Origin: Pseudomonadota bacterium
GTDB lineage: Bacteria; Desulfobacterota; Syntrophorhabdia; Syntrophorhabdales; Syntrophorhabdaceae
Length of the DNA: 59,923 bases
Assembly (NCBI GenBank): GCA_026388255.1
Contig: JAPLKC010000088.1
Location: forward strand, 1-59,923
Direction: 5' to 3'
Shown in pieces: positions 1 through 59,923 of the stretch. Each line of letters opens with the position of its first letter. Within the stretch, counting starts at the first letter, position 1. The notes under the pieces were generated by a model. The model saw nothing but the letters and a program-made list of their open reading frames with translations. It ran no database searches and was not told where the DNA came from. The position numbers were made by a program, and so were the translations under genes.

Positions 1-180
1 ATGTATCTCCTTGTAGTTGAGATGAGTTATTGTATCATATGAAGGCATAAAATGCCAGTTTATTGTATACTATTGTGGACATTGTAGCAAAATAGTTGGA
101 CTACCCTCGCAAAGGTTAAGGGGATTTGGGCAACAGGCCGTCAAGGGCTGACCCTTATTCTGCTATGCGCCTGATATACC
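1..180. other. Region without recognisable gene
   Basis: No credible coding frame, tRNA or repeat is visible in this opening stretch. A short inverted repeat, AAGGG-CTGA-CCCTT, lies near positions 147-160, just beyond the stop codon of the minus-strand gene that follows. It is too short, and lacks a T-run, to be called a terminator. Confidence 0.5.
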
Positions 181-474
181 TTAAGGCTCGTAGTAGATGG
201 GCTTAGTCATCTTTTTTACAGAAAATTTCTTTAAAATATGATGCCCATCATAGTCAAGAACACGCAAATCATCGTTTTGCTTAAGATCGTCCATGACACT
301 GGTGTAATGTGTTCCATACTTTTCTTTTAATTCATCTTCGGGGATTTCAAATGCGACGAATTTCTTGATTCCCTTTAAAGATAACTTCTTAACAAACTGT
401 GGATTGGTTAGAGAATCGTATGATGTGAGGAGTAGAATAGGTCCTGTACCTGAAAAAATAATCGCTGCTTTCAT
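181..474 (-). CDS. Small conserved cytosolic protein (97 aa), function unknown
   Basis: I chose the ATG at 474 because AAGGAAGG sits about 7 nt upstream; an ATG six codons earlier lacks such a site. The protein begins MKAAIIFSGTGPILLLTSYD and carries a DYDGHHI stretch. From memory this resembles short proteins annotated only as cytosolic protein in deltaproteobacteria; I know of no function. There is no signal peptide, membrane segment or catalytic motif I recognise. It follows a 40-codon ORF by 18 bp and probably shares the consensus promoter at 622-649 with it. Confidence 0.7.
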   Translation of the reverse strand: MKAAIIFSGTGPILLLTSYDSLTNPQFVKKLSLKGIKKFVAFEIPEDELKEKYGTHYTSVMDDLKQNDDLRVLDYDGHHILKKFSVKKMTKPIYYEP

Positions 475-492
475 GATACACCTTCCTTTCAA

Positions 493-615
493 TTAGTTTA
501 GAAACGCTTCAAGCGCTTCAGTTGGTTGGTTGGAATAATATTCAATCAGCGCAGCATAACTACCGAAACCAGAATTTTTCATATTGCCCCATTTATCCGA
601 TTTCCCTTTAATCAT
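493..615 (-). CDS. Very short ORF (40 aa, or 29 aa from an internal ATG) upstream of the small cytosolic protein gene
   Basis: This reading frame runs from ATG 615 to TAA 493. The first ATG lies only about 6 nt after the -10 box, so its transcript would be essentially leaderless. An internal ATG at 582 is preceded by GGGG at a usable distance and would give a 29-residue peptide starting MKNSGFGSYAALIEYY. The peptide is acidic and soluble-looking. It ends 18 bp before the next start, which suggests co-transcription and perhaps translational coupling. No family is recognised, and a non-coding leader is the alternative. Confidence 0.4.
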   Translation of the reverse strand: MIKGKSDKWGNMKNSGFGSYAALIEYYSNQPTEALEAFLN

Positions 616-621
616 ATAGTA

Positions 622-649
622 ATTATATAAGAATCTATGCATTTGTCAA
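622..649 (-). promoter_or_regulatory. Sigma-70 type promoter, perfect hexamers
   Basis: On the minus strand TTGACA (649-644) and TATAAT (627-622) are separated by 16 bp. Both hexamers match the vegetative consensus exactly. It faces the 40-codon ORF and the small cytosolic protein gene. Confidence 0.75.
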
Positions 650-823
650 GGAAGGGCATGTTCGTATGTTACTCTGCAAATAAAGTTACTTTTTTTGCCT
701 TGGGAAAGTAATTTCTCCTGACATAATGCCCTCAAACGGAATGGCCTGTTGCTAAAAAATCCTTTACTTTACGCTAAAATAAATTTACATAAATGATCAA
801 AAAAAACCATCAGGAGCAAGGAC

Positions 824-1987
824 ATGGTAAAACCGGCGTCAAGAGTAGAAAAAATCCCCCCCTATCTATTTGCAAGAATCGATAAAAAGAAGGAAGAAGT
901 TCGAAAAAAAGGGATTGATTTAATAGATTTCGGAATTGGTGATCCCGACATTCCAACACCAAAATATATCGTTGATAAAATGATTGAGGCCGCTTCTGAT
1001 CCGAAGAACCACAGATACCCGAGTTATGAAGGTATGCTGGAATACAGAAAGGCCGTTTCACAGTGGTATCAAAAAAGGTTTAATGTCGAGCTCAACCCTG
1101 ATAATGAGGTAGTTGCCTTAATAGGCTCAAAAGAAGGCATTGCACATCTGCCCTGGGCTTATATTGAAAACGGCGATATTGCCCTGATCCCGTCACCTGG
1201 TTATCCTGTTTATAAAATCACAACTCTTCTTTCCGGCGGGACGCCTTACATGATGCCGCTAAAAGAAGAAAACAGATTCCTGCCGGAGTTTGACAAGATT
1301 CCGGAGGATATACTGCAAAGAGCAAAGATTATGTTTATAAACTATCCGAATAATCCTACAGGCGCACATGCAGATGATGAATTCTATAAAAAGGCAATTG
1401 ATGTTGCCAAGAGATATAACATCCTCATCTGCCATGACGCAGCATACAGCGAGATTGCCTATGAAGGCTACAAACCAAAAAGTATTCTTGAATTTGACAA
1501 AGAAAAAACATACTCGGTGGAATTTCATTCCCTCTCTAAAACATACTGTATGACAGGCTGGAGAATAGGGTTTGCCGTCGGTAATAAAGACGCCATATAC
1601 AACCTCGGCAAATTAAAAACAAACATAGATTCAGGCGTTTTTCAGGCCATTCAATATGCTGCTATCGAGGCTCTAACAGGAGATCAGCGCTCAGTAGAAG
1701 AAATTAAAACGATCTTCCAGAAAAGAAGAGATCTTGTCGTTGATGGACTCAACTCAATCGGAATCAATGTTTCAAAACCCTTGGCAACATTCTATATATG
1801 GGCAAAGGTACCTGAAGGCTATACATCAGAGAGTTTTTGTGAAAAGCTTTTAGAAGAAACAGGTATTGTTGTAACTCCAGGTAATGGTTTCGGAGATGAA
1901 GGAGAAGGGTATTTCAGAATTTCAATCACAATCGGTGAAGACAGAATCAGAGAAGCAATCAAGCGTTTAAAATCGCTGAAATTGTAA
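824..1987 (+). CDS. dapL: LL-diaminopimelate aminotransferase
   Basis: This PLP-dependent fold-type I aminotransferase converts tetrahydrodipicolinate directly to LL-2,6-diaminopimelate using glutamate, serving lysine and peptidoglycan synthesis in the cytoplasm. The 387-residue length is usual for DapL. The N-terminal region reads IDFGIGDPDIPTP, the substrate-binding NYPNNPTGA is present, and the PLP lysine lies in SLSKTYCMTGWR near residue 239. AGGAG precedes the ATG by 8 nt. A related aspartate aminotransferase-like enzyme is the main alternative, but the N-terminal pattern and length favour DapL. It stands alone, convergent with tldD. Confidence 0.88.
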   Translation: MVKPASRVEKIPPYLFARIDKKKEEVRKKGIDLIDFGIGDPDIPTPKYIVDKMIEAASDPKNHRYPSYEGMLEYRKAVSQWYQKRFNVELNPDNEVVALIGSKEGIAHLPWAYIENGDIALIPSPGYPVYKITTLLSGGTPYMMPLKEENRFLPEFDKIPEDILQRAKIMFINYPNNPTGAHADDEFYKKAIDVAKRYNILICHDAAYSEIAYEGYKPKSILEFDKEKTYSVEFHSLSKTYCMTGWRIGFAVGNKDAIYNLGKLKTNIDSGVFQAIQYAAIEALTGDQRSVEEIKTIFQKRRDLVVDGLNSIGINVSKPLATFYIWAKVPEGYTSESFCEKLLEETGIVVTPGNGFGDEGEGYFRISITIGEDRIREAIKRLKSLKL

Positions 1988-2014
1988 AGTATCTGCAAAC
2001 CTAAATATTTATCG

Positions 2015-3391
2015 TTAAGATTCCTTTCCGCCTACTACGATTTCCGGTATCCTTAAGGTAGGTTGTGCATCTGATACGGGAACACCCTGTCCGTCCTTGC
2101 CGCATGTGCCTATTCCAAAACCAAGATCATTCCCTACCATATCTATTTCCTGGAGTACCTGCAGCCCGTTGCCCATCATCGTTGCATTCTTGATCATTTC
2201 GCCGATCCTGCCTTTTTCAATTATGTAGCCTTCCTGTATCTCAAAAACAAAATCACCTCTTACGGTATCCACCTGGCCGCCGCCCATTTTCACCACATAT
2301 ACCCCGTCATCAACAGAAGAGATGATCCGTGCAGGATCATCTTTCCCGGATAAAATCATCGTATTGCTCATCCGCGGGATAGGCTTGAACCTGAAAGATT
2401 CCCTTCTCCCGTTTCCTGTAGATTCCTTTCCGTATTTCATTGCATAAAACCTGTCAAAAAGGTAATTTTTTAATATTCCGTTCTCAACAAGGATGGTTCT
2501 TTTCGGGGCAACCCCGTCATCGTCATAGGCATATGTCCCTCTCATATTGGGAAGGGTTGCATCATCAACCACACTGATTAACGGCGAAGCTATTTTCTGT
2601 CCAAGCATCCCCTTATAACAGGAAAGTCCTTCCATGGCGAGGTCAGCTTCGAGTCCATGGCCTATTGCCTCATGGATCATGGTGCCGCCTGCTTCAGAGG
2701 CAAGCACAACGGTTTTTATACCCATTGGCGCTTCAATCGCGTCAAGAAGACCCGACAATCTTTTTACCGTTGTTTTTACAAGGCCTTCGATCCTCTCATC
2801 TGTAAAAAATTCAAATCCGTAAAAACCGCCTATTGAGTCATAAGCGGTTTGAACATCACCGTTTTTTTCGCCTACAACAAGTACGTTCATAACAACCTGG
2901 CGTCTTTCGTCTTCAATGTTCCCGCCATCGCTGTTGTGCATATTTACCTGCTGTAATGTATCCCTGTATATAATCCTTACCTGTTTTATCCTCTTTTCTT
3001 CCGTCCTTGCCATTTTATCAACACGTTGAAGCATATCCAACTTTTCTTTTAAATCAATATCTTCAGGGCTAATTGTTGCAGAAAAAGGATAGGCGGCCTT
3101 GATATAATCCCCTTTCTTTATGGTTGCGCTTTGCCTCCCATTTGAAAATCTGCTGAGCCCCCTTGCAATTCCAACAAGCTCCTCTTCTTCAAGTACATTG
3201 GTTGAGGCAAAAAAGGTTTTCCAGGGTTTTATTGCACGCATGCCCACTCCTTTGTCAATGCCCTTCTCAATCTTCTCAAACCTTGAAGATTCGAGATGTA
3301 AATGATTATAGCTTCTTCTTTCAATAAATATATCGCTGAAAAGCAGGTCCCCTTCCATGAGCGCTTTTAATATCCTGTCAACATTAAGCAT
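2015..3391 (-). CDS. tldD: TldD/PmbA family metalloprotease
   Basis: The protein (458 aa from the chosen start) belongs to the TldD/PmbA family, zinc peptidases that act on small peptides and on antitoxins in enterobacteria. The metal-binding motif HEAIGHGLEAD (HExxxH) is intact. The ATG at 3391 has AGGAGG 6 nt upstream; two TTG codons directly before it are in frame but badly spaced. It overlaps the end of the DUF4911-like gene, so the two are probably coupled. No PmbA/TldE partner gene lies nearby, although TldD usually works as a heterodimer with one; it may be elsewhere in the genome. Confidence 0.88.
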   Translation of the reverse strand: MLNVDRILKALMEGDLLFSDIFIERRSYNHLHLESSRFEKIEKGIDKGVGMRAIKPWKTFFASTNVLEEEELVGIARGLSRFSNGRQSATIKKGDYIKAAYPFSATISPEDIDLKEKLDMLQRVDKMARTEEKRIKQVRIIYRDTLQQVNMHNSDGGNIEDERRQVVMNVLVVGEKNGDVQTAYDSIGGFYGFEFFTDERIEGLVKTTVKRLSGLLDAIEAPMGIKTVVLASEAGGTMIHEAIGHGLEADLAMEGLSCYKGMLGQKIASPLISVVDDATLPNMRGTYAYDDDGVAPKRTILVENGILKNYLFDRFYAMKYGKESTGNGRRESFRFKPIPRMSNTMILSGKDDPARIISSVDDGVYVVKMGGGQVDTVRGDFVFEIQEGYIIEKGRIGEMIKNATMMGNGLQVLQEIDMVGNDLGFGIGTCGKDGQGVPVSDAQPTLRIPEIVVGGKES

Positions 3392-3602
3392 CAACAACCT
3401 CCTGAAAAATAATCCCGTAATTAGACATATCTTCTGTAATAAATTCTATTTCCTTCTCAAAATTGGAAGGATAGATGATCTCAATAATCCCCTTGTCTCC
3501 ATCCAGAACAGAGAAAATTCCAATATCTTCATAAGATTCCAGAATTGATTTAAAAAATCCTATACCTTCCCTGTTCATAATAAATTTTTTGGTTCTTTCC
3601 AT
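3384..3602 (-). CDS. Small DUF4911-like protein
   Basis: This is a short acidic protein of about 72 residues, beginning MERTKKFIMNREGIGFFKSI. Length and pattern fit the uncharacterised DUF4911 family, but that is from memory and not checked. A GTG at 3614 with GGGA upstream is an alternative start. The stop codon overlaps the start of tldD by 8 bp, so translation of the two is likely linked. No catalytic residues are evident. Confidence 0.55.
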   Translation of the reverse strand: MERTKKFIMNREGIGFFKSILESYEDIGIFSVLDGDKGIIEIIYPSNFEKEIEFITEDMSNYGIIFQEVVDA

Positions 3603-3683
3603 ATCTTTTTTCACAATGTGTCCCAAAAATATCGGAGTGCGAGGAGGAGACAACAAAGATGGGCAAAGATCGGCAACATGGTT

Positions 3684-4679
3684 TTAAGCCCTTTCTTTCA
3701 GCATTTCAATAAACGCTTCTATTCTCAATTTTGTCCTTGAATCGAGCTTCCTCGGGAGATCCCCTTCGATTGTTATAAAGGGAACTTCAAGAACATCTCT
3801 TAAGATCACTTCTTCCATAATCCTGTAGCAAAATGCCTGGACATAATGTATAAGGCCTTTGATTTTACGTCTTTTTATCTCTCTCTTAATATCTTCAATC
3901 CTGAGGAAAATCCCGTATGGGTATGTATAAAGCCTATACCTTTTTACTATATCCATATCCTTTGAAAAGTATGGCAATGAGAACTGTCTTTGGGTTTCAT
4001 TGAAGACTATATGGACACCGTTTTCCTCGATAGCATCATGCAGATCTATAAATATCGGTGGAACCCCGATATATCCGATATTTATGCCATCATTTTTCTT
4101 CCTTGTCTTTGCGGTTTCGATAAATGTTTTGGCCATATTGTTATATCTATTGTAATCCCCAATCATATCGGAAGCTCTTACTAACCAAAGATGGTTTTCA
4201 TAACCTGTCACCACCTTTTCCTGCCATGTCATCCTGTCTATCTCTTCGAGATTTAATCTTGCCTGTTCTATTCCCTTTTCAACCTCAATAAGCTCTTTTT
4301 TTTCAACGGACAGCTCATGTTTCAGTTTTTCGATCTCCCTTTTCAGGACCTTTTCGTCCCTATCATAAGGATAAGAAAAGGGTATTACTTTTATGCCTTT
4401 ATAGGTCAGTATCTCTGCCAGTGCCTGGGTGTTGCTGCAATCACCTTCCATTACCGTTATGACAGTCTCAATGCCTTCCTCTACAATCACGCCATAGATA
4501 CCTTTTATCCAACTGCACATGCTTTTAGGGAACCCGTCTTTCTCGGCCCTTTCGATGAAATGCACAGGGTTTTTATCTGTTATGAAAATATTATTGAGAT
4601 CACAGGGAATAAATCCTCCTGCAAAAATAATTTCAACAGGAACTGTAGTGGTAAAACCGACTGTATTTTTTTGCGTCAT
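3684..4679 (-). CDS. 2-hydroxyacyl-CoA dehydratase D-component (HgdB/FldC-like) family protein
   Basis: At 331 aa this matches single-subunit-size members of the 2-hydroxyglutaryl-CoA dehydratase D-component family, which hold a [4Fe-4S] cluster. Cysteines likely to be ligands occur in GFIPCDLNN, KSMCSWIKG and EGDCSNTQ, with a further one in QAFCYRIME. A predicted coiled stretch of alternating charged residues lies around 110-150. No partner dehydratase subunit and no ATP-dependent activator (HgdC/BadF type) is adjacent, so the substrate is open. GAGCAGGTAG precedes the start. It heads a minus-strand group with the DUF4911-like gene and tldD. Confidence 0.75.
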   Translation of the reverse strand: MTQKNTVGFTTTVPVEIIFAGGFIPCDLNNIFITDKNPVHFIERAEKDGFPKSMCSWIKGIYGVIVEEGIETVITVMEGDCSNTQALAEILTYKGIKVIPFSYPYDRDEKVLKREIEKLKHELSVEKKELIEVEKGIEQARLNLEEIDRMTWQEKVVTGYENHLWLVRASDMIGDYNRYNNMAKTFIETAKTRKKNDGINIGYIGVPPIFIDLHDAIEENGVHIVFNETQRQFSLPYFSKDMDIVKRYRLYTYPYGIFLRIEDIKREIKRRKIKGLIHYVQAFCYRIMEEVILRDVLEVPFITIEGDLPRKLDSRTKLRIEAFIEMLKERA

Positions 4680-4739
4680 TTTCTACCTGCTCAATAATTC
4701 GTAAGTATTTTATTCAGAAAAGTCAGGCGCATAAAGAGG

Positions 4740-5441
4740 TTAAGCAATATTTTGTCTTTTACCGCGAACAAAAATACTCACGATATACAAAATAACTGCC
4801 AGTAGCAAGAACGTAAATAAATTGAAATTGCTATTCAAATTTATGCTTTTTATGGTATGCAAAAAACAAATAAAAAAGCCGGTAGCCCAAAACCTCGTAA
4901 TCCTCGATATCTCGTTTCGGCTGATACGTTTTTTAGAAAAACCTGAAAAAACGCCTTGCATATATTTTGTGAAGTATGAATCAGGGAACACCTGCGGAAC
5001 ATCCAGCATATATTCTATATAAGGTTCATTATGGGTTGCAGCAAGAAATTTTTCTTCTTTTCTCAGGGTTGGCCCATAAACCCAGAAAAAAAGAAAGGGG
5101 TATATGAGTATTAAATACGGGTTGCCGCTTAAAAGGCAAAAACTGGCATCGATTAAATAATTAGCCATGTAATATGGGTGTCTTACTACCCCGTAAATCC
5201 CGTTATTACACATGACAACATTACGTATAAGCACTCCTTTAGTAATGAAATGAATGATACATCCTGCCCCGAGTAAGAAAAATGCTACTGTTATTTCGAT
5301 ATAATTTAAGCTAAATAAGGTTACGGATATATACGATAAAAATCTGATCAGATTTCTAAGGTTGGCCCTCGTGATCCGGAAATATTTTTCTTTTCCCATA
5401 ACTTTTTTGATGAAGTTAAAATATTTGCATATCTTTGTCAA
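4740..5441 (-). CDS. Isoprenylcysteine carboxyl methyltransferase / PEMT-like membrane methyltransferase
   Basis: The 233-residue protein has about five hydrophobic segments and the SAM-binding signature of the ICMT/phospholipid methyltransferase group: GVVRHPYYMANYL followed after the next helix by RKEEKFLAATHNEPYIEYM. In this family such motifs bind S-adenosylmethionine at the membrane face; the acceptor here is unknown, a lipid or prenyl group being most likely. The start lies 67 bp from the divergent GT39 glycosyltransferase, so control could be shared. Confidence 0.7.
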   Translation of the reverse strand: MTKICKYFNFIKKVMGKEKYFRITRANLRNLIRFLSYISVTLFSLNYIEITVAFFLLGAGCIIHFITKGVLIRNVVMCNNGIYGVVRHPYYMANYLIDASFCLLSGNPYLILIYPFLFFWVYGPTLRKEEKFLAATHNEPYIEYMLDVPQVFPDSYFTKYMQGVFSGFSKKRISRNEISRITRFWATGFFICFLHTIKSINLNSNFNLFTFLLLAVILYIVSIFVRGKRQNIA

Positions 5442-5468
5442 TCCTTTTCAGAATGAATTGCTTTTTGC

Positions 5469-5497
5469 TTGACATGCAAATCCTTTATGTTGATATA
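5469..5497 (+). promoter_or_regulatory. Probable sigma-70 promoter for the GT39 gene
   Basis: TTGACA (5469-5474) is followed after 17 bp by GATATA (5492-5497); an overlapping TATATA allows a 19-bp spacing. The predicted transcription start is only a few bases before the GTG start codon. Confidence 0.5.
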
Positions 5498-5508
5498 TAT
5501 TTTCACAA

Positions 5509-7215
5509 GTGAAGGTGAACATATTTAATCCTGACGTGTTCAACAAAGAACAATTTAACAATAACTGGATAAAACCAATCATTCTGATTTTATTAAGTAC
5601 TACCCTATTATTCACAGGACTCTCAACCCGGTCCCTGTGGGGATCGGAAGGTCGCTGGGCGGAAATTGTCAGGGAAATGATCATGTCCGGGAACTATTTT
5701 TTGCCCACAATCAACGGTAATATCTACTTTGATAAGCCTTTATTGAGTTACTGGATAATATTACCATTTTCATTTAAAGGGGTTGTAACCGAGCTATCCT
5801 CAAGGATACCAAGCGCAATTTCAGGGATCGGCGTTATTTTATTAACTTTTATAATAGGCCGCCGGCTTTTTAATAGCAGGATCGGTATGGTATCAGCCAT
5901 GCTTTTATCGACTTCCGTCATGTTTGTCTTGTGGTCCAGGACAGCGTCGGCAGAAATGCTGAATCTTTTCATGATATGGTTGGCATTCCTGATTTTTCTA
6001 ACCGGTAATTACGGAGGTCGCCTGATATATATTGTTTTGCTTTATATTGTCAGCGCTATAGCATCTTTTTGCAAAGGACCCGTTGCGCCTGCTGTAATTT
6101 TCACTTCAATCGGGTCTTACAGCACAATCGAGTTATTGATTAATTTGAAGAAAAAAGGTTTTACGCGCATTGCCTTTAAGGAAGGATTTTCTTCTGAATT
6201 CTGCTGGATATTTTCCTGGAAGGGTTTTTTGGGACTGTTTGCAGGTTTGGCCTTCTTTACAGGACTTCTCTTGGCTCCGGTTATCCTGACCGGCTCCTGG
6301 CAGTCCGTCGAACTCATGTGGAGGGAAAACGTTCTACGATTTTTTCGTCCCTTCGATCATATTGAGCCTCTGTATACATACCTGAAATACATACCGCTTT
6401 TTTCTGCACCATGGACATTTTTTCTATTAGCCTCTATTTGGGAGATAAAAAGCTGGGAGCGTGACCGGTTCAGCAGATGGATCATAATTATAGCAGTTAC
6501 AATATTCATATTCTTTACAATCTCAGGTTCACGGAGAAGCTACTACATATTGCCAATTTTACCTGCATTGGCCATAATAACCGGCAAGACTATAGTTGAT
6601 TGGTTTAACATGACAGATCCTCTTCGAAAAAGGATAATCCATACAGCAGCCTTGCTTACTTCAATGCTTCTTGCGCTGGCCGGCATTGGACTTTTGTTTG
6701 CATACTTTCGTATCGAAATCCCTCATCATGTATCACAGCTCGCTCTCGGGGCGGTCGCTATTTCAGGCGCAATAGCTTCGTTTATCCTGTTCATTCGAAA
6801 AAAACCCTTCAAAGGCTTAGTAATACTATTTTCACTTATTTTTATTATTGAGCTATGGACTTTTACAATAGGGATGGCTGCTGCTGAAAGCAAGCGGACA
6901 CTACGCCCGTTTGCGCAAAAAACCGCTGCCCGTCTTCAATATGTGAAGGACAACAAAATTGCCTTTTATCAGGTTGGAGATTCTGCGCTTATCTTTTATT
7001 TAAAACGAAATCCCTTGATATATTTCAATAATCCTGAAGAAGTCAAAGAGTTTACATACAAGAACCCTGATGGCTTTATAATTGCCAATCTTAGTGTTTT
7101 ACCAGCATTTCAGCGTGAAAAATATCTTGATAAAATGGTTCCCATTATTATAGAAAAACCTGTTCCGGACAGGAAGGATGACCCCCTGGCTTTATTCACC
7201 TTATCGTATAAATAG
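5509..7215 (+). CDS. GT39-family (ArnT/PMT-like) membrane glycosyltransferase
   Basis: The 568-residue protein is a multi-pass membrane enzyme of the GT-C fold. The first periplasmic loop carries SLWGSEGRWAEIVREM followed by FDKPLLSYW, the pattern of ArnT-like transferases in which an acidic residue near the first helix is catalytic. Such enzymes move sugars from polyprenyl-phosphate donors to lipid A, protein or other envelope acceptors. About ten hydrophobic helices can be counted and a soluble C-terminal tail of about 100 residues follows. The start is a GTG (5509, or 5515) without a good ribosome site. Its substrate cannot be read from sequence. Confidence 0.78.
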   Translation: MKVNIFNPDVFNKEQFNNNWIKPIILILLSTTLLFTGLSTRSLWGSEGRWAEIVREMIMSGNYFLPTINGNIYFDKPLLSYWIILPFSFKGVVTELSSRIPSAISGIGVILLTFIIGRRLFNSRIGMVSAMLLSTSVMFVLWSRTASAEMLNLFMIWLAFLIFLTGNYGGRLIYIVLLYIVSAIASFCKGPVAPAVIFTSIGSYSTIELLINLKKKGFTRIAFKEGFSSEFCWIFSWKGFLGLFAGLAFFTGLLLAPVILTGSWQSVELMWRENVLRFFRPFDHIEPLYTYLKYIPLFSAPWTFFLLASIWEIKSWERDRFSRWIIIIAVTIFIFFTISGSRRSYYILPILPALAIITGKTIVDWFNMTDPLRKRIIHTAALLTSMLLALAGIGLLFAYFRIEIPHHVSQLALGAVAISGAIASFILFIRKKPFKGLVILFSLIFIIELWTFTIGMAAAESKRTLRPFAQKTAARLQYVKDNKIAFYQVGDSALIFYLKRNPLIYFNNPEEVKEFTYKNPDGFIIANLSVLPAFQREKYLDKMVPIIIEKPVPDRKDDPLALFTLSYK

Positions 7216-7216
7216 G

Positions 7217-7996
7217 CTAATTCTCAACGTCTTTCAGAAAGTAATATATTTCTTTAAACTGGTATGGCTCTATTTCTTCTGCACGTACATAATATGGAAA
7301 ACCCATACTTTCATATAGAGCATCTGTCTTTTGTTCGCCATAACGCTTTATCAGTGAATTCTTTAATTGTTTTCTTTTGTTCTGGAAACAATTTCTTATA
7401 AAATCAATCAACTCGTCATCGGTCTCTTTTTCATTCTCTTTAAAAACAATGGAAAGCAAAGCACTGTCCACTTTCGGGGGCGGGATAAAAACCCGTGCCT
7501 TAATATAGAACAACACCTTGACATCGGCAAAAATCTGGCAATCTACAGAGGGTGCACCATATGTTTTGCAATGAGAATTGCTCACAATCCTTTGGGCAAT
7601 TTCCTTTTGAACGGTTAAAAAAGCGCTGTCTACAATCGATCTTTCACTAAGAATTTTAAAGATTATCGGGCCTGTAATTTTATATGGGATATTTGCTACT
7701 ATTTTTATATTTTTCTCTTTCCTGAACTGTGCCAGTGGAATTTTCAGACAATCGCCGTATATTACCTTAACATTGTTATATTTATTTTCAATCTGATCAA
7801 GATATTGGGCAAACGAGCTGTCGAGTTCAATTGTAAACAAATAACCTGCTTTTTCCGCAATTTGTGCAGTAAGATCCCCGTGGCCTGCACCTATTTCGAC
7901 AACAACATCCTCTTTGGTAATATTCGCTGAATGAACTATTTTACGGAGAAGGTTCTTGTCTTTAATAAGATTTTGTGACAAACTTTTTTTAAGCAT
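7217..7996 (-). CDS. rsmA: 16S rRNA dimethyladenosine transferase KsgA/RsmA
   Basis: This SAM-dependent enzyme dimethylates two adjacent adenines near the 3' end of 16S rRNA during 30S maturation. The 259 aa show the early SQNLIKD box, SAM motif I VEIGAGHGDLT, and the catalytic NIPYKIT (NLPY-type) motif. The C-terminal PPPKVDSALL box is also typical. It ends 2 bp from the convergent GT39 gene. It is the last gene of a minus-strand run after a ppiD-like gene and tsaD. Confidence 0.93.
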   Translation of the reverse strand: MLKKSLSQNLIKDKNLLRKIVHSANITKEDVVVEIGAGHGDLTAQIAEKAGYLFTIELDSSFAQYLDQIENKYNNVKVIYGDCLKIPLAQFRKEKNIKIVANIPYKITGPIIFKILSERSIVDSAFLTVQKEIAQRIVSNSHCKTYGAPSVDCQIFADVKVLFYIKARVFIPPPKVDSALLSIVFKENEKETDDELIDFIRNCFQNKRKQLKNSLIKRYGEQKTDALYESMGFPYYVRAEEIEPYQFKEIYYFLKDVEN

Positions 7997-8081
7997 AATT
8001 TGTAAACATCAGGGCTGGGAGCATAGGACACATAGTTAAAATTACCTGAAAAACTTTAAATCAGTTGCATTATAATTGAAG

Positions 8082-9077
8082 CTAAATCATCTTCATCCTT
8101 GAAAACGCCTTAGTATCAAGCCCTGAAACAATCCCCTTTTGAAAATACCGGTATCCTGTAATTGCAACCATAGCACCATTGTCGGTACAAAAATGTGGTG
8201 ATGAGAACAGTGTATCAAACTGTTCTTTCTCCCCCTTTTCAATAAACATTTCTCTCAATCTATTGTTTGCTGCAACCCCACCACCCACAATTATCCTTTT
8301 AACATTGAAATCCCTGGCCGCTTTTATAGTTTTATACGAAAGAACATCACAGATAGCTTCCTGAAACGACGCAAGAATATCGGGCATATTTTCATCGGTT
8401 ATACCATGTTTTTTTACATAGTTCAGGAACGATGTTTTTAACCCGCTGAAGCTAAAATCGTAACCATTGTTATCCATCATCGGTCTCGGAAAATGAACAT
8501 ATCCCCTATTTCCTTTTTTTGCAATATCCTCTATCGCCTTCCCGCCCGGATAACCGATACCAAGGTACTTTGCAATCTTATCAAAGGCCTCGCCTGCCGC
8601 ATCATCTCTTGTGCTCCCAAGTACTTTATAGACACAATAATCTTCCAGCAGCAGGATGATCGTGTGACCGCCTGAAACAACAAGGGCTATATATGGATAA
8701 TTTGCTTCTTTCTCAAGAAAAATGCTCATTGCATGAGCTTCTACATGGTTAACAGCAATGAGCGGTTTATTTATAGAAAGCGAAAGTCCTTTTGCAAAGC
8801 ACAATCCCGCAAGGACAGAACCAATCAGTCCAGGACCGGAGGTTACGCACACAATATCAATATCTTTTGCCTCAATGTTTGCTTCTTCCATTGCATTGTG
8901 GAAAATAATATCTATTAATTCTATATGTTTTCTCGAAGCAATCACATCTTCAATACCGCCAAAAAGCTTATGGACATCAACCTGACTCGATACAATATTT
9001 GAAAGTATTTCTCCCCCGTCCTTTAATAAGGCAATAGAAGTATCGTCACAAGAAGTGTCTATACCGAGTATTATCAT
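8082..9077 (-). CDS. tsaD: tRNA N6-threonylcarbamoyladenosine transferase TsaD
   Basis: TsaD transfers the threonylcarbamoyl group to A37 of ANN-decoding tRNAs, working with TsaB and TsaE. The start MIILGIDTSCDDTS is canonical, metal-binding H111 and H115 lie in NHVEAHAMS, and the ATP-binding VVSGGHT and GGGVAANN motifs are present. The 331-residue length is normal. No strong ribosome site is visible, but the conserved N-terminus fixes the start. It follows the ppiD-like gene by 16 bp. The other t6A genes are not in the window. Confidence 0.94.
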   Translation of the reverse strand: MIILGIDTSCDDTSIALLKDGGEILSNIVSSQVDVHKLFGGIEDVIASRKHIELIDIIFHNAMEEANIEAKDIDIVCVTSGPGLIGSVLAGLCFAKGLSLSINKPLIAVNHVEAHAMSIFLEKEANYPYIALVVSGGHTIILLLEDYCVYKVLGSTRDDAAGEAFDKIAKYLGIGYPGGKAIEDIAKKGNRGYVHFPRPMMDNNGYDFSFSGLKTSFLNYVKKHGITDENMPDILASFQEAICDVLSYKTIKAARDFNVKRIIVGGGVAANNRLREMFIEKGEKEQFDTLFSSPHFCTDNGAMVAITGYRYFQKGIVSGLDTKAFSRMKMI

Positions 9078-9093
9078 TATATGATATTCTGCA

Positions 9094-10482
9094 TTATATT
9101 TCTTTCCAGAGTATTTTGATTTTTTCTTTCTTCTTCAAACCTTCCATGAAAGACCTGAAATATTCTCCCCTCTTTTCAGCAATAATATAATTTGCGTAGT
9201 CTTTTTTATTCTTTTCCCACTCCTGCGTTTCTGGAATCTTCTCGTCTTTGAATGAAAAAACATAGTATTTGCCGGAAATTTCAACAGGTTTTTTGCACAT
9301 TACATTGTCTTTTGAGAGGGACAGAACATCAATGCTCTCTCTGGGTATGGGACCTATTTTCGGGATATCACCAACGTTTCTGTGGATAAAACCTGTTTCA
9401 TTCTTTGAGCTGAAAGTCTTTTTATTTATTGTTTCTTCTGCATTTGCTTTTGCAAACATCTTTGCCTTCTCCAAGACAATATTTTCTCTAAGCTCTTTCA
9501 TAATAATATCTTTATCAAAGGGCCTTCCTTCTTCCATTGCAATGAGTTTATATATATATGATTTTGAATTACCTCTTATTGGTAATGAAATATCCCCCTT
9601 CTTCAAACCTTTAATCCATTCTTCTATCTTGACATCTTTAAATTTCTTTAGAAGCTCACTCTCTTTTAAGGTTCCGGTATCTATAACTTCCATACTGTTT
9701 CTTTTTCCATAGGCATCAATATCATTAAATTTTAGCAAGTCCATATAAACAGCATCATCCTTAACAGCACTTTTTTCGTCAATCACAATGTATTTCAGCC
9801 GGTAAATGTTTTCACCTTTAAAAGTCCCTTTTTCCTTCTCATACATGTTCTCAAGCTCTTTCTCATACACATTCACCTTATTTTTATAATCCAAAGGATC
9901 AAATTGTATGTAAGACAAATTGACACTGCCCCTTTCTTTAACATAACTTGCCCACAGGTCTGCTTCATCATAAAATATTCCGTTATCATTGATTATTTTA
10001 GTAATTTTCATTACAGCAAGGCTGGTTTTTTCCGATTCTTCAAATTTTTTAGGGTCTATGCCACTCCTTTTCAAAATTTCTAAGTAGACCTTTTGACTGA
10101 ATTTACCATCCCTCCTGAATGCATCTATATTTTCGATATATCCATTAAATTCCGCATCAGAAACTTTTATACCCATATCTTTTGCCTTTAAAAGAAGGAG
10201 ATGCTTATTAATAATCTCATCCATTACCTTTTCTTTTATTTTAAGTTCTTTCAGCAAATTTTCATCAAGTTTATCTTTATAAATAAGTCGGTAGGTATTG
10301 AATACGTTTTTGTATGCCTCCTGATATTCCTCATAAAATATTTTATGCGATCCAACTTCTGCAATAACTCTCTCGCCTGCCCTGAAGGAACCTACCCCCC
10401 AGAAAATAAAAACGATAATAATTACTCCAAATAACCCTTTGACTAACCAACCGGTTGCATACTTTCTCATAAATCTCAGCAT
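9094..10482 (-). CDS. PpiD/SurA-like membrane-anchored periplasmic folding factor
   Basis: An N-terminal anchor helix containing VIIIVFIFWGVGSF follows a short basic cytoplasmic tail, as in PpiD. A SurA-type N-terminal chaperone domain with KVMDEIINKHLLLLKAKDMG occupies roughly residues 40-160. The 462-residue protein is clearly shorter than E. coli PpiD (about 620), and the C-terminal region shows no convincing parvulin active site, so it may act as a chaperone rather than an isomerase. GAGGAG lies 7 nt before ATG 10482. It begins the ppiD-tsaD-ksgA run and diverges from mreB. Confidence 0.78.
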   Translation of the reverse strand: MLRFMRKYATGWLVKGLFGVIIIVFIFWGVGSFRAGERVIAEVGSHKIFYEEYQEAYKNVFNTYRLIYKDKLDENLLKELKIKEKVMDEIINKHLLLLKAKDMGIKVSDAEFNGYIENIDAFRRDGKFSQKVYLEILKRSGIDPKKFEESEKTSLAVMKITKIINDNGIFYDEADLWASYVKERGSVNLSYIQFDPLDYKNKVNVYEKELENMYEKEKGTFKGENIYRLKYIVIDEKSAVKDDAVYMDLLKFNDIDAYGKRNSMEVIDTGTLKESELLKKFKDVKIEEWIKGLKKGDISLPIRGNSKSYIYKLIAMEEGRPFDKDIIMKELRENIVLEKAKMFAKANAEETINKKTFSSKNETGFIHRNVGDIPKIGPIPRESIDVLSLSKDNVMCKKPVEISGKYYVFSFKDEKIPETQEWEKNKKDYANYIIAEKRGEYFRSFMEGLKKKEKIKILWKEI

Positions 10483-10495
10483 TTTTACTCCTCTA

Positions 10496-10525
10496 TTGAT
10501 TTTGATGTTCTAAAAATAGTATAAT
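10496..10525 (+). promoter_or_regulatory. Sigma-70 type promoter of the mre operon
   Basis: TTGATT (10496-10501), an 18-bp spacer and a perfect TATAAT (10520-10525) lie 46 bp upstream of the mreB start codon, in the intergenic gap shared with the divergent ppiD-like gene. Confidence 0.65.
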
Positions 10526-10556
10526 AAGTCTGATTTTTCAATATTTTAATCATTAA

Positions 10557-11612
<1,056 letters not shown>

Positions 11613-11624
11613 AACAGTGGAGAA

Positions 11625-12428
11625 TTGAAAAACTCTATTATAATAATCACTGCTGTATTGGTGCTTGCATTTTCATTTTTCATCTTTACAAATACATCTT
11701 TTTTTGTAAATGCATATGCAAAGGTGAAGTGCAATATTGGTGACATTGCAGGTCCTACTTTAAAATTAATCGGCAAGCCGGCAAACCTCGTAAAATACCT
11801 TTTTGAAACATATGTAAACCTGTTAGACGCAAAAAAAGAGAATGTTGAATTAAAAAAGAAACTCGACATATTACAGCTTGAAAATCAAAAAATCTCTGAT
11901 CTGGACAAAGAAAATAAAAGACTAAAATCAATCCTGCATCTTGCAGAACAGAATCCCAATAAAATGATAGCCGCAAGAGTTATAGGAGAGGACATTAAAA
12001 ACTGGTTCAGATGCATCATCATAGATAAGGGGAGAGATTCCGGTGTAACAGAGAAAATGCCCATCATTACGCCAAAAGGACTTGTAGGACAGGCAGTGGA
12101 AGTCAATAAATGGCATTCAAAAGTTATGATAGTTAATGACACTAACTCCTCGGTTGATGTGTATATTGAGGGAAAAAATTCAAGAGGAATACTCGAAGGC
12201 ACTGGACAGACCACGCTCAAGTTGAAATATGTCTTGAAGAACGACGAAGCAGCCATCGGCGACAAGCTTATAACCTCGGGGAAAGACAGCCTTTACCCGA
12301 AAGGTCTTCCAACCGGTATCATAATTACTGTAAACAGAAATAATCCTGGAATATTTGCCGATATAGATGTTATGCCTTTCAATAATTTTAAAAGGCTTGA
12401 CGAAGTTCTGATAATAAGAAAACAATGA
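11625..12428 (+). CDS. mreC: Rod shape-determining protein MreC
   Basis: MreC is the periplasmic scaffold linking MreB to the elongation synthases. The 267-residue protein has one N-terminal transmembrane helix, a coiled coil around residues 60-105 containing repeated heptad-like LKKKLDILQLE, and the beta-rich MreC domain with ARVIGEDIKNWFRCIIIDKG and PKGLVGQA. The start is TTG at 11625 with GGAG just upstream; no better start exists after the mreB stop. Its last four bases overlap the ATG of mreD. Confidence 0.93.
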   Translation: MKNSIIIITAVLVLAFSFFIFTNTSFFVNAYAKVKCNIGDIAGPTLKLIGKPANLVKYLFETYVNLLDAKKENVELKKKLDILQLENQKISDLDKENKRLKSILHLAEQNPNKMIAARVIGEDIKNWFRCIIIDKGRDSGVTEKMPIITPKGLVGQAVEVNKWHSKVMIVNDTNSSVDVYIEGKNSRGILEGTGQTTLKLKYVLKNDEAAIGDKLITSGKDSLYPKGLPTGIIITVNRNNPGIFADIDVMPFNNFKRLDEVLIIRKQ

Positions 12429-12916
12429 AAATATCCGTGTATATCCTGACGGGAATAATTTTGTTAACAATTGAATCTTCGCTTCTTTCTTTTTTCCCGG
12501 TAGAGTTTTTTAAACCTGATCTCGGTATGCCTTTTATTCTTTATACAACTTTTTTTTTAGGTCCTTTACCTGGACTTATTACGTCCATTTTCATAAGCCT
12601 GTTCCAGGAAATACTTTCAAACGCACCGCATGGTTCTATTATTTTTACAAAACTCTCGATATTTCTTCTGGCCACTTTTATGAAAAGCAAACTCTATATT
12701 GATTCTAAATACAGTTTTTCTTATATCTGCGGCGGCTTGGCAGTTGTTGAATCTTTTTTGTTTCTGGCACTATCGGTTCTTTCTAAGGGTGAAATAAGCA
12801 ATATTATAAATGTAATATTTTATACAATCCCAAACGCTATATTTACCGGTTTTGTTTCAATTTTTATTTTTTCGTTGATAGAATCTCTGAATATGAAGTT
12901 TCTCAGCAGAGAATAG
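12425..12916 (+). CDS. mreD: Rod shape-determining protein MreD
   Basis: The 163-residue protein is very hydrophobic, with about five membrane segments, as expected for MreD. Sequence conservation in this family is low, so the call rests on size, topology, the LGPLPGLITSIFISLFQEIL loop and its place between mreC and mrdA. Start and mreC stop overlap as ATGA, indicating translational coupling. Confidence 0.88.
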   Translation: MKISVYILTGIILLTIESSLLSFFPVEFFKPDLGMPFILYTTFFLGPLPGLITSIFISLFQEILSNAPHGSIIFTKLSIFLLATFMKSKLYIDSKYSFSYICGGLAVVESFLFLALSVLSKGEISNIINVIFYTIPNAIFTGFVSIFIFSLIESLNMKFLSRE

Positions 12917-12935
12917 AGTAAAAAGAGGAATTAGC

Positions 12936-14759
12936 TTGGAAAACTTTGTAAAAGACGATACAACCCAGGAGAGCAGAAAGTACAAATGGTGCAAATGGTT
13001 ATTGATATTCACAATAATCATTCTTATAATCAGGCTCTGGGATCTTCAGATAATGAAAGGCAGTGATATGAGGAAGCTGTCTGAGCAAAACCGTATCAGG
13101 ATAAAAAAGGTTGTTGCGCCGAGAGGCATGATATATGACAGGGCAGGCAGAATCATGGCTGACACAAGACCGTCGTTTAACATGTATATTACACCTGAAG
13201 ATATCAAAGATTTTAACCAGACAGTTGATGGTCTTGCTAAACTCATCGATATAGACAGAGAAGATATTATAGATAAGATGAAAGTTGCCAGTGGGCTCCC
13301 CCCTTCTTTTCCGGTAAAAATAAAATCAGATATTTCCATGGATGAAGTTGCAAAAATTGAAGCAAATCGCATTTATCTTCCAGGCGTAACTATTCAAATC
13401 GAGCCCAAAAGAAACTACCCATATGCTAAGATGATGGCGCATATGCTCGGCTATGTTTCTGAAGTCAGCGATGAAGAGTTAAAAAACAAGTCATTAAAAG
13501 GTTACTCTCCTGGTGATAATATCGGCAGATATGGGCTGGAAAGGGCTTACGAAACATATCTCAGAGGAAAAGACGGGGAAAAGCGGGTAGAAGTTAATGC
13601 GATGGGCAGAGAAGTGAGAACCCTTGAAACAATTGAGCCGATTGCCGGGAACAACCTGTACCTCAATATAAATCTTGACGTTCAGCTTACTGTTGAAAAG
13701 GCATTTGAAAATAAAAAGGGAGGGTGTATTGCCTTAGAAACAAAGACGGGCGCTGTCCTTGCACTCGTAAGCAGACCGTCCTTTGATCCTAATAAATTTG
13801 CTTCGGGCATTACGAAAGAGGACTGGAAGGCTATTACTACCGATAAAATGCACCCTCTCCAGAACAGGGCTATTCAAGGCAGGTATCCTCCAGGCTCTAC
13901 CTTCAAAATTGTATCAGCCTTGAAAGTCCTTGAAGAAGGGATTATCAATGAAAAAACCGGTTTTTCTTGCAGGGGTGGATTTCCTTTTGGCAACAGGGTT
14001 TTTAAATGTTGGAAAAAAGGCGGTCACGGAGGCGTATCTATGCATAGAGGGATAGTAGAGTCATGTGATGTCTTTTTTTACAACGTGGGCTTAAAGCTCG
14101 GGGTGGACAGAATTCATGGGATGTCTGAAGCAATTGGCCTGACAAAGATTACAGGCATTGATCTACCCGGTGAAAAGAATGGTCTTGTACCGTCTACCGC
14201 ATGGAAGCAAAAAACATACGGCCAACCATGGTATGAAGGAGAAACTGTCTCAGTTTCCATAGGACAGGGCGCAGTATGGTTAACACCGATACAGCTTGCA
14301 CAGCTTTCAGCTTTTGTGGCAAATGAGGGGGTCACCTTTAAGCCCCATATAGTCAATAGAATTGTATCGCTGGAAGGAAAAACAATAAAAACATTCGAGC
14401 CTGTCATGAATACCAATGTAAAACTTAAGAAAGATGTATTCAGAATCGTCAAAGAAGGTATGCGGGGGGTAGTAAACGAACCAAGCGGCACAGCATATGG
14501 TTCCCGTCTCCCGAACATCAGTATATGTGGAAAAACAGGTACAGCACAATCAGTCGGCGAAAAGGGTAAAAACCTTGGCGATCATGCATGGTTCATAGCT
14601 TTTGCCCCTTTTGAGGAACCGACCATTTCCATTTCTGTTCTTGTAGAATACGGCGGACACGGGTCAAGCGCTGCAGCTCCTGTTGCAAAATCTATTACTG
14701 AAACTTTTTTCAAAGAAAGGGTTGTGATTAAAGAGGCAAGAATCCATGAAAATAGATAA
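12936..14759 (+). CDS. mrdA: Penicillin-binding protein 2 (elongation transpeptidase)
   Basis: PBP2 cross-links peptidoglycan in the elongasome. One N-terminal membrane helix is followed by the dimerisation domain with VAPRGMIYDRAGRIMADTRP. The transpeptidase domain has the SxxK serine in PPGSTFKIVSALK near residue 320, the SxN-like motif in SCDVFFYN, and KTGTAQ near residue 532. The 607-residue length is usual. The start is TTG 12936 with AGAGGAA about 6 nt upstream. It overlaps rodA by 14 bp. Confidence 0.96.
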   Translation: MENFVKDDTTQESRKYKWCKWLLIFTIIILIIRLWDLQIMKGSDMRKLSEQNRIRIKKVVAPRGMIYDRAGRIMADTRPSFNMYITPEDIKDFNQTVDGLAKLIDIDREDIIDKMKVASGLPPSFPVKIKSDISMDEVAKIEANRIYLPGVTIQIEPKRNYPYAKMMAHMLGYVSEVSDEELKNKSLKGYSPGDNIGRYGLERAYETYLRGKDGEKRVEVNAMGREVRTLETIEPIAGNNLYLNINLDVQLTVEKAFENKKGGCIALETKTGAVLALVSRPSFDPNKFASGITKEDWKAITTDKMHPLQNRAIQGRYPPGSTFKIVSALKVLEEGIINEKTGFSCRGGFPFGNRVFKCWKKGGHGGVSMHRGIVESCDVFFYNVGLKLGVDRIHGMSEAIGLTKITGIDLPGEKNGLVPSTAWKQKTYGQPWYEGETVSVSIGQGAVWLTPIQLAQLSAFVANEGVTFKPHIVNRIVSLEGKTIKTFEPVMNTNVKLKKDVFRIVKEGMRGVVNEPSGTAYGSRLPNISICGKTGTAQSVGEKGKNLGDHAWFIAFAPFEEPTISISVLVEYGGHGSSAAAPVAKSITETFFKERVVIKEARIHENR

Positions 14760-15852
14760 AAGAAAGGCGTCCCATCTGGACTGGTATCTCATTATAAATG
14801 GCCTTATCCTGTTTGCCATAGGCATCTTTAACCTCGTGAGTGCAACCAGTTCTTTTTATAGCGGTTCTTACAACTTTATCATGAAACAACTAATTTCATT
14901 CTCAATAGGTCTCATACTTATTTTTATAATAATACAGTATGATTACAGGATAATAGCAAATCATTCAAAATGGTTCTATGTACTGGCTATTGCGTTTATC
15001 TTGCTTGTTTTAATAATAGGGATGATGGCCGGAGGGGCAAAAAGGTGGATAAATATATTCGGTATCAGTTTTCAACCGTCTGAGTTTATGAAACCGATTC
15101 TTGTACTTTATCTTGCTAATATGCTCTATGAAAAAAAGAGGGAGGGTAAGGCATTAAGTTTGAGGGACATATCGATGCCGATGCTTGCTACGTTGATACC
15201 CTTCATTCTTATTGTGAAACAACCTGACCTAGGTACTGGCATCATTATCGTGTTTACATCCCTTTCCATCCTCTGGTTTGTAGGTTTAAAAAAATCTACC
15301 TATGCCCTCTTATTTGGTATTGGGGCTGTTATTCCTTTTATTGCATGGCAATACCTTATGAAACCGTACCAAAAAATGAGAGTGCTTAGTTTTATAAATA
15401 TTGATGCAGATCCTTCAGGATTCGGATATCACGCAAAACAGGCAGTTATTGGAGTCGGTTCAGGCAAATTTTTTGGGAAGGGTTATATGGCAGGTACGCA
15501 ACATAAACTACAGTTTATACCGGAACATCATACCGACTTTATTTTTACGGTTTTCGGAGAAGAATGGGGCTTCCTTGGCTCTATTATACTATTTCTTCTG
15601 TTCTTGTCTTTTATATTAAGATGTTTAAAAATTGCCCAAAACGCACATAACGAGCTTGGCTCGATCATTGCCTTCGGCGTAGCTACAATCATATATCTCC
15701 AGTTTGCCATTAATGTTATGATGGCAATACATCTAGCCCCTGTTGTAGGCATTCCTTTGCCCTTCATCAGTTATGGAGGCTCATCAATGCTTACTGTCAT
15801 GATTTCAACCGGATTGGTTCTCAATGTAAGTATGAGAAGGTATATGTTTTGA
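14746..15852 (+). CDS. rodA: SEDS-family peptidoglycan polymerase RodA
   Basis: RodA is the glycosyltransferase partner of PBP2. The 368-residue protein has about ten transmembrane helices and the SEDS signatures FQPSEFMKPILVLY, KQPDLGTGIII (catalytic aspartate region), and the C-terminal GIPLPFISYGGSSML. The start lies inside mrdA, so it is coupled to it. A palindromic repeat begins one base after the TGA stop. Confidence 0.96.
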   Translation: MKIDKRKASHLDWYLIINGLILFAIGIFNLVSATSSFYSGSYNFIMKQLISFSIGLILIFIIIQYDYRIIANHSKWFYVLAIAFILLVLIIGMMAGGAKRWINIFGISFQPSEFMKPILVLYLANMLYEKKREGKALSLRDISMPMLATLIPFILIVKQPDLGTGIIIVFTSLSILWFVGLKKSTYALLFGIGAVIPFIAWQYLMKPYQKMRVLSFINIDADPSGFGYHAKQAVIGVGSGKFFGKGYMAGTQHKLQFIPEHHTDFIFTVFGEEWGFLGSIILFLLFLSFILRCLKIAQNAHNELGSIIAFGVATIIYLQFAINVMMAIHLAPVVGIPLPFISYGGSSMLTVMISTGLVLNVSMRRYMF

Positions 15853-15853
15853 A

Positions 15854-15943
15854 AAGACAGTGAATAGTCGTCAGTTAATAGTGAACAGTAAAAATATATT
15901 CAGGTTCATCGTATACTATTCACTAACGACTATTCACTGTCTT
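15854..15943. repeat. Mosaic palindromic repeat, copy 1 (rodA 3' end)
   Basis: An 18-bp perfect inverted repeat, AAGACAGTGAATAGTCGT (15854-15871) and its complement (15926-15943), encloses further AGTGAATAGT-like units. It starts directly after rodA and ends 4 bp before the stop of the next convergent gene, where it could fold as a transcript-end hairpin for both genes. A related copy lies at 31411-31500; both contain the identical 15-mer CTAACGACTATTCAC (15923-15937 here). Confidence 0.85.
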
Positions 15944-15947
15944 AAAA

Positions 15948-16499
15948 TTACTCTGCTATCACCCACGAATCAAGCATTGTCCTGACAGTGGGAAAATATT
16001 TATCGTATTGCTCTGCCTGTGCAGAATATATCCAGACATGAAATACTTCTCCATTTTTCCGGGAGACTGCAATCATCAACTGCTTATAGTTTTTATCCTT
16101 AAAAATGTATTCAGCGATAAATTGTCTGCCTGTCAACTTTATCCCATTTTTGCTATATGTATATATTTCCGCAGGATAAACCTTCGCATGTTGCGTTATT
16201 CTCAATTGGTTCTCAAAATCAGCAATTACAGCGTTCACATCTTTATACTTTCCATCTTTCATCTTTGTTGAAAGTAAATTTTGAACACCTACCACAGGAG
16301 TATTTACATTTGTTTCTGCCTTTTTTGTAAACACAATTATATGCGGGGTTTTCTTGATATAAGTCCAATCTTCAGGATAAGTTAATATATATCCGTATCC
16401 ACTTTCATTAAATACATTGTCAGCAGCAAATAACGTTGCAGAAATAATAAAACTAAATAAAAAAACAACACAAAGAAAAGCTATAAATATCCTTTTCAT
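15948..16499 (-). CDS. Secreted PsbP/DcrB-like protein of unknown function
   Basis: The 183-residue protein starts with a clear signal peptide (MKRIFIAFLCVVFLFSFIIS, then ATLFAADN with cleavage likely after AxA). The mature part opens with YGYILTYPEDWTYIKK and ends near RTMLDSW, a pattern seen in PsbP/DcrB-fold periplasmic proteins. No catalytic residues are evident. GGGGGT precedes the start. Its stop lies 4 bp from the palindromic repeat after rodA. Function is not assigned; the fold suggestion is from pattern only. Confidence 0.65.
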   Translation of the reverse strand: MKRIFIAFLCVVFLFSFIISATLFAADNVFNESGYGYILTYPEDWTYIKKTPHIIVFTKKAETNVNTPVVGVQNLLSTKMKDGKYKDVNAVIADFENQLRITQHAKVYPAEIYTYSKNGIKLTGRQFIAEYIFKDKNYKQLMIAVSRKNGEVFHVWIYSAQAEQYDKYFPTVRTMLDSWVIAE

Positions 16500-16536
16500 G
16501 TTTTACCCCCTGATTGTTTATAAAAGTTACATTTTT

Positions 16537-16911
16537 CTATGGATTAACCGGAACCCAAGCCTTATGTGCAGGTACCCACTTTCCGTTAATCCACTGACCC
16601 GGTACTTCAACCCATTGTCCCGGGGGTTGCTGCTGCGGGTCTGCACTGGTATAAACCGGCTTTTGTTGCTGCGCGCTTTTATCTTTCTGGTAATCCATCT
16701 CATGGCCAACAAGACTACCTGCAAGGGCTCCGCCAGCCATACCAATTAAGGTACCGGCAGTATTTCCTCCAATTATTTGACCGGCAATTGCACCAAGACC
16801 CGCACCAATTGCTGCGCCCTTTGTTGTATCACTCATCCCTTCTATGGATGCACATGAAAAACTCATGAATCCAAATGCAACAACCAAAATAAACAGGTAG
16901 ATTTTTTTCAT
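16537..16911 (-). CDS. Glycine-zipper outer-membrane lipoprotein-like protein
   Basis: I chose ATG 16911 because AAGGAGGAG lies 7 nt upstream; a longer upstream frame has no such site. The 124-residue product has a signal sequence ending SFSCAS, a slightly atypical lipobox, then a glycine-zipper hairpin rich in GxxxG (AAIGAGLGAIAGQIIGG and GMAGGALAGSLVGHEM). The C-terminal third is Gln/Pro-rich with repeated GQWV and KWVPAHKAW motifs. Proteins of this type sit in the outer membrane; no exact role is known. Confidence 0.78.
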   Translation of the reverse strand: MKKIYLFILVVAFGFMSFSCASIEGMSDTTKGAAIGAGLGAIAGQIIGGNTAGTLIGMAGGALAGSLVGHEMDYQKDKSAQQQKPVYTSADPQQQPPGQWVEVPGQWINGKWVPAHKAWVPVNP

Positions 16912-16961
16912 CCGGTATCTCCTCCTTTTATTAATATTACTGCGACTGATACCTGTATTTA

Positions 16962-16990
16962 TATATAATGCGACCATAAGCCAATTGCAA
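16962..16990 (-). promoter_or_regulatory. Probable sigma-70 promoter of the glycine-zipper lipoprotein gene
   Basis: On the minus strand TTGCAA (16990-16985) and TATATA (16967-16962) are 17 bp apart, about 50 bp upstream of ATG 16911. Confidence 0.5.
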
Positions 16991-17118
16991 GTAAATAAAC
17001 TACATTAAAATGTTATTGGGCTATATTTGGAATTCATCACAACAGTTTTCATTTTTATGGTAAAATATTATCTGTATACCTCATAATTATTACAAAAAGG
17101 ATTCTCTGGAGGATATTT

Positions 17119-17568
17119 ATGGAAAAGAAAATTGAAGGCGAAGTACAACCGGACGAAATTGCTAAACCGGCAAATGCTGATTCAATTCCAACCCTTATTG
17201 AGTTTGTATCTGTCCGTGTACGGGAGGCAGGCTTTGAAGATAATAAAATCATGGACATTGGGCTTGCTGTTGAAGAGGCCCTCCAGAACATTATACATTT
17301 CGCCTGTCCTGACGGAAAAGGTGAAATCAGGATAACCTTTAATGTACATGACAGCGGCACGCTTCTTATTGAAATTATAGATTCAGGAGTGCCTTTTAAT
17401 ATTCTTTTAGCCGGTACTTTCGCTGAGTTAGAAGATTTCTTCGAGCCCGGAAAGGTGCCGTTCAACAAAATGATGAAAAAGGCGATTAAAAATATAGAGT
17501 ACAGGAGAGGTACAGATAGAAACACCCTCCTTTTTACTATCCCGCCGAACTCAGCGGGTACAAGATAG
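17119..17568 (+). CDS. Anti-sigma-factor type serine kinase / HATPase (RsbW-like)
   Basis: This 149-residue stand-alone GHKL ATPase resembles RsbW/SpoIIAB-type regulators that bind sigma factors or phosphorylate anti-sigma antagonists. The N box is in DIGLAVEEALQNIIHF (residues about 50-66) and the G1 region is in IEIIDSGVPFNI. No cognate sigma factor or STAS antagonist is adjacent, so the target is unknown. GGAGG lies 8 nt before the ATG. A paralogous domain forms the N-terminus of the fusion protein at 45989-47509. Confidence 0.8.
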   Translation: MEKKIEGEVQPDEIAKPANADSIPTLIEFVSVRVREAGFEDNKIMDIGLAVEEALQNIIHFACPDGKGEIRITFNVHDSGTLLIEIIDSGVPFNILLAGTFAELEDFFEPGKVPFNKMMKKAIKNIEYRRGTDRNTLLFTIPPNSAGTR

Positions 17569-17615
17569 TTAATTCAGCGTTAACCACAGAGATTATATCC
17601 TGTAGGAGGTCACAG

Positions 17616-18722
17616 GTGCCCGGACTTTTTGAATCAACATTTATTAAAAATATGATGCTGACAAATCGTATTATCCGCTCAGCTACGTGGGAAGGTCTGG
17701 CTGGGGAAAACGGCTCTGTCACCCAAAGATTGATCGACATGTATGTGCAACTTTCCCAAGGCGGAATAGGGCTTATTATCACAGGTCATGCCTATGTGAA
17801 CCCTGAAGGACAAGCCACCCCCTGGCAGCTTGGGGCATATTCCGACAAACTGATCCCAGGACTAACAGAAATGACAAAAACTGTCCATGAAACAGGCGGG
17901 AAGATTATAATTCAGCTTGCTCATGCAGGATCTTACGCAGCCTCGCTTCTCAGTGGGCTTGATCCCATCGGACCATCACCTGTAGAAAGAGAATCTGAAT
18001 TATTCGGAAAGGAGATGACCCGAGACAACATAAAAAAAATAATACAAGCCTTTTCCGATGCAGCGGTCCGTTCGCAGGTAGCCGGCTTTGATGGCATACA
18101 GGTTCACGGAGCCCACGGTTATCTTATGAGCCAATTCCTTTCCCCCTTTTTTAATAAGAGAAAAGATGAATATGGAGGAGATATTGATAATCGCACGAGG
18201 TTCACCATGGAAATTCTCGAAGCAATCCGGAAGGCTGTAGGCCCAGATTTCCCTGTACTAATCAAACTCAATTCCGAGGATTTTCTTACAGATGGCCTCA
18301 CTGTGGAAGATATGCTTTATACGGCCGCAATGCTTGAGGAAAACGGCATCGACGCTATTGAGATGAGCGGTGGAACAATAGTTTCGGGCAAGAACATACC
18401 TTCCCGTGCAACAAAACCTGATTCGGGGCAGCCCGAGGTCTACTACGAGGCAGCGGCAAGACAATATAAAAAGGAAATCCGGGTACCCCTTATACTTGTC
18501 GGAGGCATACGCACCCTTGAGACAGCTGAAAGGCTTGTAGCTGAAGGTGTGGCAGATTATATCGCCCTATCAAGACCTCTCATCCGTGAACCAAACCTCG
18601 TCAATCGATGGAAATCCGGCGACAGGAGAGCAGCGGTGTGCGTCTCCGACAATGGATGCTTTAAACCCTGTTTTGAAGGAAAAGGTATTTGCTGTACCGT
18701 AAAGGCCCGCCTTGGGGGATGA
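17616..18722 (+). CDS. Old yellow enzyme family NADH:flavin oxidoreductase
   Basis: The 368 residues form the FMN-binding TIM barrel of the OYE/2,4-dienoyl-CoA reductase family. Visible motifs include NRIIRSATWEG, QLAHAGSYA, the active-site pair in QVHGAHGYLMSQFLSPFFN, the NRTRFTMEILEAIR segment and phosphate-binding LVGGIRT. The C-terminus ends with a cysteine-rich CVSDNGCFKPCFEGKGICC, but the large FAD/NAD domain of 2,4-dienoyl-CoA reductases is absent. The GTG start has AGGAGG 8 nt upstream. Substrate is open; enoate or enone reduction is typical. Confidence 0.85.
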   Translation: MPGLFESTFIKNMMLTNRIIRSATWEGLAGENGSVTQRLIDMYVQLSQGGIGLIITGHAYVNPEGQATPWQLGAYSDKLIPGLTEMTKTVHETGGKIIIQLAHAGSYAASLLSGLDPIGPSPVERESELFGKEMTRDNIKKIIQAFSDAAVRSQVAGFDGIQVHGAHGYLMSQFLSPFFNKRKDEYGGDIDNRTRFTMEILEAIRKAVGPDFPVLIKLNSEDFLTDGLTVEDMLYTAAMLEENGIDAIEMSGGTIVSGKNIPSRATKPDSGQPEVYYEAAARQYKKEIRVPLILVGGIRTLETAERLVAEGVADYIALSRPLIREPNLVNRWKSGDRRAAVCVSDNGCFKPCFEGKGICCTVKARLGG

Positions 18723-18776
18723 TCTACGTGCTGATTAGATGTCTACTGTTCATGATTACAATTACTAAGGCAAATT

Positions 18777-19721
18777 ATGATTAACATAAAAGACATTGAC
18801 GGACACAAACAGATCAGTGATGATCTTCTGGAAACCAAGGAAAGACTTCAGGCCATTATGGACGCCTCGCCCGTGGCTATTTCCTGGGCTGATTTTGAGG
18901 GAAACATCGAATACAACAACCGTAAGCATTTTGAACTCTTTGGTTATACAATTGAAGAAATTCCCACTATCCAGGAATGGCGCCGCCTGGCTTATCCTAA
19001 TTCGGCCTACCGTGATTCAATCCCTCTTTTATTTAATGCCATAACTGAGGCGCAAAAAAAATACAAAGAGATGACGCCTATCGAAGCTACCATTACCTGT
19101 AAGGATGGCTCTATATGCCATGTGACACAAATGGGGACGCTGGTCTCCAACCGAATCCTGGCTATCTATAATGACATTACAGAGTTAAAACACTACCAGA
19201 CTTTTTTGGAAAATCTTTCAGCTACAGACGGTTTGACCGGTATTTCCAACCGACGGCGTTTCGATGATTTCCTCGAGCAGGAATGGCGTCGTGCAATGCG
19301 CAGTAGAACTCCCCTATCGCTTATTCTTATGGATATTGATTTGTTCAAGGAATTCAATGACAATTACGGGCATTTAGCCGGCGATGACTGCCTCCGACAA
19401 CTTGCACAGTGTCTGGCAGGAATAATCAGGCGATCAATCGACCTTGCTGCCCGTTATGGCGGAGAAGAATTTGCCTGTATATTGCCCGATACCGATTTCG
19501 ACGGGGCTATGTGGGTTGCAAACCGGATCCAGCAAAAGATAAATGACATGAATATTCCCTACGCCTTTTCTCCAGTGGCAAACCATGTAACCATAAGTAT
19601 AGGCGTTACAACACTGATACCAGAGCCCGGACAACCGTTTTTAGATTTGCTTCAAAATGCTGATAAGCTTCTTTATATGGCCAAGCAGGAGGGGCGCAAC
19701 CAGATAAGAGGTAGATTGTAA
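18777..19721 (+). CDS. PAS-GGDEF diguanylate cyclase
   Basis: The protein (314 aa) has a PAS sensor domain at about residues 20-135 and a GGDEF domain at about 150-314. The active site reads RYGGEEF, a functional GGDEF variant, and an inhibitory I-site RSID lies exactly five residues before it, so product feedback by c-di-GMP is expected. There is no membrane segment or signal peptide, so it senses a cytoplasmic cue. No EAL or PilZ partner is adjacent. Confidence 0.9.
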   Translation: MINIKDIDGHKQISDDLLETKERLQAIMDASPVAISWADFEGNIEYNNRKHFELFGYTIEEIPTIQEWRRLAYPNSAYRDSIPLLFNAITEAQKKYKEMTPIEATITCKDGSICHVTQMGTLVSNRILAIYNDITELKHYQTFLENLSATDGLTGISNRRRFDDFLEQEWRRAMRSRTPLSLILMDIDLFKEFNDNYGHLAGDDCLRQLAQCLAGIIRRSIDLAARYGGEEFACILPDTDFDGAMWVANRIQQKINDMNIPYAFSPVANHVTISIGVTTLIPEPGQPFLDLLQNADKLLYMAKQEGRNQIRGRL

Positions 19722-19830
19722 AAATCCTGATGATACCAATGCTCTCATTTGAAGAGGCGAATAATTCCTTACGATGACACGACAGTAAAATGAAAATGTG
19801 CGGACAATATTCTAAAAGGTTACTTATTTA

Positions 19831-22107
19831 TTGTTTATAATAGCCGTATTATCATTCATATGTGGTATATATTGTGAAGTTTCATACGCTTTACGCCTGA
19901 ATATAATATCTATTTTATTTTTTATATCCATTTGTTTTATTCCTGTCATCATCGATAAAAAAACCAGATTTGCATCAATACTTATTTTTCTCTGTTTTTT
20001 TCTCACAGGTGTAATAAGAACCGGGATTGTAACTGCAGAAAAAGCATCTCTTGATCCCGGTCTCACAGAAGAAAATGAAATTTATGAAGGTTATATAACA
20101 GATTCTTCAAAACATATCAAAACGGTCAAACTTATAACACCTTCAAGTCTAAACAATATCGGCGTGGCTTTTATAACAGACCTGGATTTAAACATAGGCG
20201 ACAAAATTCGCTTTTATGGCAAAATAAGGGAACTGTCTCCTGCATTTAACAACCCCTCTACTACATCATGGAAATGGCTAAAAAAATTGGAAGGGATCAA
20301 CTATGAGATGAAAGGCACGGTGATTACCGTTCTGCCGGGGAGAAATTTTATACAAACATTGAGGAATAAACTCAAAAAAACCATTGAGGATTCCGGCGCG
20401 AAGCAACAGGATGTGATAAAGGCGCTTACCATAGGCGATAAAACATCACTTAATGAAAATACTATAAACCTTTTTCTTAAAACAGGGACTTCGCATATCC
20501 TCGCCATATCAGGCTTACACGTCGGCATAATAACAGGTTTTTTCTTCTTCATACTTTGTTGGTTACTGGGAAGATTCCGCACACTGAAGCTATCCGGTAG
20601 ACATACAAAATATGCATCACTTATGACAATCCCATTCCCCTTTATATTTATGATAATTTCCGGTTCAAGTGTATCAACAATCAGGGCAACCATTATGATA
20701 ACAGTCTTCATGCTTTCCCTCTTTTTTGAGAAGCAGAGAGAGATTACAAACACTATTGCCTTGAGCGCCCTCATCATTCTTCTAATATACCCCCACTCTC
20801 TGTTTATGCCCTCTTTTCAATTGTCTTTTATGAGTGTTCTTTTTATCGTGATAATCATGGGAAAATTGTATCCTTATATAAAACTCAAAAATACATACAT
20901 CAAATGGCTTTCAACATCAGCTTTAACAACAGTGGCTGCAACCATCGGAACATTGCCCATCGTTATATATCATTTCTACGGTATTAATCCTTTCTGTATG
21001 ATCCATAACATAATTTCAATTCCTGTTATGTGCATGGTTTCTATCCCTGTCAGTTTTTCAGGTATGATATTGCCTTATGGCTGGTATTTACTACGTCTTG
21101 CAGGAGAGCTTTTAAACCTGAACATCGCTGCATTAAGTTACCTCGATATAGGATATATATTCCCAATTATAAGACCGAACCTTTTTGAAATGCTGTTATT
21201 CTATGCACTACTTCTTTGCATAATTTTTTTTAAGAAAAAGCTCGTCCTGAGTCTCTTAATTATTATTATAATTCCCCTAACAATAGTCCAGATCTCAATT
21301 GTTTGCAAAGATAGGTTCAATAATAACATTTCTCTGAATTTCATAGATGTCGGGATAGGAGAAGCTATCCTCGTGGAAGCGCCTAAGGGCATCAGGATGC
21401 TTATTGACGCCGGAGGTGATTTCAGGGGTAACTTTGATACAGGCAGGGCTATCGTAACACCAATCCTTCTGTCAAGAAAGATTCTCACATTAGATTATGT
21501 AATCAACACCCATCCGCATAGCGATCATGCTGGCGGGATTCCGTACATTTTAAATACCTTTAAGGTAAAAACATTCGTTACAGGAGGGTATTATTCAAAC
21601 GATTCAGCATTTATGGAAATCCACAAAATTGTAAAAGATAAAAAAATAAATTTTCAGTTGTGGAAACAGGGCAATAAAATCAGTATTAATAATGATACAC
21701 AGATACTTGTTATGAACCCTCAGAAGGATTTTCAGGGCGATGATTTGAACAATTCATCGCTTGTCCTGAAATTTATATATAAAAACACCTCTTTTCTTCT
21801 TACAGGAGATATCGGATCAGAGGTTGAGGAAAAACTGATATTATCGGGCATGCCCCTTGCGTCAAAGATCATGAAAATACCCCATCACGGGAGCAAGCAT
21901 TCAAGCAGCCCCCCATTCCTTTTTGCAGTCAAACCGGACATAGCCATATTAAGCGTAGGGAGCGGGATAAAAGGACTACCGTCAGAAGAAGCTATTGAGA
22001 GGTATAAAATGCTCTCTATACCCGTCTTGAGAACTGATAAAAATGGATTTATTCAAATAAGTTCTGACGGGGACAGGATTACCGGTATCAAGTCATACCG
22101 GCAATAA
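19831..22107 (+). CDS. comEC: ComEC/Rec2 DNA-uptake channel protein
   Basis: The 758-residue protein has an N-terminal soluble OB-like region, a competence membrane domain with about eight helices containing GTSHILAISGLHVGIITG and SGSSVSTIRATIMI, and a C-terminal metallo-beta-lactamase domain with NTHPHSDHAGGIPYI near residue 559 and IPHHGSKHSS. ComEC moves single-stranded DNA across the inner membrane. The predicted start is TTG 19831 with AAAGG at long range. No comEA or pilus gene is nearby, as is common outside Firmicutes. Confidence 0.9.
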   Translation: MFIIAVLSFICGIYCEVSYALRLNIISILFFISICFIPVIIDKKTRFASILIFLCFFLTGVIRTGIVTAEKASLDPGLTEENEIYEGYITDSSKHIKTVKLITPSSLNNIGVAFITDLDLNIGDKIRFYGKIRELSPAFNNPSTTSWKWLKKLEGINYEMKGTVITVLPGRNFIQTLRNKLKKTIEDSGAKQQDVIKALTIGDKTSLNENTINLFLKTGTSHILAISGLHVGIITGFFFFILCWLLGRFRTLKLSGRHTKYASLMTIPFPFIFMIISGSSVSTIRATIMITVFMLSLFFEKQREITNTIALSALIILLIYPHSLFMPSFQLSFMSVLFIVIIMGKLYPYIKLKNTYIKWLSTSALTTVAATIGTLPIVIYHFYGINPFCMIHNIISIPVMCMVSIPVSFSGMILPYGWYLLRLAGELLNLNIAALSYLDIGYIFPIIRPNLFEMLLFYALLLCIIFFKKKLVLSLLIIIIIPLTIVQISIVCKDRFNNNISLNFIDVGIGEAILVEAPKGIRMLIDAGGDFRGNFDTGRAIVTPILLSRKILTLDYVINTHPHSDHAGGIPYILNTFKVKTFVTGGYYSNDSAFMEIHKIVKDKKINFQLWKQGNKISINNDTQILVMNPQKDFQGDDLNNSSLVLKFIYKNTSFLLTGDIGSEVEEKLILSGMPLASKIMKIPHHGSKHSSSPPFLFAVKPDIAILSVGSGIKGLPSEEAIERYKMLSIPVLRTDKNGFIQISSDGDRITGIKSYRQ

Positions 22108-22111
22108 TGGG

Positions 22112-22140
22112 TTGTTAGACGTTCGGATATCGGCTATAAT
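22112..22140 (+). promoter_or_regulatory. Sigma-70 promoter of the RHH-acetolactate decarboxylase gene
   Basis: TTGTTA (22112-22117), a 17-bp spacer and perfect TATAAT (22135-22140) lie 45 bp before the ATG, just after the comEC stop. GATATC, a 6-bp palindrome, lies inside the spacer and could be part of an operator, though this is speculative. Confidence 0.6.
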
Positions 22141-22185
22141 GTATTTCAAGGCAAATATCTACAGTAAAAAAAGGGGGGTGTAACA

Positions 22186-23034
22186 ATGTCCGGCAATCAA
22201 TACCTTTCAAGACTTGAGCTTCATTTGTCTGATGAACTCCTTATAAAGTTAAAAAATGCAACTGAACGCACAGGTTGTTCAGAAGCAGAGCTTGTCGACC
22301 GGGCGCTTCGTAGATTCTTCAATGATAAACAGGCCGGTATCTCCGTCTATCTTTCTGCACCAATCAATGCTCTTGTAGAAGGTTTTTATGTAGAGAACAC
22401 AACAATAGCCGATATAAAAAGACACGGCGATTTTGGTCTGGGAACCTTCAATTATCTGGACGGGGAAATGGTTTTGCTTGACGGCATTGTCTACCAGATC
22501 AGATCTGACGGATATGTTTATAACATCGGGGACAATGAGCAATCACCTTTTGCCTGTGTGACCTTTTTTAATCCTGATACATTTGACGATATCAGCGGCA
22601 GTATCGATTCAACAGATTTTTATAGCTTCCTTAACAATCTCATACCTTCAGAGAATATGCTTTACGCTATTCGTATAGACGGTATCTTCAACCACGTAAG
22701 AACAAGGGCTGTTCCAAAATCCCAAAATTACAGGCCTCTTGTGGAAGCAACAAAAAATCAGCCTGTTTTTGATTTCCACGATGTTGAGGGTTCTTTGGCA
22801 GGCTTCTATACACCGCGCTTTATGGAATCTCTAAATGCCCCCGGCTATCACATGCACTTCCTCACAGAAGACCGCCGGCATGGAGGACATTTAATTGAAT
22901 GCTCATTAAAAAAGGCACGCATAGGCATTCAACATGTACCCAAATTGGAAGTAGGGTTGCCCATTACACTTGATTATCTTACTGCTGATCTGACGCGGGA
23001 TATCGGTAAGGATTTAGATAAAGCAGAGAGATAA
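22186..23034 (+). CDS. budA: Alpha-acetolactate decarboxylase with N-terminal ribbon-helix-helix domain
   Basis: Residues about 53-275 match acetolactate decarboxylase, which turns 2-acetolactate into acetoin. The zinc-site pattern HxH-x10-H is intact (H222, H224, H235, within GYHMHFLTEDRRHGGH), E94 lies in DGEMVLLDG, and arginines 172/174 are in the expected place. Residues about 6-48 form an extra domain typical of CopG-like ribbon-helix-helix DNA binders: a strand SRLELHLSD and two helices through SEAELVDRALRRFF. A GGGGGG-containing ribosome site precedes the ATG. No acetolactate synthase is in the window. The fusion hints at autoregulation or oligomerisation. Confidence 0.85.
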   Translation: MSGNQYLSRLELHLSDELLIKLKNATERTGCSEAELVDRALRRFFNDKQAGISVYLSAPINALVEGFYVENTTIADIKRHGDFGLGTFNYLDGEMVLLDGIVYQIRSDGYVYNIGDNEQSPFACVTFFNPDTFDDISGSIDSTDFYSFLNNLIPSENMLYAIRIDGIFNHVRTRAVPKSQNYRPLVEATKNQPVFDFHDVEGSLAGFYTPRFMESLNAPGYHMHFLTEDRRHGGHLIECSLKKARIGIQHVPKLEVGLPITLDYLTADLTRDIGKDLDKAER

Positions 23035-23058
23035 AAAAATCCATAAAGGAGAAATTAT

Positions 23059-23436
23059 TTATTCGACACTTCCGTACAAGGGAAAATGCATGCGTATCTT
23101 TTCTTCAATGTCGTTTATTATGATTTGAGCAAGGTCTAAGGGCATTTGCGCCTTCTGCCAGCCTTGTGGTCCGTACTCCAGCCTTTCAATATCTATCATA
23201 AAAAAGTTAGCTATTCTCGCAGGTCTCCATGTAAGCATTGCCTTTATTGTTTCCAGGACTGCATCTTCTACTTCTATTCCCCCTTTTTCATATCCCCATT
23301 GCGCAAGTTGAACATAATAAAGTGATGCAGGGTCCGGTTTTATACCTGTTTCGCCAAGCATTTCCTTTGCCTTTTCATTAACGGGCATACCGTTCAACGT
23401 GTTAATATCTATTAATAGTCTTTCCTGATCTTCCAT
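23059..23436 (-). CDS. Hypothetical protein (125 aa) downstream of a hybrid histidine kinase
   Basis: The chosen ATG 23436 has AAAGG 5 nt upstream; a GTG two codons earlier is also possible. The product is soluble and acidic, with no signal peptide. It starts MEDQERLLIDINTLNGMPVN and has a Trp/Tyr-rich centre (YYVQLAQWGYEKGG). I recognise no family. The start overlaps the stop of the histidine kinase gene, so the two are probably made together and the protein may be an accessory to that signalling pathway. Confidence 0.6.
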   Translation of the reverse strand: MEDQERLLIDINTLNGMPVNEKAKEMLGETGIKPDPASLYYVQLAQWGYEKGGIEVEDAVLETIKAMLTWRPARIANFFMIDIERLEYGPQGWQKAQMPLDLAQIIINDIEEKIRMHFPLYGSVE

Positions 23437-23438
23437 GC

Positions 23439-25007
23439 TCACCTTTCTTCATCATAGTTTGAATCAAGCACTTCTCTGACCTTTTTGGAAAGCTCATCTA
23501 TACTGAAAGGCTTTTGTATAAATGACTTGCATCCCTGTTTCATGATACCGGCTGCCTGACCATTCAGACTATATCCGCTCGACAGGATCACCTTGACATA
23601 AGGATTTATTATTTTCATAAGCGCAAAAGCCTCTCCACCGCCTATATCCGGCATGATCATATCAAGAATAACTATATCTATTTCTTCTTTTTTCGACCTG
23701 TATATTTCAACAGCATCCTCCCCGCTACTTGCTGTTATCACCTTATAACCCAATGTTTCAAGAAGTTCCCTGCAAACGCTTATTACCGCAGCTTCATCAT
23801 CTACTATGAGGATATTCTCACTTCCTTTTATAGCTCGTACCGATTTCTTGTTCCTTTCAACTTCTTTCACCAAAGCGGGGAGGTAAACATTAAACGTTGT
23901 TCCATGACCTTTTTCACTATAAACGTTGATAAAGCCAAGATGATTTTTAATAATGCCATAGATGGATGCAAGCCCGAGGCCTGAGCCTCTGCCCATCTCT
24001 TTTGTGGTAAAAAAAGGCTCAAAAATCCTTTCCCTTGTCCTCTCATCCATACCCGGTCCTGTATCAGTTACAGAAACCTTTACATATTCTCCAGGCTTTA
24101 CAGTATAAGGTTTTACATAACCTTCATCGAGAGTAATGTTCTTTGTTTCAATATAGAGATCGCCTCCGGCAGGCATGGACTGCCAGGCATTTACGTAAAG
24201 ATTAAACATCACCTGCTCGATTTGCCCATGGTCTACTTCAACGATATAAATGTCCCTTGCCTTTTTATAGTGTACTGTAATATCCTTTTTCGTACGGCCA
24301 AACATCGTAGAAGTTTTATGAATGACTTCATTTAAGTCCACCTGCTTAACTTCATATTTTCCACCCCGTGCAAATCCAAGGAGTTGTCTCGTCAGGTCGG
24401 CGCCGTTCCTTACAAGATCCTCTATGCTCTTTAACTTGTCATAATGAGGATGATTGGGTTCCATGCTGTAAAGAACGAGCGATGCATATCCCTGTATTCC
24501 CATGAGGAGGTTGTTAAAATCATGGGCTATACCACCGGCAAGCGTGCCTACTGCTTCCATTTTTTGTGATTGAATAAACTGAGATTCGAGCCGTTTACGT
24601 TCGGTAATATCTTCCGCTATACATTCATAATAGAGTATTTTACCGGAAGCATCACGAACAGTACGTATATTCATTGAAAGCCATATCTTGCTTTTGTCCT
24701 TTCGGTATAGCTGGATTTCATATCCTTTTAAGATGTTCTTCGTCTTCAATATTTTTATAAAACCCTTAAAATCTTCAGGGTTCACAAACAGTTCTTGTCC
24801 GATATTATTAATACTCCCGATCATTTCTTCGGGCGATTCAAAACCGTGCATACGGGCTAATGACCTGTTTGCATTAAGATATTTACCTTCCAAGGCAACT
24901 TGAGCAATACCCATAATGGCATTTTCATAAAAATCTCGATATGCTTCTTCGGTTTGTTTTATCCTTTCTTTTGACTGGTCATGATCATACATCCCTGAGT
25001 TTTTCAT
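23439..25007 (-). CDS. Hybrid PAS sensor histidine kinase with C-terminal receiver domain
   Basis: The order is a PAS domain (about residues 20-135), a HisKA dimerisation helix with phospho-acceptor H162 in [11 protein letters not shown], an HATPase domain with [20 protein letters not shown] and [11 protein letters not shown], and a receiver domain from about 400 with VDDEAAV, phospho-acceptor aspartate in [13 protein letters not shown] and the lysine in QKPFS. No membrane helix is present, so it is cytosolic. It overlaps the upstream ppx gene by 23 bp, suggesting co-expression with polyphosphate or (p)ppGpp turnover. No separate DNA-binding regulator is adjacent. Confidence 0.92.
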
Positions 25008-25893
25008 GAATAACCCCGTACCTTACCCCCTTAGTACTTACAATCAAATTATCAATTTCAAAATATACCATAATTTCTCTTAAAAACATAATCCCCTGTA
25101 GCAAAATATCTTCCCTGCCCCTCTCCATGCCCTTTATAGCGCTTCGACCGGATGTATCCATGTTTTTCATCAAATCAATTAATATGTCAATATCTTTTAA
25201 AATTATCCTGGCAGTGTGGACTTTATCCTTATCAAAGATTTCAAGGCCAAGGAGAATGCCTGTCAGGTTTGTAATTGTCCCTCCTGCGCCTACAAGGCTA
25301 CTCCCACAACCATCAAAAGGCAACCTGTGTAATAAACCCTTTGCGTAATCTGCCAACAAAGATAGTTCATCCTTAAGCGGAGGATCATGTTTAATAAACA
25401 TTTCCGTAAGCTTGACGGTACCGGTAGGCAGCGAGATAAAATCTAAAAATCCCTGGCCGTTCCCTTTTATGATTTCCGTGCTTCCGCCACCGATATCTAT
25501 AACAATAAGGTTTTCGTCTTTAATCAATTTATCATTTTTTACAGAAAGATACGTATAATAGGCTTCATCATGCTCGCTTATAATTCTGATAGTGAGTTTA
25601 AGCTTCTCCCTGACCATTTTTAAAAAAACTTCTGCATTCCCTGCTTCCCTTAAAGCACTTGTACCTACACATAAAATTTCGTGAACATCATTTTCATCTA
25701 TTATCTTTTTGTACTCTTCAAGAGCACAAAAAGTCCTTATCATCGCATCATCGCAGATACATCCTTTTTCCTTCAGGCCTTCCCCGAGCCTTGTTATGGT
25801 GGAAATATCAAGGATATCCGATATCCCTTTGTCCACTTCTGCAATAAGCAACAATACTGTATTTGTTCCCACATCAATGGAAGCATATTTCAT
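24985..25893 (-). CDS. ppx: Ppx/GppA-type exopolyphosphatase/pppGpp phosphatase
   Basis: This 302-residue member of the actin-like Ppx/GppA family starts with ASIDVGTNTVLLLIAEV and has the phosphate loop VIDIGGGSTEII and the GAGGTITNLTGI segment. Only the two N-terminal ASKHA domains are present; the C-terminal HD-like domains of E. coli enzymes are missing, as in many short forms. It hydrolyses polyphosphate and/or pppGpp. AAGAGG lies 8 nt before ATG 25893. The promoter region is shared with the divergent ccdA gene. Confidence 0.88.
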   Translation of the reverse strand: MKYASIDVGTNTVLLLIAEVDKGISDILDISTITRLGEGLKEKGCICDDAMIRTFCALEEYKKIIDENDVHEILCVGTSALREAGNAEVFLKMVREKLKLTIRIISEHDEAYYTYLSVKNDKLIKDENLIVIDIGGGSTEIIKGNGQGFLDFISLPTGTVKLTEMFIKHDPPLKDELSLLADYAKGLLHRLPFDGCGSSLVGAGGTITNLTGILLGLEIFDKDKVHTARIILKDIDILIDLMKNMDTSGRSAIKGMERGREDILLQGIMFLREIMVYFEIDNLIVSTKGVRYGVIHEKLRDV

Positions 25894-25922
25894 TTGACAA
25901 CCTCTTTTAAAATAAATATTAT
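25894..25922 (+). promoter_or_regulatory. Consensus sigma-70 promoter facing ccdA
   Basis: TTGACA (25894-25899), a 17-bp spacer and TATTAT (25917-25922) occupy almost the whole 36-bp gap between ppx and ccdA. The predicted transcription start falls at about 25929-25930, directly at the proposed ccdA ATG. On the opposite strand the same gap contains TATAAT for ppx. Confidence 0.65.
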
Positions 25923-25929
25923 AGCCTCT

Positions 25930-26670
25930 ATGATTTCAGGAGGTATAATCTCTTTCATAGATTTTAGCGGAATAGTCGCCTTCGGCTCAGGTCTTTTGTC
26001 TTTTTTCAGTCTCTGTGTCCTGCCTCTGATCCCATCCTATTTAATTTTTATCAGCGGGATAACGTTTGATAATTATAATGAACTTGAAACAAAAAAATAC
26101 AGAAAAATCGTCCTCATACACTCCCTGGCTTTTGCTGCCGGTTTTTCATTTGTTTTTGTAGCACTTGGGCTGTCATCTTCCATTATTGGTGGTATTCTGT
26201 CTGAATACCAATCATATATCACAAAAATTGGTGGCGTGTTACTTGTAATCATGGGTCTTTTTTATCTGAACATTATAAATATACCCATTATGAACCGGGA
26301 AAAGGTTATCCATCTTAAAGAAAAGCCTCTTGGCATTTTTGGTTCATTCATTGTGGGAATAACATTTTCTTTCGGCTGGACGCCTTGTATCGGACCAGCA
26401 CTATCTTCCATACTGATCATTGCTTCGGCTGCAAAAAACATTTGGAAGGGCGCCTACCTTCTCAGCCTTTACTCGTTGGGGCTTGCGATTCCTTTTATCA
26501 TGTCCGCCCTACTTTTTGACAGGCTCCTCGGCTTCTTAAAAAAATTCGGGTACTTAGTCAAATACTCAATGAAGATATTAGGTGTGCTCCTGATAATAAT
26601 CGGTATTTTGCTCTTCACTTCTTATTTCAGTACGTTAAGCCTCTGGGTGGGACAGTTGTTCCCTTTGTAG
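25930..26670 (+). CDS. ccdA: CcdA/DsbD-type thiol-disulfide transmembrane protein
   Basis: CcdA carries electrons from cytoplasmic thioredoxin across the membrane for cytochrome c maturation and other periplasmic thiols. The 246-residue protein has six helices and the paired cysteines in FFSLCVLPLIPSYL and FGWTPCIGPALSS. The same frame stays open far upstream into ppx, but family length supports ATG 25930. That ATG lacks a ribosome site and sits at the predicted transcript start. GGAGGT occurs just inside the gene at 25939-25944 with no good start codon behind it. Leaderless translation is one explanation. Confidence 0.87.
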   Translation: MISGGIISFIDFSGIVAFGSGLLSFFSLCVLPLIPSYLIFISGITFDNYNELETKKYRKIVLIHSLAFAAGFSFVFVALGLSSSIIGGILSEYQSYITKIGGVLLVIMGLFYLNIINIPIMNREKVIHLKEKPLGIFGSFIVGITFSFGWTPCIGPALSSILIIASAAKNIWKGAYLLSLYSLGLAIPFIMSALLFDRLLGFLKKFGYLVKYSMKILGVLLIIIGILLFTSYFSTLSLWVGQLFPL

Positions 26671-26699
26671 CCCATCAGGTGGTTAACATAATGCCCCCT

Positions 26700-26970
26700 A
26701 CCCCTTTAGCACCTTATAAAAACTGACATCCGGATAGGCACTTTCTTTATCGAACATTAGTAAGCAATCGTTGAACCATTCAGGATTGATATTACGGCAT
26801 CCGGGATGATGAGGCCGTATCGCCATTGGTGCTTTATGCCCGTTGAATAGCGTGGTCCGGGAGTTGGCAAATTTGTCATTGGTGAAGCATATGCTATCCC
26901 GTTCAGAAGAGAGTCGTACATCGACAACTTCCCTTTCCGGTCATGCCGATTATATATTTCAGAGGTCGGA
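26700..26970 (+). ncRNA. Candidate bridge-RNA region of the IS110 element
   Basis: This gap has no good coding frame. In IS110 elements of the group with the long non-coding end upstream of the transposase, this position encodes the bridge RNA that pairs with target and donor DNA. CATCCGG (about 26730) and CCGGGATG (about 26807) could pair with a one-base bulge. The RNA itself is inferred from position, not seen. Confidence 0.3.
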
Positions 26971-26973
26971 TTG

Positions 26974-28300
26974 ATGAAACAGAAAAAGTCCGTAAGGAAA
27001 AAGGAAATGAATCTCCCGAAGCATCTTGAACATATCAACCGTTATGCAGCAGGTATCGACATTGTTTCCAGGAGCCACTTCGTAGCTGTTCCCGAGGGAA
27101 CCGATAATAAGCTTGTCCGCGAATTTTCAACCTTCACCGGAGATCTTGAAAAACTGGCTGAATGGTTGATCTCCTGCGGCGTTACCACAGTTGCAATGGA
27201 ATCCACCGGTGTGTACTGGATACCGGTCTTTGAGATTCTTGAGAGTCACGGACTTGAGGTCAAATTGGTTAACGCCCGTCATGTCAAGAATGTTCCCGGC
27301 AGAAAAAGCGATGTACCGGATTGCCAGTGGCTTCAGCAACTGCATACCTACGGATTGCTCCATGGGGCTTTCCGTCCCGCAGATGAGGTCTGCACACTTC
27401 GTGCCTATGTACGTCAAAGAAGTACGCTGTTACGCAGCGCTGCATCGTATATACAACGAATGCAGAAGGCATTGACCCAGATGAATCTGCAACTCCACAA
27501 TGTGGTGACAGACATTACCGGCACAACCGGCATGCGGATCATCAAGGCCATTCTCAATGGTGAACGTAACCCTGACACTCTTGCGTCCATGCGCTATCCT
27601 CGATGCAAGAATAGTATCGTAACGATAGCCCGTTCCCTGAAAGGCAACTACCGTACTGAACATCTCTTCAGTTTACAACAAGCATTTGAACTATATGAGG
27701 TTTACCAGACGAAGATAGCCGATTGCGATCAACAAATACTGGCCCAACTGAAAAGCTTTGATGATTCCTCAAACGATGCACCCACCGTTAAAGTGGAAGA
27801 TGCACTGATACGTATGTCAGGGGTTGACCTGACGAGCATCAACGGCATTGATACAACTACGGCGCTCAAGATACTTGCCGAGATCGGCACTGATATGAGC
27901 CGCTGGAAATCACCGAAGCACTTTGCCTCATGGCTTGGTCTCTCTCCCGGTGCTAAAATCAGCGGCGGCAAGGTCTTAAGCAGCGCCACCAAGCCGTTTG
28001 CCAATAAAGCTGCTGCAGCGTTGCGCATGGCTGCTTTTACCTTGTTTAATTCAAAGAGTGCGCTCGGTGCATATTTAGACGACAACGGGCACGAATGGGT
28101 GCCCCCAAGGCAATAACCGCTACTGCCCATAAACTGGCTCGTCTTATACCATGCTTACACACGGAACTTCCTATGTTGATGCCGGTCAGGAATATTATGA
28201 AAAACGCTATCGGTCCCGGGTTATACAAAATCTGAAACGGAAAGCTCAGGAATTGGGGTTTGAACTGGTAACAGTACAAAAGGCAAATGTTGTTTTATGA
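26974..28300 (+). pseudogene. IS110-family transposase, C-terminus broken by two frameshifts
   Basis: The first frame gives a protein to TAA 28116. It has the RuvC-like DEDD domain (AAGIDIVSRSHF, VAMESTGVYW, RKSDVPDCQW) and the transposase_20 domain with INGIDTTTALKIL and the probable catalytic serine in GAKISGGKV. After GAYL near 28077 the expected continuation, RRQRARMGAPKAITATAHKL, is in the second frame. After RLI near 28149 it moves to the third, MLTHGTSYVDAGQEYYEKRY, ending at TGA 28300. This fits loss of one base and then of one or four bases. AGAGG precedes ATG 26974. Confidence 0.85.
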
Positions 28301-28384
28301 AACTAATAATTTTGAATGGTTAAAGTTAAGTTACTCAGAAGTGAACAGCCAAACATTTAATACGATGAAAGGCAGCAATGCGGT

Positions 28385-29089
28385 TTATGAGTACTTTTTT
28401 ATTTCGAACCCTGTTTCGGTGTTATATTCCACATATGTTGAGGACTTGATAATATCGCCTGTATTAAGATAGTATTTTTTTGTGTTTTCTGAATTGTACT
28501 CCATTTTATCGGGTATGTGTGAGTGTGCAAGTATAACAGCATCATAGCCGTCGTCAAACTTTTTTAGGGCGAATTGTCTGAAGAGATCCATTACGTTTTT
28601 AATGAAGGGTTTTGTCTTCCTGGATAAAAATGCTCCTGAAATTGCAGCAATTTTCCATGTAAGGACCGGCCCGAACATATCCATTATTCCATAAATAAAA
28701 GGGGTTTTCAGGGCTTTGACAAGATAATTTCTCTTTATTTGATAGCCGTGGGTAATTAAAAACTTTTTGTTGTCAATATCTATGGTCAGCTCGTCCATGC
28801 ATTTGATGCCCGTATATGTTTCGAAAAAGCTGCCCATGTGAAATTCATGATTTCCTTCTATGAAGTATACACGTTTACCTTTGGCAGCAGTGGTTTTCAG
28901 CGCATCTATGACTTCCTTATACCAGGGGTAGATGTACCCGTCATAGCCGTGGTAGAATTCAAATAAGTCTCCGACGATAACCAGCATGTCTGCATCTTGA
29001 CATACATCATTGATAAATCGAACGAGAAAACCTGTTCTTCCATCATCTTTTTTGTTGAGATGGGCATCGGAAAAAAAGATTATTCTCAT
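28385..29089 (-). CDS. lpxH: UDP-2,3-diacylglucosamine pyrophosphatase-like metallophosphoesterase
   Basis: The 234-residue protein has the calcineurin-like metal site: SDAHL near residue 8, VGDLFEFYH near 41, EGNHEFHMG near 80 and LAHSHIPD near 192. LpxH removes UMP from UDP-2,3-diacylglucosamine in lipid A synthesis at the inner membrane. Its position at the end of the LPS-related run supports this role. YbbF/LpxH-like proteins of other specificity are the alternative. It follows rmlD by 6 bp. Confidence 0.8.
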   Translation of the reverse strand: MRIIFFSDAHLNKKDDGRTGFLVRFINDVCQDADMLVIVGDLFEFYHGYDGYIYPWYKEVIDALKTTAAKGKRVYFIEGNHEFHMGSFFETYTGIKCMDELTIDIDNKKFLITHGYQIKRNYLVKALKTPFIYGIMDMFGPVLTWKIAAISGAFLSRKTKPFIKNVMDLFRQFALKKFDDGYDAVILAHSHIPDKMEYNSENTKKYYLNTGDIIKSSTYVEYNTETGFEIKKYS

Positions 29090-29095
29090 GATTGT

Positions 29096-29926
29096 TTAGC
29101 TCAGGTACTCTTTGAGGGCTTCCTGCCAGCTTCTCATGACAATACCTGTGTCTCTTTGAAATTTGGAACAATCGTAAACTGAATAGACGGGCCTTCTTGC
29201 CCTTCTGTTAAGCCGGGCAGATGTAATCGGTTTGACCTCTATTTCCATATGAAGCTGTGAAAAAATTTCCCTGGCAAACTCAAACCAGGTGCATGAGCCC
29301 CTGTTTGCAATATGGTAAATCCCTGAATTATTATTTTCAATGAGGGTTTTTAACGGAAGCGCCAGGTCTTTTGCGTATGTAGGCATGCCCCTTTGATCAT
29401 CAACCACTTCAACCATACCCTTTTCATCTGCTATTTTTGTGATTTTCGTTATAAAGTTTTCTCCGCCGTCCCCGTACAGCCATTGAGCCCTTATTATGAG
29501 GGATGACGGATTTTTCTCCATCACGTTTCTCTCACCTGCGAGTTTTGTCATACCGTATACGGATTGTGGATCAGGGGTGTCTTCTTCAGTGTAAGGAGCG
29601 CCTTTCTTACCGTTAAATACGTAATCGGTGCTTAAATGAACAAGTTTCACATGATATTTTTCACAGGCTTCTGCGATAAAACCGGGCGCTTCTCCGTTTA
29701 CTATCCGGGCAAGCTCAACACTATCTTCACAGCCGTCAACGTTTGTAATTGCTGCAAGGTTTATAACTGCATCCGGCAAATATTGTTGTAAAAATTCTTT
29801 ACCTTTTTCTTTATCCGCAATATCCCACTCGTCAATGTCTACGGTGATCACTTTGTGGCAGGCGCTGAGATGCGTTAAAATATTTTTTGCTATTAAGCCT
29901 TTGCCTCCGATTATAATAATTTTCAT
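29096..29926 (-). CDS. rmlD: dTDP-4-dehydrorhamnose reductase
   Basis: RmlD makes dTDP-L-rhamnose, the last step of the pathway. The 276-residue short-chain dehydrogenase has the NAD(P) motif IIGGKGLIAKNI, active-site STDYVFNGKKGAPYTEED, and the YGMTKLAGE (YxxxK) catalytic pair. It starts within the rmlB stop (4-bp overlap). The glycine motif GGKGLIA deviates slightly from the common GxxGQLG but the rest is standard. Confidence 0.9.
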   Translation of the reverse strand: MKIIIIGGKGLIAKNILTHLSACHKVITVDIDEWDIADKEKGKEFLQQYLPDAVINLAAITNVDGCEDSVELARIVNGEAPGFIAEACEKYHVKLVHLSTDYVFNGKKGAPYTEEDTPDPQSVYGMTKLAGERNVMEKNPSSLIIRAQWLYGDGGENFITKITKIADEKGMVEVVDDQRGMPTYAKDLALPLKTLIENNNSGIYHIANRGSCTWFEFAREIFSQLHMEIEVKPITSARLNRRARRPVYSVYDCSKFQRDTGIVMRSWQEALKEYLS

Positions 29927-30936
29927 CTGTTTTTATACATCATGTCGTAATATTCCAGATATGCGCCGCTTTTTATCCGCTCCCACCATGATCTGTTTTC
30001 GATATACCATTTTACCGTATCTTCCATGCCCTTTTCAAAGCTCATTTTTGTTTGAAAACCCAGCTCTTTTTTAATCTTGGTCTGGTCTATTGCATATCTC
30101 CTGTCGTGGCCGGGTCTGTCTGTTACATATTTTATCAGAGAGTGTGGTTTTCCGAGGATGTCCAGAATCAATTTAACTATATCGATGTTTGCTTTCTCGC
30201 TTTCCCCGCCAATGTTGTAGACGTTTCCGACTGTGCCTTTATGCAATACCGTATCTATAGCTGCGCAGTGGTCTAAGACGTGTATCCAGTCTCTTACATT
30301 CATGCCGTCTCCATAAACGGGCAATTCGATGTTTTCAAGGGCATTTGTGATTATCAATGGAATTAATTTTTCCGGAAACTGATACGGGCCATAATTGTTT
30401 GAACACCTTGTTATCATTACGGGTGTTTTAAAAGTTTTGAAATATGCCATTGCGAGCATGTCGGCTGATGTTTTGGATGCAGAATAGGGGCTGTTCGGAG
30501 CAAGAGGCGTATCCTCACGGAATTTCCCTTCTTTGCCGAGGGAACCGTAGACCTCGTCCGTTGAGATTTGTATGAATTTCTTAACCGCCTTTTTCTTTGC
30601 TATTTCGAGGAGATTGAATGTACCATTAATGTTTGTCTTTATGAATGTATCAGGGTCTATAATGCTTCTGTCCACATGGGATTCTGCTGCAAAATTGACA
30701 ACCGTATCTATGTTTATCTCGAATACTTTTTCCAGATCAGGTTTGCTTGCAATATCACCTTTTATAAAAGTGTACCGTTTGTCATGCTCTATGCCTTTCA
30801 GATTTTCGAGGTTGCCGGCATAGGTAAGCTTGTCGAGGTTTATTATGTTATAGGGGTATATCGAGAGCATATAGTTGATAAAATTGCTCCCTATAAAACC
30901 GCAGCCCCCTGTAACGAGAATATTTATGTTATCCAT
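29923..30936 (-). CDS. rmlB: dTDP-glucose 4,6-dehydratase
   Basis: RmlB converts dTDP-glucose to dTDP-4-keto-6-deoxyglucose. The 337 residues (from ATG 30936, preceded by GAGAGGAAAG) begin MDNINILVTGGCGFIGSNF, followed by the catalytic STDEVYGSLG and the YSASKTSAD (YxxxK) motifs, and VDRSIIDPDTF. Its start overlaps the end of the rmlC-like gene by 8 bp and it overlaps rmlD by 4 bp, so the three are translationally coupled. Confidence 0.95.
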   Translation of the reverse strand: MDNINILVTGGCGFIGSNFINYMLSIYPYNIINLDKLTYAGNLENLKGIEHDKRYTFIKGDIASKPDLEKVFEINIDTVVNFAAESHVDRSIIDPDTFIKTNINGTFNLLEIAKKKAVKKFIQISTDEVYGSLGKEGKFREDTPLAPNSPYSASKTSADMLAMAYFKTFKTPVMITRCSNNYGPYQFPEKLIPLIITNALENIELPVYGDGMNVRDWIHVLDHCAAIDTVLHKGTVGNVYNIGGESEKANIDIVKLILDILGKPHSLIKYVTDRPGHDRRYAIDQTKIKKELGFQTKMSFEKGMEDTVKWYIENRSWWERIKSGAYLEYYDMMYKNR

Positions 30937-31384
30937 CTTTCCTCTCCCAGTTGTATGGTATATCATTTTTATGCGGGTCTAACCTGTATTCATCAGGTTT
31001 TTCCCTGTTATATGGTTCGGTTGGAACATTTATTACGATGGCTTCTTCAACGCTCACGCATTTCCAACCGTGATAAACCGCTTTTGGGACTTTAACGAGG
31101 GATGGATTGAACTCGCCGATAAAGAATTCGTTGATCTCTCCCTTTGTAGGTGAATCATCTCTGTTATCATATAGTACGAGTTTCAGCATACCCTTTATGC
31201 ATACGATAAAATCATCCTGCTCCTTATGATAATGCCATGCCTTGACTACAGATGGATATGTAGTTGATAAGTATACCTGGCCGAATTTTGTGAATATCTC
31301 TTCGTTGCATTTAAGTATCTCCATCAGCCTTCCTCTTTCATCGGGTATATATTTTAGCTGTTTTACAATTACGTCCTTTATCAT
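30929..31384 (-). CDS. rmlC: dTDP-4-dehydrorhamnose 3,5-epimerase-type cupin (RmlC-like)
   Basis: The 151-residue cupin carries an RmlC-like start (ERGRLMEILK), the histidine motif VVKAWHYHKEQDDFIVCIKG and the KAVYHGW segment near the C-terminus. It is shorter than classical RmlC (about 180 aa), so it may be a 3-epimerase or a variant sugar epimerase rather than the standard 3,5-epimerase. Gene order rmlA-C-B-D argues for participation in dTDP-rhamnose or a related deoxysugar. Confidence 0.78.
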   Translation of the reverse strand: MIKDVIVKQLKYIPDERGRLMEILKCNEEIFTKFGQVYLSTTYPSVVKAWHYHKEQDDFIVCIKGMLKLVLYDNRDDSPTKGEINEFFIGEFNPSLVKVPKAVYHGWKCVSVEEAIVINVPTEPYNREKPDEYRLDPHKNDIPYNWERKDG

Positions 31385-31410
31385 CAGACCTCCAATTCTT
31401 TAACTGCAGT

Positions 31411-31500
31411 CGATAGTCGTTAGTGAACAGTGAAAAGCTTTTCTGCTAACGACTATTCACCATATACTATTCACTGCCTTTTTAGTTATTCACTGTCTTT
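31411..31500. repeat. Mosaic palindromic repeat, copy 2 (rmlA 3' end)
   Basis: Between rmlA and rmlC lies a second array of the units seen after rodA: CTAACGACTATTCAC (31446-31460), ATACTATTCACT and TTATTCACTGTCTTT. An 11-bp inverted repeat, ATAGTCGTTAG (31413-31423) with its complement at 31446-31456, surrounds the palindrome GAAAAGCTTTTC. The repeat runs into rmlA and encodes its last residues and stop codon. Unit order differs from copy 1. Confidence 0.85.
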
Positions 31501-32223
31501 TTTATTTGCTCCTGTCTGGGAGACGAGTATATTGGCGCGCAGCAGTGATTCAAATGTGCCTGCATCTGTCCACCAGCCCTGGAGCATCTCCCATGTCATT
31601 TTTTCTTCTTTTACATATGCGTTATTTACGTCTGTAATCTCGAATTCACCCCTGTCCGATGGTCTAAGCGTCTTTACTATGTCAAAAACACGTGGATCAT
31701 ACATATAAATACCGATGACTGCAAGGTTGCTTGTCGGCTGTCTGGGTTTTTCTACAATATTGACCAGCCTGTTATTTTCTATCTGTGCCACCCCGAACCG
31801 TTCCGGATCAGGTACTTCTTTCAGCAGAATCTTTGCACCTTCTTCCTGGGTCTCGAAATCCTTTACTGCTTTAATGATATTCCTTTCTATAATGTTGTCT
31901 CCAAGGATAACGCATATCTTCTGCCGGTCTGCAAAGTATTCGGCAAGAGACAGGGCATCAGCAATACCGCCTTCGCCTTCCTGATAGGTGTAGTTGATAT
32001 GTTTTAAACCAAAGTCCATACCGTTTCCAAGGAGCCTTAAAAAATCTCCTGCATGATTTCCGCCGGTGACTATCATGATATCTGTTATGCCGGCGTTAAT
32101 AAGTGTTTCTATGGGATAATAGATCATTGGTTTGCCGTATATTGGCAACAGGTGTTTATTCGTAATCTTTGTAAGAGGGTGTAGTCTTGTTCCGAGACCA
32201 CCCGCAAGTATAATTCCTTTCAT
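31486..32223 (-). CDS. rmlA: Glucose-1-phosphate thymidylyltransferase
   Basis: RmlA activates glucose-1-phosphate with dTTP for rhamnose synthesis. The 245-residue protein is the short form, with nucleotide-binding GIILAGGLGTRLHPLTK, LLPIYGKPMIYYP, the metal-binding VILGDNII and the WTDAGTFESLL segment. AGGAGG lies 8 nt upstream. Its last codons (KKDSE and stop) are read from the mosaic palindromic repeat, so the natural end of the gene may have been altered by it. Confidence 0.93.
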   Translation of the reverse strand: MKGIILAGGLGTRLHPLTKITNKHLLPIYGKPMIYYPIETLINAGITDIMIVTGGNHAGDFLRLLGNGMDFGLKHINYTYQEGEGGIADALSLAEYFADRQKICVILGDNIIERNIIKAVKDFETQEEGAKILLKEVPDPERFGVAQIENNRLVNIVEKPRQPTSNLAVIGIYMYDPRVFDIVKTLRPSDRGEFEITDVNNAYVKEEKMTWEMLQGWWTDAGTFESLLRANILVSQTGANKKDSE

Positions 32224-32337
32224 AAATGCCTCCTGTATAAATCAAGAGAATATGAGCTTGAGAAGATGAGAAGTTGCTAATATTTTCAACCTTTCAACTT
32301 CCTGACCTTGCAGTTTACTCTTTTAAACTCAGATGCG

Positions 32338-34374
32338 TCACCTTGTTGTAATGCCAGCCAAGTCAAAGGACAGTCTGACAGTCGTATCCCTCGGTCTTGT
32401 TGACTGGATAAGAGTAAGCGTTGTTGCCCAGCAATTAGGACGGTATGTAATCTGATACAATGTATCTATCCACGTGCTCTCCATAAAGGAATATCTCATC
32501 TGGTATTTACCTTCAAAATATTTATATTTGCCGCCAAGATCGTAATAGAGTTCATTGGTTAACTGATTTGTATAATTATGGGTAACGCTAATATTGTATA
32601 AATCTTGTATTTTGTGACTCAAGGAATTCCTCATAACCTTTAGGCCGTCACCGCCTGTACTTAATATACTTTCATTTTTATAAGTAAGATTGTTCTTAGG
32701 ATATAATGTTAATCTTGCTGATATATCGGAAAAGCGCCCACCGGATCCCTCGTAAAGTGTTGAAGGACTGAGGCCTCCGGAAATCCCGTAAGTCTGCTCG
32801 ATTTCGAAAAGCGATATTTCCCTTGATCCCTCTGGGGTAAAAGCATTCAGGTAGTGGTTCAATGAATATGTTAAAGTGTTTGTCTGGTAAAGCCTGTCGG
32901 ACGAATCAATCAAGGGGATATCAGTAAAGGATGTATTTGGTATGAATGTGTATTTTAGTTGCGGTTTTATAAGGCTCTGCATTTCACCGAGATTAAAGAT
33001 TTCCGTATGATAATTTCTGAATAATTGAGTATTCATATTTGCCTCAATCTTGGCAGTCTGGTGGAGTTTTGTATCTTTGTTGTTTTTTTCGGCAGCATTG
33101 ATGAGATAAGCCGTTTCGTATAGAGTACCGTTGATGAGGAAATTTATGCCGTTGGAAGAAAAAGGCAGTCTCAAGCTTGGCTCAAAGTTCAACCTTGAGT
33201 ACGCATCCCCCTTTTCCCTGTAAAAATTTGTGAAGTCAACGCGTGTATCGGTATAAAATGTCTCTTTTATAACAGGAATATACTCTGTGAAAAAGGATGC
33301 AAAAGGTAAATATTTGAATGTATAATCGTTATTTTTTTGCGTAATATCATTAAAATAGGACATCTCATATGTAAGAAGCGATTTGGGCAGCGGTTTTTCA
33401 ACGTAAGCGGTTGATTTCACCATGTTTTCACTTCTTTCCTGTACACTTAATCCAAAATCCTTGAGGTAATTATAATCGGAAACATGATTGGCGTTTATTT
33501 TGAAAACCATATCTTTGCCAATAACTTGCTCATGCCTGCCCTTAATCTGATATCGGGTATTACCATAATCATTATCTTGTATGATTGAGGAATACCATTC
33601 TCCCTTCATGTCTTCCCTGAGTGCATACCTGAATTCGGCACCCGGCTTAATCCCTCTGTTTGCTATATAATCAAGGTAGAATGTGGCATCTTTATCCTTC
33701 GATATGGCCCAGAAATATGAATTTTTTATAACTGCGCCATCCCTGCTTGACAGCCTCACTATAGGCATAAGAAATCCGGACTGTCTTTCTGTTTTTACGG
33801 GGAAAATACCCCAGGGCATATACATAACAGTCTGATTTAAGATTTGGAATTCTGCGCCTTTTGTTTTTGCGTAACCTTCAGCAGTCAGATCTACGTCTTT
33901 TGCAATAAATTTCCAGGCAGGCCTATCCCCTTCGCAGGTAGTCATTTCACCGTTTTTAATGGTGTATGTCGCTTCACCTACTTTTTCTATCTCTGTGCCG
34001 GTGATATTGAAATCACCTTTTTTTATGAATATTTTCCCCTTCTCTATCTTGCCCATTTTAGTAATAAGGTTTAAATGCAGTGTGTTGCACTCAACTATGT
34101 CTTCTCCTTCACGAAGAACCACATTTCCTTCTGCAAATATCTCCTGTGTATTTTTATTATATGTAACATAATCGGCGTTTAACAGCCTTGTTCCTTCCTT
34201 AAGCTCAACCTTTCCTCTGGCAGTGTACGTGTTCTGTTCTTTATCCTGCTCAAGGGAATATGCCGATATATCTATTTGGGTTATGGAAGAAGACTTGTAA
34301 TCCGGCTGTTTTCCGAAAACTAAAATAGGTGCTGTGATCATAAAAATAACAATTATAGTTTTAAAAAATTTCAT
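32338..34374 (-). CDS. lptD: LPS-assembly outer-membrane protein LptD
   Basis: LptD forms the beta-barrel that inserts lipopolysaccharide into the outer leaflet. A signal peptide (FKTIIVIFMITAPILVFG) is followed by an OstA/LptA-like jellyroll domain (ARGKVELKEGTRLLNADYVT) and a long barrel region ending in alternating aromatic strands (TTVRLSFDLAGITTR). The approximately 678 residues are at the short end for the family. The gene overlaps folC by 14 bp. Cysteines for inter-domain disulfides are sparse: ECNTLH, TTCEGD and NCWATT, so disulfide pairing may differ from E. coli. Confidence 0.9.
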   Translation of the reverse strand: MKFFKTIIVIFMITAPILVFGKQPDYKSSSITQIDISAYSLEQDKEQNTYTARGKVELKEGTRLLNADYVTYNKNTQEIFAEGNVVLREGEDIVECNTLHLNLITKMGKIEKGKIFIKKGDFNITGTEIEKVGEATYTIKNGEMTTCEGDRPAWKFIAKDVDLTAEGYAKTKGAEFQILNQTVMYMPWGIFPVKTERQSGFLMPIVRLSSRDGAVIKNSYFWAISKDKDATFYLDYIANRGIKPGAEFRYALREDMKGEWYSSIIQDNDYGNTRYQIKGRHEQVIGKDMVFKINANHVSDYNYLKDFGLSVQERSENMVKSTAYVEKPLPKSLLTYEMSYFNDITQKNNDYTFKYLPFASFFTEYIPVIKETFYTDTRVDFTNFYREKGDAYSRLNFEPSLRLPFSSNGINFLINGTLYETAYLINAAEKNNKDTKLHQTAKIEANMNTQLFRNYHTEIFNLGEMQSLIKPQLKYTFIPNTSFTDIPLIDSSDRLYQTNTLTYSLNHYLNAFTPEGSREISLFEIEQTYGISGGLSPSTLYEGSGGRFSDISARLTLYPKNNLTYKNESILSTGGDGLKVMRNSLSHKIQDLYNISVTHNYTNQLTNELYYDLGGKYKYFEGKYQMRYSFMESTWIDTLYQITYRPNCWATTLTLIQSTRPRDTTVRLSFDLAGITTR

Positions 34375-35626
34375 CAATGATTGCCTTTGCCTCCCCGATT
34401 GTATAAAACGATCCCGTTACAAGGATCAGACTGTTTTCATCGGCAATAGTTTTTGCCTTTATCAGAGCACTCCGTACATCTTCTGTAACAAAAGGATTCT
34501 TTACGTATCCTTCCATTTCATCAGGCGGCAGAGCTCTTTCCGTCGCCGGTTTTGTAAGAATGACTGCATCTGTAAATGGTACTATTTTTTCAATAATCTT
34601 TCTACAATCTTTATCCTTCATAACACCGAAAATCAATATTTTCTTTTTATCAGTATAGTGAGATTTAAAAAACTCTGCAAGAACGTGTGCGCTATCAGGG
34701 TTGTGCGCACCGTCGAGAATAATGGTGGGGTTTTCATTCACTACTTCAAGCCTGCCCTGCCATTTGATACTTGCGAGGGCCTTACGCATGGAATCTTCAT
34801 TAATTGAGAATCCGGAGGACGACAATACCTCGGCAGCGCACAAGGATATTGCCCCATTGATAAACTGATGGTCTCCCATGAGATTTATCGAAAGATTATC
34901 AATATTCTTCTTGATGCCTGCGTAAGACATCATCTGATCCCCGGTCTTTTTATAGGAAAAGTCTCTGTGAAGCTTATATACCGGGGAGTCGAGTTTTTTG
35001 GCTGTTGCCTCAATTATCTTTGCAGATGTACCCTGTGCCCCGGTTATAACGGGTGTATTGCCTTTTATTATGCCTGCCTTCTCTTTTGTTATATCAGCAA
35101 TATCTTCTCCAAGGTATTGCATATGGTCATACGATACGTTGGTTATAATACTTATTGCAGGCTCTACCACATTTGTGGAATCAAACCTCCCTCCAAGGCC
35201 CACTTCGATAATGGAGATATCCGTTTTTTTCCTGGAAAAATGTTCAAAAGCGAGGGCTGTTGTAAAATCAAAGAAAGTAAAAAATCTCTCCTTGTCTTTT
35301 TTTTCAACCTTTTTTTTTATCGTTTCCGTTAGTTCTGCCACTTCTTCTTCCGAAATATCTTCCTCGTTGACAGTGATTCTTTCGGTAAAGGATACAAGAT
35401 GCGGCGACGTATATTTGCCTACCGTATATCCCGCTTCTTTCAATATGTGCGACAGCATGCTTGCAACAGAGCCTTTGCCGTTTGTGCCTCCAATATGAAC
35501 AGTTTTAAGGCAGGATTGAGGGTTGTCAATAATGTTGAGCAACCATTTAATATTTTCAAGCCCGAATACCATTCCGAATTTTTCAAGCCCGTAAAGGTAT
35601 TTCAGAGCATCGGAATATCCTATCAT
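34361..35626 (-). CDS. folC: Folylpolyglutamate synthase / dihydrofolate synthase
   Basis: This Mur-ligase-family enzyme adds glutamate to dihydropteroate and folates. The 421 residues have the P-loop VHIGGTNGKGSVASMLSHIL, the YTSPHLVSFTERI segment, and DGAHNPDSAHVL near 300. Start ATG overlaps the accD stop as ATGA, and its own end overlaps lptD, so it is coupled both ways in the accD-folC-lptD run. The accD-folC pair is common in proteobacteria. Confidence 0.95.
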   Translation of the reverse strand: MIGYSDALKYLYGLEKFGMVFGLENIKWLLNIIDNPQSCLKTVHIGGTNGKGSVASMLSHILKEAGYTVGKYTSPHLVSFTERITVNEEDISEEEVAELTETIKKKVEKKDKERFFTFFDFTTALAFEHFSRKKTDISIIEVGLGGRFDSTNVVEPAISIITNVSYDHMQYLGEDIADITKEKAGIIKGNTPVITGAQGTSAKIIEATAKKLDSPVYKLHRDFSYKKTGDQMMSYAGIKKNIDNLSINLMGDHQFINGAISLCAAEVLSSSGFSINEDSMRKALASIKWQGRLEVVNENPTIILDGAHNPDSAHVLAEFFKSHYTDKKKILIFGVMKDKDCRKIIEKIVPFTDAVILTKPATERALPPDEMEGYVKNPFVTEDVRSALIKAKTIADENSLILVTGSFYTIGEAKAIIDEIF

Positions 35627-36486
35627 GTTACTAATGAAAGTATCCTTGATAATCCATGTTTCAGTTCTTTTCTTGGCAGAATCATGTCCAGCATCCCGTG
35701 CTCAAGAAGAAATTCAGCCCTCTGAAATCCTTGAGGCAGTTCCTCTTTAATTGTATCTTTTATTACCCGCGGGCCTGCAAAGCCGATCATTGCTTTCGGC
35801 TCGGCAATTATGATGTCTCCCAACATACCCATACTTGCAGTAACGCCGCCCAGCGTAGGATCTGTAAGAACAACAATATAGGGAATACCCACGGATTTTA
35901 ATCTGTATATTGCACCGGATACTTTTGACATCTGCATTAGTGACATAATGCCTTCCTGCATACGCGCACCGCCTGATGCACAGAAAATAATAACAGGTAA
36001 TTTTTGTTTTACCCCTTCTTCAAGTGTCCTCGTGATTTTTTCGCCAACAACAGAACCGAGACTGCCCCCCATAAATGAAAAATCAAAGATGGCTGCCAGC
36101 GCATCGATTCCGTTTATTTTTCCTTTTCCGCAAATCATTGCATCGCTCTTTTTTGTTGATTCCTGTGTTTCAGTCAATCTTGCTTTATATGGTTTTGTAT
36201 CTTTAAATTTAAGGAAATCAACGGGCTCTATTTTATTAAAAAGTTCGGTAAAGGTGTTTTTATCGAAAGTTAATGCAATTCTGTTTTCAATGCTAATGGG
36301 AAAATGATAAAAGCATTTCAGGCAAACATGCAGGTTTCTCTCAACTTCTTTTCTGTAAAGGAGTTCCTGACAGGAACTGCATTTTATCCAGAGCGATTCG
36401 TCTTTTTCGGCTTTTTTTATTTCCTTTTGGATATCAATTTCTTTATATGGTTTTATGTCTTTTTCTTTCTTTTTAAAAAACCCCAT
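35623..36486 (-). CDS. accD: Acetyl-CoA carboxylase carboxyltransferase subunit beta
   Basis: AccD with AccA transfers carboxyl from biotin to acetyl-CoA, giving malonyl-CoA. The zinc ribbon is complete: C36, C39, C55, C58 (CSSCQ and CLKC). The carboxyltransferase core has GGSLGSVVGEKITR and CASGGARMQEGIMSLMQM. I chose ATG 36486 because AGAAGGAAA is upstream and the family starts MGFF-like; a longer upstream frame is not supported. It leads the accD-folC-lptD-rml-lpxH run. Confidence 0.95.
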   Translation of the reverse strand: MGFFKKKEKDIKPYKEIDIQKEIKKAEKDESLWIKCSSCQELLYRKEVERNLHVCLKCFYHFPISIENRIALTFDKNTFTELFNKIEPVDFLKFKDTKPYKARLTETQESTKKSDAMICGKGKINGIDALAAIFDFSFMGGSLGSVVGEKITRTLEEGVKQKLPVIIFCASGGARMQEGIMSLMQMSKVSGAIYRLKSVGIPYIVVLTDPTLGGVTASMGMLGDIIIAEPKAMIGFAGPRVIKDTIKEELPQGFQRAEFLLEHGMLDMILPRKELKHGLSRILSLVT

Positions 36487-36536
36487 AGCATTTCCTTCTT
36501 GATTTTTCGATAGAAAACTAACAAAATAAATACGGT

Positions 36537-37160
36537 ATGTCAATAAAAAGGGTTTCCATAGTATCCGACTATCCACTTGAGGGAATATTACGGGAAAACG
36601 GAAAAAAAGCAGGTGTTGTTATATGTCACCCTCATCCGTTATATGGCGGGAGTATGCAGAATAATGTTGTTGATGCTATAGACAACGGCTTTTTCGGAAA
36701 AGGATTTACTACATTGAGGTTTAATTTCAGGGGTGTTGGAATGAGCGGCGGCGTGTATGATAAAGGGGAAGGGGAAGTTAAAGACGTAATCGCATCATTG
36801 GCATTCCTGAAAGAAAACATAAACGAGGATGCCTGTGTGGTACTTGCCGGATATTCTTTTGGAGCCTGGGTGGCAAGCAGAGCTGCCTCAAGCGCTGAGG
36901 ATGTGCATGCACTTTTCCTTGTCTCCTATCCTTTCGCATTCTATTCGACGGAAGAATTAAGTCAATTCAGAAAAGATATATACTTTATAGGCGGCGAGCA
37001 TGACGATATATCCCCCATAAATAGCCTGCTGAAATTCTACAAAGATTTGCCTGTTTTGGAAAAGTCGTTAAAGATTATTTCAACCGACCATTTCTATTGG
37101 GAAAAAGAAAAGGAAATTGAAGAGTTTATAAGGGATAATGTAGAGATACAGCATATATAG
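36537..37160 (+). CDS. Alpha/beta hydrolase
   Basis: The 207-residue protein is a compact alpha/beta hydrolase. The oxyanion motif is VICHPHPLYGGSM, the nucleophile elbow GYSFGAW, the acid probably in GGEHDDISP and the histidine in STDHFYW. It resembles the cytosolic KANL3/Tex30-like or dienelactone-hydrolase-like group; substrate unknown. No signal peptide. It diverges from accD with a 50-bp gap and has no clear ribosome site, so the exact start is less certain. Confidence 0.8.
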   Translation: MSIKRVSIVSDYPLEGILRENGKKAGVVICHPHPLYGGSMQNNVVDAIDNGFFGKGFTTLRFNFRGVGMSGGVYDKGEGEVKDVIASLAFLKENINEDACVVLAGYSFGAWVASRAASSAEDVHALFLVSYPFAFYSTEELSQFRKDIYFIGGEHDDISPINSLLKFYKDLPVLEKSLKIISTDHFYWEKEKEIEEFIRDNVEIQHI

Positions 37161-37176
37161 CCCCCGGTCCCCTATC

Positions 37177-37226
37177 GATGATGAAGCCAACAATGATAGC
37201 GCTTTGATTTGGAATAGGAAATAAGT
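37177..37226 (+). repeat. Half copy of the 128-bp palindromic repeat
   Basis: The segment beginning GATGATGAAGCCAACAATGA and continuing through GCTTTGATTTGGAATAGGAA matches the right half of the complete element at 53198-53325 with several substitutions. The left arm is missing. Confidence 0.6.
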
Positions 37227-37295
37227 TAATCTCTTGCATAGACAGCCTCCTTTATGTTAATTTTACTAAATTTTTAATAAAAGGACAGGCATGAC

Positions 37296-40052
37296 ATGGA
37301 TTATAAAGACACATTGAATTTACCAAAGACGCCCTTCCCGATGAGAGGCAATCTGCCTACTAAGGAGAAGGAGATTTTAAAATTCTGGGAAGAGACGAAG
37401 GTTTATCAAAAACTTACTAAAAAAAGTGAAGATTACCCTTCGTTCATACTTCATGACGGCCCCCCGTATGCAAACGGTCATATTCATCTTGGAACTGCAC
37501 TGAATAAGATATTAAAAGATATAATTATAAAATCAAAGTTCATGTCAGGATACAGGGCCGACTATATACCCGGTTGGGATTGTCATGGGCTGCCGATAGA
37601 ACATCAGATAGAGAAGGAGACGAAGGAAAAGAAGCTCTCATTGTCTAAAATTGAGATAAGGCATAAATGCCGTACTTATGCCGAAGGGTTTGTAAACATC
37701 CAGAGAGAAGAGTTTAAAAGGCTCGGCATTATAGGTGATTGGGAACATCCCTATATCACTATGGATTTTAATTACCAGGCTACCATAATAGGGGAAATAC
37801 AAAAATTCTTTGAAAGAGGCGAGGCATACAGGAAGAAGAAGCCTGTCCTCTGGTGTACAAACTGTCTTACTGCTCTTGCGGAGGCAGAGATAGAATATGA
37901 TTCTAAGAAATCGGATGCAATCTATGTAAAATTTCCTTATACACAAAAGAGAGAGGGTGTATTTGAGCGCTATCCGGATAAGCCTGTTTTTATGCTTATA
38001 TGGACAACAACCCCGTGGACACTGCCGGCCAACCTTGCAATAGCCATAAACCCCGATTTTACATATGTAGCCATTGAAACGCAAGAAGAAATATATATTG
38101 TACTCAAAGATCTTGTTGAAGATATCATGAAAAAAGCTGGTATCGAAACATATAAGATAATCGAGGAGATAGAGGCTAAACGGCTTAAAGGGCTCACATT
38201 CCGACACCCCTTTATCAAGAGAGATTCTGTGGTTGTGTATGCAGATTATGTGGCAAACGATACAGGTGCAGGATCTGTCCACATTGCTCCCGGACATGGC
38301 GAAGAAGACTACGTAACAGGGCTGGAATACGGACTTGATGTTTATTCACCGGTAAACGATAGAGGCGAATTTCTTGAAGAGGTTGAATTTTTCAAAGGCA
38401 TGAATGTCTTTGAGAGCAACAAGCATGTCATCGGCAAACTGCAAGAGCTTGGGCTTCTTCTTCACAGGGAAGAGATAGAGCATTCTTATCCTCACTGCTG
38501 GCGTTGCAAAAAACCGGTAATTTTCAGAGCAACTGAACAGTGGTTTATCTCCCTTGATAAACATGGTCTTAGACAAAAGGCGCTTAATGAAGTAGACAAG
38601 ACAAGATGGATACCTGCCTGGGGACACGACAGGATATACAACATGCTTCAGGTGAGGCCGGACTGGTGTATCTCACGCCAGAGGACATGGGGAGTACCGA
38701 TTACCATATTTTACTGTGAAAAATGCAGGGAACAGTTCTGGAGTGATGAGACATTTCATAACATTAAAAATTTGGTAATGGAACATGGAGCGGACATCTG
38801 GTTTGAAAAAGAGGCATCATATTTTCTGCCGGAAGGCATGACATGCAAACATTGCGGCAATGATACTTTTATGAAAGAAGAAGATATTCTCGATGTCTGG
38901 TTTGATTCCGGGGTGAGCTGGGCAGCGGTCTGTAAAAAAAGAAAAGAACTGAAATACCCTGTAGACTTGTATCTTGAAGGAAGCGATCAGCACAGGGGAT
39001 GGTTTCATAGCTCTCTTTTGACTTCTGTAGGTAATGAAGGCGCCGCTCCGTATAAATCAGTACTGACGCACGGTTTTGTTGTAGACGGCACAGGCAGGAA
39101 GATGTCGAAATCCTCTGGAAATATCATATCCCCTGAAGAAATAATCGAAAAATACGGTGCCGAAATTTTAAGACTCTGGGTGACGTATGAAGACTACAGG
39201 GACGATATAAAGATATCCAAAGATATTATTAGCAGACTTATAGAAACTTACCGGAGAATACGAAACACCTTAAGATTTCTCCATGCAAATATTAATGACG
39301 ATTTCAATCCTGAAAAGGATGCTGTCCCTTATGAAGAGATGTCATATCTTGATAAATGGTTGCTCTCGCGGCTGCAAAGATTAATAGAGAGAGTTACAAC
39401 TGCTTATAATGATTATGCATTTCATGCGATATACCACAGCATTCATAATTTTTGTTCCGTTGACCTGAGCTCTCTTTATCTGGATATCGTCAAAGACAGG
39501 ATTTATGTGGAAAGAAAGGATGCAATTAAGAGAAGGGCATCTCAGACTGTAATCCATGAAGCTCTAATATCGCTTCTTAAACTTATAGCCCCTGTGCTTT
39601 CTGCTACTGCCGAGGAGATGTGGTCATATTTAAAGGGAATGGTCAAGGAAGACAGCGTGCTGTTAACAACATTTCCTGTTATTAAAAAAGAGTTTATCGA
39701 CACAAAGATAGAGGAAGAATGGGAAAAGATCTGGAACATCAGAGAAACGGTTAATAAAAAAATTGAAGAAAAAAGGGTTGAAAAGGTGATAGGGCATTCG
39801 CTCGATGCAAAAGTTGTCCTCGGTCTGCCTGAAAACGAATACGAGTTGTTTAAAAAATTAGGCGATGAGTTTAAAGATATTTTCATTGTATCCCAGATTG
39901 AGCTTAAAAAGGAAAATGAGATTGAGGTCAATGTCTTCAGGGCAGAGGGAGAAAAGTGCGGGAGATGCTGGCAGTATACAACGGATCTGATCGAAACCGG
40001 GCAATTTACCCATGTATGCAAGCGATGCGCCGACACCTTATATTCCTTATAG
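37296..40052 (+). CDS. ileS: Isoleucyl-tRNA synthetase
   Basis: The 918-residue class I synthetase charges tRNA-Ile. The HIGH box is in YANGHIHLGTAL near residue 62, the editing domain contains WTTTPWTLPANLAIAI and GAGSVHIAPGHGEEDY, and the KMSKS loop is GRKMSKSSGN near 603. The C-terminal zinc site CGRCWQ ... CKRCAD is complete. It heads the run ileS-lspA, a common pairing. No T-box or other leader structure is evident upstream. Confidence 0.97.
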   Translation: MDYKDTLNLPKTPFPMRGNLPTKEKEILKFWEETKVYQKLTKKSEDYPSFILHDGPPYANGHIHLGTALNKILKDIIIKSKFMSGYRADYIPGWDCHGLPIEHQIEKETKEKKLSLSKIEIRHKCRTYAEGFVNIQREEFKRLGIIGDWEHPYITMDFNYQATIIGEIQKFFERGEAYRKKKPVLWCTNCLTALAEAEIEYDSKKSDAIYVKFPYTQKREGVFERYPDKPVFMLIWTTTPWTLPANLAIAINPDFTYVAIETQEEIYIVLKDLVEDIMKKAGIETYKIIEEIEAKRLKGLTFRHPFIKRDSVVVYADYVANDTGAGSVHIAPGHGEEDYVTGLEYGLDVYSPVNDRGEFLEEVEFFKGMNVFESNKHVIGKLQELGLLLHREEIEHSYPHCWRCKKPVIFRATEQWFISLDKHGLRQKALNEVDKTRWIPAWGHDRIYNMLQVRPDWCISRQRTWGVPITIFYCEKCREQFWSDETFHNIKNLVMEHGADIWFEKEASYFLPEGMTCKHCGNDTFMKEEDILDVWFDSGVSWAAVCKKRKELKYPVDLYLEGSDQHRGWFHSSLLTSVGNEGAAPYKSVLTHGFVVDGTGRKMSKSSGNIISPEEIIEKYGAEILRLWVTYEDYRDDIKISKDIISRLIETYRRIRNTLRFLHANINDDFNPEKDAVPYEEMSYLDKWLLSRLQRLIERVTTAYNDYAFHAIYHSIHNFCSVDLSSLYLDIVKDRIYVERKDAIKRRASQTVIHEALISLLKLIAPVLSATAEEMWSYLKGMVKEDSVLLTTFPVIKKEFIDTKIEEEWEKIWNIRETVNKKIEEKRVEKVIGHSLDAKVVLGLPENEYELFKKLGDEFKDIFIVSQIELKKENEIEVNVFRAEGEKCGRCWQYTTDLIETGQFTHVCKRCADTLYSL

Positions 40053-40498
40053 TCCCTTTTATTTTTCTTCTCGACAGATGGACAAAGCTGCTTGTCATAA
40101 ACAGTCTGGCATTTGCCCGGCAGATTGACGTTACACCTTTCTTTTCCATTGTCCATGCAAGAAATTATGGAGGAGCTTTCAGCCTCCTGTCACAGTATAC
40201 TTATGCAAAGCATATATTTACTTATATTCCGCTGCTTATTATAGGGTTGCTTATATTTGTTATCATCGCATACAAGATGGAGTTTTCCAGGAGGCTTTCC
40301 CTGACATGCATATTGTCAGGTGCAGTAGGGAATATATACGATAGAATTTCTTACGGATATGTTGTTGATTTTCTTGACGTATATTACAAAGATTATCACT
40401 GGCCGGCATTCAATGTTGCCGATATTTCGATTTCCTTTGGTATTTGCCTATGGATTTTTATGGAACTGATTCAGGTAAGAAGCAAAGTGAAAAAATGA
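40016..40498 (+). CDS. lspA: Lipoprotein signal peptidase (signal peptidase II)
   Basis: LspA cleaves prolipoproteins after diacylglyceryl transfer. I place the start at ATG 40016 (160 aa), 37 bp inside ileS; an ATG three codons later is possible. Four membrane helices are visible. The family motifs NYGGAFSLL, SGAVGNIYDR, YVVDFLD (catalytic D118) and FNVADISIS (catalytic D136) are intact. Translation is probably coupled to ileS, as no good ribosome site is seen. Confidence 0.93.
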   Translation: MQAMRRHLIFLIVPFIFLLDRWTKLLVINSLAFARQIDVTPFFSIVHARNYGGAFSLLSQYTYAKHIFTYIPLLIIGLLIFVIIAYKMEFSRRLSLTCILSGAVGNIYDRISYGYVVDFLDVYYKDYHWPAFNVADISISFGICLWIFMELIQVRSKVKK

Positions 40499-40562
40499 AA
40501 GACAGGTACAGGCTCTAACCTGCATGTTAATTTTTTTACGTTTCACATAGTGGTATTCAGTC

Positions 40563-40796
40563 ATGGATGAAGAACTCCTTGAGGAAGAAAAGAAACTAAG
40601 ACAATTAAGATTTATTGTGGATTTTGCCATGGAATATATTAAAAATCAGAACGTTACTCATGATGAAGCACTAAAGATTGTGGAAGGGGTTAAGAAATAC
40701 GCATTAAAACTTTTTCCGGATAAGGAAGAGGCTTTTGAGATTATTTATATACCAAGATTTAAGAGGCTGTTGAATGAGAAGTTTAAGAGAGCGTGA
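40563..40796 (+). CDS. Small helical hypothetical protein (77 aa)
   Basis: The product starts MDEELLEEEKKLRQLRFIVD and looks all-helical and highly charged. A conserved-looking EIIYIPRFKRLLNEKF ends it. I recognise no named family. It sits 64 bp after lspA and 76 bp before ilvD on the same strand; the gap to ilvD holds an A/T-rich tandem of TTTAGAAT-like words (about 40805-40838). It may be a real conserved gene of the lineage. Confidence 0.6.
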   Translation: MDEELLEEEKKLRQLRFIVDFAMEYIKNQNVTHDEALKIVEGVKKYALKLFPDKEEAFEIIYIPRFKRLLNEKFKRA

Positions 40797-40872
40797 TAAA
40801 GATGAAATTTAGAATGTAGAATTTAGAAATTAGAATGTAATTCATATTTGCTTTTGAGATAAGGAGGTAATA

Positions 40873-42534
40873 ATGAGATCGGATAAAATGAAAAAAGGGA
40901 TTGACAGGGCGCCGCACAGAAGCCTTTTTTATGCAATGGGCTATCTGCCCGAAGAAATAGAAAGACCGATAATTGGTATAGCAAACTCGGTGAACGAGGT
41001 TATACCGGGCCATATTCACCTTGGGAAAATTGCTCAGGCAGCGAAAGACGGCGTACGGATGGCTGGCGGCACTCCTATGGAATTTTCTACCATCGGGATC
41101 TGTGACGGCATTGCCATGAACCACGAAGGCATGAAATACTCCCTCGGTTCACGGGAGCTTATCTGTGATTCTGTGGAGGTTATGGCAAAGGCATATCCTT
41201 TTGACGGTCTTGTACTCATTCCGAACTGTGACAAAATTATCCCGGGTATGTTAATGGCTGCCATGAGATTGAATATACCGTGTATTATGATCAGCGGCGG
41301 ACCTATGCTTGCCGGAAAGTTTAAGGGCAAGGCCGTAGATCTTATATCCGTGTTTGAAGGGGTCGGCAAGGTTGCCGGCGGCCTTATGGGGCAGGATGAA
41401 CTTTCCTTGCTTGAAGAGTGCGCTTGTCCTGGCGCTGGCTCATGCGCGGGTATGTTCACGGCAAATTCAATGAATTGTTTATCTGAGGCTCTGGGCATTG
41501 CCCTGCCTGGAAACGGCACGATTCCCGCGGTTTATGCAGCAAGGATAAGGCTTGCCAAGATAGCCGGCAAAAGAATAGTTGATCTGATCAGCAAAGATGT
41601 AAAACCCCGTGATATTATGACAATTGAGGCATTTAAAAATGCTATTACGGTAGATATGGCCTTCGGTGGTTCATCGAATACGGCTTTGCACCTGCCGGCA
41701 ATAGCCTATGAGGGTGGGATAACGTTGCCGCTCGCATTATTTGATGAGATTTCCGAAAAAGTTCCCCATATCTGTAATATGAGCCCTGCAGGGCCCCATC
41801 ATCTTGAAGATTTAAACGAAGCAGGCGGCGTGTATGGGATCATGAAAGAACTTTCCAAGAAGAATCTTATTAATAAAAAATGCTTAACAGTGGAGGGCAG
41901 AAAGATAGGGGACCTTCTTAAATATGCTGAAGTTGCAGACAGTACCGTAATAAGACCGATCAAGGAGGCGTATCACGAGAAAGGTGGACTTGCCGTACTT
42001 CACGGCACACTTGCCCCTGATGGTTCGATAGTGAAGAGGATTGGTGTTGCAGAAAGTATATGGCATTTTAAGGGAACAGCCAAGGTTTTTGAAAGTGAAG
42101 AGGATGCGGGGGAAGCAATAATGGCCGGCAAGATTGAAGCGGGCGATGCGGTGGTAATAAGGCATGAAGGGCCAAAAGGCGGTCCGGGAAAGAGAGAGAT
42201 GCTTACTCCCACAAGTATCCTTGCAGGCAGGGGCCTTGATACTGCCTGTGCCCTTATCACCGACGGAAGATTTTCAGGCGGGACACGAGGTCTGTGCATC
42301 GGACATGTATCACCTGAAGCAGCAGAGGGTGGCCCCATAGCATTTGTTAAAAACGGAGATAAGATTGAAATTGATCTCAATAAGAAGACCATTGATCTGA
42401 ATGTGAGCAAAAAGGAGATAGAGAAAAGGAGAAAAGCCTGGAAACAGCCGGAGCCGAAGATAAAAGAGGGCTATATGGCGCGGTATGCAAAACTCGTAAC
42501 GTCTGCCTCTACGGGTGCTGTTTTTAAGAAATAG
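40873..42534 (+). CDS. ilvD: Dihydroxy-acid dehydratase
   Basis: IlvD dehydrates 2,3-dihydroxy acids in valine, leucine and isoleucine synthesis using an iron-sulfur cluster. The 553 residues contain [31 protein letters not shown] and the C-terminal [21 protein letters not shown]. Cysteines fitting a [4Fe-4S] enzyme are present. AAGGAGG lies 6 nt before the ATG. No other ilv gene is in the window. Confidence 0.96.
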
Positions 42535-42562
42535 TCTTGACGTGTATGTGCATAGGGATGAA

Positions 42563-43012
42563 ATGGGTTATATTGAAGATAATCTTATAGAAAAAGAACG
42601 TGTTATATATTGCACAAAGTTGCACTGGGCGACGCTTTTTGGCCCCGGAGTGCTTATAATCCTTGCAGGATTGTGGATACCTTCAAAAGGCATGTCTGCT
42701 TTAGCCCTGCTTGCCCTTGGCGTGATCTGGGGTATTTTCTCTTCCATAAGCCTTCAAAACTCAGAAATCGGTATTACAGATAAGAGGCTTCTTTTGAGGG
42801 TCGGTTTCCCGTTGAAACGAACATGCGATATACCTTTGGAAAATATACAGATGGTAGACATATACCAGCCTTCTCTCGGCAAGTTCCTGAATTTCGGGAA
42901 GATTATCATACAATCTGCCGGTGGGAAGAGATATGCCTTCAGAATGATTGCATCGCCCGTAGAATTAAGAGATGAGCTTGCGAGGCAGGTCGATTCAATC
43001 CGGCAGCAGTAG
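42563..43012 (+). CDS. Bacterial PH-domain membrane protein (YdbS-like)
   Basis: ATG 42563 is preferred because AGGGA is 5 nt upstream and the upstream frame lies within ilvD coding sequence. The 149-residue protein begins MGYIEDNLIEKERVIYCTKL, has two membrane helices, then a bPH2 domain with GITDKRLLLRVGFPLKRTCD and PLENIQMVDIYQ. Such proteins are of unknown function. It starts 28 bp after ilvD. Confidence 0.78.
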   Translation: MGYIEDNLIEKERVIYCTKLHWATLFGPGVLIILAGLWIPSKGMSALALLALGVIWGIFSSISLQNSEIGITDKRLLLRVGFPLKRTCDIPLENIQMVDIYQPSLGKFLNFGKIIIQSAGGKRYAFRMIASPVELRDELARQVDSIRQQ

Positions 43013-43056
43013 GATTTTGTAAGACGGTTTCAAATATTTAATATACGAGGAAGAAT

Positions 43057-44430
43057 ATGGACGGAAAAATTATTGAAGAAATTATAAAGATTGTGGGAAA
43101 GGAGAATGTCCTTACCTCCATTGAAGACAGAAGATGTTATTCGTATGATGCAAGAACAGATGGGGCAATACCGGATCTTATTGTGTTTCCTTCTTCCTCC
43201 GGGGAGGTAGCGCAGATACTTATCCTTGCCAATAAATACCTCTTTCCTGTGATCCCCAGGGGACAGGGTTCTGGTTTAACCGGCGGGGCTGTACCGCTCA
43301 ATGGCGGGATAGTACTTTCCTTTACAAGGATGAACAGTATTCTTGAAATTGATACAAAGAACCTTATTGCCATTGTTGAGCCGGGGGCGATCACGTTTTT
43401 ACTTCAGGAGGAAGTTGCCAAATATGGTCTTTTTTATCCACCTGACCCGGCATCTTATAAGTATTCCAGTATAGGAGGTAATGCAGCGGAATGTGCAGGC
43501 GGGCCTAATTCTTTAAAATATGGTGTTACAAGGGATTATGTCCTTGGTCTCGAAGTTGTAAAACCTACCGGTGAGATTATACAAACCGGCGTTAAAACAA
43601 TGAAAGGTGTAGTAGGGTATGATCTTACCCGACTCTTTGTAGGCAGTGAAGGTACGCTTGGTGTGATTACAAAGATCATCTTAAAGCTTATCCCGCTTCC
43701 TGAGGCTAAGGCCACTATTTTAGCCCTTTTTCAAGAGGTTGAGGATGCTGCCGAAACAGTTTCGGCAATAATTGCAGCACGGATTGTTCCTTCAACAATT
43801 GAGTTTCTGGATAGGGCATCGATAAAATGCAGCGAACAGGCTAACCCTATGGGGCTTCCGGAGGGTATAGGGGGATTGCTGCTCATAGAGGTTGATGGAA
43901 ATGAAGAGGCTATCCGGTCCCAGGCAGAGAAGGTGAAAAAGATTGTCCTTGAAAATAAAGCAATTCAATGCACTGTGACACAGGATCCTATAGAGGCGGA
44001 TAAACTTTGGCTGGCAAGACGTACCCTTTCACAGGCAACATATAATCTGAACCCTGTAAAAATAGCAGAAGATGTAGTGGTGCCCAGATCGAAAATCCCG
44101 GTTCTCATACGTGCCCTTGAGGAGATGGAGAAAAAATACGGCATACCTATCTTAAGCTTCGGACATGCCGGTGATGGCAATTTTCACGTGAGCATCATGA
44201 TTCAGGATACGGCAGAAGACAGGGAAAAGGCAGAAGAGGCGGTAAAAGAGATATTTGCAGAAACAATCAAACTTGGCGGCACACTATCGGGTGAACACGG
44301 GATAGGTATTTCCAAGGCGCCTTATATTGGGATGGAGCTTTCTCCTGAGACGATTGCTACCATGAAAGATATAAAAAAGCTCTTTGATCCCAATAACATA
44401 TTGAATCCAGGCAAGATATTTTCGTCATAG
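43057..44430 (+). CDS. glcD: FAD-linked 2-hydroxyacid oxidase (GlcD-like)
   Basis: The 457-residue flavoprotein of the FAD_binding_4 family oxidises glycolate, D-lactate or similar 2-hydroxy acids. FAD-binding motifs PRGQGSGLTGGAVP and SSIGGNAAECAGGPNSLKYG are present, as are SEGTLGVITKI and the C-terminal GHAGDGNFHVSI and SGEHGIGISK. No glcE or iron-sulfur glcF gene follows, so the electron acceptor is unclear; D-lactate dehydrogenase is a realistic alternative name. Confidence 0.87.
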   Translation: MDGKIIEEIIKIVGKENVLTSIEDRRCYSYDARTDGAIPDLIVFPSSSGEVAQILILANKYLFPVIPRGQGSGLTGGAVPLNGGIVLSFTRMNSILEIDTKNLIAIVEPGAITFLLQEEVAKYGLFYPPDPASYKYSSIGGNAAECAGGPNSLKYGVTRDYVLGLEVVKPTGEIIQTGVKTMKGVVGYDLTRLFVGSEGTLGVITKIILKLIPLPEAKATILALFQEVEDAAETVSAIIAARIVPSTIEFLDRASIKCSEQANPMGLPEGIGGLLLIEVDGNEEAIRSQAEKVKKIVLENKAIQCTVTQDPIEADKLWLARRTLSQATYNLNPVKIAEDVVVPRSKIPVLIRALEEMEKKYGIPILSFGHAGDGNFHVSIMIQDTAEDREKAEEAVKEIFAETIKLGGTLSGEHGIGISKAPYIGMELSPETIATMKDIKKLFDPNNILNPGKIFSS

Positions 44431-44524
44431 CAATCTTTTGCAACGGAGATATTTATAATTTATATGCTGTGCATAAGAGGACGGTACATAAATTTATTAA
44501 TAATATTAGAAGGGAGCCAAATCG

Positions 44525-45949
44525 ATGGGGCAGGAAAGGTTAGTCGTTATCGGTGGTGTGGCAGCGGGCATGAGCGCTGCAAGCAGCTATAAAAGAATCA
44601 AGCCCGAAGCAGAGGTAGTGGTCCTTGAAAAGGATTATTTTATCTCTTATGGATCCTGCAGTCTCCCCTACTATATATCTGACGATGTTAAGGATTTTAA
44701 TCAGCTTATCTCACTTACACCTGATGTGGCTACGTTAGAGCGGGGCATCCGGGTACTTACCCGCCACGAGGTTCTCGGCATCGATACGGGTACGCATAAG
44801 GTGCGCGTGAAAAACCTGGACAAAGAAGAGGAAGCAGGGTTTGCCTACGACAGGCTCGTGATTGCCACCGGAGGGCTTCCCATTAAACCGCCATTCCCCG
44901 GTGTTGACCTCCAGCATGTCTACACAATACGGACACTCCTCGATGGTATTGAGATAAAGAAATACATCGATGAATGGGGTTCTTTCCATGTCTGCGTCGG
45001 TTCTCCTGAGTGCCTCTACATTAATCAATTCGGTGCCGGAAAAAGACAAATGAAGGCAATCATCGTAGGAGGCGGTTACATCGGCATGGAGATGTGTGAA
45101 TCTCTCCACAAACGAGGACTTGATGTAACCGTTATTGAAAAGATGGATAGGGTTCTGGGGAACATGGATACGAGCATTACCAATATTGTGGAAGAAAAGA
45201 TAGTTACAGAAGGGGTTAAACTTTTTAAAGGGACTTCCGTGGAAGGGTTTACAGGCAAAGACGGGTCTGTTACAAAGGTATTGACAGATAAGGGTGAATT
45301 TGATGCAGACATAGTGCTTCTCGTTATAGGCGCCCGCCCGAATACTCAGCTTGCAAAGGATGCCGGCATAGAACTTGGCGTAAATGGTGCAATCAGGGTG
45401 GATGAATACCTGAGAACGAATATGCCTGATATATATGCTGCCGGTGATTGTGCAGAGGCAATGCATATGGTAACAGGGAAGAAGGCCTATATCCCCCTCG
45501 GCACTACTGCAAACAAAGAGGGGCGCATTGCCGGTGAAAATGCAGCAGGCAAGAAAAATGTTTTTGATGGTATAGTGGGAACTGCTGTTACCAAGGTCTT
45601 TGACCTGGAAGTGGCCCGTACAGGACTGTCCCCCTTAGAAGCGGAACGCGAAGGCTATAATTATTTTACCTCCACAATCAAAGGGAGGTCCAGAAGCAGC
45701 GCCTATCCTTCAGGAAAGCCGATAACCGTATCCTTTGTGGTTGACCGGGACTCAGGAAGGCTCCTGGGGGCTCAGATGGTCGGCGAGGAGGGCGTAGCGC
45801 ACAGGATAGACGTTCTTGCTGCCTGTCTCTACGGAAAGATGACCATAGAAGATGTGGCAAGACTGGATCTTGGTTATGCCCCTCCCTTTGCCACGGTATG
45901 GGACCCTATTCTGATTGCGGCGAATGTGGCTTTGAAGAAATTAACATGA
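44525..45949 (+). CDS. CoA-disulfide reductase / NADH oxidase-type flavoprotein with an insert
   Basis: The 474-residue enzyme begins with an FAD motif VVIGGVAAGMSAASSYKR and has the single redox cysteine C45 in SYGSCSLPYY, as in CoA-disulfide reductases. A second Rossmann motif IIVGGGYIGMEM, AAGDCAEA and the C-terminal dimer domain (LDLGYAPPFATVWDP) follow. Between the FAD and NAD domains there is an extra stretch of about 25 residues with the pair CVGSPEC (C157, C163), which I do not know from the family. AAGGGAG precedes the ATG. It may reduce CoA disulfide, polysulfide or oxygen. Confidence 0.85.
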   Translation: MGQERLVVIGGVAAGMSAASSYKRIKPEAEVVVLEKDYFISYGSCSLPYYISDDVKDFNQLISLTPDVATLERGIRVLTRHEVLGIDTGTHKVRVKNLDKEEEAGFAYDRLVIATGGLPIKPPFPGVDLQHVYTIRTLLDGIEIKKYIDEWGSFHVCVGSPECLYINQFGAGKRQMKAIIVGGGYIGMEMCESLHKRGLDVTVIEKMDRVLGNMDTSITNIVEEKIVTEGVKLFKGTSVEGFTGKDGSVTKVLTDKGEFDADIVLLVIGARPNTQLAKDAGIELGVNGAIRVDEYLRTNMPDIYAAGDCAEAMHMVTGKKAYIPLGTTANKEGRIAGENAAGKKNVFDGIVGTAVTKVFDLEVARTGLSPLEAEREGYNYFTSTIKGRSRSSAYPSGKPITVSFVVDRDSGRLLGAQMVGEEGVAHRIDVLAACLYGKMTIEDVARLDLGYAPPFATVWDPILIAANVALKKLT

Positions 45950-45988
45950 ACAATCCGCAACTCCAGAGCACGGCATCTTTGGCCTGTA

Positions 45989-47509
45989 TTAATATTTAAT
46001 CAGTGAAGAATAGGGATCGTTTGCTTTGATGTAGCTAAGGATTTCTTTGGCCATTTCAGAATGGGCAATCACCTTATCATAATCGATAGCAGTGTTGTTG
46101 AGATATTGTAGAATCAATGCATCTCCGAAACTTGCCATAGGCATTATACCGGAAAAGAAAAAGTCCATCTTCTCAAATTCTGAATTCATAAAGTATGTCA
46201 GAGGATCTTCCAAATTCAGAAACAGATTTATGGCAGCTATGTGTTCTACGCAAAGTTCACGGAATATGCCTTTTACTTCTTTGATCACATTGGAGCCATA
46301 TGCTTTTATAAGAATCTCCGCATTGCCTTCAGAGGCATATACCCTTGTTTCAATTACAGATTTATCTTCTTTATATTTAGCTTCAACTTCGTCGGGAACA
46401 GTAAAAATGTTTTTGGAACCAATATTTTTGTATAACTTCTCTATCATTGTCCTGTGTTTGGCCGGCGGGTACAGAGTGAGTGGCGCCGGTTCTTTAAGGT
46501 ATTTGAAGCTCAGCACTACGCTCATTCTTTGCGACTCATCTCCGGCAATCCCTTTGAACATCCATGTTGCAGGACTTGTTGCCAACTCGATACCGCAATC
46601 GTTGAGACCATACTTGAGCATCGTTTTCTGTGAAAATATGTGGTTTGACACTGCAAAGGCATATACTCCGTAAAGTTCATACCCCTTTTGTGTTTCAAAC
46701 AGAAGCTCCAGCATCCTGCCCATGCACCCCTGACTCCTGTATTCCGGGTTAACAAAGATGAAGGTCAGCTCTGCAATTTGAGACCCAGGGCTCGGATAGT
46801 GGAGAGCGGCATGACCCATGAAAATGTTTTCCGGTGTAACAGCAACCACTGAAACCATCTCGCCGGAATTATTAAGCTCTACTATCTGGTCCGGATAATA
46901 AATGTGTTCATCAAAAAACGTGTACCCATGGGATTTATAAGCACCCTTGGATATTTCTATTGCCTCATTTGGTTGCATCCGTCTGATAATGAAATCGATC
47001 TTTTCCGTAATAATAGAAGGTCTTATCTCCTCTTCCAGGTGTGGAGCAAGCTCCGAAGCTTCAAAGTAGTTCTTTATATTCCTGCTTTGCAAATATTTGA
47101 CAAGATGTATCTCCTTGCCTTCAGGCCCCAGGTTGTGGAATGAAACCTCATCCATTATTTCTTTCATAAGATGCGTGCCGAGCCCCACTGAACCGGCCTC
47201 ATCAAGGTTTTTTCCCGGATTGTATGAAGGAAGACTTTTTGGATCAAAAGGTATACCTTTTTCTTTCAAAATAATCTTTATGCCCAAAGGCAGGTGTTCG
47301 CAGATAATGTCAAAGGTGTTGCTTTCGCCAGCCTCAAAAGCATGATCGACAACGTTCATAAAAGCTTCTTCGAGGCCGAGGTCAATCTTATATAAGTCTT
47401 TGCCGGTAAATCCGAACTTTTTTGCAACTTCTTTAACGGATACCTGCGCAACAGGAAGATAAGAAGAGTCATTGGGAATGGTTATTTTAAAAAAATCATA
47501 TTTTTTCAT
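45989..47509 (-). CDS. Fusion of anti-sigma-type HATPase and GNAT acyltransferase
   Basis: From ATG 47509 (GAAGG upstream) the 506-residue protein has an RsbW-like HATPase domain at about 1-140 (N box in GLEEAFMNVVDHAF, 45-58) and a GNAT domain at about 170-330 with the acetyl-CoA loop RSQGCMGRML (258-267). A further C-terminal domain of about 160 residues contains FFFSGIMPMASFGDALILQY. The C-terminal part resembles the end of the separate GNAT protein at 49372-50379. The target may be a stress or sigma pathway, but nothing adjacent identifies it. Confidence 0.8.
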   Translation of the reverse strand: MKKYDFFKITIPNDSSYLPVAQVSVKEVAKKFGFTGKDLYKIDLGLEEAFMNVVDHAFEAGESNTFDIICEHLPLGIKIILKEKGIPFDPKSLPSYNPGKNLDEAGSVGLGTHLMKEIMDEVSFHNLGPEGKEIHLVKYLQSRNIKNYFEASELAPHLEEEIRPSIITEKIDFIIRRMQPNEAIEISKGAYKSHGYTFFDEHIYYPDQIVELNNSGEMVSVVAVTPENIFMGHAALHYPSPGSQIAELTFIFVNPEYRSQGCMGRMLELLFETQKGYELYGVYAFAVSNHIFSQKTMLKYGLNDCGIELATSPATWMFKGIAGDESQRMSVVLSFKYLKEPAPLTLYPPAKHRTMIEKLYKNIGSKNIFTVPDEVEAKYKEDKSVIETRVYASEGNAEILIKAYGSNVIKEVKGIFRELCVEHIAAINLFLNLEDPLTYFMNSEFEKMDFFFSGIMPMASFGDALILQYLNNTAIDYDKVIAHSEMAKEILSYIKANDPYSSLIKY

Positions 47510-47527
47510 AATGGACCTTCGATAAGA

Positions 47528-47556
47528 AATATACATAATAAAATATGTTTTATCAA
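47528..47556 (-). promoter_or_regulatory. Sigma-70 promoter of the HATPase-GNAT gene
   Basis: On the minus strand TTGATA (47556-47551), a 17-bp spacer and TATATT (47533-47528) lie about 20 bp before ATG 47509. Confidence 0.6.
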
Positions 47557-47741
47557 CTTGAGAGCATTACGCAACATGCAATTTTATGATTTATCCGATT
47601 TTTTTTTGCTTGAATAAATAACCATATTAAAGGAAAATTAATGAAACAAATGGGGGGGTTAAGGGTCATATAAGTAAACCGACAATTCGAGACAGTCTTA
47701 ATAATATGGGGAATGTACTGAAATAAAAAAGGAGGTTAATT

Positions 47742-48339
47742 ATGCAGTATACACGAACTCTAAAATATCAGATTCCGTCTATCTGCGGTAGCGATGTAAC
47801 AGCAATCCAGGCGCAGCTTGTTAAGGCTGGATTCACCATGGTGGGACCTGCTGACGGGGATATTCAGCATACGCGCCGATGCAGCAGTGCGTGCATTTCA
47901 GCAGTCAGCCGGCCTTGATGCTGACGGTGTTATAGGCCCTTTAACATGGAGCATGCTTTTTCGTGAATTAAAGGTTGAGCCAATACTTGATAAAATAAAA
48001 CCTGTTATTGATGAGCTTAAAAAACCCCACAGCTATAAGAACAGTGTTGTTTGGTGTTTAACGGAGAAGGGCCTTGTCATAGGGGATAATAACCCGGAGA
48101 CATCGGGGGGTGAGCCTGTTACTGTACGAAGGGTGTGGCAGAAATTCGGTGCTTTTATTGATACATGGTCCGACAAATTTGGTGTGCCTGCGGAATTGGT
48201 TGTGGCAACTGAGATGGTCAAATGGCTTAACAGCGATCAGGAAATTCACCCTGTCCTTGTAAGGCACAATTTCATTGACATATTCCGCAGAGCGCGCAGA
48301 TGCGCTTCCCCGAACATGCCCTTGTCCGGACATAAATAA
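47742..48339 (+). pseudogene. Peptidoglycan-binding domain protein, frameshifted and 3'-replaced
   Basis: A strong AGGAGG and ATG 47742 open a frame reading MQYTRTLKYQIPSICGSDVT, then QAQLVKAGFTMVGPADG, the first part of a PG_binding_1 domain. At the GGGG run near 47856 the expected IFSIRADAAVRAFQQSAGL continues only one frame over, through DADGVIGPLTWSMLF, so one extra G breaks the gene. Farther on, FGAFIDTWSDKFGVPAELVV resembles a lytic enzyme domain, but after VATE (near 48215) similarity seems to stop. A structured repeat starts 32 bp beyond the end. A sequencing error could explain the first lesion. Confidence 0.75.
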
Positions 48340-48371
48340 GAGAGAAGAGAATACAAATATTTTCGTAATCA

Positions 48372-48468
48372 GGCACATCCCACCATCCCAAAGATCTTTT
48401 CCAATAATTTTTCCGAAACTGTTTCGGAAAATCTAAAATCAGCCGCAAAACCAGGACAGTGCTGCCGC
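48372..48468. repeat. Structured repeat, copy 1
   Basis: The element starts GGCACATCCCACCATCCC and ends CCAGGACAGTGCTGCC. Its centre is a 10-bp perfect hairpin, TTTTCCGAAA (48409-48418) with complement at 48422-48431 and loop CTG. It lies between the peptidoglycan-binding pseudogene and the convergent CoA-transferase gene. Copy 2 (51567-51668) has the same flanks but a different stem sequence. Confidence 0.8.
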
Positions 48469-48505
48469 CTGTTCCGATGTGACAAATTTCTGTTTTGTGA
48501 AAGAG

Positions 48506-49351
48506 TTATCTTACTGCCACAATGGGTAGATCAAACGATGCAGCCCATGCCTCCCATTCAGCAGCATTTTTTGTAAGAAATATCTCTTGCAATTGCGTAT
48601 AGTCCGCATCGGATTGGCGAAAACCAAGTTCTCCTGTCAGTCTTTCCCAGAAATGGGGTTCCAGTGCCGCAACTGCAATCCACCCTTGCCGTGTTTCATA
48701 AATATTGTATCGGGACAGTCCACCTCCGAACATCCCTCCCGGTACAGTCAATCCGTATCGGAGTGGTTCAGTAAAATATTCAGCGCATTCAGACAGGGCG
48801 ACCTCAATATATCCGGCGTCATTATCTCGTTCGCGTGAATAAAGAAGCCCCAATGCGCTGCTCACCGCCCTTTCTGCACCCGCAAGGTCAGCCAGAAACG
48901 TGCGCGGAAAATGTGGCGGAGACAAAAGCCCGAGCACAGCCTGATAAGTTAAATCGTGACCGGCTTTGTTGTGGTTGGGTGAAGGATACCCCACTATCGC
49001 AACCTGACATAGCCTGGGATATCGGGAATGAAGTTCTTTCCACCCCAATCCAAGTTTTTCAAGGGCTGAAGGCCGGAAGGAGGTAAGAAGCAGGTCGCTT
49101 TCTTTTAACAAATGTTCCATCTCATCATGCCCTTTTGCAGTTTTGAGGTCGAGACGTAAAACCGTTTGCTTTATGCACAGGGCTTCGTACCAGGAAGGAC
49201 AGTATTCCCTGAAAGGGTCTCCGTCAGGAGGTTCAATCTTTGTGACCGAGGCCCCTAATTGGCTGAGTTTTAACGCTGCAGCCGGACCAGGCAAGTTGAG
49301 CGACAGATTTACTGCTTTAATACCGTGGAGAGGTTCATTAATACCATTCAT
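48506..49351 (-). CDS. Family III CoA-transferase (CaiB/BaiF type), short form
   Basis: The 281-residue protein (ATG 49351; AGGGGG at longer range) has the CaiB/BaiF start GIKAVNLSLNLPGPAAALKL, the ADP-binding-loop KIEPPDGDPFR, and the catalytic aspartate D133 in AGHDLTYQAVLG. Full-size members are about 380-400 residues, so this is a short form that lacks part of the C-terminal region; it may be natural for this subfamily or a truncation. Substrate is unknown. It follows the GNAT gene by 20 bp, on the same strand. Confidence 0.8.
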   Translation of the reverse strand: MNGINEPLHGIKAVNLSLNLPGPAAALKLSQLGASVTKIEPPDGDPFREYCPSWYEALCIKQTVLRLDLKTAKGHDEMEHLLKESDLLLTSFRPSALEKLGLGWKELHSRYPRLCQVAIVGYPSPNHNKAGHDLTYQAVLGLLSPPHFPRTFLADLAGAERAVSSALGLLYSRERDNDAGYIEVALSECAEYFTEPLRYGLTVPGGMFGGGLSRYNIYETRQGWIAVAALEPHFWERLTGELGFRQSDADYTQLQEIFLTKNAAEWEAWAASFDLPIVAVR

Positions 49352-49371
49352 TACGCATTGCCCCCTGTTCC

Positions 49372-50379
49372 TTATATTATCTTGTTTTTCCGGACGTTGT
49401 CCCAATCGTCATGGATAAAGCTATAGATTTTTTCCGCTCTGTCCGAGTACAGGTGGATTCCCTCCCAGTTAGGCTGCGCCGGCACCTTCTGCAGCATAAG
49501 GCCATCCACGTCAAACCACCGCGGGAAAGCGCCGCTGAAGAAATAGCCATTTTTTCTCAATATCCCGGCAGCCTCCCCAATCCAGGGCCATGAAGATTTC
49601 AGCCATACCTGTATGACCTTTATCTTTTGGTTCAAAAGGTCCTGTTCTTGTATGGCAAACACCTCTTCAAAGTCTGATCCTGCTATAGTAACGGCAATAC
49701 GCGCAACGCCTGCAAATTCGAACACCCTGGTTGACATTTCCGTTGGCTCATCTGAAGACAGATTCTCTGCCGATACAATAATTGAGCGACTATCGTCAAA
49801 ACCATTGTAAATATAACGGATTATGTCTTCATAGACTTCCGGCACATGGACGTTATGTGGTTTCGGGACAAAGGACCTGAACATATCGAGGGCAGCTACC
49901 CTTCCGGTTACGGTAGGGTCTTTTTTATAGATTTCACCGGGCATGAGGTCTATCTCAATGCCTGTTTCAATAGTCTTTATCATTGCCCCGGCCTTCTGTG
50001 TGTGGGTGTGGTTACATACCGCCTCTCCAAAGTATGCTTCAGATTCGGGCAAAGTCTGTATGTATTCTGCAACGAATTCAAAGAGAAGCCTCCCGATACC
50101 GCCTCCGCGGACGCCAGATAAGACCACCCCCTGGCCGAATTCATATATGCCTTTGTATGGCGTTGAACGATAGAGGGCTCCATATGCGACAATGCGATTG
50201 AAATCCGCACGGACAACAAATGGAAAATAATTACCTCCCTCAAAGGCAGCGATGAGCATCTCCGGGTGATAAACCGTTTTGATCGGGTATGCATCGCCAT
50301 ACACATCAACAAAAAGACGCGATACTTTTTCAGCATCAATGGGCTGAAATGGTCCAACCCTGTATGAAGCATCTGTCAT
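49372..50379 (-). CDS. GNAT-family acyltransferase with extra C-terminal domain
   Basis: The 335-residue protein has an N-terminal GNAT fold with the acetyl-CoA loop GVRGGGIGRLLFEF near residues 89-102. The C-terminal segment FFSGAFPRWFDVDGLMLQK and a following amphipathic end (DRAEKIYSFIHDDW) look homologous to the C-terminus of the HATPase-GNAT fusion at 45989. Its ATG overlaps the stop of the pepD remnant by one base (TAATG), and GGGAGG lies within that remnant. The substrate is unknown. Confidence 0.78.
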   Translation of the reverse strand: MTDASYRVGPFQPIDAEKVSRLFVDVYGDAYPIKTVYHPEMLIAAFEGGNYFPFVVRADFNRIVAYGALYRSTPYKGIYEFGQGVVLSGVRGGGIGRLLFEFVAEYIQTLPESEAYFGEAVCNHTHTQKAGAMIKTIETGIEIDLMPGEIYKKDPTVTGRVAALDMFRSFVPKPHNVHVPEVYEDIIRYIYNGFDDSRSIIVSAENLSSDEPTEMSTRVFEFAGVARIAVTIAGSDFEEVFAIQEQDLLNQKIKVIQVWLKSSWPWIGEAAGILRKNGYFFSGAFPRWFDVDGLMLQKVPAQPNWEGIHLYSDRAEKIYSFIHDDWDNVRKNKII

Positions 50380-50990
50380 TAAGCCTCCCGTATAATTGAG
50401 GTTCTTGTCGCCTCCGATTCAGCCAACCTCTCAAGAATGGTTTTGACAAATTTCCAAAAACCGGGCATCCGTGCAATGTCGGTGCGCTCCCCTGTGGTGT
50501 CGGAATCAATCCCCGGAACAAAATCTGCCTTGGTGGGTGCATGGGCATCCAGTATGGTAGGGCCTATTGAGATGACATCCATATCGGGATATTTTGCCTT
50601 TATAAACCCGCATTCAAGCATACCATGCATACCTGTTACTTTGGGTGCTTCGCCATATATCTGCCATTAGGCATCTCTGCAAATAGCCAGAAGTTGCGAT
50701 TTCATATCCGGCTTCCAACCATAATTTGTGGCTATATTGCTTAACCTGGCGCCTGAGAGATCAGCTACAGCCTTATATTTGCTGATAATTGCATCCAGTG
50801 ATGAATCCACCGAACTTCGCTGAGAAACGTTTACGGTCAATTCGGTATGCGAAGTACGCACTGTTGCCACGTTAGAGGATGTTTCCACAAGCCCATCAAC
50901 ATCACTGCCGGAAGGGTGGGGAATTTGGGTTAGATTATAAAAATGATCCCATATCTCTACAGGCTCAATCACGGCTAAAAGATGGCTCAT
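50379..50990 (-). pseudogene. pepD: Remnant of aminoacyl-histidine dipeptidase PepD
   Basis: The frame opens with a good start (AAAGG upstream of ATG 50990) and the PepD N-terminus SHLLAVIEPVEIWDHFYNLT followed by QIPHPSG. It then jumps to C-terminal PepD sequence beginning GLVETSSNVATVRT, so roughly 300 residues including metal ligands are missing. An in-frame TAA at 50667-50669 interrupts it after LLAICRDA, and the same frame resumes with QIYGEAPKVTGMHGMLECGF. Full-length PepD is about 480 residues. The remnant is inactive but may still carry translation into the GNAT gene. Confidence 0.85.
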
Positions 50991-51126
50991 GCTAACCTTT
51001 TTAATAAATAGTTTTATGTTTTGGCACTTAACAAAATACTACAGATACATTATAAGATGGATTAACAGAAAATACCAAATATTGCAAGCAGGGCCTTTGT
51101 GCGGCCGTGAATGATGAAGCAGGGGA

Positions 51127-51432
51127 TCAGAGTATCTCATCCAGAAGGTTGTCCTTGAGTATAGCCTTTGCTACCAGATCGCCTTTTACATTATAGGTAC
51201 CGTTTTGTATCGCCTTCTTTATGCTATCCACTTTATCCTGTCTTATTGAAGGCGCTGAGTTAGCCTTTGCGATAAGTTTAGCTATATCCCTGTTTCTGCC
51301 CGACAGCTCTACCTTGTCGGATGCATCTACATTCTGTTTTGACGCTGACGCTTTTTCCTTCGGAGTTTTAGTCCGGACAGATCCTGCAATCGTATTGAGC
51401 AGATTAGCCTTTACAGCTTTATCGATCTTCAT
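51127..51432 (-). CDS. flgM: FlgM-like anti-sigma-28 factor
   Basis: ATG 51432 is chosen because AAGGAGG is 7 nt upstream; the longer upstream frame is not supported. The 101-residue protein has the FlgM core: DKVELSGRNRDIAKLIAKAN, then RQDKVDSIKKAIQNGTYNV and AKAILKDNLLDEIL. FlgM binds and holds the flagellar sigma factor FliA. No flagellar gene is in the window, so it is an orphan here. The structured repeat copy 2 lies upstream of it. Confidence 0.85.
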   Translation of the reverse strand: MKIDKAVKANLLNTIAGSVRTKTPKEKASASKQNVDASDKVELSGRNRDIAKLIAKANSAPSIRQDKVDSIKKAIQNGTYNVKGDLVAKAILKDNLLDEIL

Positions 51433-51566
51433 AAGCCCCCTCCTTGTTTTACCGCTACAATACAACATTATAGATTTATTCATTAAACATCTCAACCAAT
51501 AATCATGCATTGAGTGGAAAGTAAAAGGGTTTGCCCTTGAATTTTGAATTCCAACAGAGGAGAGTC

Positions 51567-51668
51567 CGGCGCACATCCCGCCATCCCGAAGACCTCTTCG
51601 GGTAATTTGCTAAAACAGTTTTAGCAAATTCTCAAATCGCCGCAAAGCCAGGACAGTGCTGCTACCGC
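51567..51668. repeat. Structured repeat, copy 2
   Basis: The element starts GGCGCACATCCCGCCATCCC and ends CCAGGACAGTGCTGCTACC. It holds a first hairpin CCCGAAGA-CC-TCTTCGGG (51585-51602) and a second 12-bp hairpin AATTTGCTAAAA (51604-51615) with complement at 51619-51630, loop CAG. It ends 16 bp from the stop of the shikimate dehydrogenase-like gene. Confidence 0.8.
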
Positions 51669-51683
51669 GGCCAATAGTTCCTG

Positions 51684-52526
51684 CTATGATCCCTGCCCGG
51701 TATTGCCCGGTGTCTCCTCAAATTCGATACCCATGTGACGGCCCATAATGATAAACTGGCCAATGGTCATTTCGTACCCTGTCTGTATGGAGCAGCCGCG
51801 AGCCTTTGCGCCTGCAAGCCAGGGAGTAATATCAGGTTCGGTCACCACATCAGCGACAAATGTGTGAGCATCAAGACTGTCAAGAGGGAATGGCGTGTGC
51901 GGATCGCCGTTCATGCCGAGAGGCGTTGCATTTACCGCAAGGTCAACCCCGGCGAGCGAATCAAGCCGGTGAGATAGCGCTACCGAGGGGCATCGCAATG
52001 CGAGCAGATCCAGAAGATGCTTCTGCCTGTCCATATCCGTGTCGATGACCACAAGCTCTGCCGCTTCGGCGTGAGCGACCGCATATGCTATGGCGCCTCC
52101 TGCACCGCCTGCACCAAAGACTGCCACGCGCCTGCCCTTTGCCTCGAAACCGTGAAAACGCAATGCCTCGATGAAGCCCAAACCGTCGACCATATCCCCT
52201 ATGAGTCGTCCCTGTTCTGTCCTTCTGATGACGTTGACCGCCTCCAGATCTCGGGCACGGTCCGAGAGTTCGTCTACATGCCGCGCGGCTTCCTGTTTGT
52301 GCGGTATAGTGACCACACAGCCGGGGCAATTCCGCCAACCCCGAAGTAGGGAGAAGAAATGGTCAACGTGTTCCGGTGGAACATCAATGGCGATCATTAT
52401 CCGGTCCATCTGCTTTTCCCTGAAGTACCGGTTGAATGTTGTCGGCGATTTCACCTGTATTACCGGATGGCCGATCATCGGATACACAAGCGTTTTTCCT
52501 GATGGTGTAATAAGGCCGGAGTTCAT
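51684..52526 (-). CDS. Shikimate/quinate dehydrogenase-like protein
   Basis: From ATG 52526 (AGGGGA 7 nt upstream) the 280-residue protein has the AroE fold: catalytic K77 in VVTIPHKQEA, N98 in AVNVI, D114 in GDMVDGLGF and the NADP loop VAVFGAGGAGGAIAYA. Two deviations are visible: the usual NTDG is MVDG, and the substrate serine motif SxS is replaced by KSPTTFN. It may act on a shikimate analogue rather than be the housekeeping AroE. Its sequence is distinctly GC-rich beside the left part of the window. Confidence 0.8.
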   Translation of the reverse strand: MNSGLITPSGKTLVYPMIGHPVIQVKSPTTFNRYFREKQMDRIMIAIDVPPEHVDHFFSLLRGWRNCPGCVVTIPHKQEAARHVDELSDRARDLEAVNVIRRTEQGRLIGDMVDGLGFIEALRFHGFEAKGRRVAVFGAGGAGGAIAYAVAHAEAAELVVIDTDMDRQKHLLDLLALRCPSVALSHRLDSLAGVDLAVNATPLGMNGDPHTPFPLDSLDAHTFVADVVTEPDITPWLAGAKARGCSIQTGYEMTIGQFIIMGRHMGIEFEETPGNTGQGS

Positions 52527-52584
52527 TATTATTCCCCTGTTTCTCTCCATTTTCTCCCAAACTCAAATCAAAAGCAATTAGATT

Positions 52585-52719
52585 CTATTCCCGGCTGCGG
52601 CCTTCCGGAACTGCGTCACCGCCGCCTCGGAGACCTTCGAGTTTCCCGGTAAGGGGATGCAATTGAAGCGCCGGTTGAAAGGGTCGAAGAAACTGATCTG
52701 TTGACTGAATAACATACAT
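52585..52719 (-). pseudogene. Degenerate RelE/ParE-type toxin
   Basis: A 44-codon frame starts 2 bp after the antitoxin stop. It begins MYVIQSTDQFLRPF, typical of a RelE-superfamily toxin start, jumps to ALQLHPLTGKLEGL, the conserved core, and then ends in unrelated RGGGDAVPEGRSRE. The middle helices and the catalytic C-terminal strands are missing, so a deletion plus a frameshift are likely. Assignment rests on recalled family pattern and gene order. Confidence 0.6.
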
Positions 52720-52721
52720 GG

Positions 52722-52988
52722 TCAGTCTTCCTTTTCAAGTGCCCTGAGCAACTCTTCTGCGTTTTTTAATGTATGTATGCGTTTGGCATTCACATCCTTC
52801 AGTGAAGCGCTGACTCGTGCAGCATATGCGGCACTTAGCTCTTCAATGAGTTCGCTGTAAAGCTTTTCAGAAAGAATTACATATTGCGGCTTATTGTCCT
52901 TAATAATATATACCGGGCCTTCTTCGATTTTTTCGTCCACCGCTTTCATACCCCGTTCCATTATTTCCTGTTCCGCAACAGTATTCAT
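52722..52988 (-). CDS. Phd/YefM-like antitoxin
   Basis: ATG 52988 has GGAGG 7 nt upstream. The 88-residue protein shows the Phd-like N-terminal pattern (RGMKAVDEKIEEGPVYIIKD, then NKPQYVILSEKLYSEL) and a charged C-terminal tail that would wrap a toxin. It is directly followed by a degenerate RelE-type toxin, so it is now an orphan antitoxin or may have been kept to neutralise another toxin. Confidence 0.75.
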   Translation of the reverse strand: MNTVAEQEIMERGMKAVDEKIEEGPVYIIKDNKPQYVILSEKLYSELIEELSAAYAARVSASLKDVNAKRIHTLKNAEELLRALEKED

Positions 52989-53197
52989 GACGATACCTCC
53001 AAAAGTGCTTAACATGGTTCTCGAATTATATTATGTGTCAGTCCTGTATGCAATCAGATTCGGACAAGATTTTAATATAAACAAAGACTTATCTTTCTCA
53101 AAACAATCCTCTGCATGCCATCCCAATAGAAGCTTTCGATGGGAAGCTGGGCAATGTTGAGGGGGAACCGGGCTCAAATCTTTATCCTTGACAACTA

Positions 53198-53325
53198 ATT
53201 CCAATTCTAAATCAAGGATGAAATCAAGGCGGCAAGGAAGAGGCGACGTAGGCGTACGGTAATAGTACGTCGGAGGAGCAGATGACAAAGCCAACGAAGA
53301 TAGCGCCTTGATTTAGAATTGGAAT
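53198..53325. repeat. Complete 128-bp palindromic repeat element
   Basis: A 20-bp perfect inverted repeat, ATTCCAATTCTAAATCAAGG (53198-53217) with its complement at 53306-53325, bounds the element. A second inner hairpin pairs CGACGTA with TACGTCG (about 53243-53272). The form is like a small non-autonomous element. The surrounding 444-bp gap holds no gene except the promoter at 53374-53402. Confidence 0.85.
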
Positions 53326-53373
53326 AACTGTTCAAATCCGTTTTAGAACAGATGTTTTACATCTTTCTGCACA

Positions 53374-53402
53374 TTGACAAAGAGGGTGAGCTGTCGTATA
53401 CT
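53374..53402 (+). promoter_or_regulatory. Strong sigma-70 promoter of the ECF transporter operon
   Basis: TTGACA (53374-53379), a 17-bp spacer and TATACT (53397-53402) lie 57 bp upstream of the S-component ATG. The short leader can form a hairpin ATGG-GTTTTTTGAAAA-CCAT; it does not match a riboswitch class I know. Confidence 0.7.
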
Positions 53403-53459
53403 CCAATGGGTTTTTTGAAAACCATACCCGATTAGCCTGACCAGAGGAAAAACAGCTCT

Positions 53460-54206
53460 ATGCGTTACGCTCTACAGATGTGGAAAAATACCCGGATGAT
53501 AGTTCTCACTGCAGTGTGTGCTGCAATTTACGCTGCAACGCTTATCGTCTTCAAGACTGCTATTCCCCTTATTCCCGGTATAACGGAGGTTAGGGTTGCA
53601 GGCATTTTTCCCATGATTTTCGGCATCCTTTTTGGCCCTGCAGGTGCCTGGGGGCTTGGGTTTGGCAACCTCATCGGGGACATCTTTGGAGGCACTCTGG
53701 GACCTTCATCCATCGCAGGTATGGCAGGCAATTTTCTCCTCGGCTATCTCCCCTATACTATGTGGATACATTTGGTCCCTTTTTCGGAAAAGACATATTG
53801 TTGGGACAGGAGGAGCTGGCGAAGCTGGGCGAGCTACATAATAATCACCATAGTCTCCAGCGCAGCCTGTGCCGTAGTAATCAGCGTTATAGTGGACAGC
53901 CTCGGGATCGTACCATATGCGGTGCTTTCCAAGATTATCACCCTTAATGATACCGTTGGCAGCCTTGTCGGCGTGATTCTTCTCATCGCCGTCTACGATG
54001 TTGCCGTAAAACAATTAGGGCTTCTCTGGACGGATATTATGGAGGTCGGGGAGATAAAAAAGGGATTTCTCCGACCTGTAGCAGTCTGGCTGATTACTGC
54101 AGGGGTCATTTTCGGCCTTTTCGGTGGACTTATTCCGGGTATCCCATCGATTACTGCCGGATGGATATCGACGGCCATAATAATCACAGGAAGTCTTATC
54201 CTCTGA
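53460..54206 (+). CDS. ECF transporter substrate-binding S component
   Basis: The 248-residue membrane protein has about six helices and the start motif MIVLTAVCAAIYAAT, then RVAGIFPMIFGILFGPAGAW and GNFLLGYLPY, typical of ECF S components that bind a vitamin, metal or modified base. It is longer than common S components (about 180-200), with extra helices at the end. Substrate cannot be assigned. The proposed ATG 53460 has AGAGG about 12 nt upstream; an internal ATG at residue 7 or 13 is possible. It precedes the EcfA gene by 6 bp. Confidence 0.8.
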   Translation: MRYALQMWKNTRMIVLTAVCAAIYAATLIVFKTAIPLIPGITEVRVAGIFPMIFGILFGPAGAWGLGFGNLIGDIFGGTLGPSSIAGMAGNFLLGYLPYTMWIHLVPFSEKTYCWDRRSWRSWASYIIITIVSSAACAVVISVIVDSLGIVPYAVLSKIITLNDTVGSLVGVILLIAVYDVAVKQLGLLWTDIMEVGEIKKGFLRPVAVWLITAGVIFGLFGGLIPGIPSITAGWISTAIIITGSLIL

Positions 54207-54212
54207 CCAACT

Positions 54213-55889
54213 ATGAAAGCTTCTGTTTCAATCAGGAACATTTCCTTTACTTATGGCAACAGCACTAAAAAGGCACTGAGAGACCTCTCCGGCGATATGA
54301 TTGAAGGCGATTTTGTTGCCATCCTGGGTCGTGGCGGGGCGGGAAAGTCTACGCTTTGTTATACTTTGAACGGTCTTGTACCCCGTTTTTTCCGTGGAGA
54401 CTACTCCGGTATAGTAAATGTCATGGGCAGGGAGGCTTACCGGTCCGGTATTGCCGAGATGTCCAGGACAGTAGGCCTCGTTTTGCAGGACTTTGAAACA
54501 CAGCTCTTTTCTACCAATGTGGAGCTTGAAGTGGCCTTCGGCCCTGAAAATCTCGGGTTGAGTCGTGAAGAAATCGGTCGGAGAATTACGAAATATCTTG
54601 CCTTCACCGGCATGGATGTATTGCGCAGCCGCGATTCTTCCAACCTTTCCGGCGGCCAGAAACAACGCCTTGCCATCGCTTCAGTCCTCGCCATGGAATC
54701 TCCGGTACTTGTCATGGATGAGCCCACTACCGATCTTGATCCATTAGGGCGACAACACATCCTGGAGCTCTCCCGTCGCCTCAGCGCTCAGGTCAGAACA
54801 TTGATCGTCGCTGATAACGAGCCGGAAAATGTGATCCATGCCGATTGGATCTGGCTCCTGAAAGATGGGGAATTAGTAGCCGTTGACAGGCCCGGCAGGA
54901 TTCTCACCGACATCGCCCTTCTTGAATCGTGCGGAGTTATGGTGTTGCCTACCGTAGCGCTTTTTCACGCCATGAAATGGCCCGGCACACCGCTGACAGG
55001 TGATGAAGCCATCTCCCTCATCGAAGAGAAACGTCTTGCCATACCGAAAGGAAAGCATTTATTTTCTACACCTGTGACGCCGAAAGGCAACGGAGCAGTT
55101 CTGGAAGCAAAAGACCTCTGTTTCCGTTACCCTGCAGCAGGCACAAAGGCATTGGAGAATATTAATTTCAAGGTCAGCGAGGGGGAATTTGTAGCAATCC
55201 TCGGTCAGAACGGGTCAGGCAAGACAACGCTGGCGAAGCACTTCAATGGAATTTTCAAACCGACTTCAGGGAAGATGTTTGTGAAAGGAAAGCCTACGGA
55301 GGCAATAAATCGTCGCGACCTTGCCCGGACCGTTGGCTATGTCTTTCAAAATCCCGATCATCAGATTTTTGCAAACACCGTGAAAGAGGAAGTGGCATTC
55401 GGCCTCAGGACTCTCGGCGAAAGCCCGGAAACGGTGGACCAACGGGTTGAGGAAGCCCTGGCAATAACAGGTCTCACAGGATACGAAGATAGATCACCCT
55501 TTCTCCTTACAAAAGGGGAGCGGCAACGGGTGGCTGTGGCATCCGTACTGTCCGTAAAGCCTGAAGTTATTATTCTCGACGAGCCGACAACAGGACTGGA
55601 TTATGCCTTTCAAAGGGAAACCATGGAGATGCTTAAAGAGATAAACCTCCGGGGCCATACGATTATCATCATCACCCATGCAATGTGGATAGCAGAATCC
55701 TATGCAACACGAACTGTCATTATGGGGAACGGACGTATAATCGCCGATGGAAAAACGCGAAGGGTCTTTGCCGACGAAGGGGTGCTGGCAGAGGCATCTC
55801 TATCACCATCGCCGCTGGTGCGTCTGAGCAACTACCTGGGAGCCGGGGCCCTTACGCTCCAGGGTCTGATTCAGGAATTAATCTCATGA
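54213..55889 (+). CDS. ecfA: ECF transporter ATPase, two fused ABC domains (EcfA-EcfA')
   Basis: The 558 residues hold two ABC domains in tandem. The first has Walker A GRGGAGKST (39-47), signature LSGGQKQR near 143 and Walker B VLVMDEPTTDLDP. The second has Walker A GQNGSGKTT near 330, a signature LTKGERQR near 431 that deviates from LSGGQ, and VIILDEPTTGLDY. This replaces the usual separate EcfA1 and EcfA2. The stop overlaps the ecfT start (ATGA). Confidence 0.92.
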   Translation: MKASVSIRNISFTYGNSTKKALRDLSGDMIEGDFVAILGRGGAGKSTLCYTLNGLVPRFFRGDYSGIVNVMGREAYRSGIAEMSRTVGLVLQDFETQLFSTNVELEVAFGPENLGLSREEIGRRITKYLAFTGMDVLRSRDSSNLSGGQKQRLAIASVLAMESPVLVMDEPTTDLDPLGRQHILELSRRLSAQVRTLIVADNEPENVIHADWIWLLKDGELVAVDRPGRILTDIALLESCGVMVLPTVALFHAMKWPGTPLTGDEAISLIEEKRLAIPKGKHLFSTPVTPKGNGAVLEAKDLCFRYPAAGTKALENINFKVSEGEFVAILGQNGSGKTTLAKHFNGIFKPTSGKMFVKGKPTEAINRRDLARTVGYVFQNPDHQIFANTVKEEVAFGLRTLGESPETVDQRVEEALAITGLTGYEDRSPFLLTKGERQRVAVASVLSVKPEVIILDEPTTGLDYAFQRETMEMLKEINLRGHTIIIITHAMWIAESYATRTVIMGNGRIIADGKTRRVFADEGVLAEASLSPSPLVRLSNYLGAGALTLQGLIQELIS

Positions 55890-56680
55890 ATATATCCATC
55901 TATCGTAACAAAAATACCTGGCTTCATCATCTCGATCCACGAACAAAACTCATCGGGGTCATTTTTCTCTTTATCATTGCCCTCACCTTCAACCATCCCC
56001 TGTATGTGGTTTTCGTAATCGCAGGAGTTCTGGCGATTGCCTTAAGCGGCAAGGCCATGTCTGCAATATGGGCCTTGCGATACATCCTTCTTCTTCTCAT
56101 ACTCTTCAGTGTTTTGCTCTGGCCCTTTTTTGTACCGGGAACGACAACGATTTTTGCATGGAAGCTTCTCCGTGTAAGCCGGGAATCACTGCTTTACGGC
56201 ATCGCCATGGGACTTCGACTTGTTACATTCATTATTGCAGGCCTCATCCTCCTTGTTACTACAAAAAATGAGGATATCACCAGCGGGCTTATCAAAATGA
56301 AGCTCCCTTATGCGGTGGCTTTTGCCCTTTCTACAGCACTGCGTCTTGTGCCCACCTTTACCGGAGCCGGCGCAACAATTGTTCAGGCACAGGTATCAAG
56401 AGGGCTCGACCTTGAATCAAAAAATATCTTCAGGCGCTTCAAAAAATTGATTCCCTTAGCAATTCCCATGTTTATCACCTCAATCCGCTACACCAATTTC
56501 CTTACCATAGCGCTTGAGTCCCGCGGATTCAGCCCGGAATCACGACGTACTTTCTATCACGAACCCCGGATGACATACAAAGACTGGGTAATCCTCCTCT
56601 TCCTTGCGTGCATGATGGCATTTTCTCTCTATCTAAGACTGGTACTTGATTTTGGGGCTATCATAAAAGGCCGTTTATAA
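55886..56680 (+). CDS. ecfT: ECF transporter transmembrane coupling protein EcfT
   Basis: From ATG 55886 (overlapping the ATPase stop) the 264-residue membrane protein begins MNISIYRNKNTWLHHLDPRT and carries the EcfT coupling arginines in QVSRGLDLES and ALESRGFSPES. It has about five or six helices. It couples ATP hydrolysis by the fused EcfA to the S component encoded at the start of the operon. A longer upstream frame within ecfA is not used. Confidence 0.92.
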   Translation: MNISIYRNKNTWLHHLDPRTKLIGVIFLFIIALTFNHPLYVVFVIAGVLAIALSGKAMSAIWALRYILLLLILFSVLLWPFFVPGTTTIFAWKLLRVSRESLLYGIAMGLRLVTFIIAGLILLVTTKNEDITSGLIKMKLPYAVAFALSTALRLVPTFTGAGATIVQAQVSRGLDLESKNIFRRFKKLIPLAIPMFITSIRYTNFLTIALESRGFSPESRRTFYHEPRMTYKDWVILLFLACMMAFSLYLRLVLDFGAIIKGRL

Positions 56681-56713
56681 TTCCTGTACTTCAGCTTTTA
56701 CCGGGTTACGTTG

Positions 56714-58765
56714 TTATTCCCCTATTTCTATCTTAGCGTCTACGATAACACAACCCGCTCCTTCCTCGAAGAGAATGAGAGGATTTATGTCGAGATTTAT
56801 GATCTCCGGATGTTCCATGAGCATGAGCGAGATCTTTACCATGGATTGCGCCAAAGCAGTAAGGTCGGATGCCGGTTTGCCTCTGTATCCTTTTAGAAGG
56901 GTAGCACCTCTTAACTCCCTGATCATTTCCATTGCACCTTCTTCGTTGACAGGCATAAGACTTACGGCAACGTCCTTCAGCGCCTCGGTGAAAATTCCAC
57001 CCATCCCGAGGAGCAGGACCCGGCCAAATGACGGATCCACCTTGCTGCCGATGATCAACTCGTATCCTGGGGGGGCCATCTTCTGCAGTAGATATTGAGG
57101 GGATTTCAAGTTCTTGAAGGCCTGTTTCAGTGCATAATAGCTATTCAATCCGAGAATAACGCCGGCGCTTTCTGTCTTGTGCAGCACTTCTGGTGCAGCC
57201 GTTTTTAGCGCCAGAGGAAAACCGAGTCTGACAGCGGCTTCTTTGCCGTCAAGGAAATTTCTCACTAAGGCAAAATCAGCCACAGGCAGGGTATAGGACT
57301 GCAAGAGGGAGAAGGATTCCTCAGGGCCCATCAACGCCGTCCTCCCGGATGTGCGAGAGATGTCCGCTATCAGGCGCTGCCCTGTCTTTAAGCCCATAGC
57401 ACTGCCTGCTTTGATACGTTGACGGTGAGCGAGTGATGCGGCAAGCGCCTTCAATGCCTGGTCTGCCTCTGAGAAAACAGGAAATTCAGCTTTGTCCTTC
57501 ATAAAAAACCACTGTTCCTTCTCTGAAATCGTACAGAATACCACGGGCTTTGCATGAGTGCGGGATATTTTGTTTATCCTGTCGAGGAGGGTAGCCGTAG
57601 CATCACCGTCGCTCCTGAAGTCATAGGAATGGACAAAGAGAACAGCGTCCACACCTTCTTCCTGAAGAACCTTTTCCAGTATGTTTCCGTGGAAGTCTAA
57701 ATCGAATATGTCCCCAAGGTCAACAGGGTTGGTGCTCCTGATGACATCGACCTTTTTTTTCTGCTCTACCATGCGGAACAGATCTTCCGACAGCTCCGCC
57801 AATCTGAATCCATGCTTGTAGACAGCATCAGCGGACAGGACTGCATGTCCCCCTGACCGGGCTATAACTGCGAGTCCTGGTCCTTCTACAGGGGGTATCA
57901 TGAAAATCTTCAGGGTTTCCACCATATCCTGCATGTTTTCAGCTATATGGACACCGGCCTGCTTCAGAATGGCGTCAGTGAGAAATTCATCACCGGCGAG
58001 CGCCGACGTGTGAAACCCCGCTATCTCCGCGGTGCCAGGTTTTCTGTTCGCCTTGAGAACTACTATCGGTTTTGAGGTCATCGCCGCAAGGTTGCAGAAA
58101 CGTCTCCCGTCTCTGATGTCTTCCAGATAGAATGCCATCGACTCTGTGTGGGGATCGGAGATAAGGTATTCGAGGAAGTCGCTCTCATTGAGCATCAGCT
58201 TGTTTCCCATACTGATGAGCTTATTGATGCCAATGTTTTCACAGGAAAGAAGCATCAGGATGTCGTGCAGGATGCCCCCGCTCTGGGATGCTAAGGACAG
58301 AGAGCCGCGGCGGGTAAATTCCGGGTGGAAGGGCACAAAGGGAAGCGTAAGACCGTTTTCTATATTTACCGTCCCCAGGCAGTTCGGACCCATGATTTTC
58401 ATATCCCTTTTCCGGGCAATGCGGAGGATCTCTTTCTCAAGGGTCTCTTTCCTTTTATCGAATTCGGAAAAACCGCCTGATTCAATAACTACATGACGGA
58501 TGCCCCGTTTGCCGCATTCATCGAGCCTTTCAGGTATGCCTGCTGAGGGAATGAGAAAGACTGCAAGATCGGGGGTTTCCTCAATCTCATTGAGGTTCCT
58601 CGATATCGCTCTGCCCCTGATGGCGCCGCCTCTGCCTCCCAAAAGGTATATATTTCCTTTATATGAAAAGCGCTCCAGGTTATCCAGAATCCCGGATGCG
58701 AGGTTGCCGGGTGAATCCGACACCCCGTATATTACGATACTGGCAGGATAAAAAAACTTGTTCAT
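56714..58765 (-). CDS. NDP-forming acyl-CoA synthetase (fused alpha-beta)
   Basis: The 683-residue protein joins an N-terminal CoA-binding domain (SIVIYGVSDSPGNLASGIL), a succinyl-CoA ligase-like domain (MGPNCLGTVN, SLASQSGGILHDIL, catalytic-histidine region AGFHTSALAGDE) and a C-terminal ATP-grasp domain (LALKTAAPEVLHKTESAGVI, GMGGIFTEALKDV). Such ADP-forming synthetases gain ATP from acyl-CoA, useful in anaerobes, or act on other acids. GAGGAGGAAG precedes ATG 58765, with a near-consensus promoter at 58799-58827. It is convergent with the ECF operon. Confidence 0.88.
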   Translation of the reverse strand: MNKFFYPASIVIYGVSDSPGNLASGILDNLERFSYKGNIYLLGGRGGAIRGRAISRNLNEIEETPDLAVFLIPSAGIPERLDECGKRGIRHVVIESGGFSEFDKRKETLEKEILRIARKRDMKIMGPNCLGTVNIENGLTLPFVPFHPEFTRRGSLSLASQSGGILHDILMLLSCENIGINKLISMGNKLMLNESDFLEYLISDPHTESMAFYLEDIRDGRRFCNLAAMTSKPIVVLKANRKPGTAEIAGFHTSALAGDEFLTDAILKQAGVHIAENMQDMVETLKIFMIPPVEGPGLAVIARSGGHAVLSADAVYKHGFRLAELSEDLFRMVEQKKKVDVIRSTNPVDLGDIFDLDFHGNILEKVLQEEGVDAVLFVHSYDFRSDGDATATLLDRINKISRTHAKPVVFCTISEKEQWFFMKDKAEFPVFSEADQALKALAASLAHRQRIKAGSAMGLKTGQRLIADISRTSGRTALMGPEESFSLLQSYTLPVADFALVRNFLDGKEAAVRLGFPLALKTAAPEVLHKTESAGVILGLNSYYALKQAFKNLKSPQYLLQKMAPPGYELIIGSKVDPSFGRVLLLGMGGIFTEALKDVAVSLMPVNEEGAMEMIRELRGATLLKGYRGKPASDLTALAQSMVKISLMLMEHPEIINLDINPLILFEEGAGCVIVDAKIEIGE

Positions 58766-58798
58766 TCTTCCTCCTCATAAAATAATGCAATACCGAAT

Positions 58799-58827
58799 TT
58801 TATAGCAACCCCAGGATTATTTGTCAA
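58799..58827 (-). promoter_or_regulatory. Sigma-70 promoter of the acyl-CoA synthetase gene
   Basis: On the minus strand TTGACA (58827-58822), a 17-bp spacer and TATAAA (58804-58799) lie about 34 bp before ATG 58765. Just upstream is a hairpin, CCGGCCTTT with AAAGGTCGG (58829-58854), and a 22-mer shared with 3661-3684. Confidence 0.7.
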
Positions 58828-58854
58828 ACCGGCCTTTCCCGGGGCAAAGGTCGG

Positions 58855-59395
58855 CAACATGGTATCAGGCACAATTTTGCCACTCTCATTTTTTAGAAAG
58901 AATAGAATTATGAATTTTATCGATGTCTTCCTAAAACAAAGGCTGCGCGGTTTTTTATCTGAAGCTCAAAATTTTTCCTGAAGTCAGTAAATTTGGTTCA
59001 TCAAGAAGTATACCCCCTTTCAAATACAAATCGGCGCATTGGTTTTTCAGAGCAGCCCGTTCATAACGGAGTGAAATGTGCATATTTATGAGCGTGAGTT
59101 CTTCGGTGAGAAATATTTTTTTCTGTAATAGGTTGTGGTGGTAAGGTCCTGTCCAACTCTGTATCAAGTCCAATAATCATGATACAGCATGTTATGATCC
59201 AGCCAGTGAAGGTAGATAGCCCCTTAATCACTAAACCCCATTCGACCAGATTAAACAAAAAAAATGTATAGTATAAGGCAGGGATATAAGCCCGACAGCC
59301 AGTCGGTTGCAATAAACTATGTAGCACGCAGTTCTTCTCGTCGGTTCCTCTCCACTTCAATTACCGTGAATTTAATAAAATAAGCTTTATTTCAA
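58855..59395. other. Gene-poor gap before the LysR gene
   Basis: No convincing gene lies here. Two overlapping minus-strand frames, of 72 and 99 codons (58955-59173, 59061-59360), lack ribosome sites and familiar motifs. The longer one has a hydrophobic middle. The gap could hold decayed sequence. Confidence 0.45.
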
Positions 59396-59923
59396 CTATG
59401 ACTTAAACGGCCAGGATGTATCAATGAGCCTAAGAAAGGCCCATGCCGCAGACGAGAGTTCCCTGCGGTTCGCATAGGCAATCCCATCCTCAATGACGGG
59501 AAATCCTTCAATAATCTGGATCAATCTCAGCGTCCCGTCTTTCAATTCCTCATCTACAGCGCCTCGCTGTATGAAGCCTATACCGTTGTCCTGCCGTACG
59601 AATTCCTTAAGAAGAGCAGTGCTTGCCGATTCCGCCGCAATCAACGGAGTTACTTTGAATTTCCGCAGATACTCAAGAACCACTTCTCTGGCTGCAGACC
59701 CTTCACGTTTGATAACCAATGGAATCTTAGATAATTGCATGACAGAGATTTCAGAACCCGGCCAATGGACACTCTTCGGTGAAGCAACGAGGATAATATC
59801 ATGCTGCCACAAGACCTTGGTTTTAAGCTTGCTATTATTGGGGCTGTAGCGGATAACTGCAAGTTCATTCTGGTGATCTACTATGCTTTTAACCATCTCC
59901 GCATTAGAACCCTGGTCAAGAAT
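59396..59923 (-). CDS. LysR-type regulator, C-terminal effector-binding domain (cut by window end)
   Basis: The frame stays open to the last base, so this is the 3' part of a longer gene. The visible 175 residues form the LysR substrate-binding domain: ELAVIRYSP, a middle hinge PLVIKREGSAAREVVLEYL, and a second lobe VRQDNGIGFIQRGAVDEEL. The helix-turn-helix end lies outside the window. Its target cannot be told; the divergent or neighbouring gene would be beyond position 59923. Confidence 0.82.
   Translation of the reverse strand: MLDQGSNAEMVKSIVDHQNELAVIRYSPNNSKLKTKVLWQHDIILVASPKSVHWPGSEISVMQLSKIPLVIKREGSAAREVVLEYLRKFKVTPLIAAESASTALLKEFVRQDNGIGFIQRGAVDEELKDGTLRLIQIIEGFPVIEDGIAYANRRELSSAAWAFLRLIDTSWPFKS

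Follow-up and report, generated by a model that had tools for sequence, protein, structure and literature searches.

The question raised by this locus is why an acetolactate decarboxylase (ALDC) should carry a DNA-binding fold at its N terminus. The DNA analysed here (hereafter the window) is a stretch of 59,923 nucleotides, positions 1 to 59,923 of contig JAPLKC010000088.1 (assembly GCA_026388255.1) from a member of the Syntrophorhabdaceae, and it contains on its forward strand an open reading frame, exact at its start and end (22186-23034), that encodes a protein of 282 residues. A preliminary description of the sequence had read this product as a ribbon-helix-helix (RHH) unit of about 50 residues followed by a complete ALDC, and had offered either a bifunctional enzyme-repressor or an RHH module used for dimerisation as its role.

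The catalytic domain was considered first. A profile search matched residues 54-270 to PF03306 (E 6.3e-76), and TIGR01252 was matched over residues 54-280 (model positions 3-231/232) with 239.3 bits against a cut-off of 180.65. The zinc ligands H222, H224 and H235 were all present and invariant, so that the earlier reading of this part of the protein was borne out. Residues E94, R174 and E281, whose roles we take to be those of their counterparts in the Bacillus brevis ALDC, were also present; the resulting ERHHHE pattern was found in all sampled typical ALDCs, and R174 and E281 aligned with the Arg and Glu of solved ALDCs. The best sequence and fold matches in the PDB were ALDCs, those of B. 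subtilis and K. pneumoniae being closest, with some 37-39% identity over the fold alignment, and a full-length AF2 model built from 13 sequences was of moderate confidence (mean pLDDT 72). Judged by its sequence, the domain is complete and its active site intact, and the protein is predicted to be a cytoplasmic enzyme that converts acetolactate to acetoin. It has the catalytic domain, the zinc histidines, the catalytic Arg and Glu and the fold in common with typical ALDCs (BudA/AlsD/AldB; PF03306, TIGR01252); solved and typical ALDCs, however, begin with a signal peptide or a short helix in place of the RHH domain. Note that the ALDC fold search also returned PPC/DUF296-type proteins, several of them annotated as putative DNA-binding proteins (3hwu, 2dt4, 2h6l), a fold link that is weak but long-range.

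The profile check of the two domains was positive for ALDC, while for RHH it was positive in three of the homologues, with the window sequence by itself falling under the cut-offs. Residues 1-56 gave values of 0.011 for RHH_3 and 0.027 for RHH_1, and the single N-terminal sequence scored 14.9 bits where the cut-off is 20.5. Among 16 homologous N termini, 10 matched RHH_1 (best 9.3e-8), and the cut-off was exceeded by the homologues L016 (32.2 bits), L035 (24.5) and L069 (22.7). A profile of the 16 N termini matched the antitoxin EndoAI (7e-6), CopG (1e-3), StnY and VapB26 in the PDB, and PutA weakly. When modelled alone by AF2, the domain formed an extended segment followed by two RHH helices (residues 16-29 and 33-51), and its top structural matches were almost only RHH structures, namely the PutA RHH, CopG, Arc, NikR and ParD, with Z up to 6.6; the Foldseek E-values were weak because of the small size of the domain. 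The E. coli PutA52 structure superposed on the model over 44 residues with an rmsd of 1.1, and the core residues L14, L22, G30, A40 and L41 were conserved in the alignment. The N-terminal domain therefore has the fold and core of CopG, MazE-EndoAI and Arc, in line with the CopG-type unit first proposed; no stand-alone paralogue of it was found in the same genome. The features of the locus are collected in Table 1.

Table 1. Features assigned at the RHH-ALDC locus, with positions in the window.
Feature	Position	Strand	Evidence
Sigma-70-type promoter TTGTTA-17-TATAAT, just after a comEC-like gene	22112..22140	+	Scan; conservation in G020
RHH domain, residues 1-52	22186..22341	+	Homologues over the Pfam RHH_1 cut-off; PDB profile matches; AF2 and structural matches
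Predicted RHH beta-strand, residues 9-14 (RLELHL), outward face R9-E11-H13	22210..22227	+	RHH_1 alignment
Two RHH helices, residues 16-29 and 33-50	22231..22335	+	AF2 models; alignment
ALDC domain, residues 54-281	22345..23028	+	PF03306; TIGR01252; PDB sequence and fold matches; invariant residues
Scar of deleted alsS, RBS-like AAAGGAG retained	23035..23074	+	DNA alignment with G020

The outward residues of the strand are the DNA-reading surface of RHH proteins. The strand faces of 12 distinct sequences of the window protein's clade were therefore compared with those of RHH_1 domains found across the same order (61 distinct sequences), related sequences being counted as independent. The middle position was Glu or Asp in 10 of the 12 clade sequences and in none of the 61 background domains (kinship ignored), and the third was hydrophobic in 8/12 against 5/61 (kinship again ignored). 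Face positions 9 and 13 were variable in the clade, while L14, R28, A40, L41 and R42 were invariant. In the structural study of AmrZ, the middle strand position of RHH proteins is described as generally a neutral hydrophilic residue (PMC3325190). The R-E-H face of the window protein thus departs from the neutral or basic face expected of a DNA-reading RHH, and differs in this from CopG, MazE-EndoAI and Arc, which act on their own as DNA binders or antitoxins and whose strand faces are neutral or basic. A basic face, whose absence the preliminary description had named as grounds against its reading, was largely missing, with E11 at the middle and acidity there across the clade, although R9 and H13 are still in place and some DNA contact may persist. 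Taken together, these patterns point to a domain in which the pairing fold is preserved and the DNA surface is degraded, and the acidic middle residue favours a dimerising role over that of an autogenous repressor.

The reading that we favour, with a probability of roughly 0.6, is that the window protein is an active enzyme whose RHH domain pairs two chains and does not read a specific DNA operator. The domain would act as a clamp that holds two ALDC chains together, or as a bridge from dimer to tetramer. A precedent is found in PutA, whose RHH domain, when fused to monomeric PutA, converted it to a dimer (PMC5293562). Of the two roles first offered for the extension, dimerisation is accordingly the better supported, the enzyme-repressor being weakened by the R9-E11-H13 face, by the variability of positions 9 and 13 and by the overlap with pcnB described below. 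Other points also count against a clamp. Typical ALDCs are already described as dimers, which gives no evident reason for an extra one; and the intergenic promoter block is kept between the window and its sister species, as an operator would be, although the promoter alone suffices as a reason for this.

The strongest of the alternatives, which we nevertheless regard as doubtful, is a PutA-like enzyme-repressor, in which an RHH dimer would bind the gene's own promoter (22108-22185) and acetolactate or acetoin bound at the ALDC domain would alter its affinity. The architecture is that of trifunctional PutA (RHH + PRODH + P5CDH), a proven autogenous repressor (PMC5293562) that likewise joins an N-terminal RHH of about 50 residues to a metabolic enzyme, and it is on PutA52 that the modelled domain superposes. 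The enzyme part of PutA is, however, unrelated to ALDC, and autoregulation of the window gene would be hypothetical. In addition, the PutA strand face has Lys9, which matters for DNA binding, where the window face has Glu11 and His13. Canonical or basic faces do occur in other RHH-ALDC lineages (S/R in L196, N/S in L194 and L195, R/H in L067-069), and for L067-069 a PutA-like reading may hold. Also in favour of this alternative, no LysR-type activator adjoins the window gene, unlike the situation at enterobacterial budA-alsS loci. Against it stands the acidic middle residue in the window's own clade.

The upstream region bears on the same alternative. The gene had been credited with its own strong promoter, and a promoter was indeed present whose -35 element, -10 element and spacing were conserved in the same-genus genome G020, the sister species; promoter-like sites were, however, no more numerous in the scan than in shuffled sequences. 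Conservation of this block would suit an operator. The sole inverted repeat, a 7-bp repeat at 22082-22101 upstream of the promoter, was rejected as an operator since the sister species lacks it, and no conserved inverted repeat was found at the promoter when the window and G020 were compared. In genus g4 most gene copies have their ATG inside the 3' end of pcnB, the gene for poly(A) polymerase, or shortly beyond it, and therefore most g4 copies lack the intergenic space for an operator. An Rfam search gave no match. Elsewhere in the window, the open reading frame 26971-28116 reads by eye as an IS110-family transposase.

The downstream side of the gene was informative as to its metabolic setting. 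A gene for the catabolic acetolactate synthase, alsS, lay directly downstream in G020, G024, G009 and G045, which belong to two families, and its products scored 716-728 bits on TIGR02418 (cut-off 551); the budA-alsS gene order of typical ALDC loci is thus also found among the window's relatives. When the window was aligned with G020, DNA identity was 82% on both sides of a point at which 11 nt in the window replace 1725 nt containing alsS. The last 36 codons of alsS were left in L035, and L019 carried a fused fragment of both genes. The alignments indicate that alsS has been cleanly deleted in the window lineage, that the loss is recent and the adjacency ancestral, and that alsS has been lost repeatedly with the RHH-ALDC retained in most cases. 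The earlier observation that no acetolactate synthase stands beside the gene is therefore true of the window, as a derived state. A biosynthetic-type synthase (IlvB) scored over its cut-off on another contig of the same genome. The ancestral unit of the group would have been an RHH-ALDC/AlsS operon leading from pyruvate to acetoin; since alsS is gone, the acetolactate would now come from IlvB, and the window enzyme would act as an overflow valve for the synthesis of branched-chain amino acids. This overflow role, like the catalytic activity, the oligomeric role of the RHH and its lack of DNA binding, is what we infer for the window protein.

The gene order also invites a third explanation, which we consider improbable, in which the RHH serves to attach the decarboxylase to a partner, AlsS or some other protein, so that the unstable acetolactate is handed over. 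The four genomes with adjoining alsS would suit such a role, but many alsS-adjacent ALDCs have no RHH, and the domain is kept in lineages that lack alsS, the window included. We rejected the view that the RHH serves only for docking to AlsS, because the RHH outlives alsS.

The fusion was read in 26 genomes, 18 of them from the window's group (16 genomes of its family, G045 from another family of the same order, and one further contig, L035) and the remainder from two other lineages; the fusions outside the group were found in G419, G361, G442, G458 and G425, and in G190, G259 and G300. The nearest named relative was a Syntrophus sp. MAG at 77% identity, which would make an origin of the window in the Syntrophales probable. 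Relatives from the Chloroflexota, and several from elsewhere, had neither an RHH nor a signal peptide, and in most genus g4 genomes there was also another ALDC, which lacked the RHH and had a signal-peptide-like N terminus. On the catalytic-domain tree, the RHH had to be gained or lost 3-4 times, and strongly supported branches forced at least 2 in one tree and at least 3 in another, indicating more than one fusion, or a fusion plus losses. L067-069 were placed elsewhere in the ALDC tree, among proteins that mostly bear a signal peptide, and appear to have been fused independently. Plasmid ALDCs that matched from residue 7 onward were rejected as further fusions, their N termini being ordinary and not RHH. 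Two further observations were made on N termini. The Chloroflexota ALDCs without a signal peptide (L037-L054) share a conserved, strongly basic tail, MERTTxRRxRKRK, within their first 15 residues. A separately arisen RHH-ALDC fusion, basic on its strand face, is found at L130:2818-7996 (G190), where it lies some 10 nt downstream of the genes for a paired RND pump and membrane-fusion protein.

In close pairs, dN/dS was mostly 0.04-0.4 for the RHH part, counted where dS was measurable and with the saturated distant lineages left out, and 0.06-0.16 for the catalytic domain. These values indicate that the RHH is maintained, under purifying selection that is looser than that on the catalytic domain, and the fusion is, on comparative grounds, real and conserved. 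It is barely credible that the extension is a relic evolving neutrally, or that it was misannotated and the true start lies farther downstream: the weak scores of the window's own RHH would fit, but the reading frame, the core residues and purifying selection are kept in the 18 genomes of the group. No description of an RHH-fused ALDC was found in the literature searched, and within that literature the fusion is apparently new.

A reversed pattern was found in a second clade. The RHH-bearing proteins L058, L060, L194, L195 and L196, from five genomes, together with L189, which has no RHH, have Trp at the position of R174 and end before E281, with the zinc ligands kept in all six. The middle face residues of the five RHH domains, in the same order, are T, K, N, N and S, and so neutral or basic. 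These proteins are ALDCs by Pfam, and are probably not decarboxylases; they would instead be catalytically dead sensors of the acetolactate type. An intact ALDC without an RHH, 65-67% identical to the window protein, is also present in G442 and G458, and in both genomes a pyruvate kinase gene directly follows the RHH-bearing gene. A perfect 18-bp palindrome, AAGATAATATATTATCTT, precedes the RHH-bearing gene in these two genomes (L194:902-919; L195, reverse strand, 1007-1024), where it touches a TTGACA element of the promoter. No further copies with up to two mismatches were found in the G442 or G458 genomes, none lay near their RHH-free enzyme genes, and G361 and G425 had no copy at all. The palindrome is a lead only, because it is a single independent observation and overlaps the coding end of the upstream gene. 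It is tentatively suggested, as a possibility somewhat short of an even chance, that the RHH-ALDC family moved between enzyme and regulator, and that the members of this second clade are one-component sensors whose ligand is acetolactate or a compound resembling it. No description of such a clade was found in the literature searched.

To our knowledge, RHH-fused enzyme-repressors are known mainly from PutA. The RHH-ALDC proteins are a second case of a metabolic enzyme with an RHH domain, apparently fused more than once. They offer a natural comparison, in which one branch would keep catalysis and lose the DNA face and the other the reverse, and this contrast makes both the transition from enzyme to metabolite sensor and the direct sensing of acetolactate by bacteria testable. 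Database annotation would also need correcting for the clade with Trp in place of R174, whose members would otherwise be labelled as active ALDCs.
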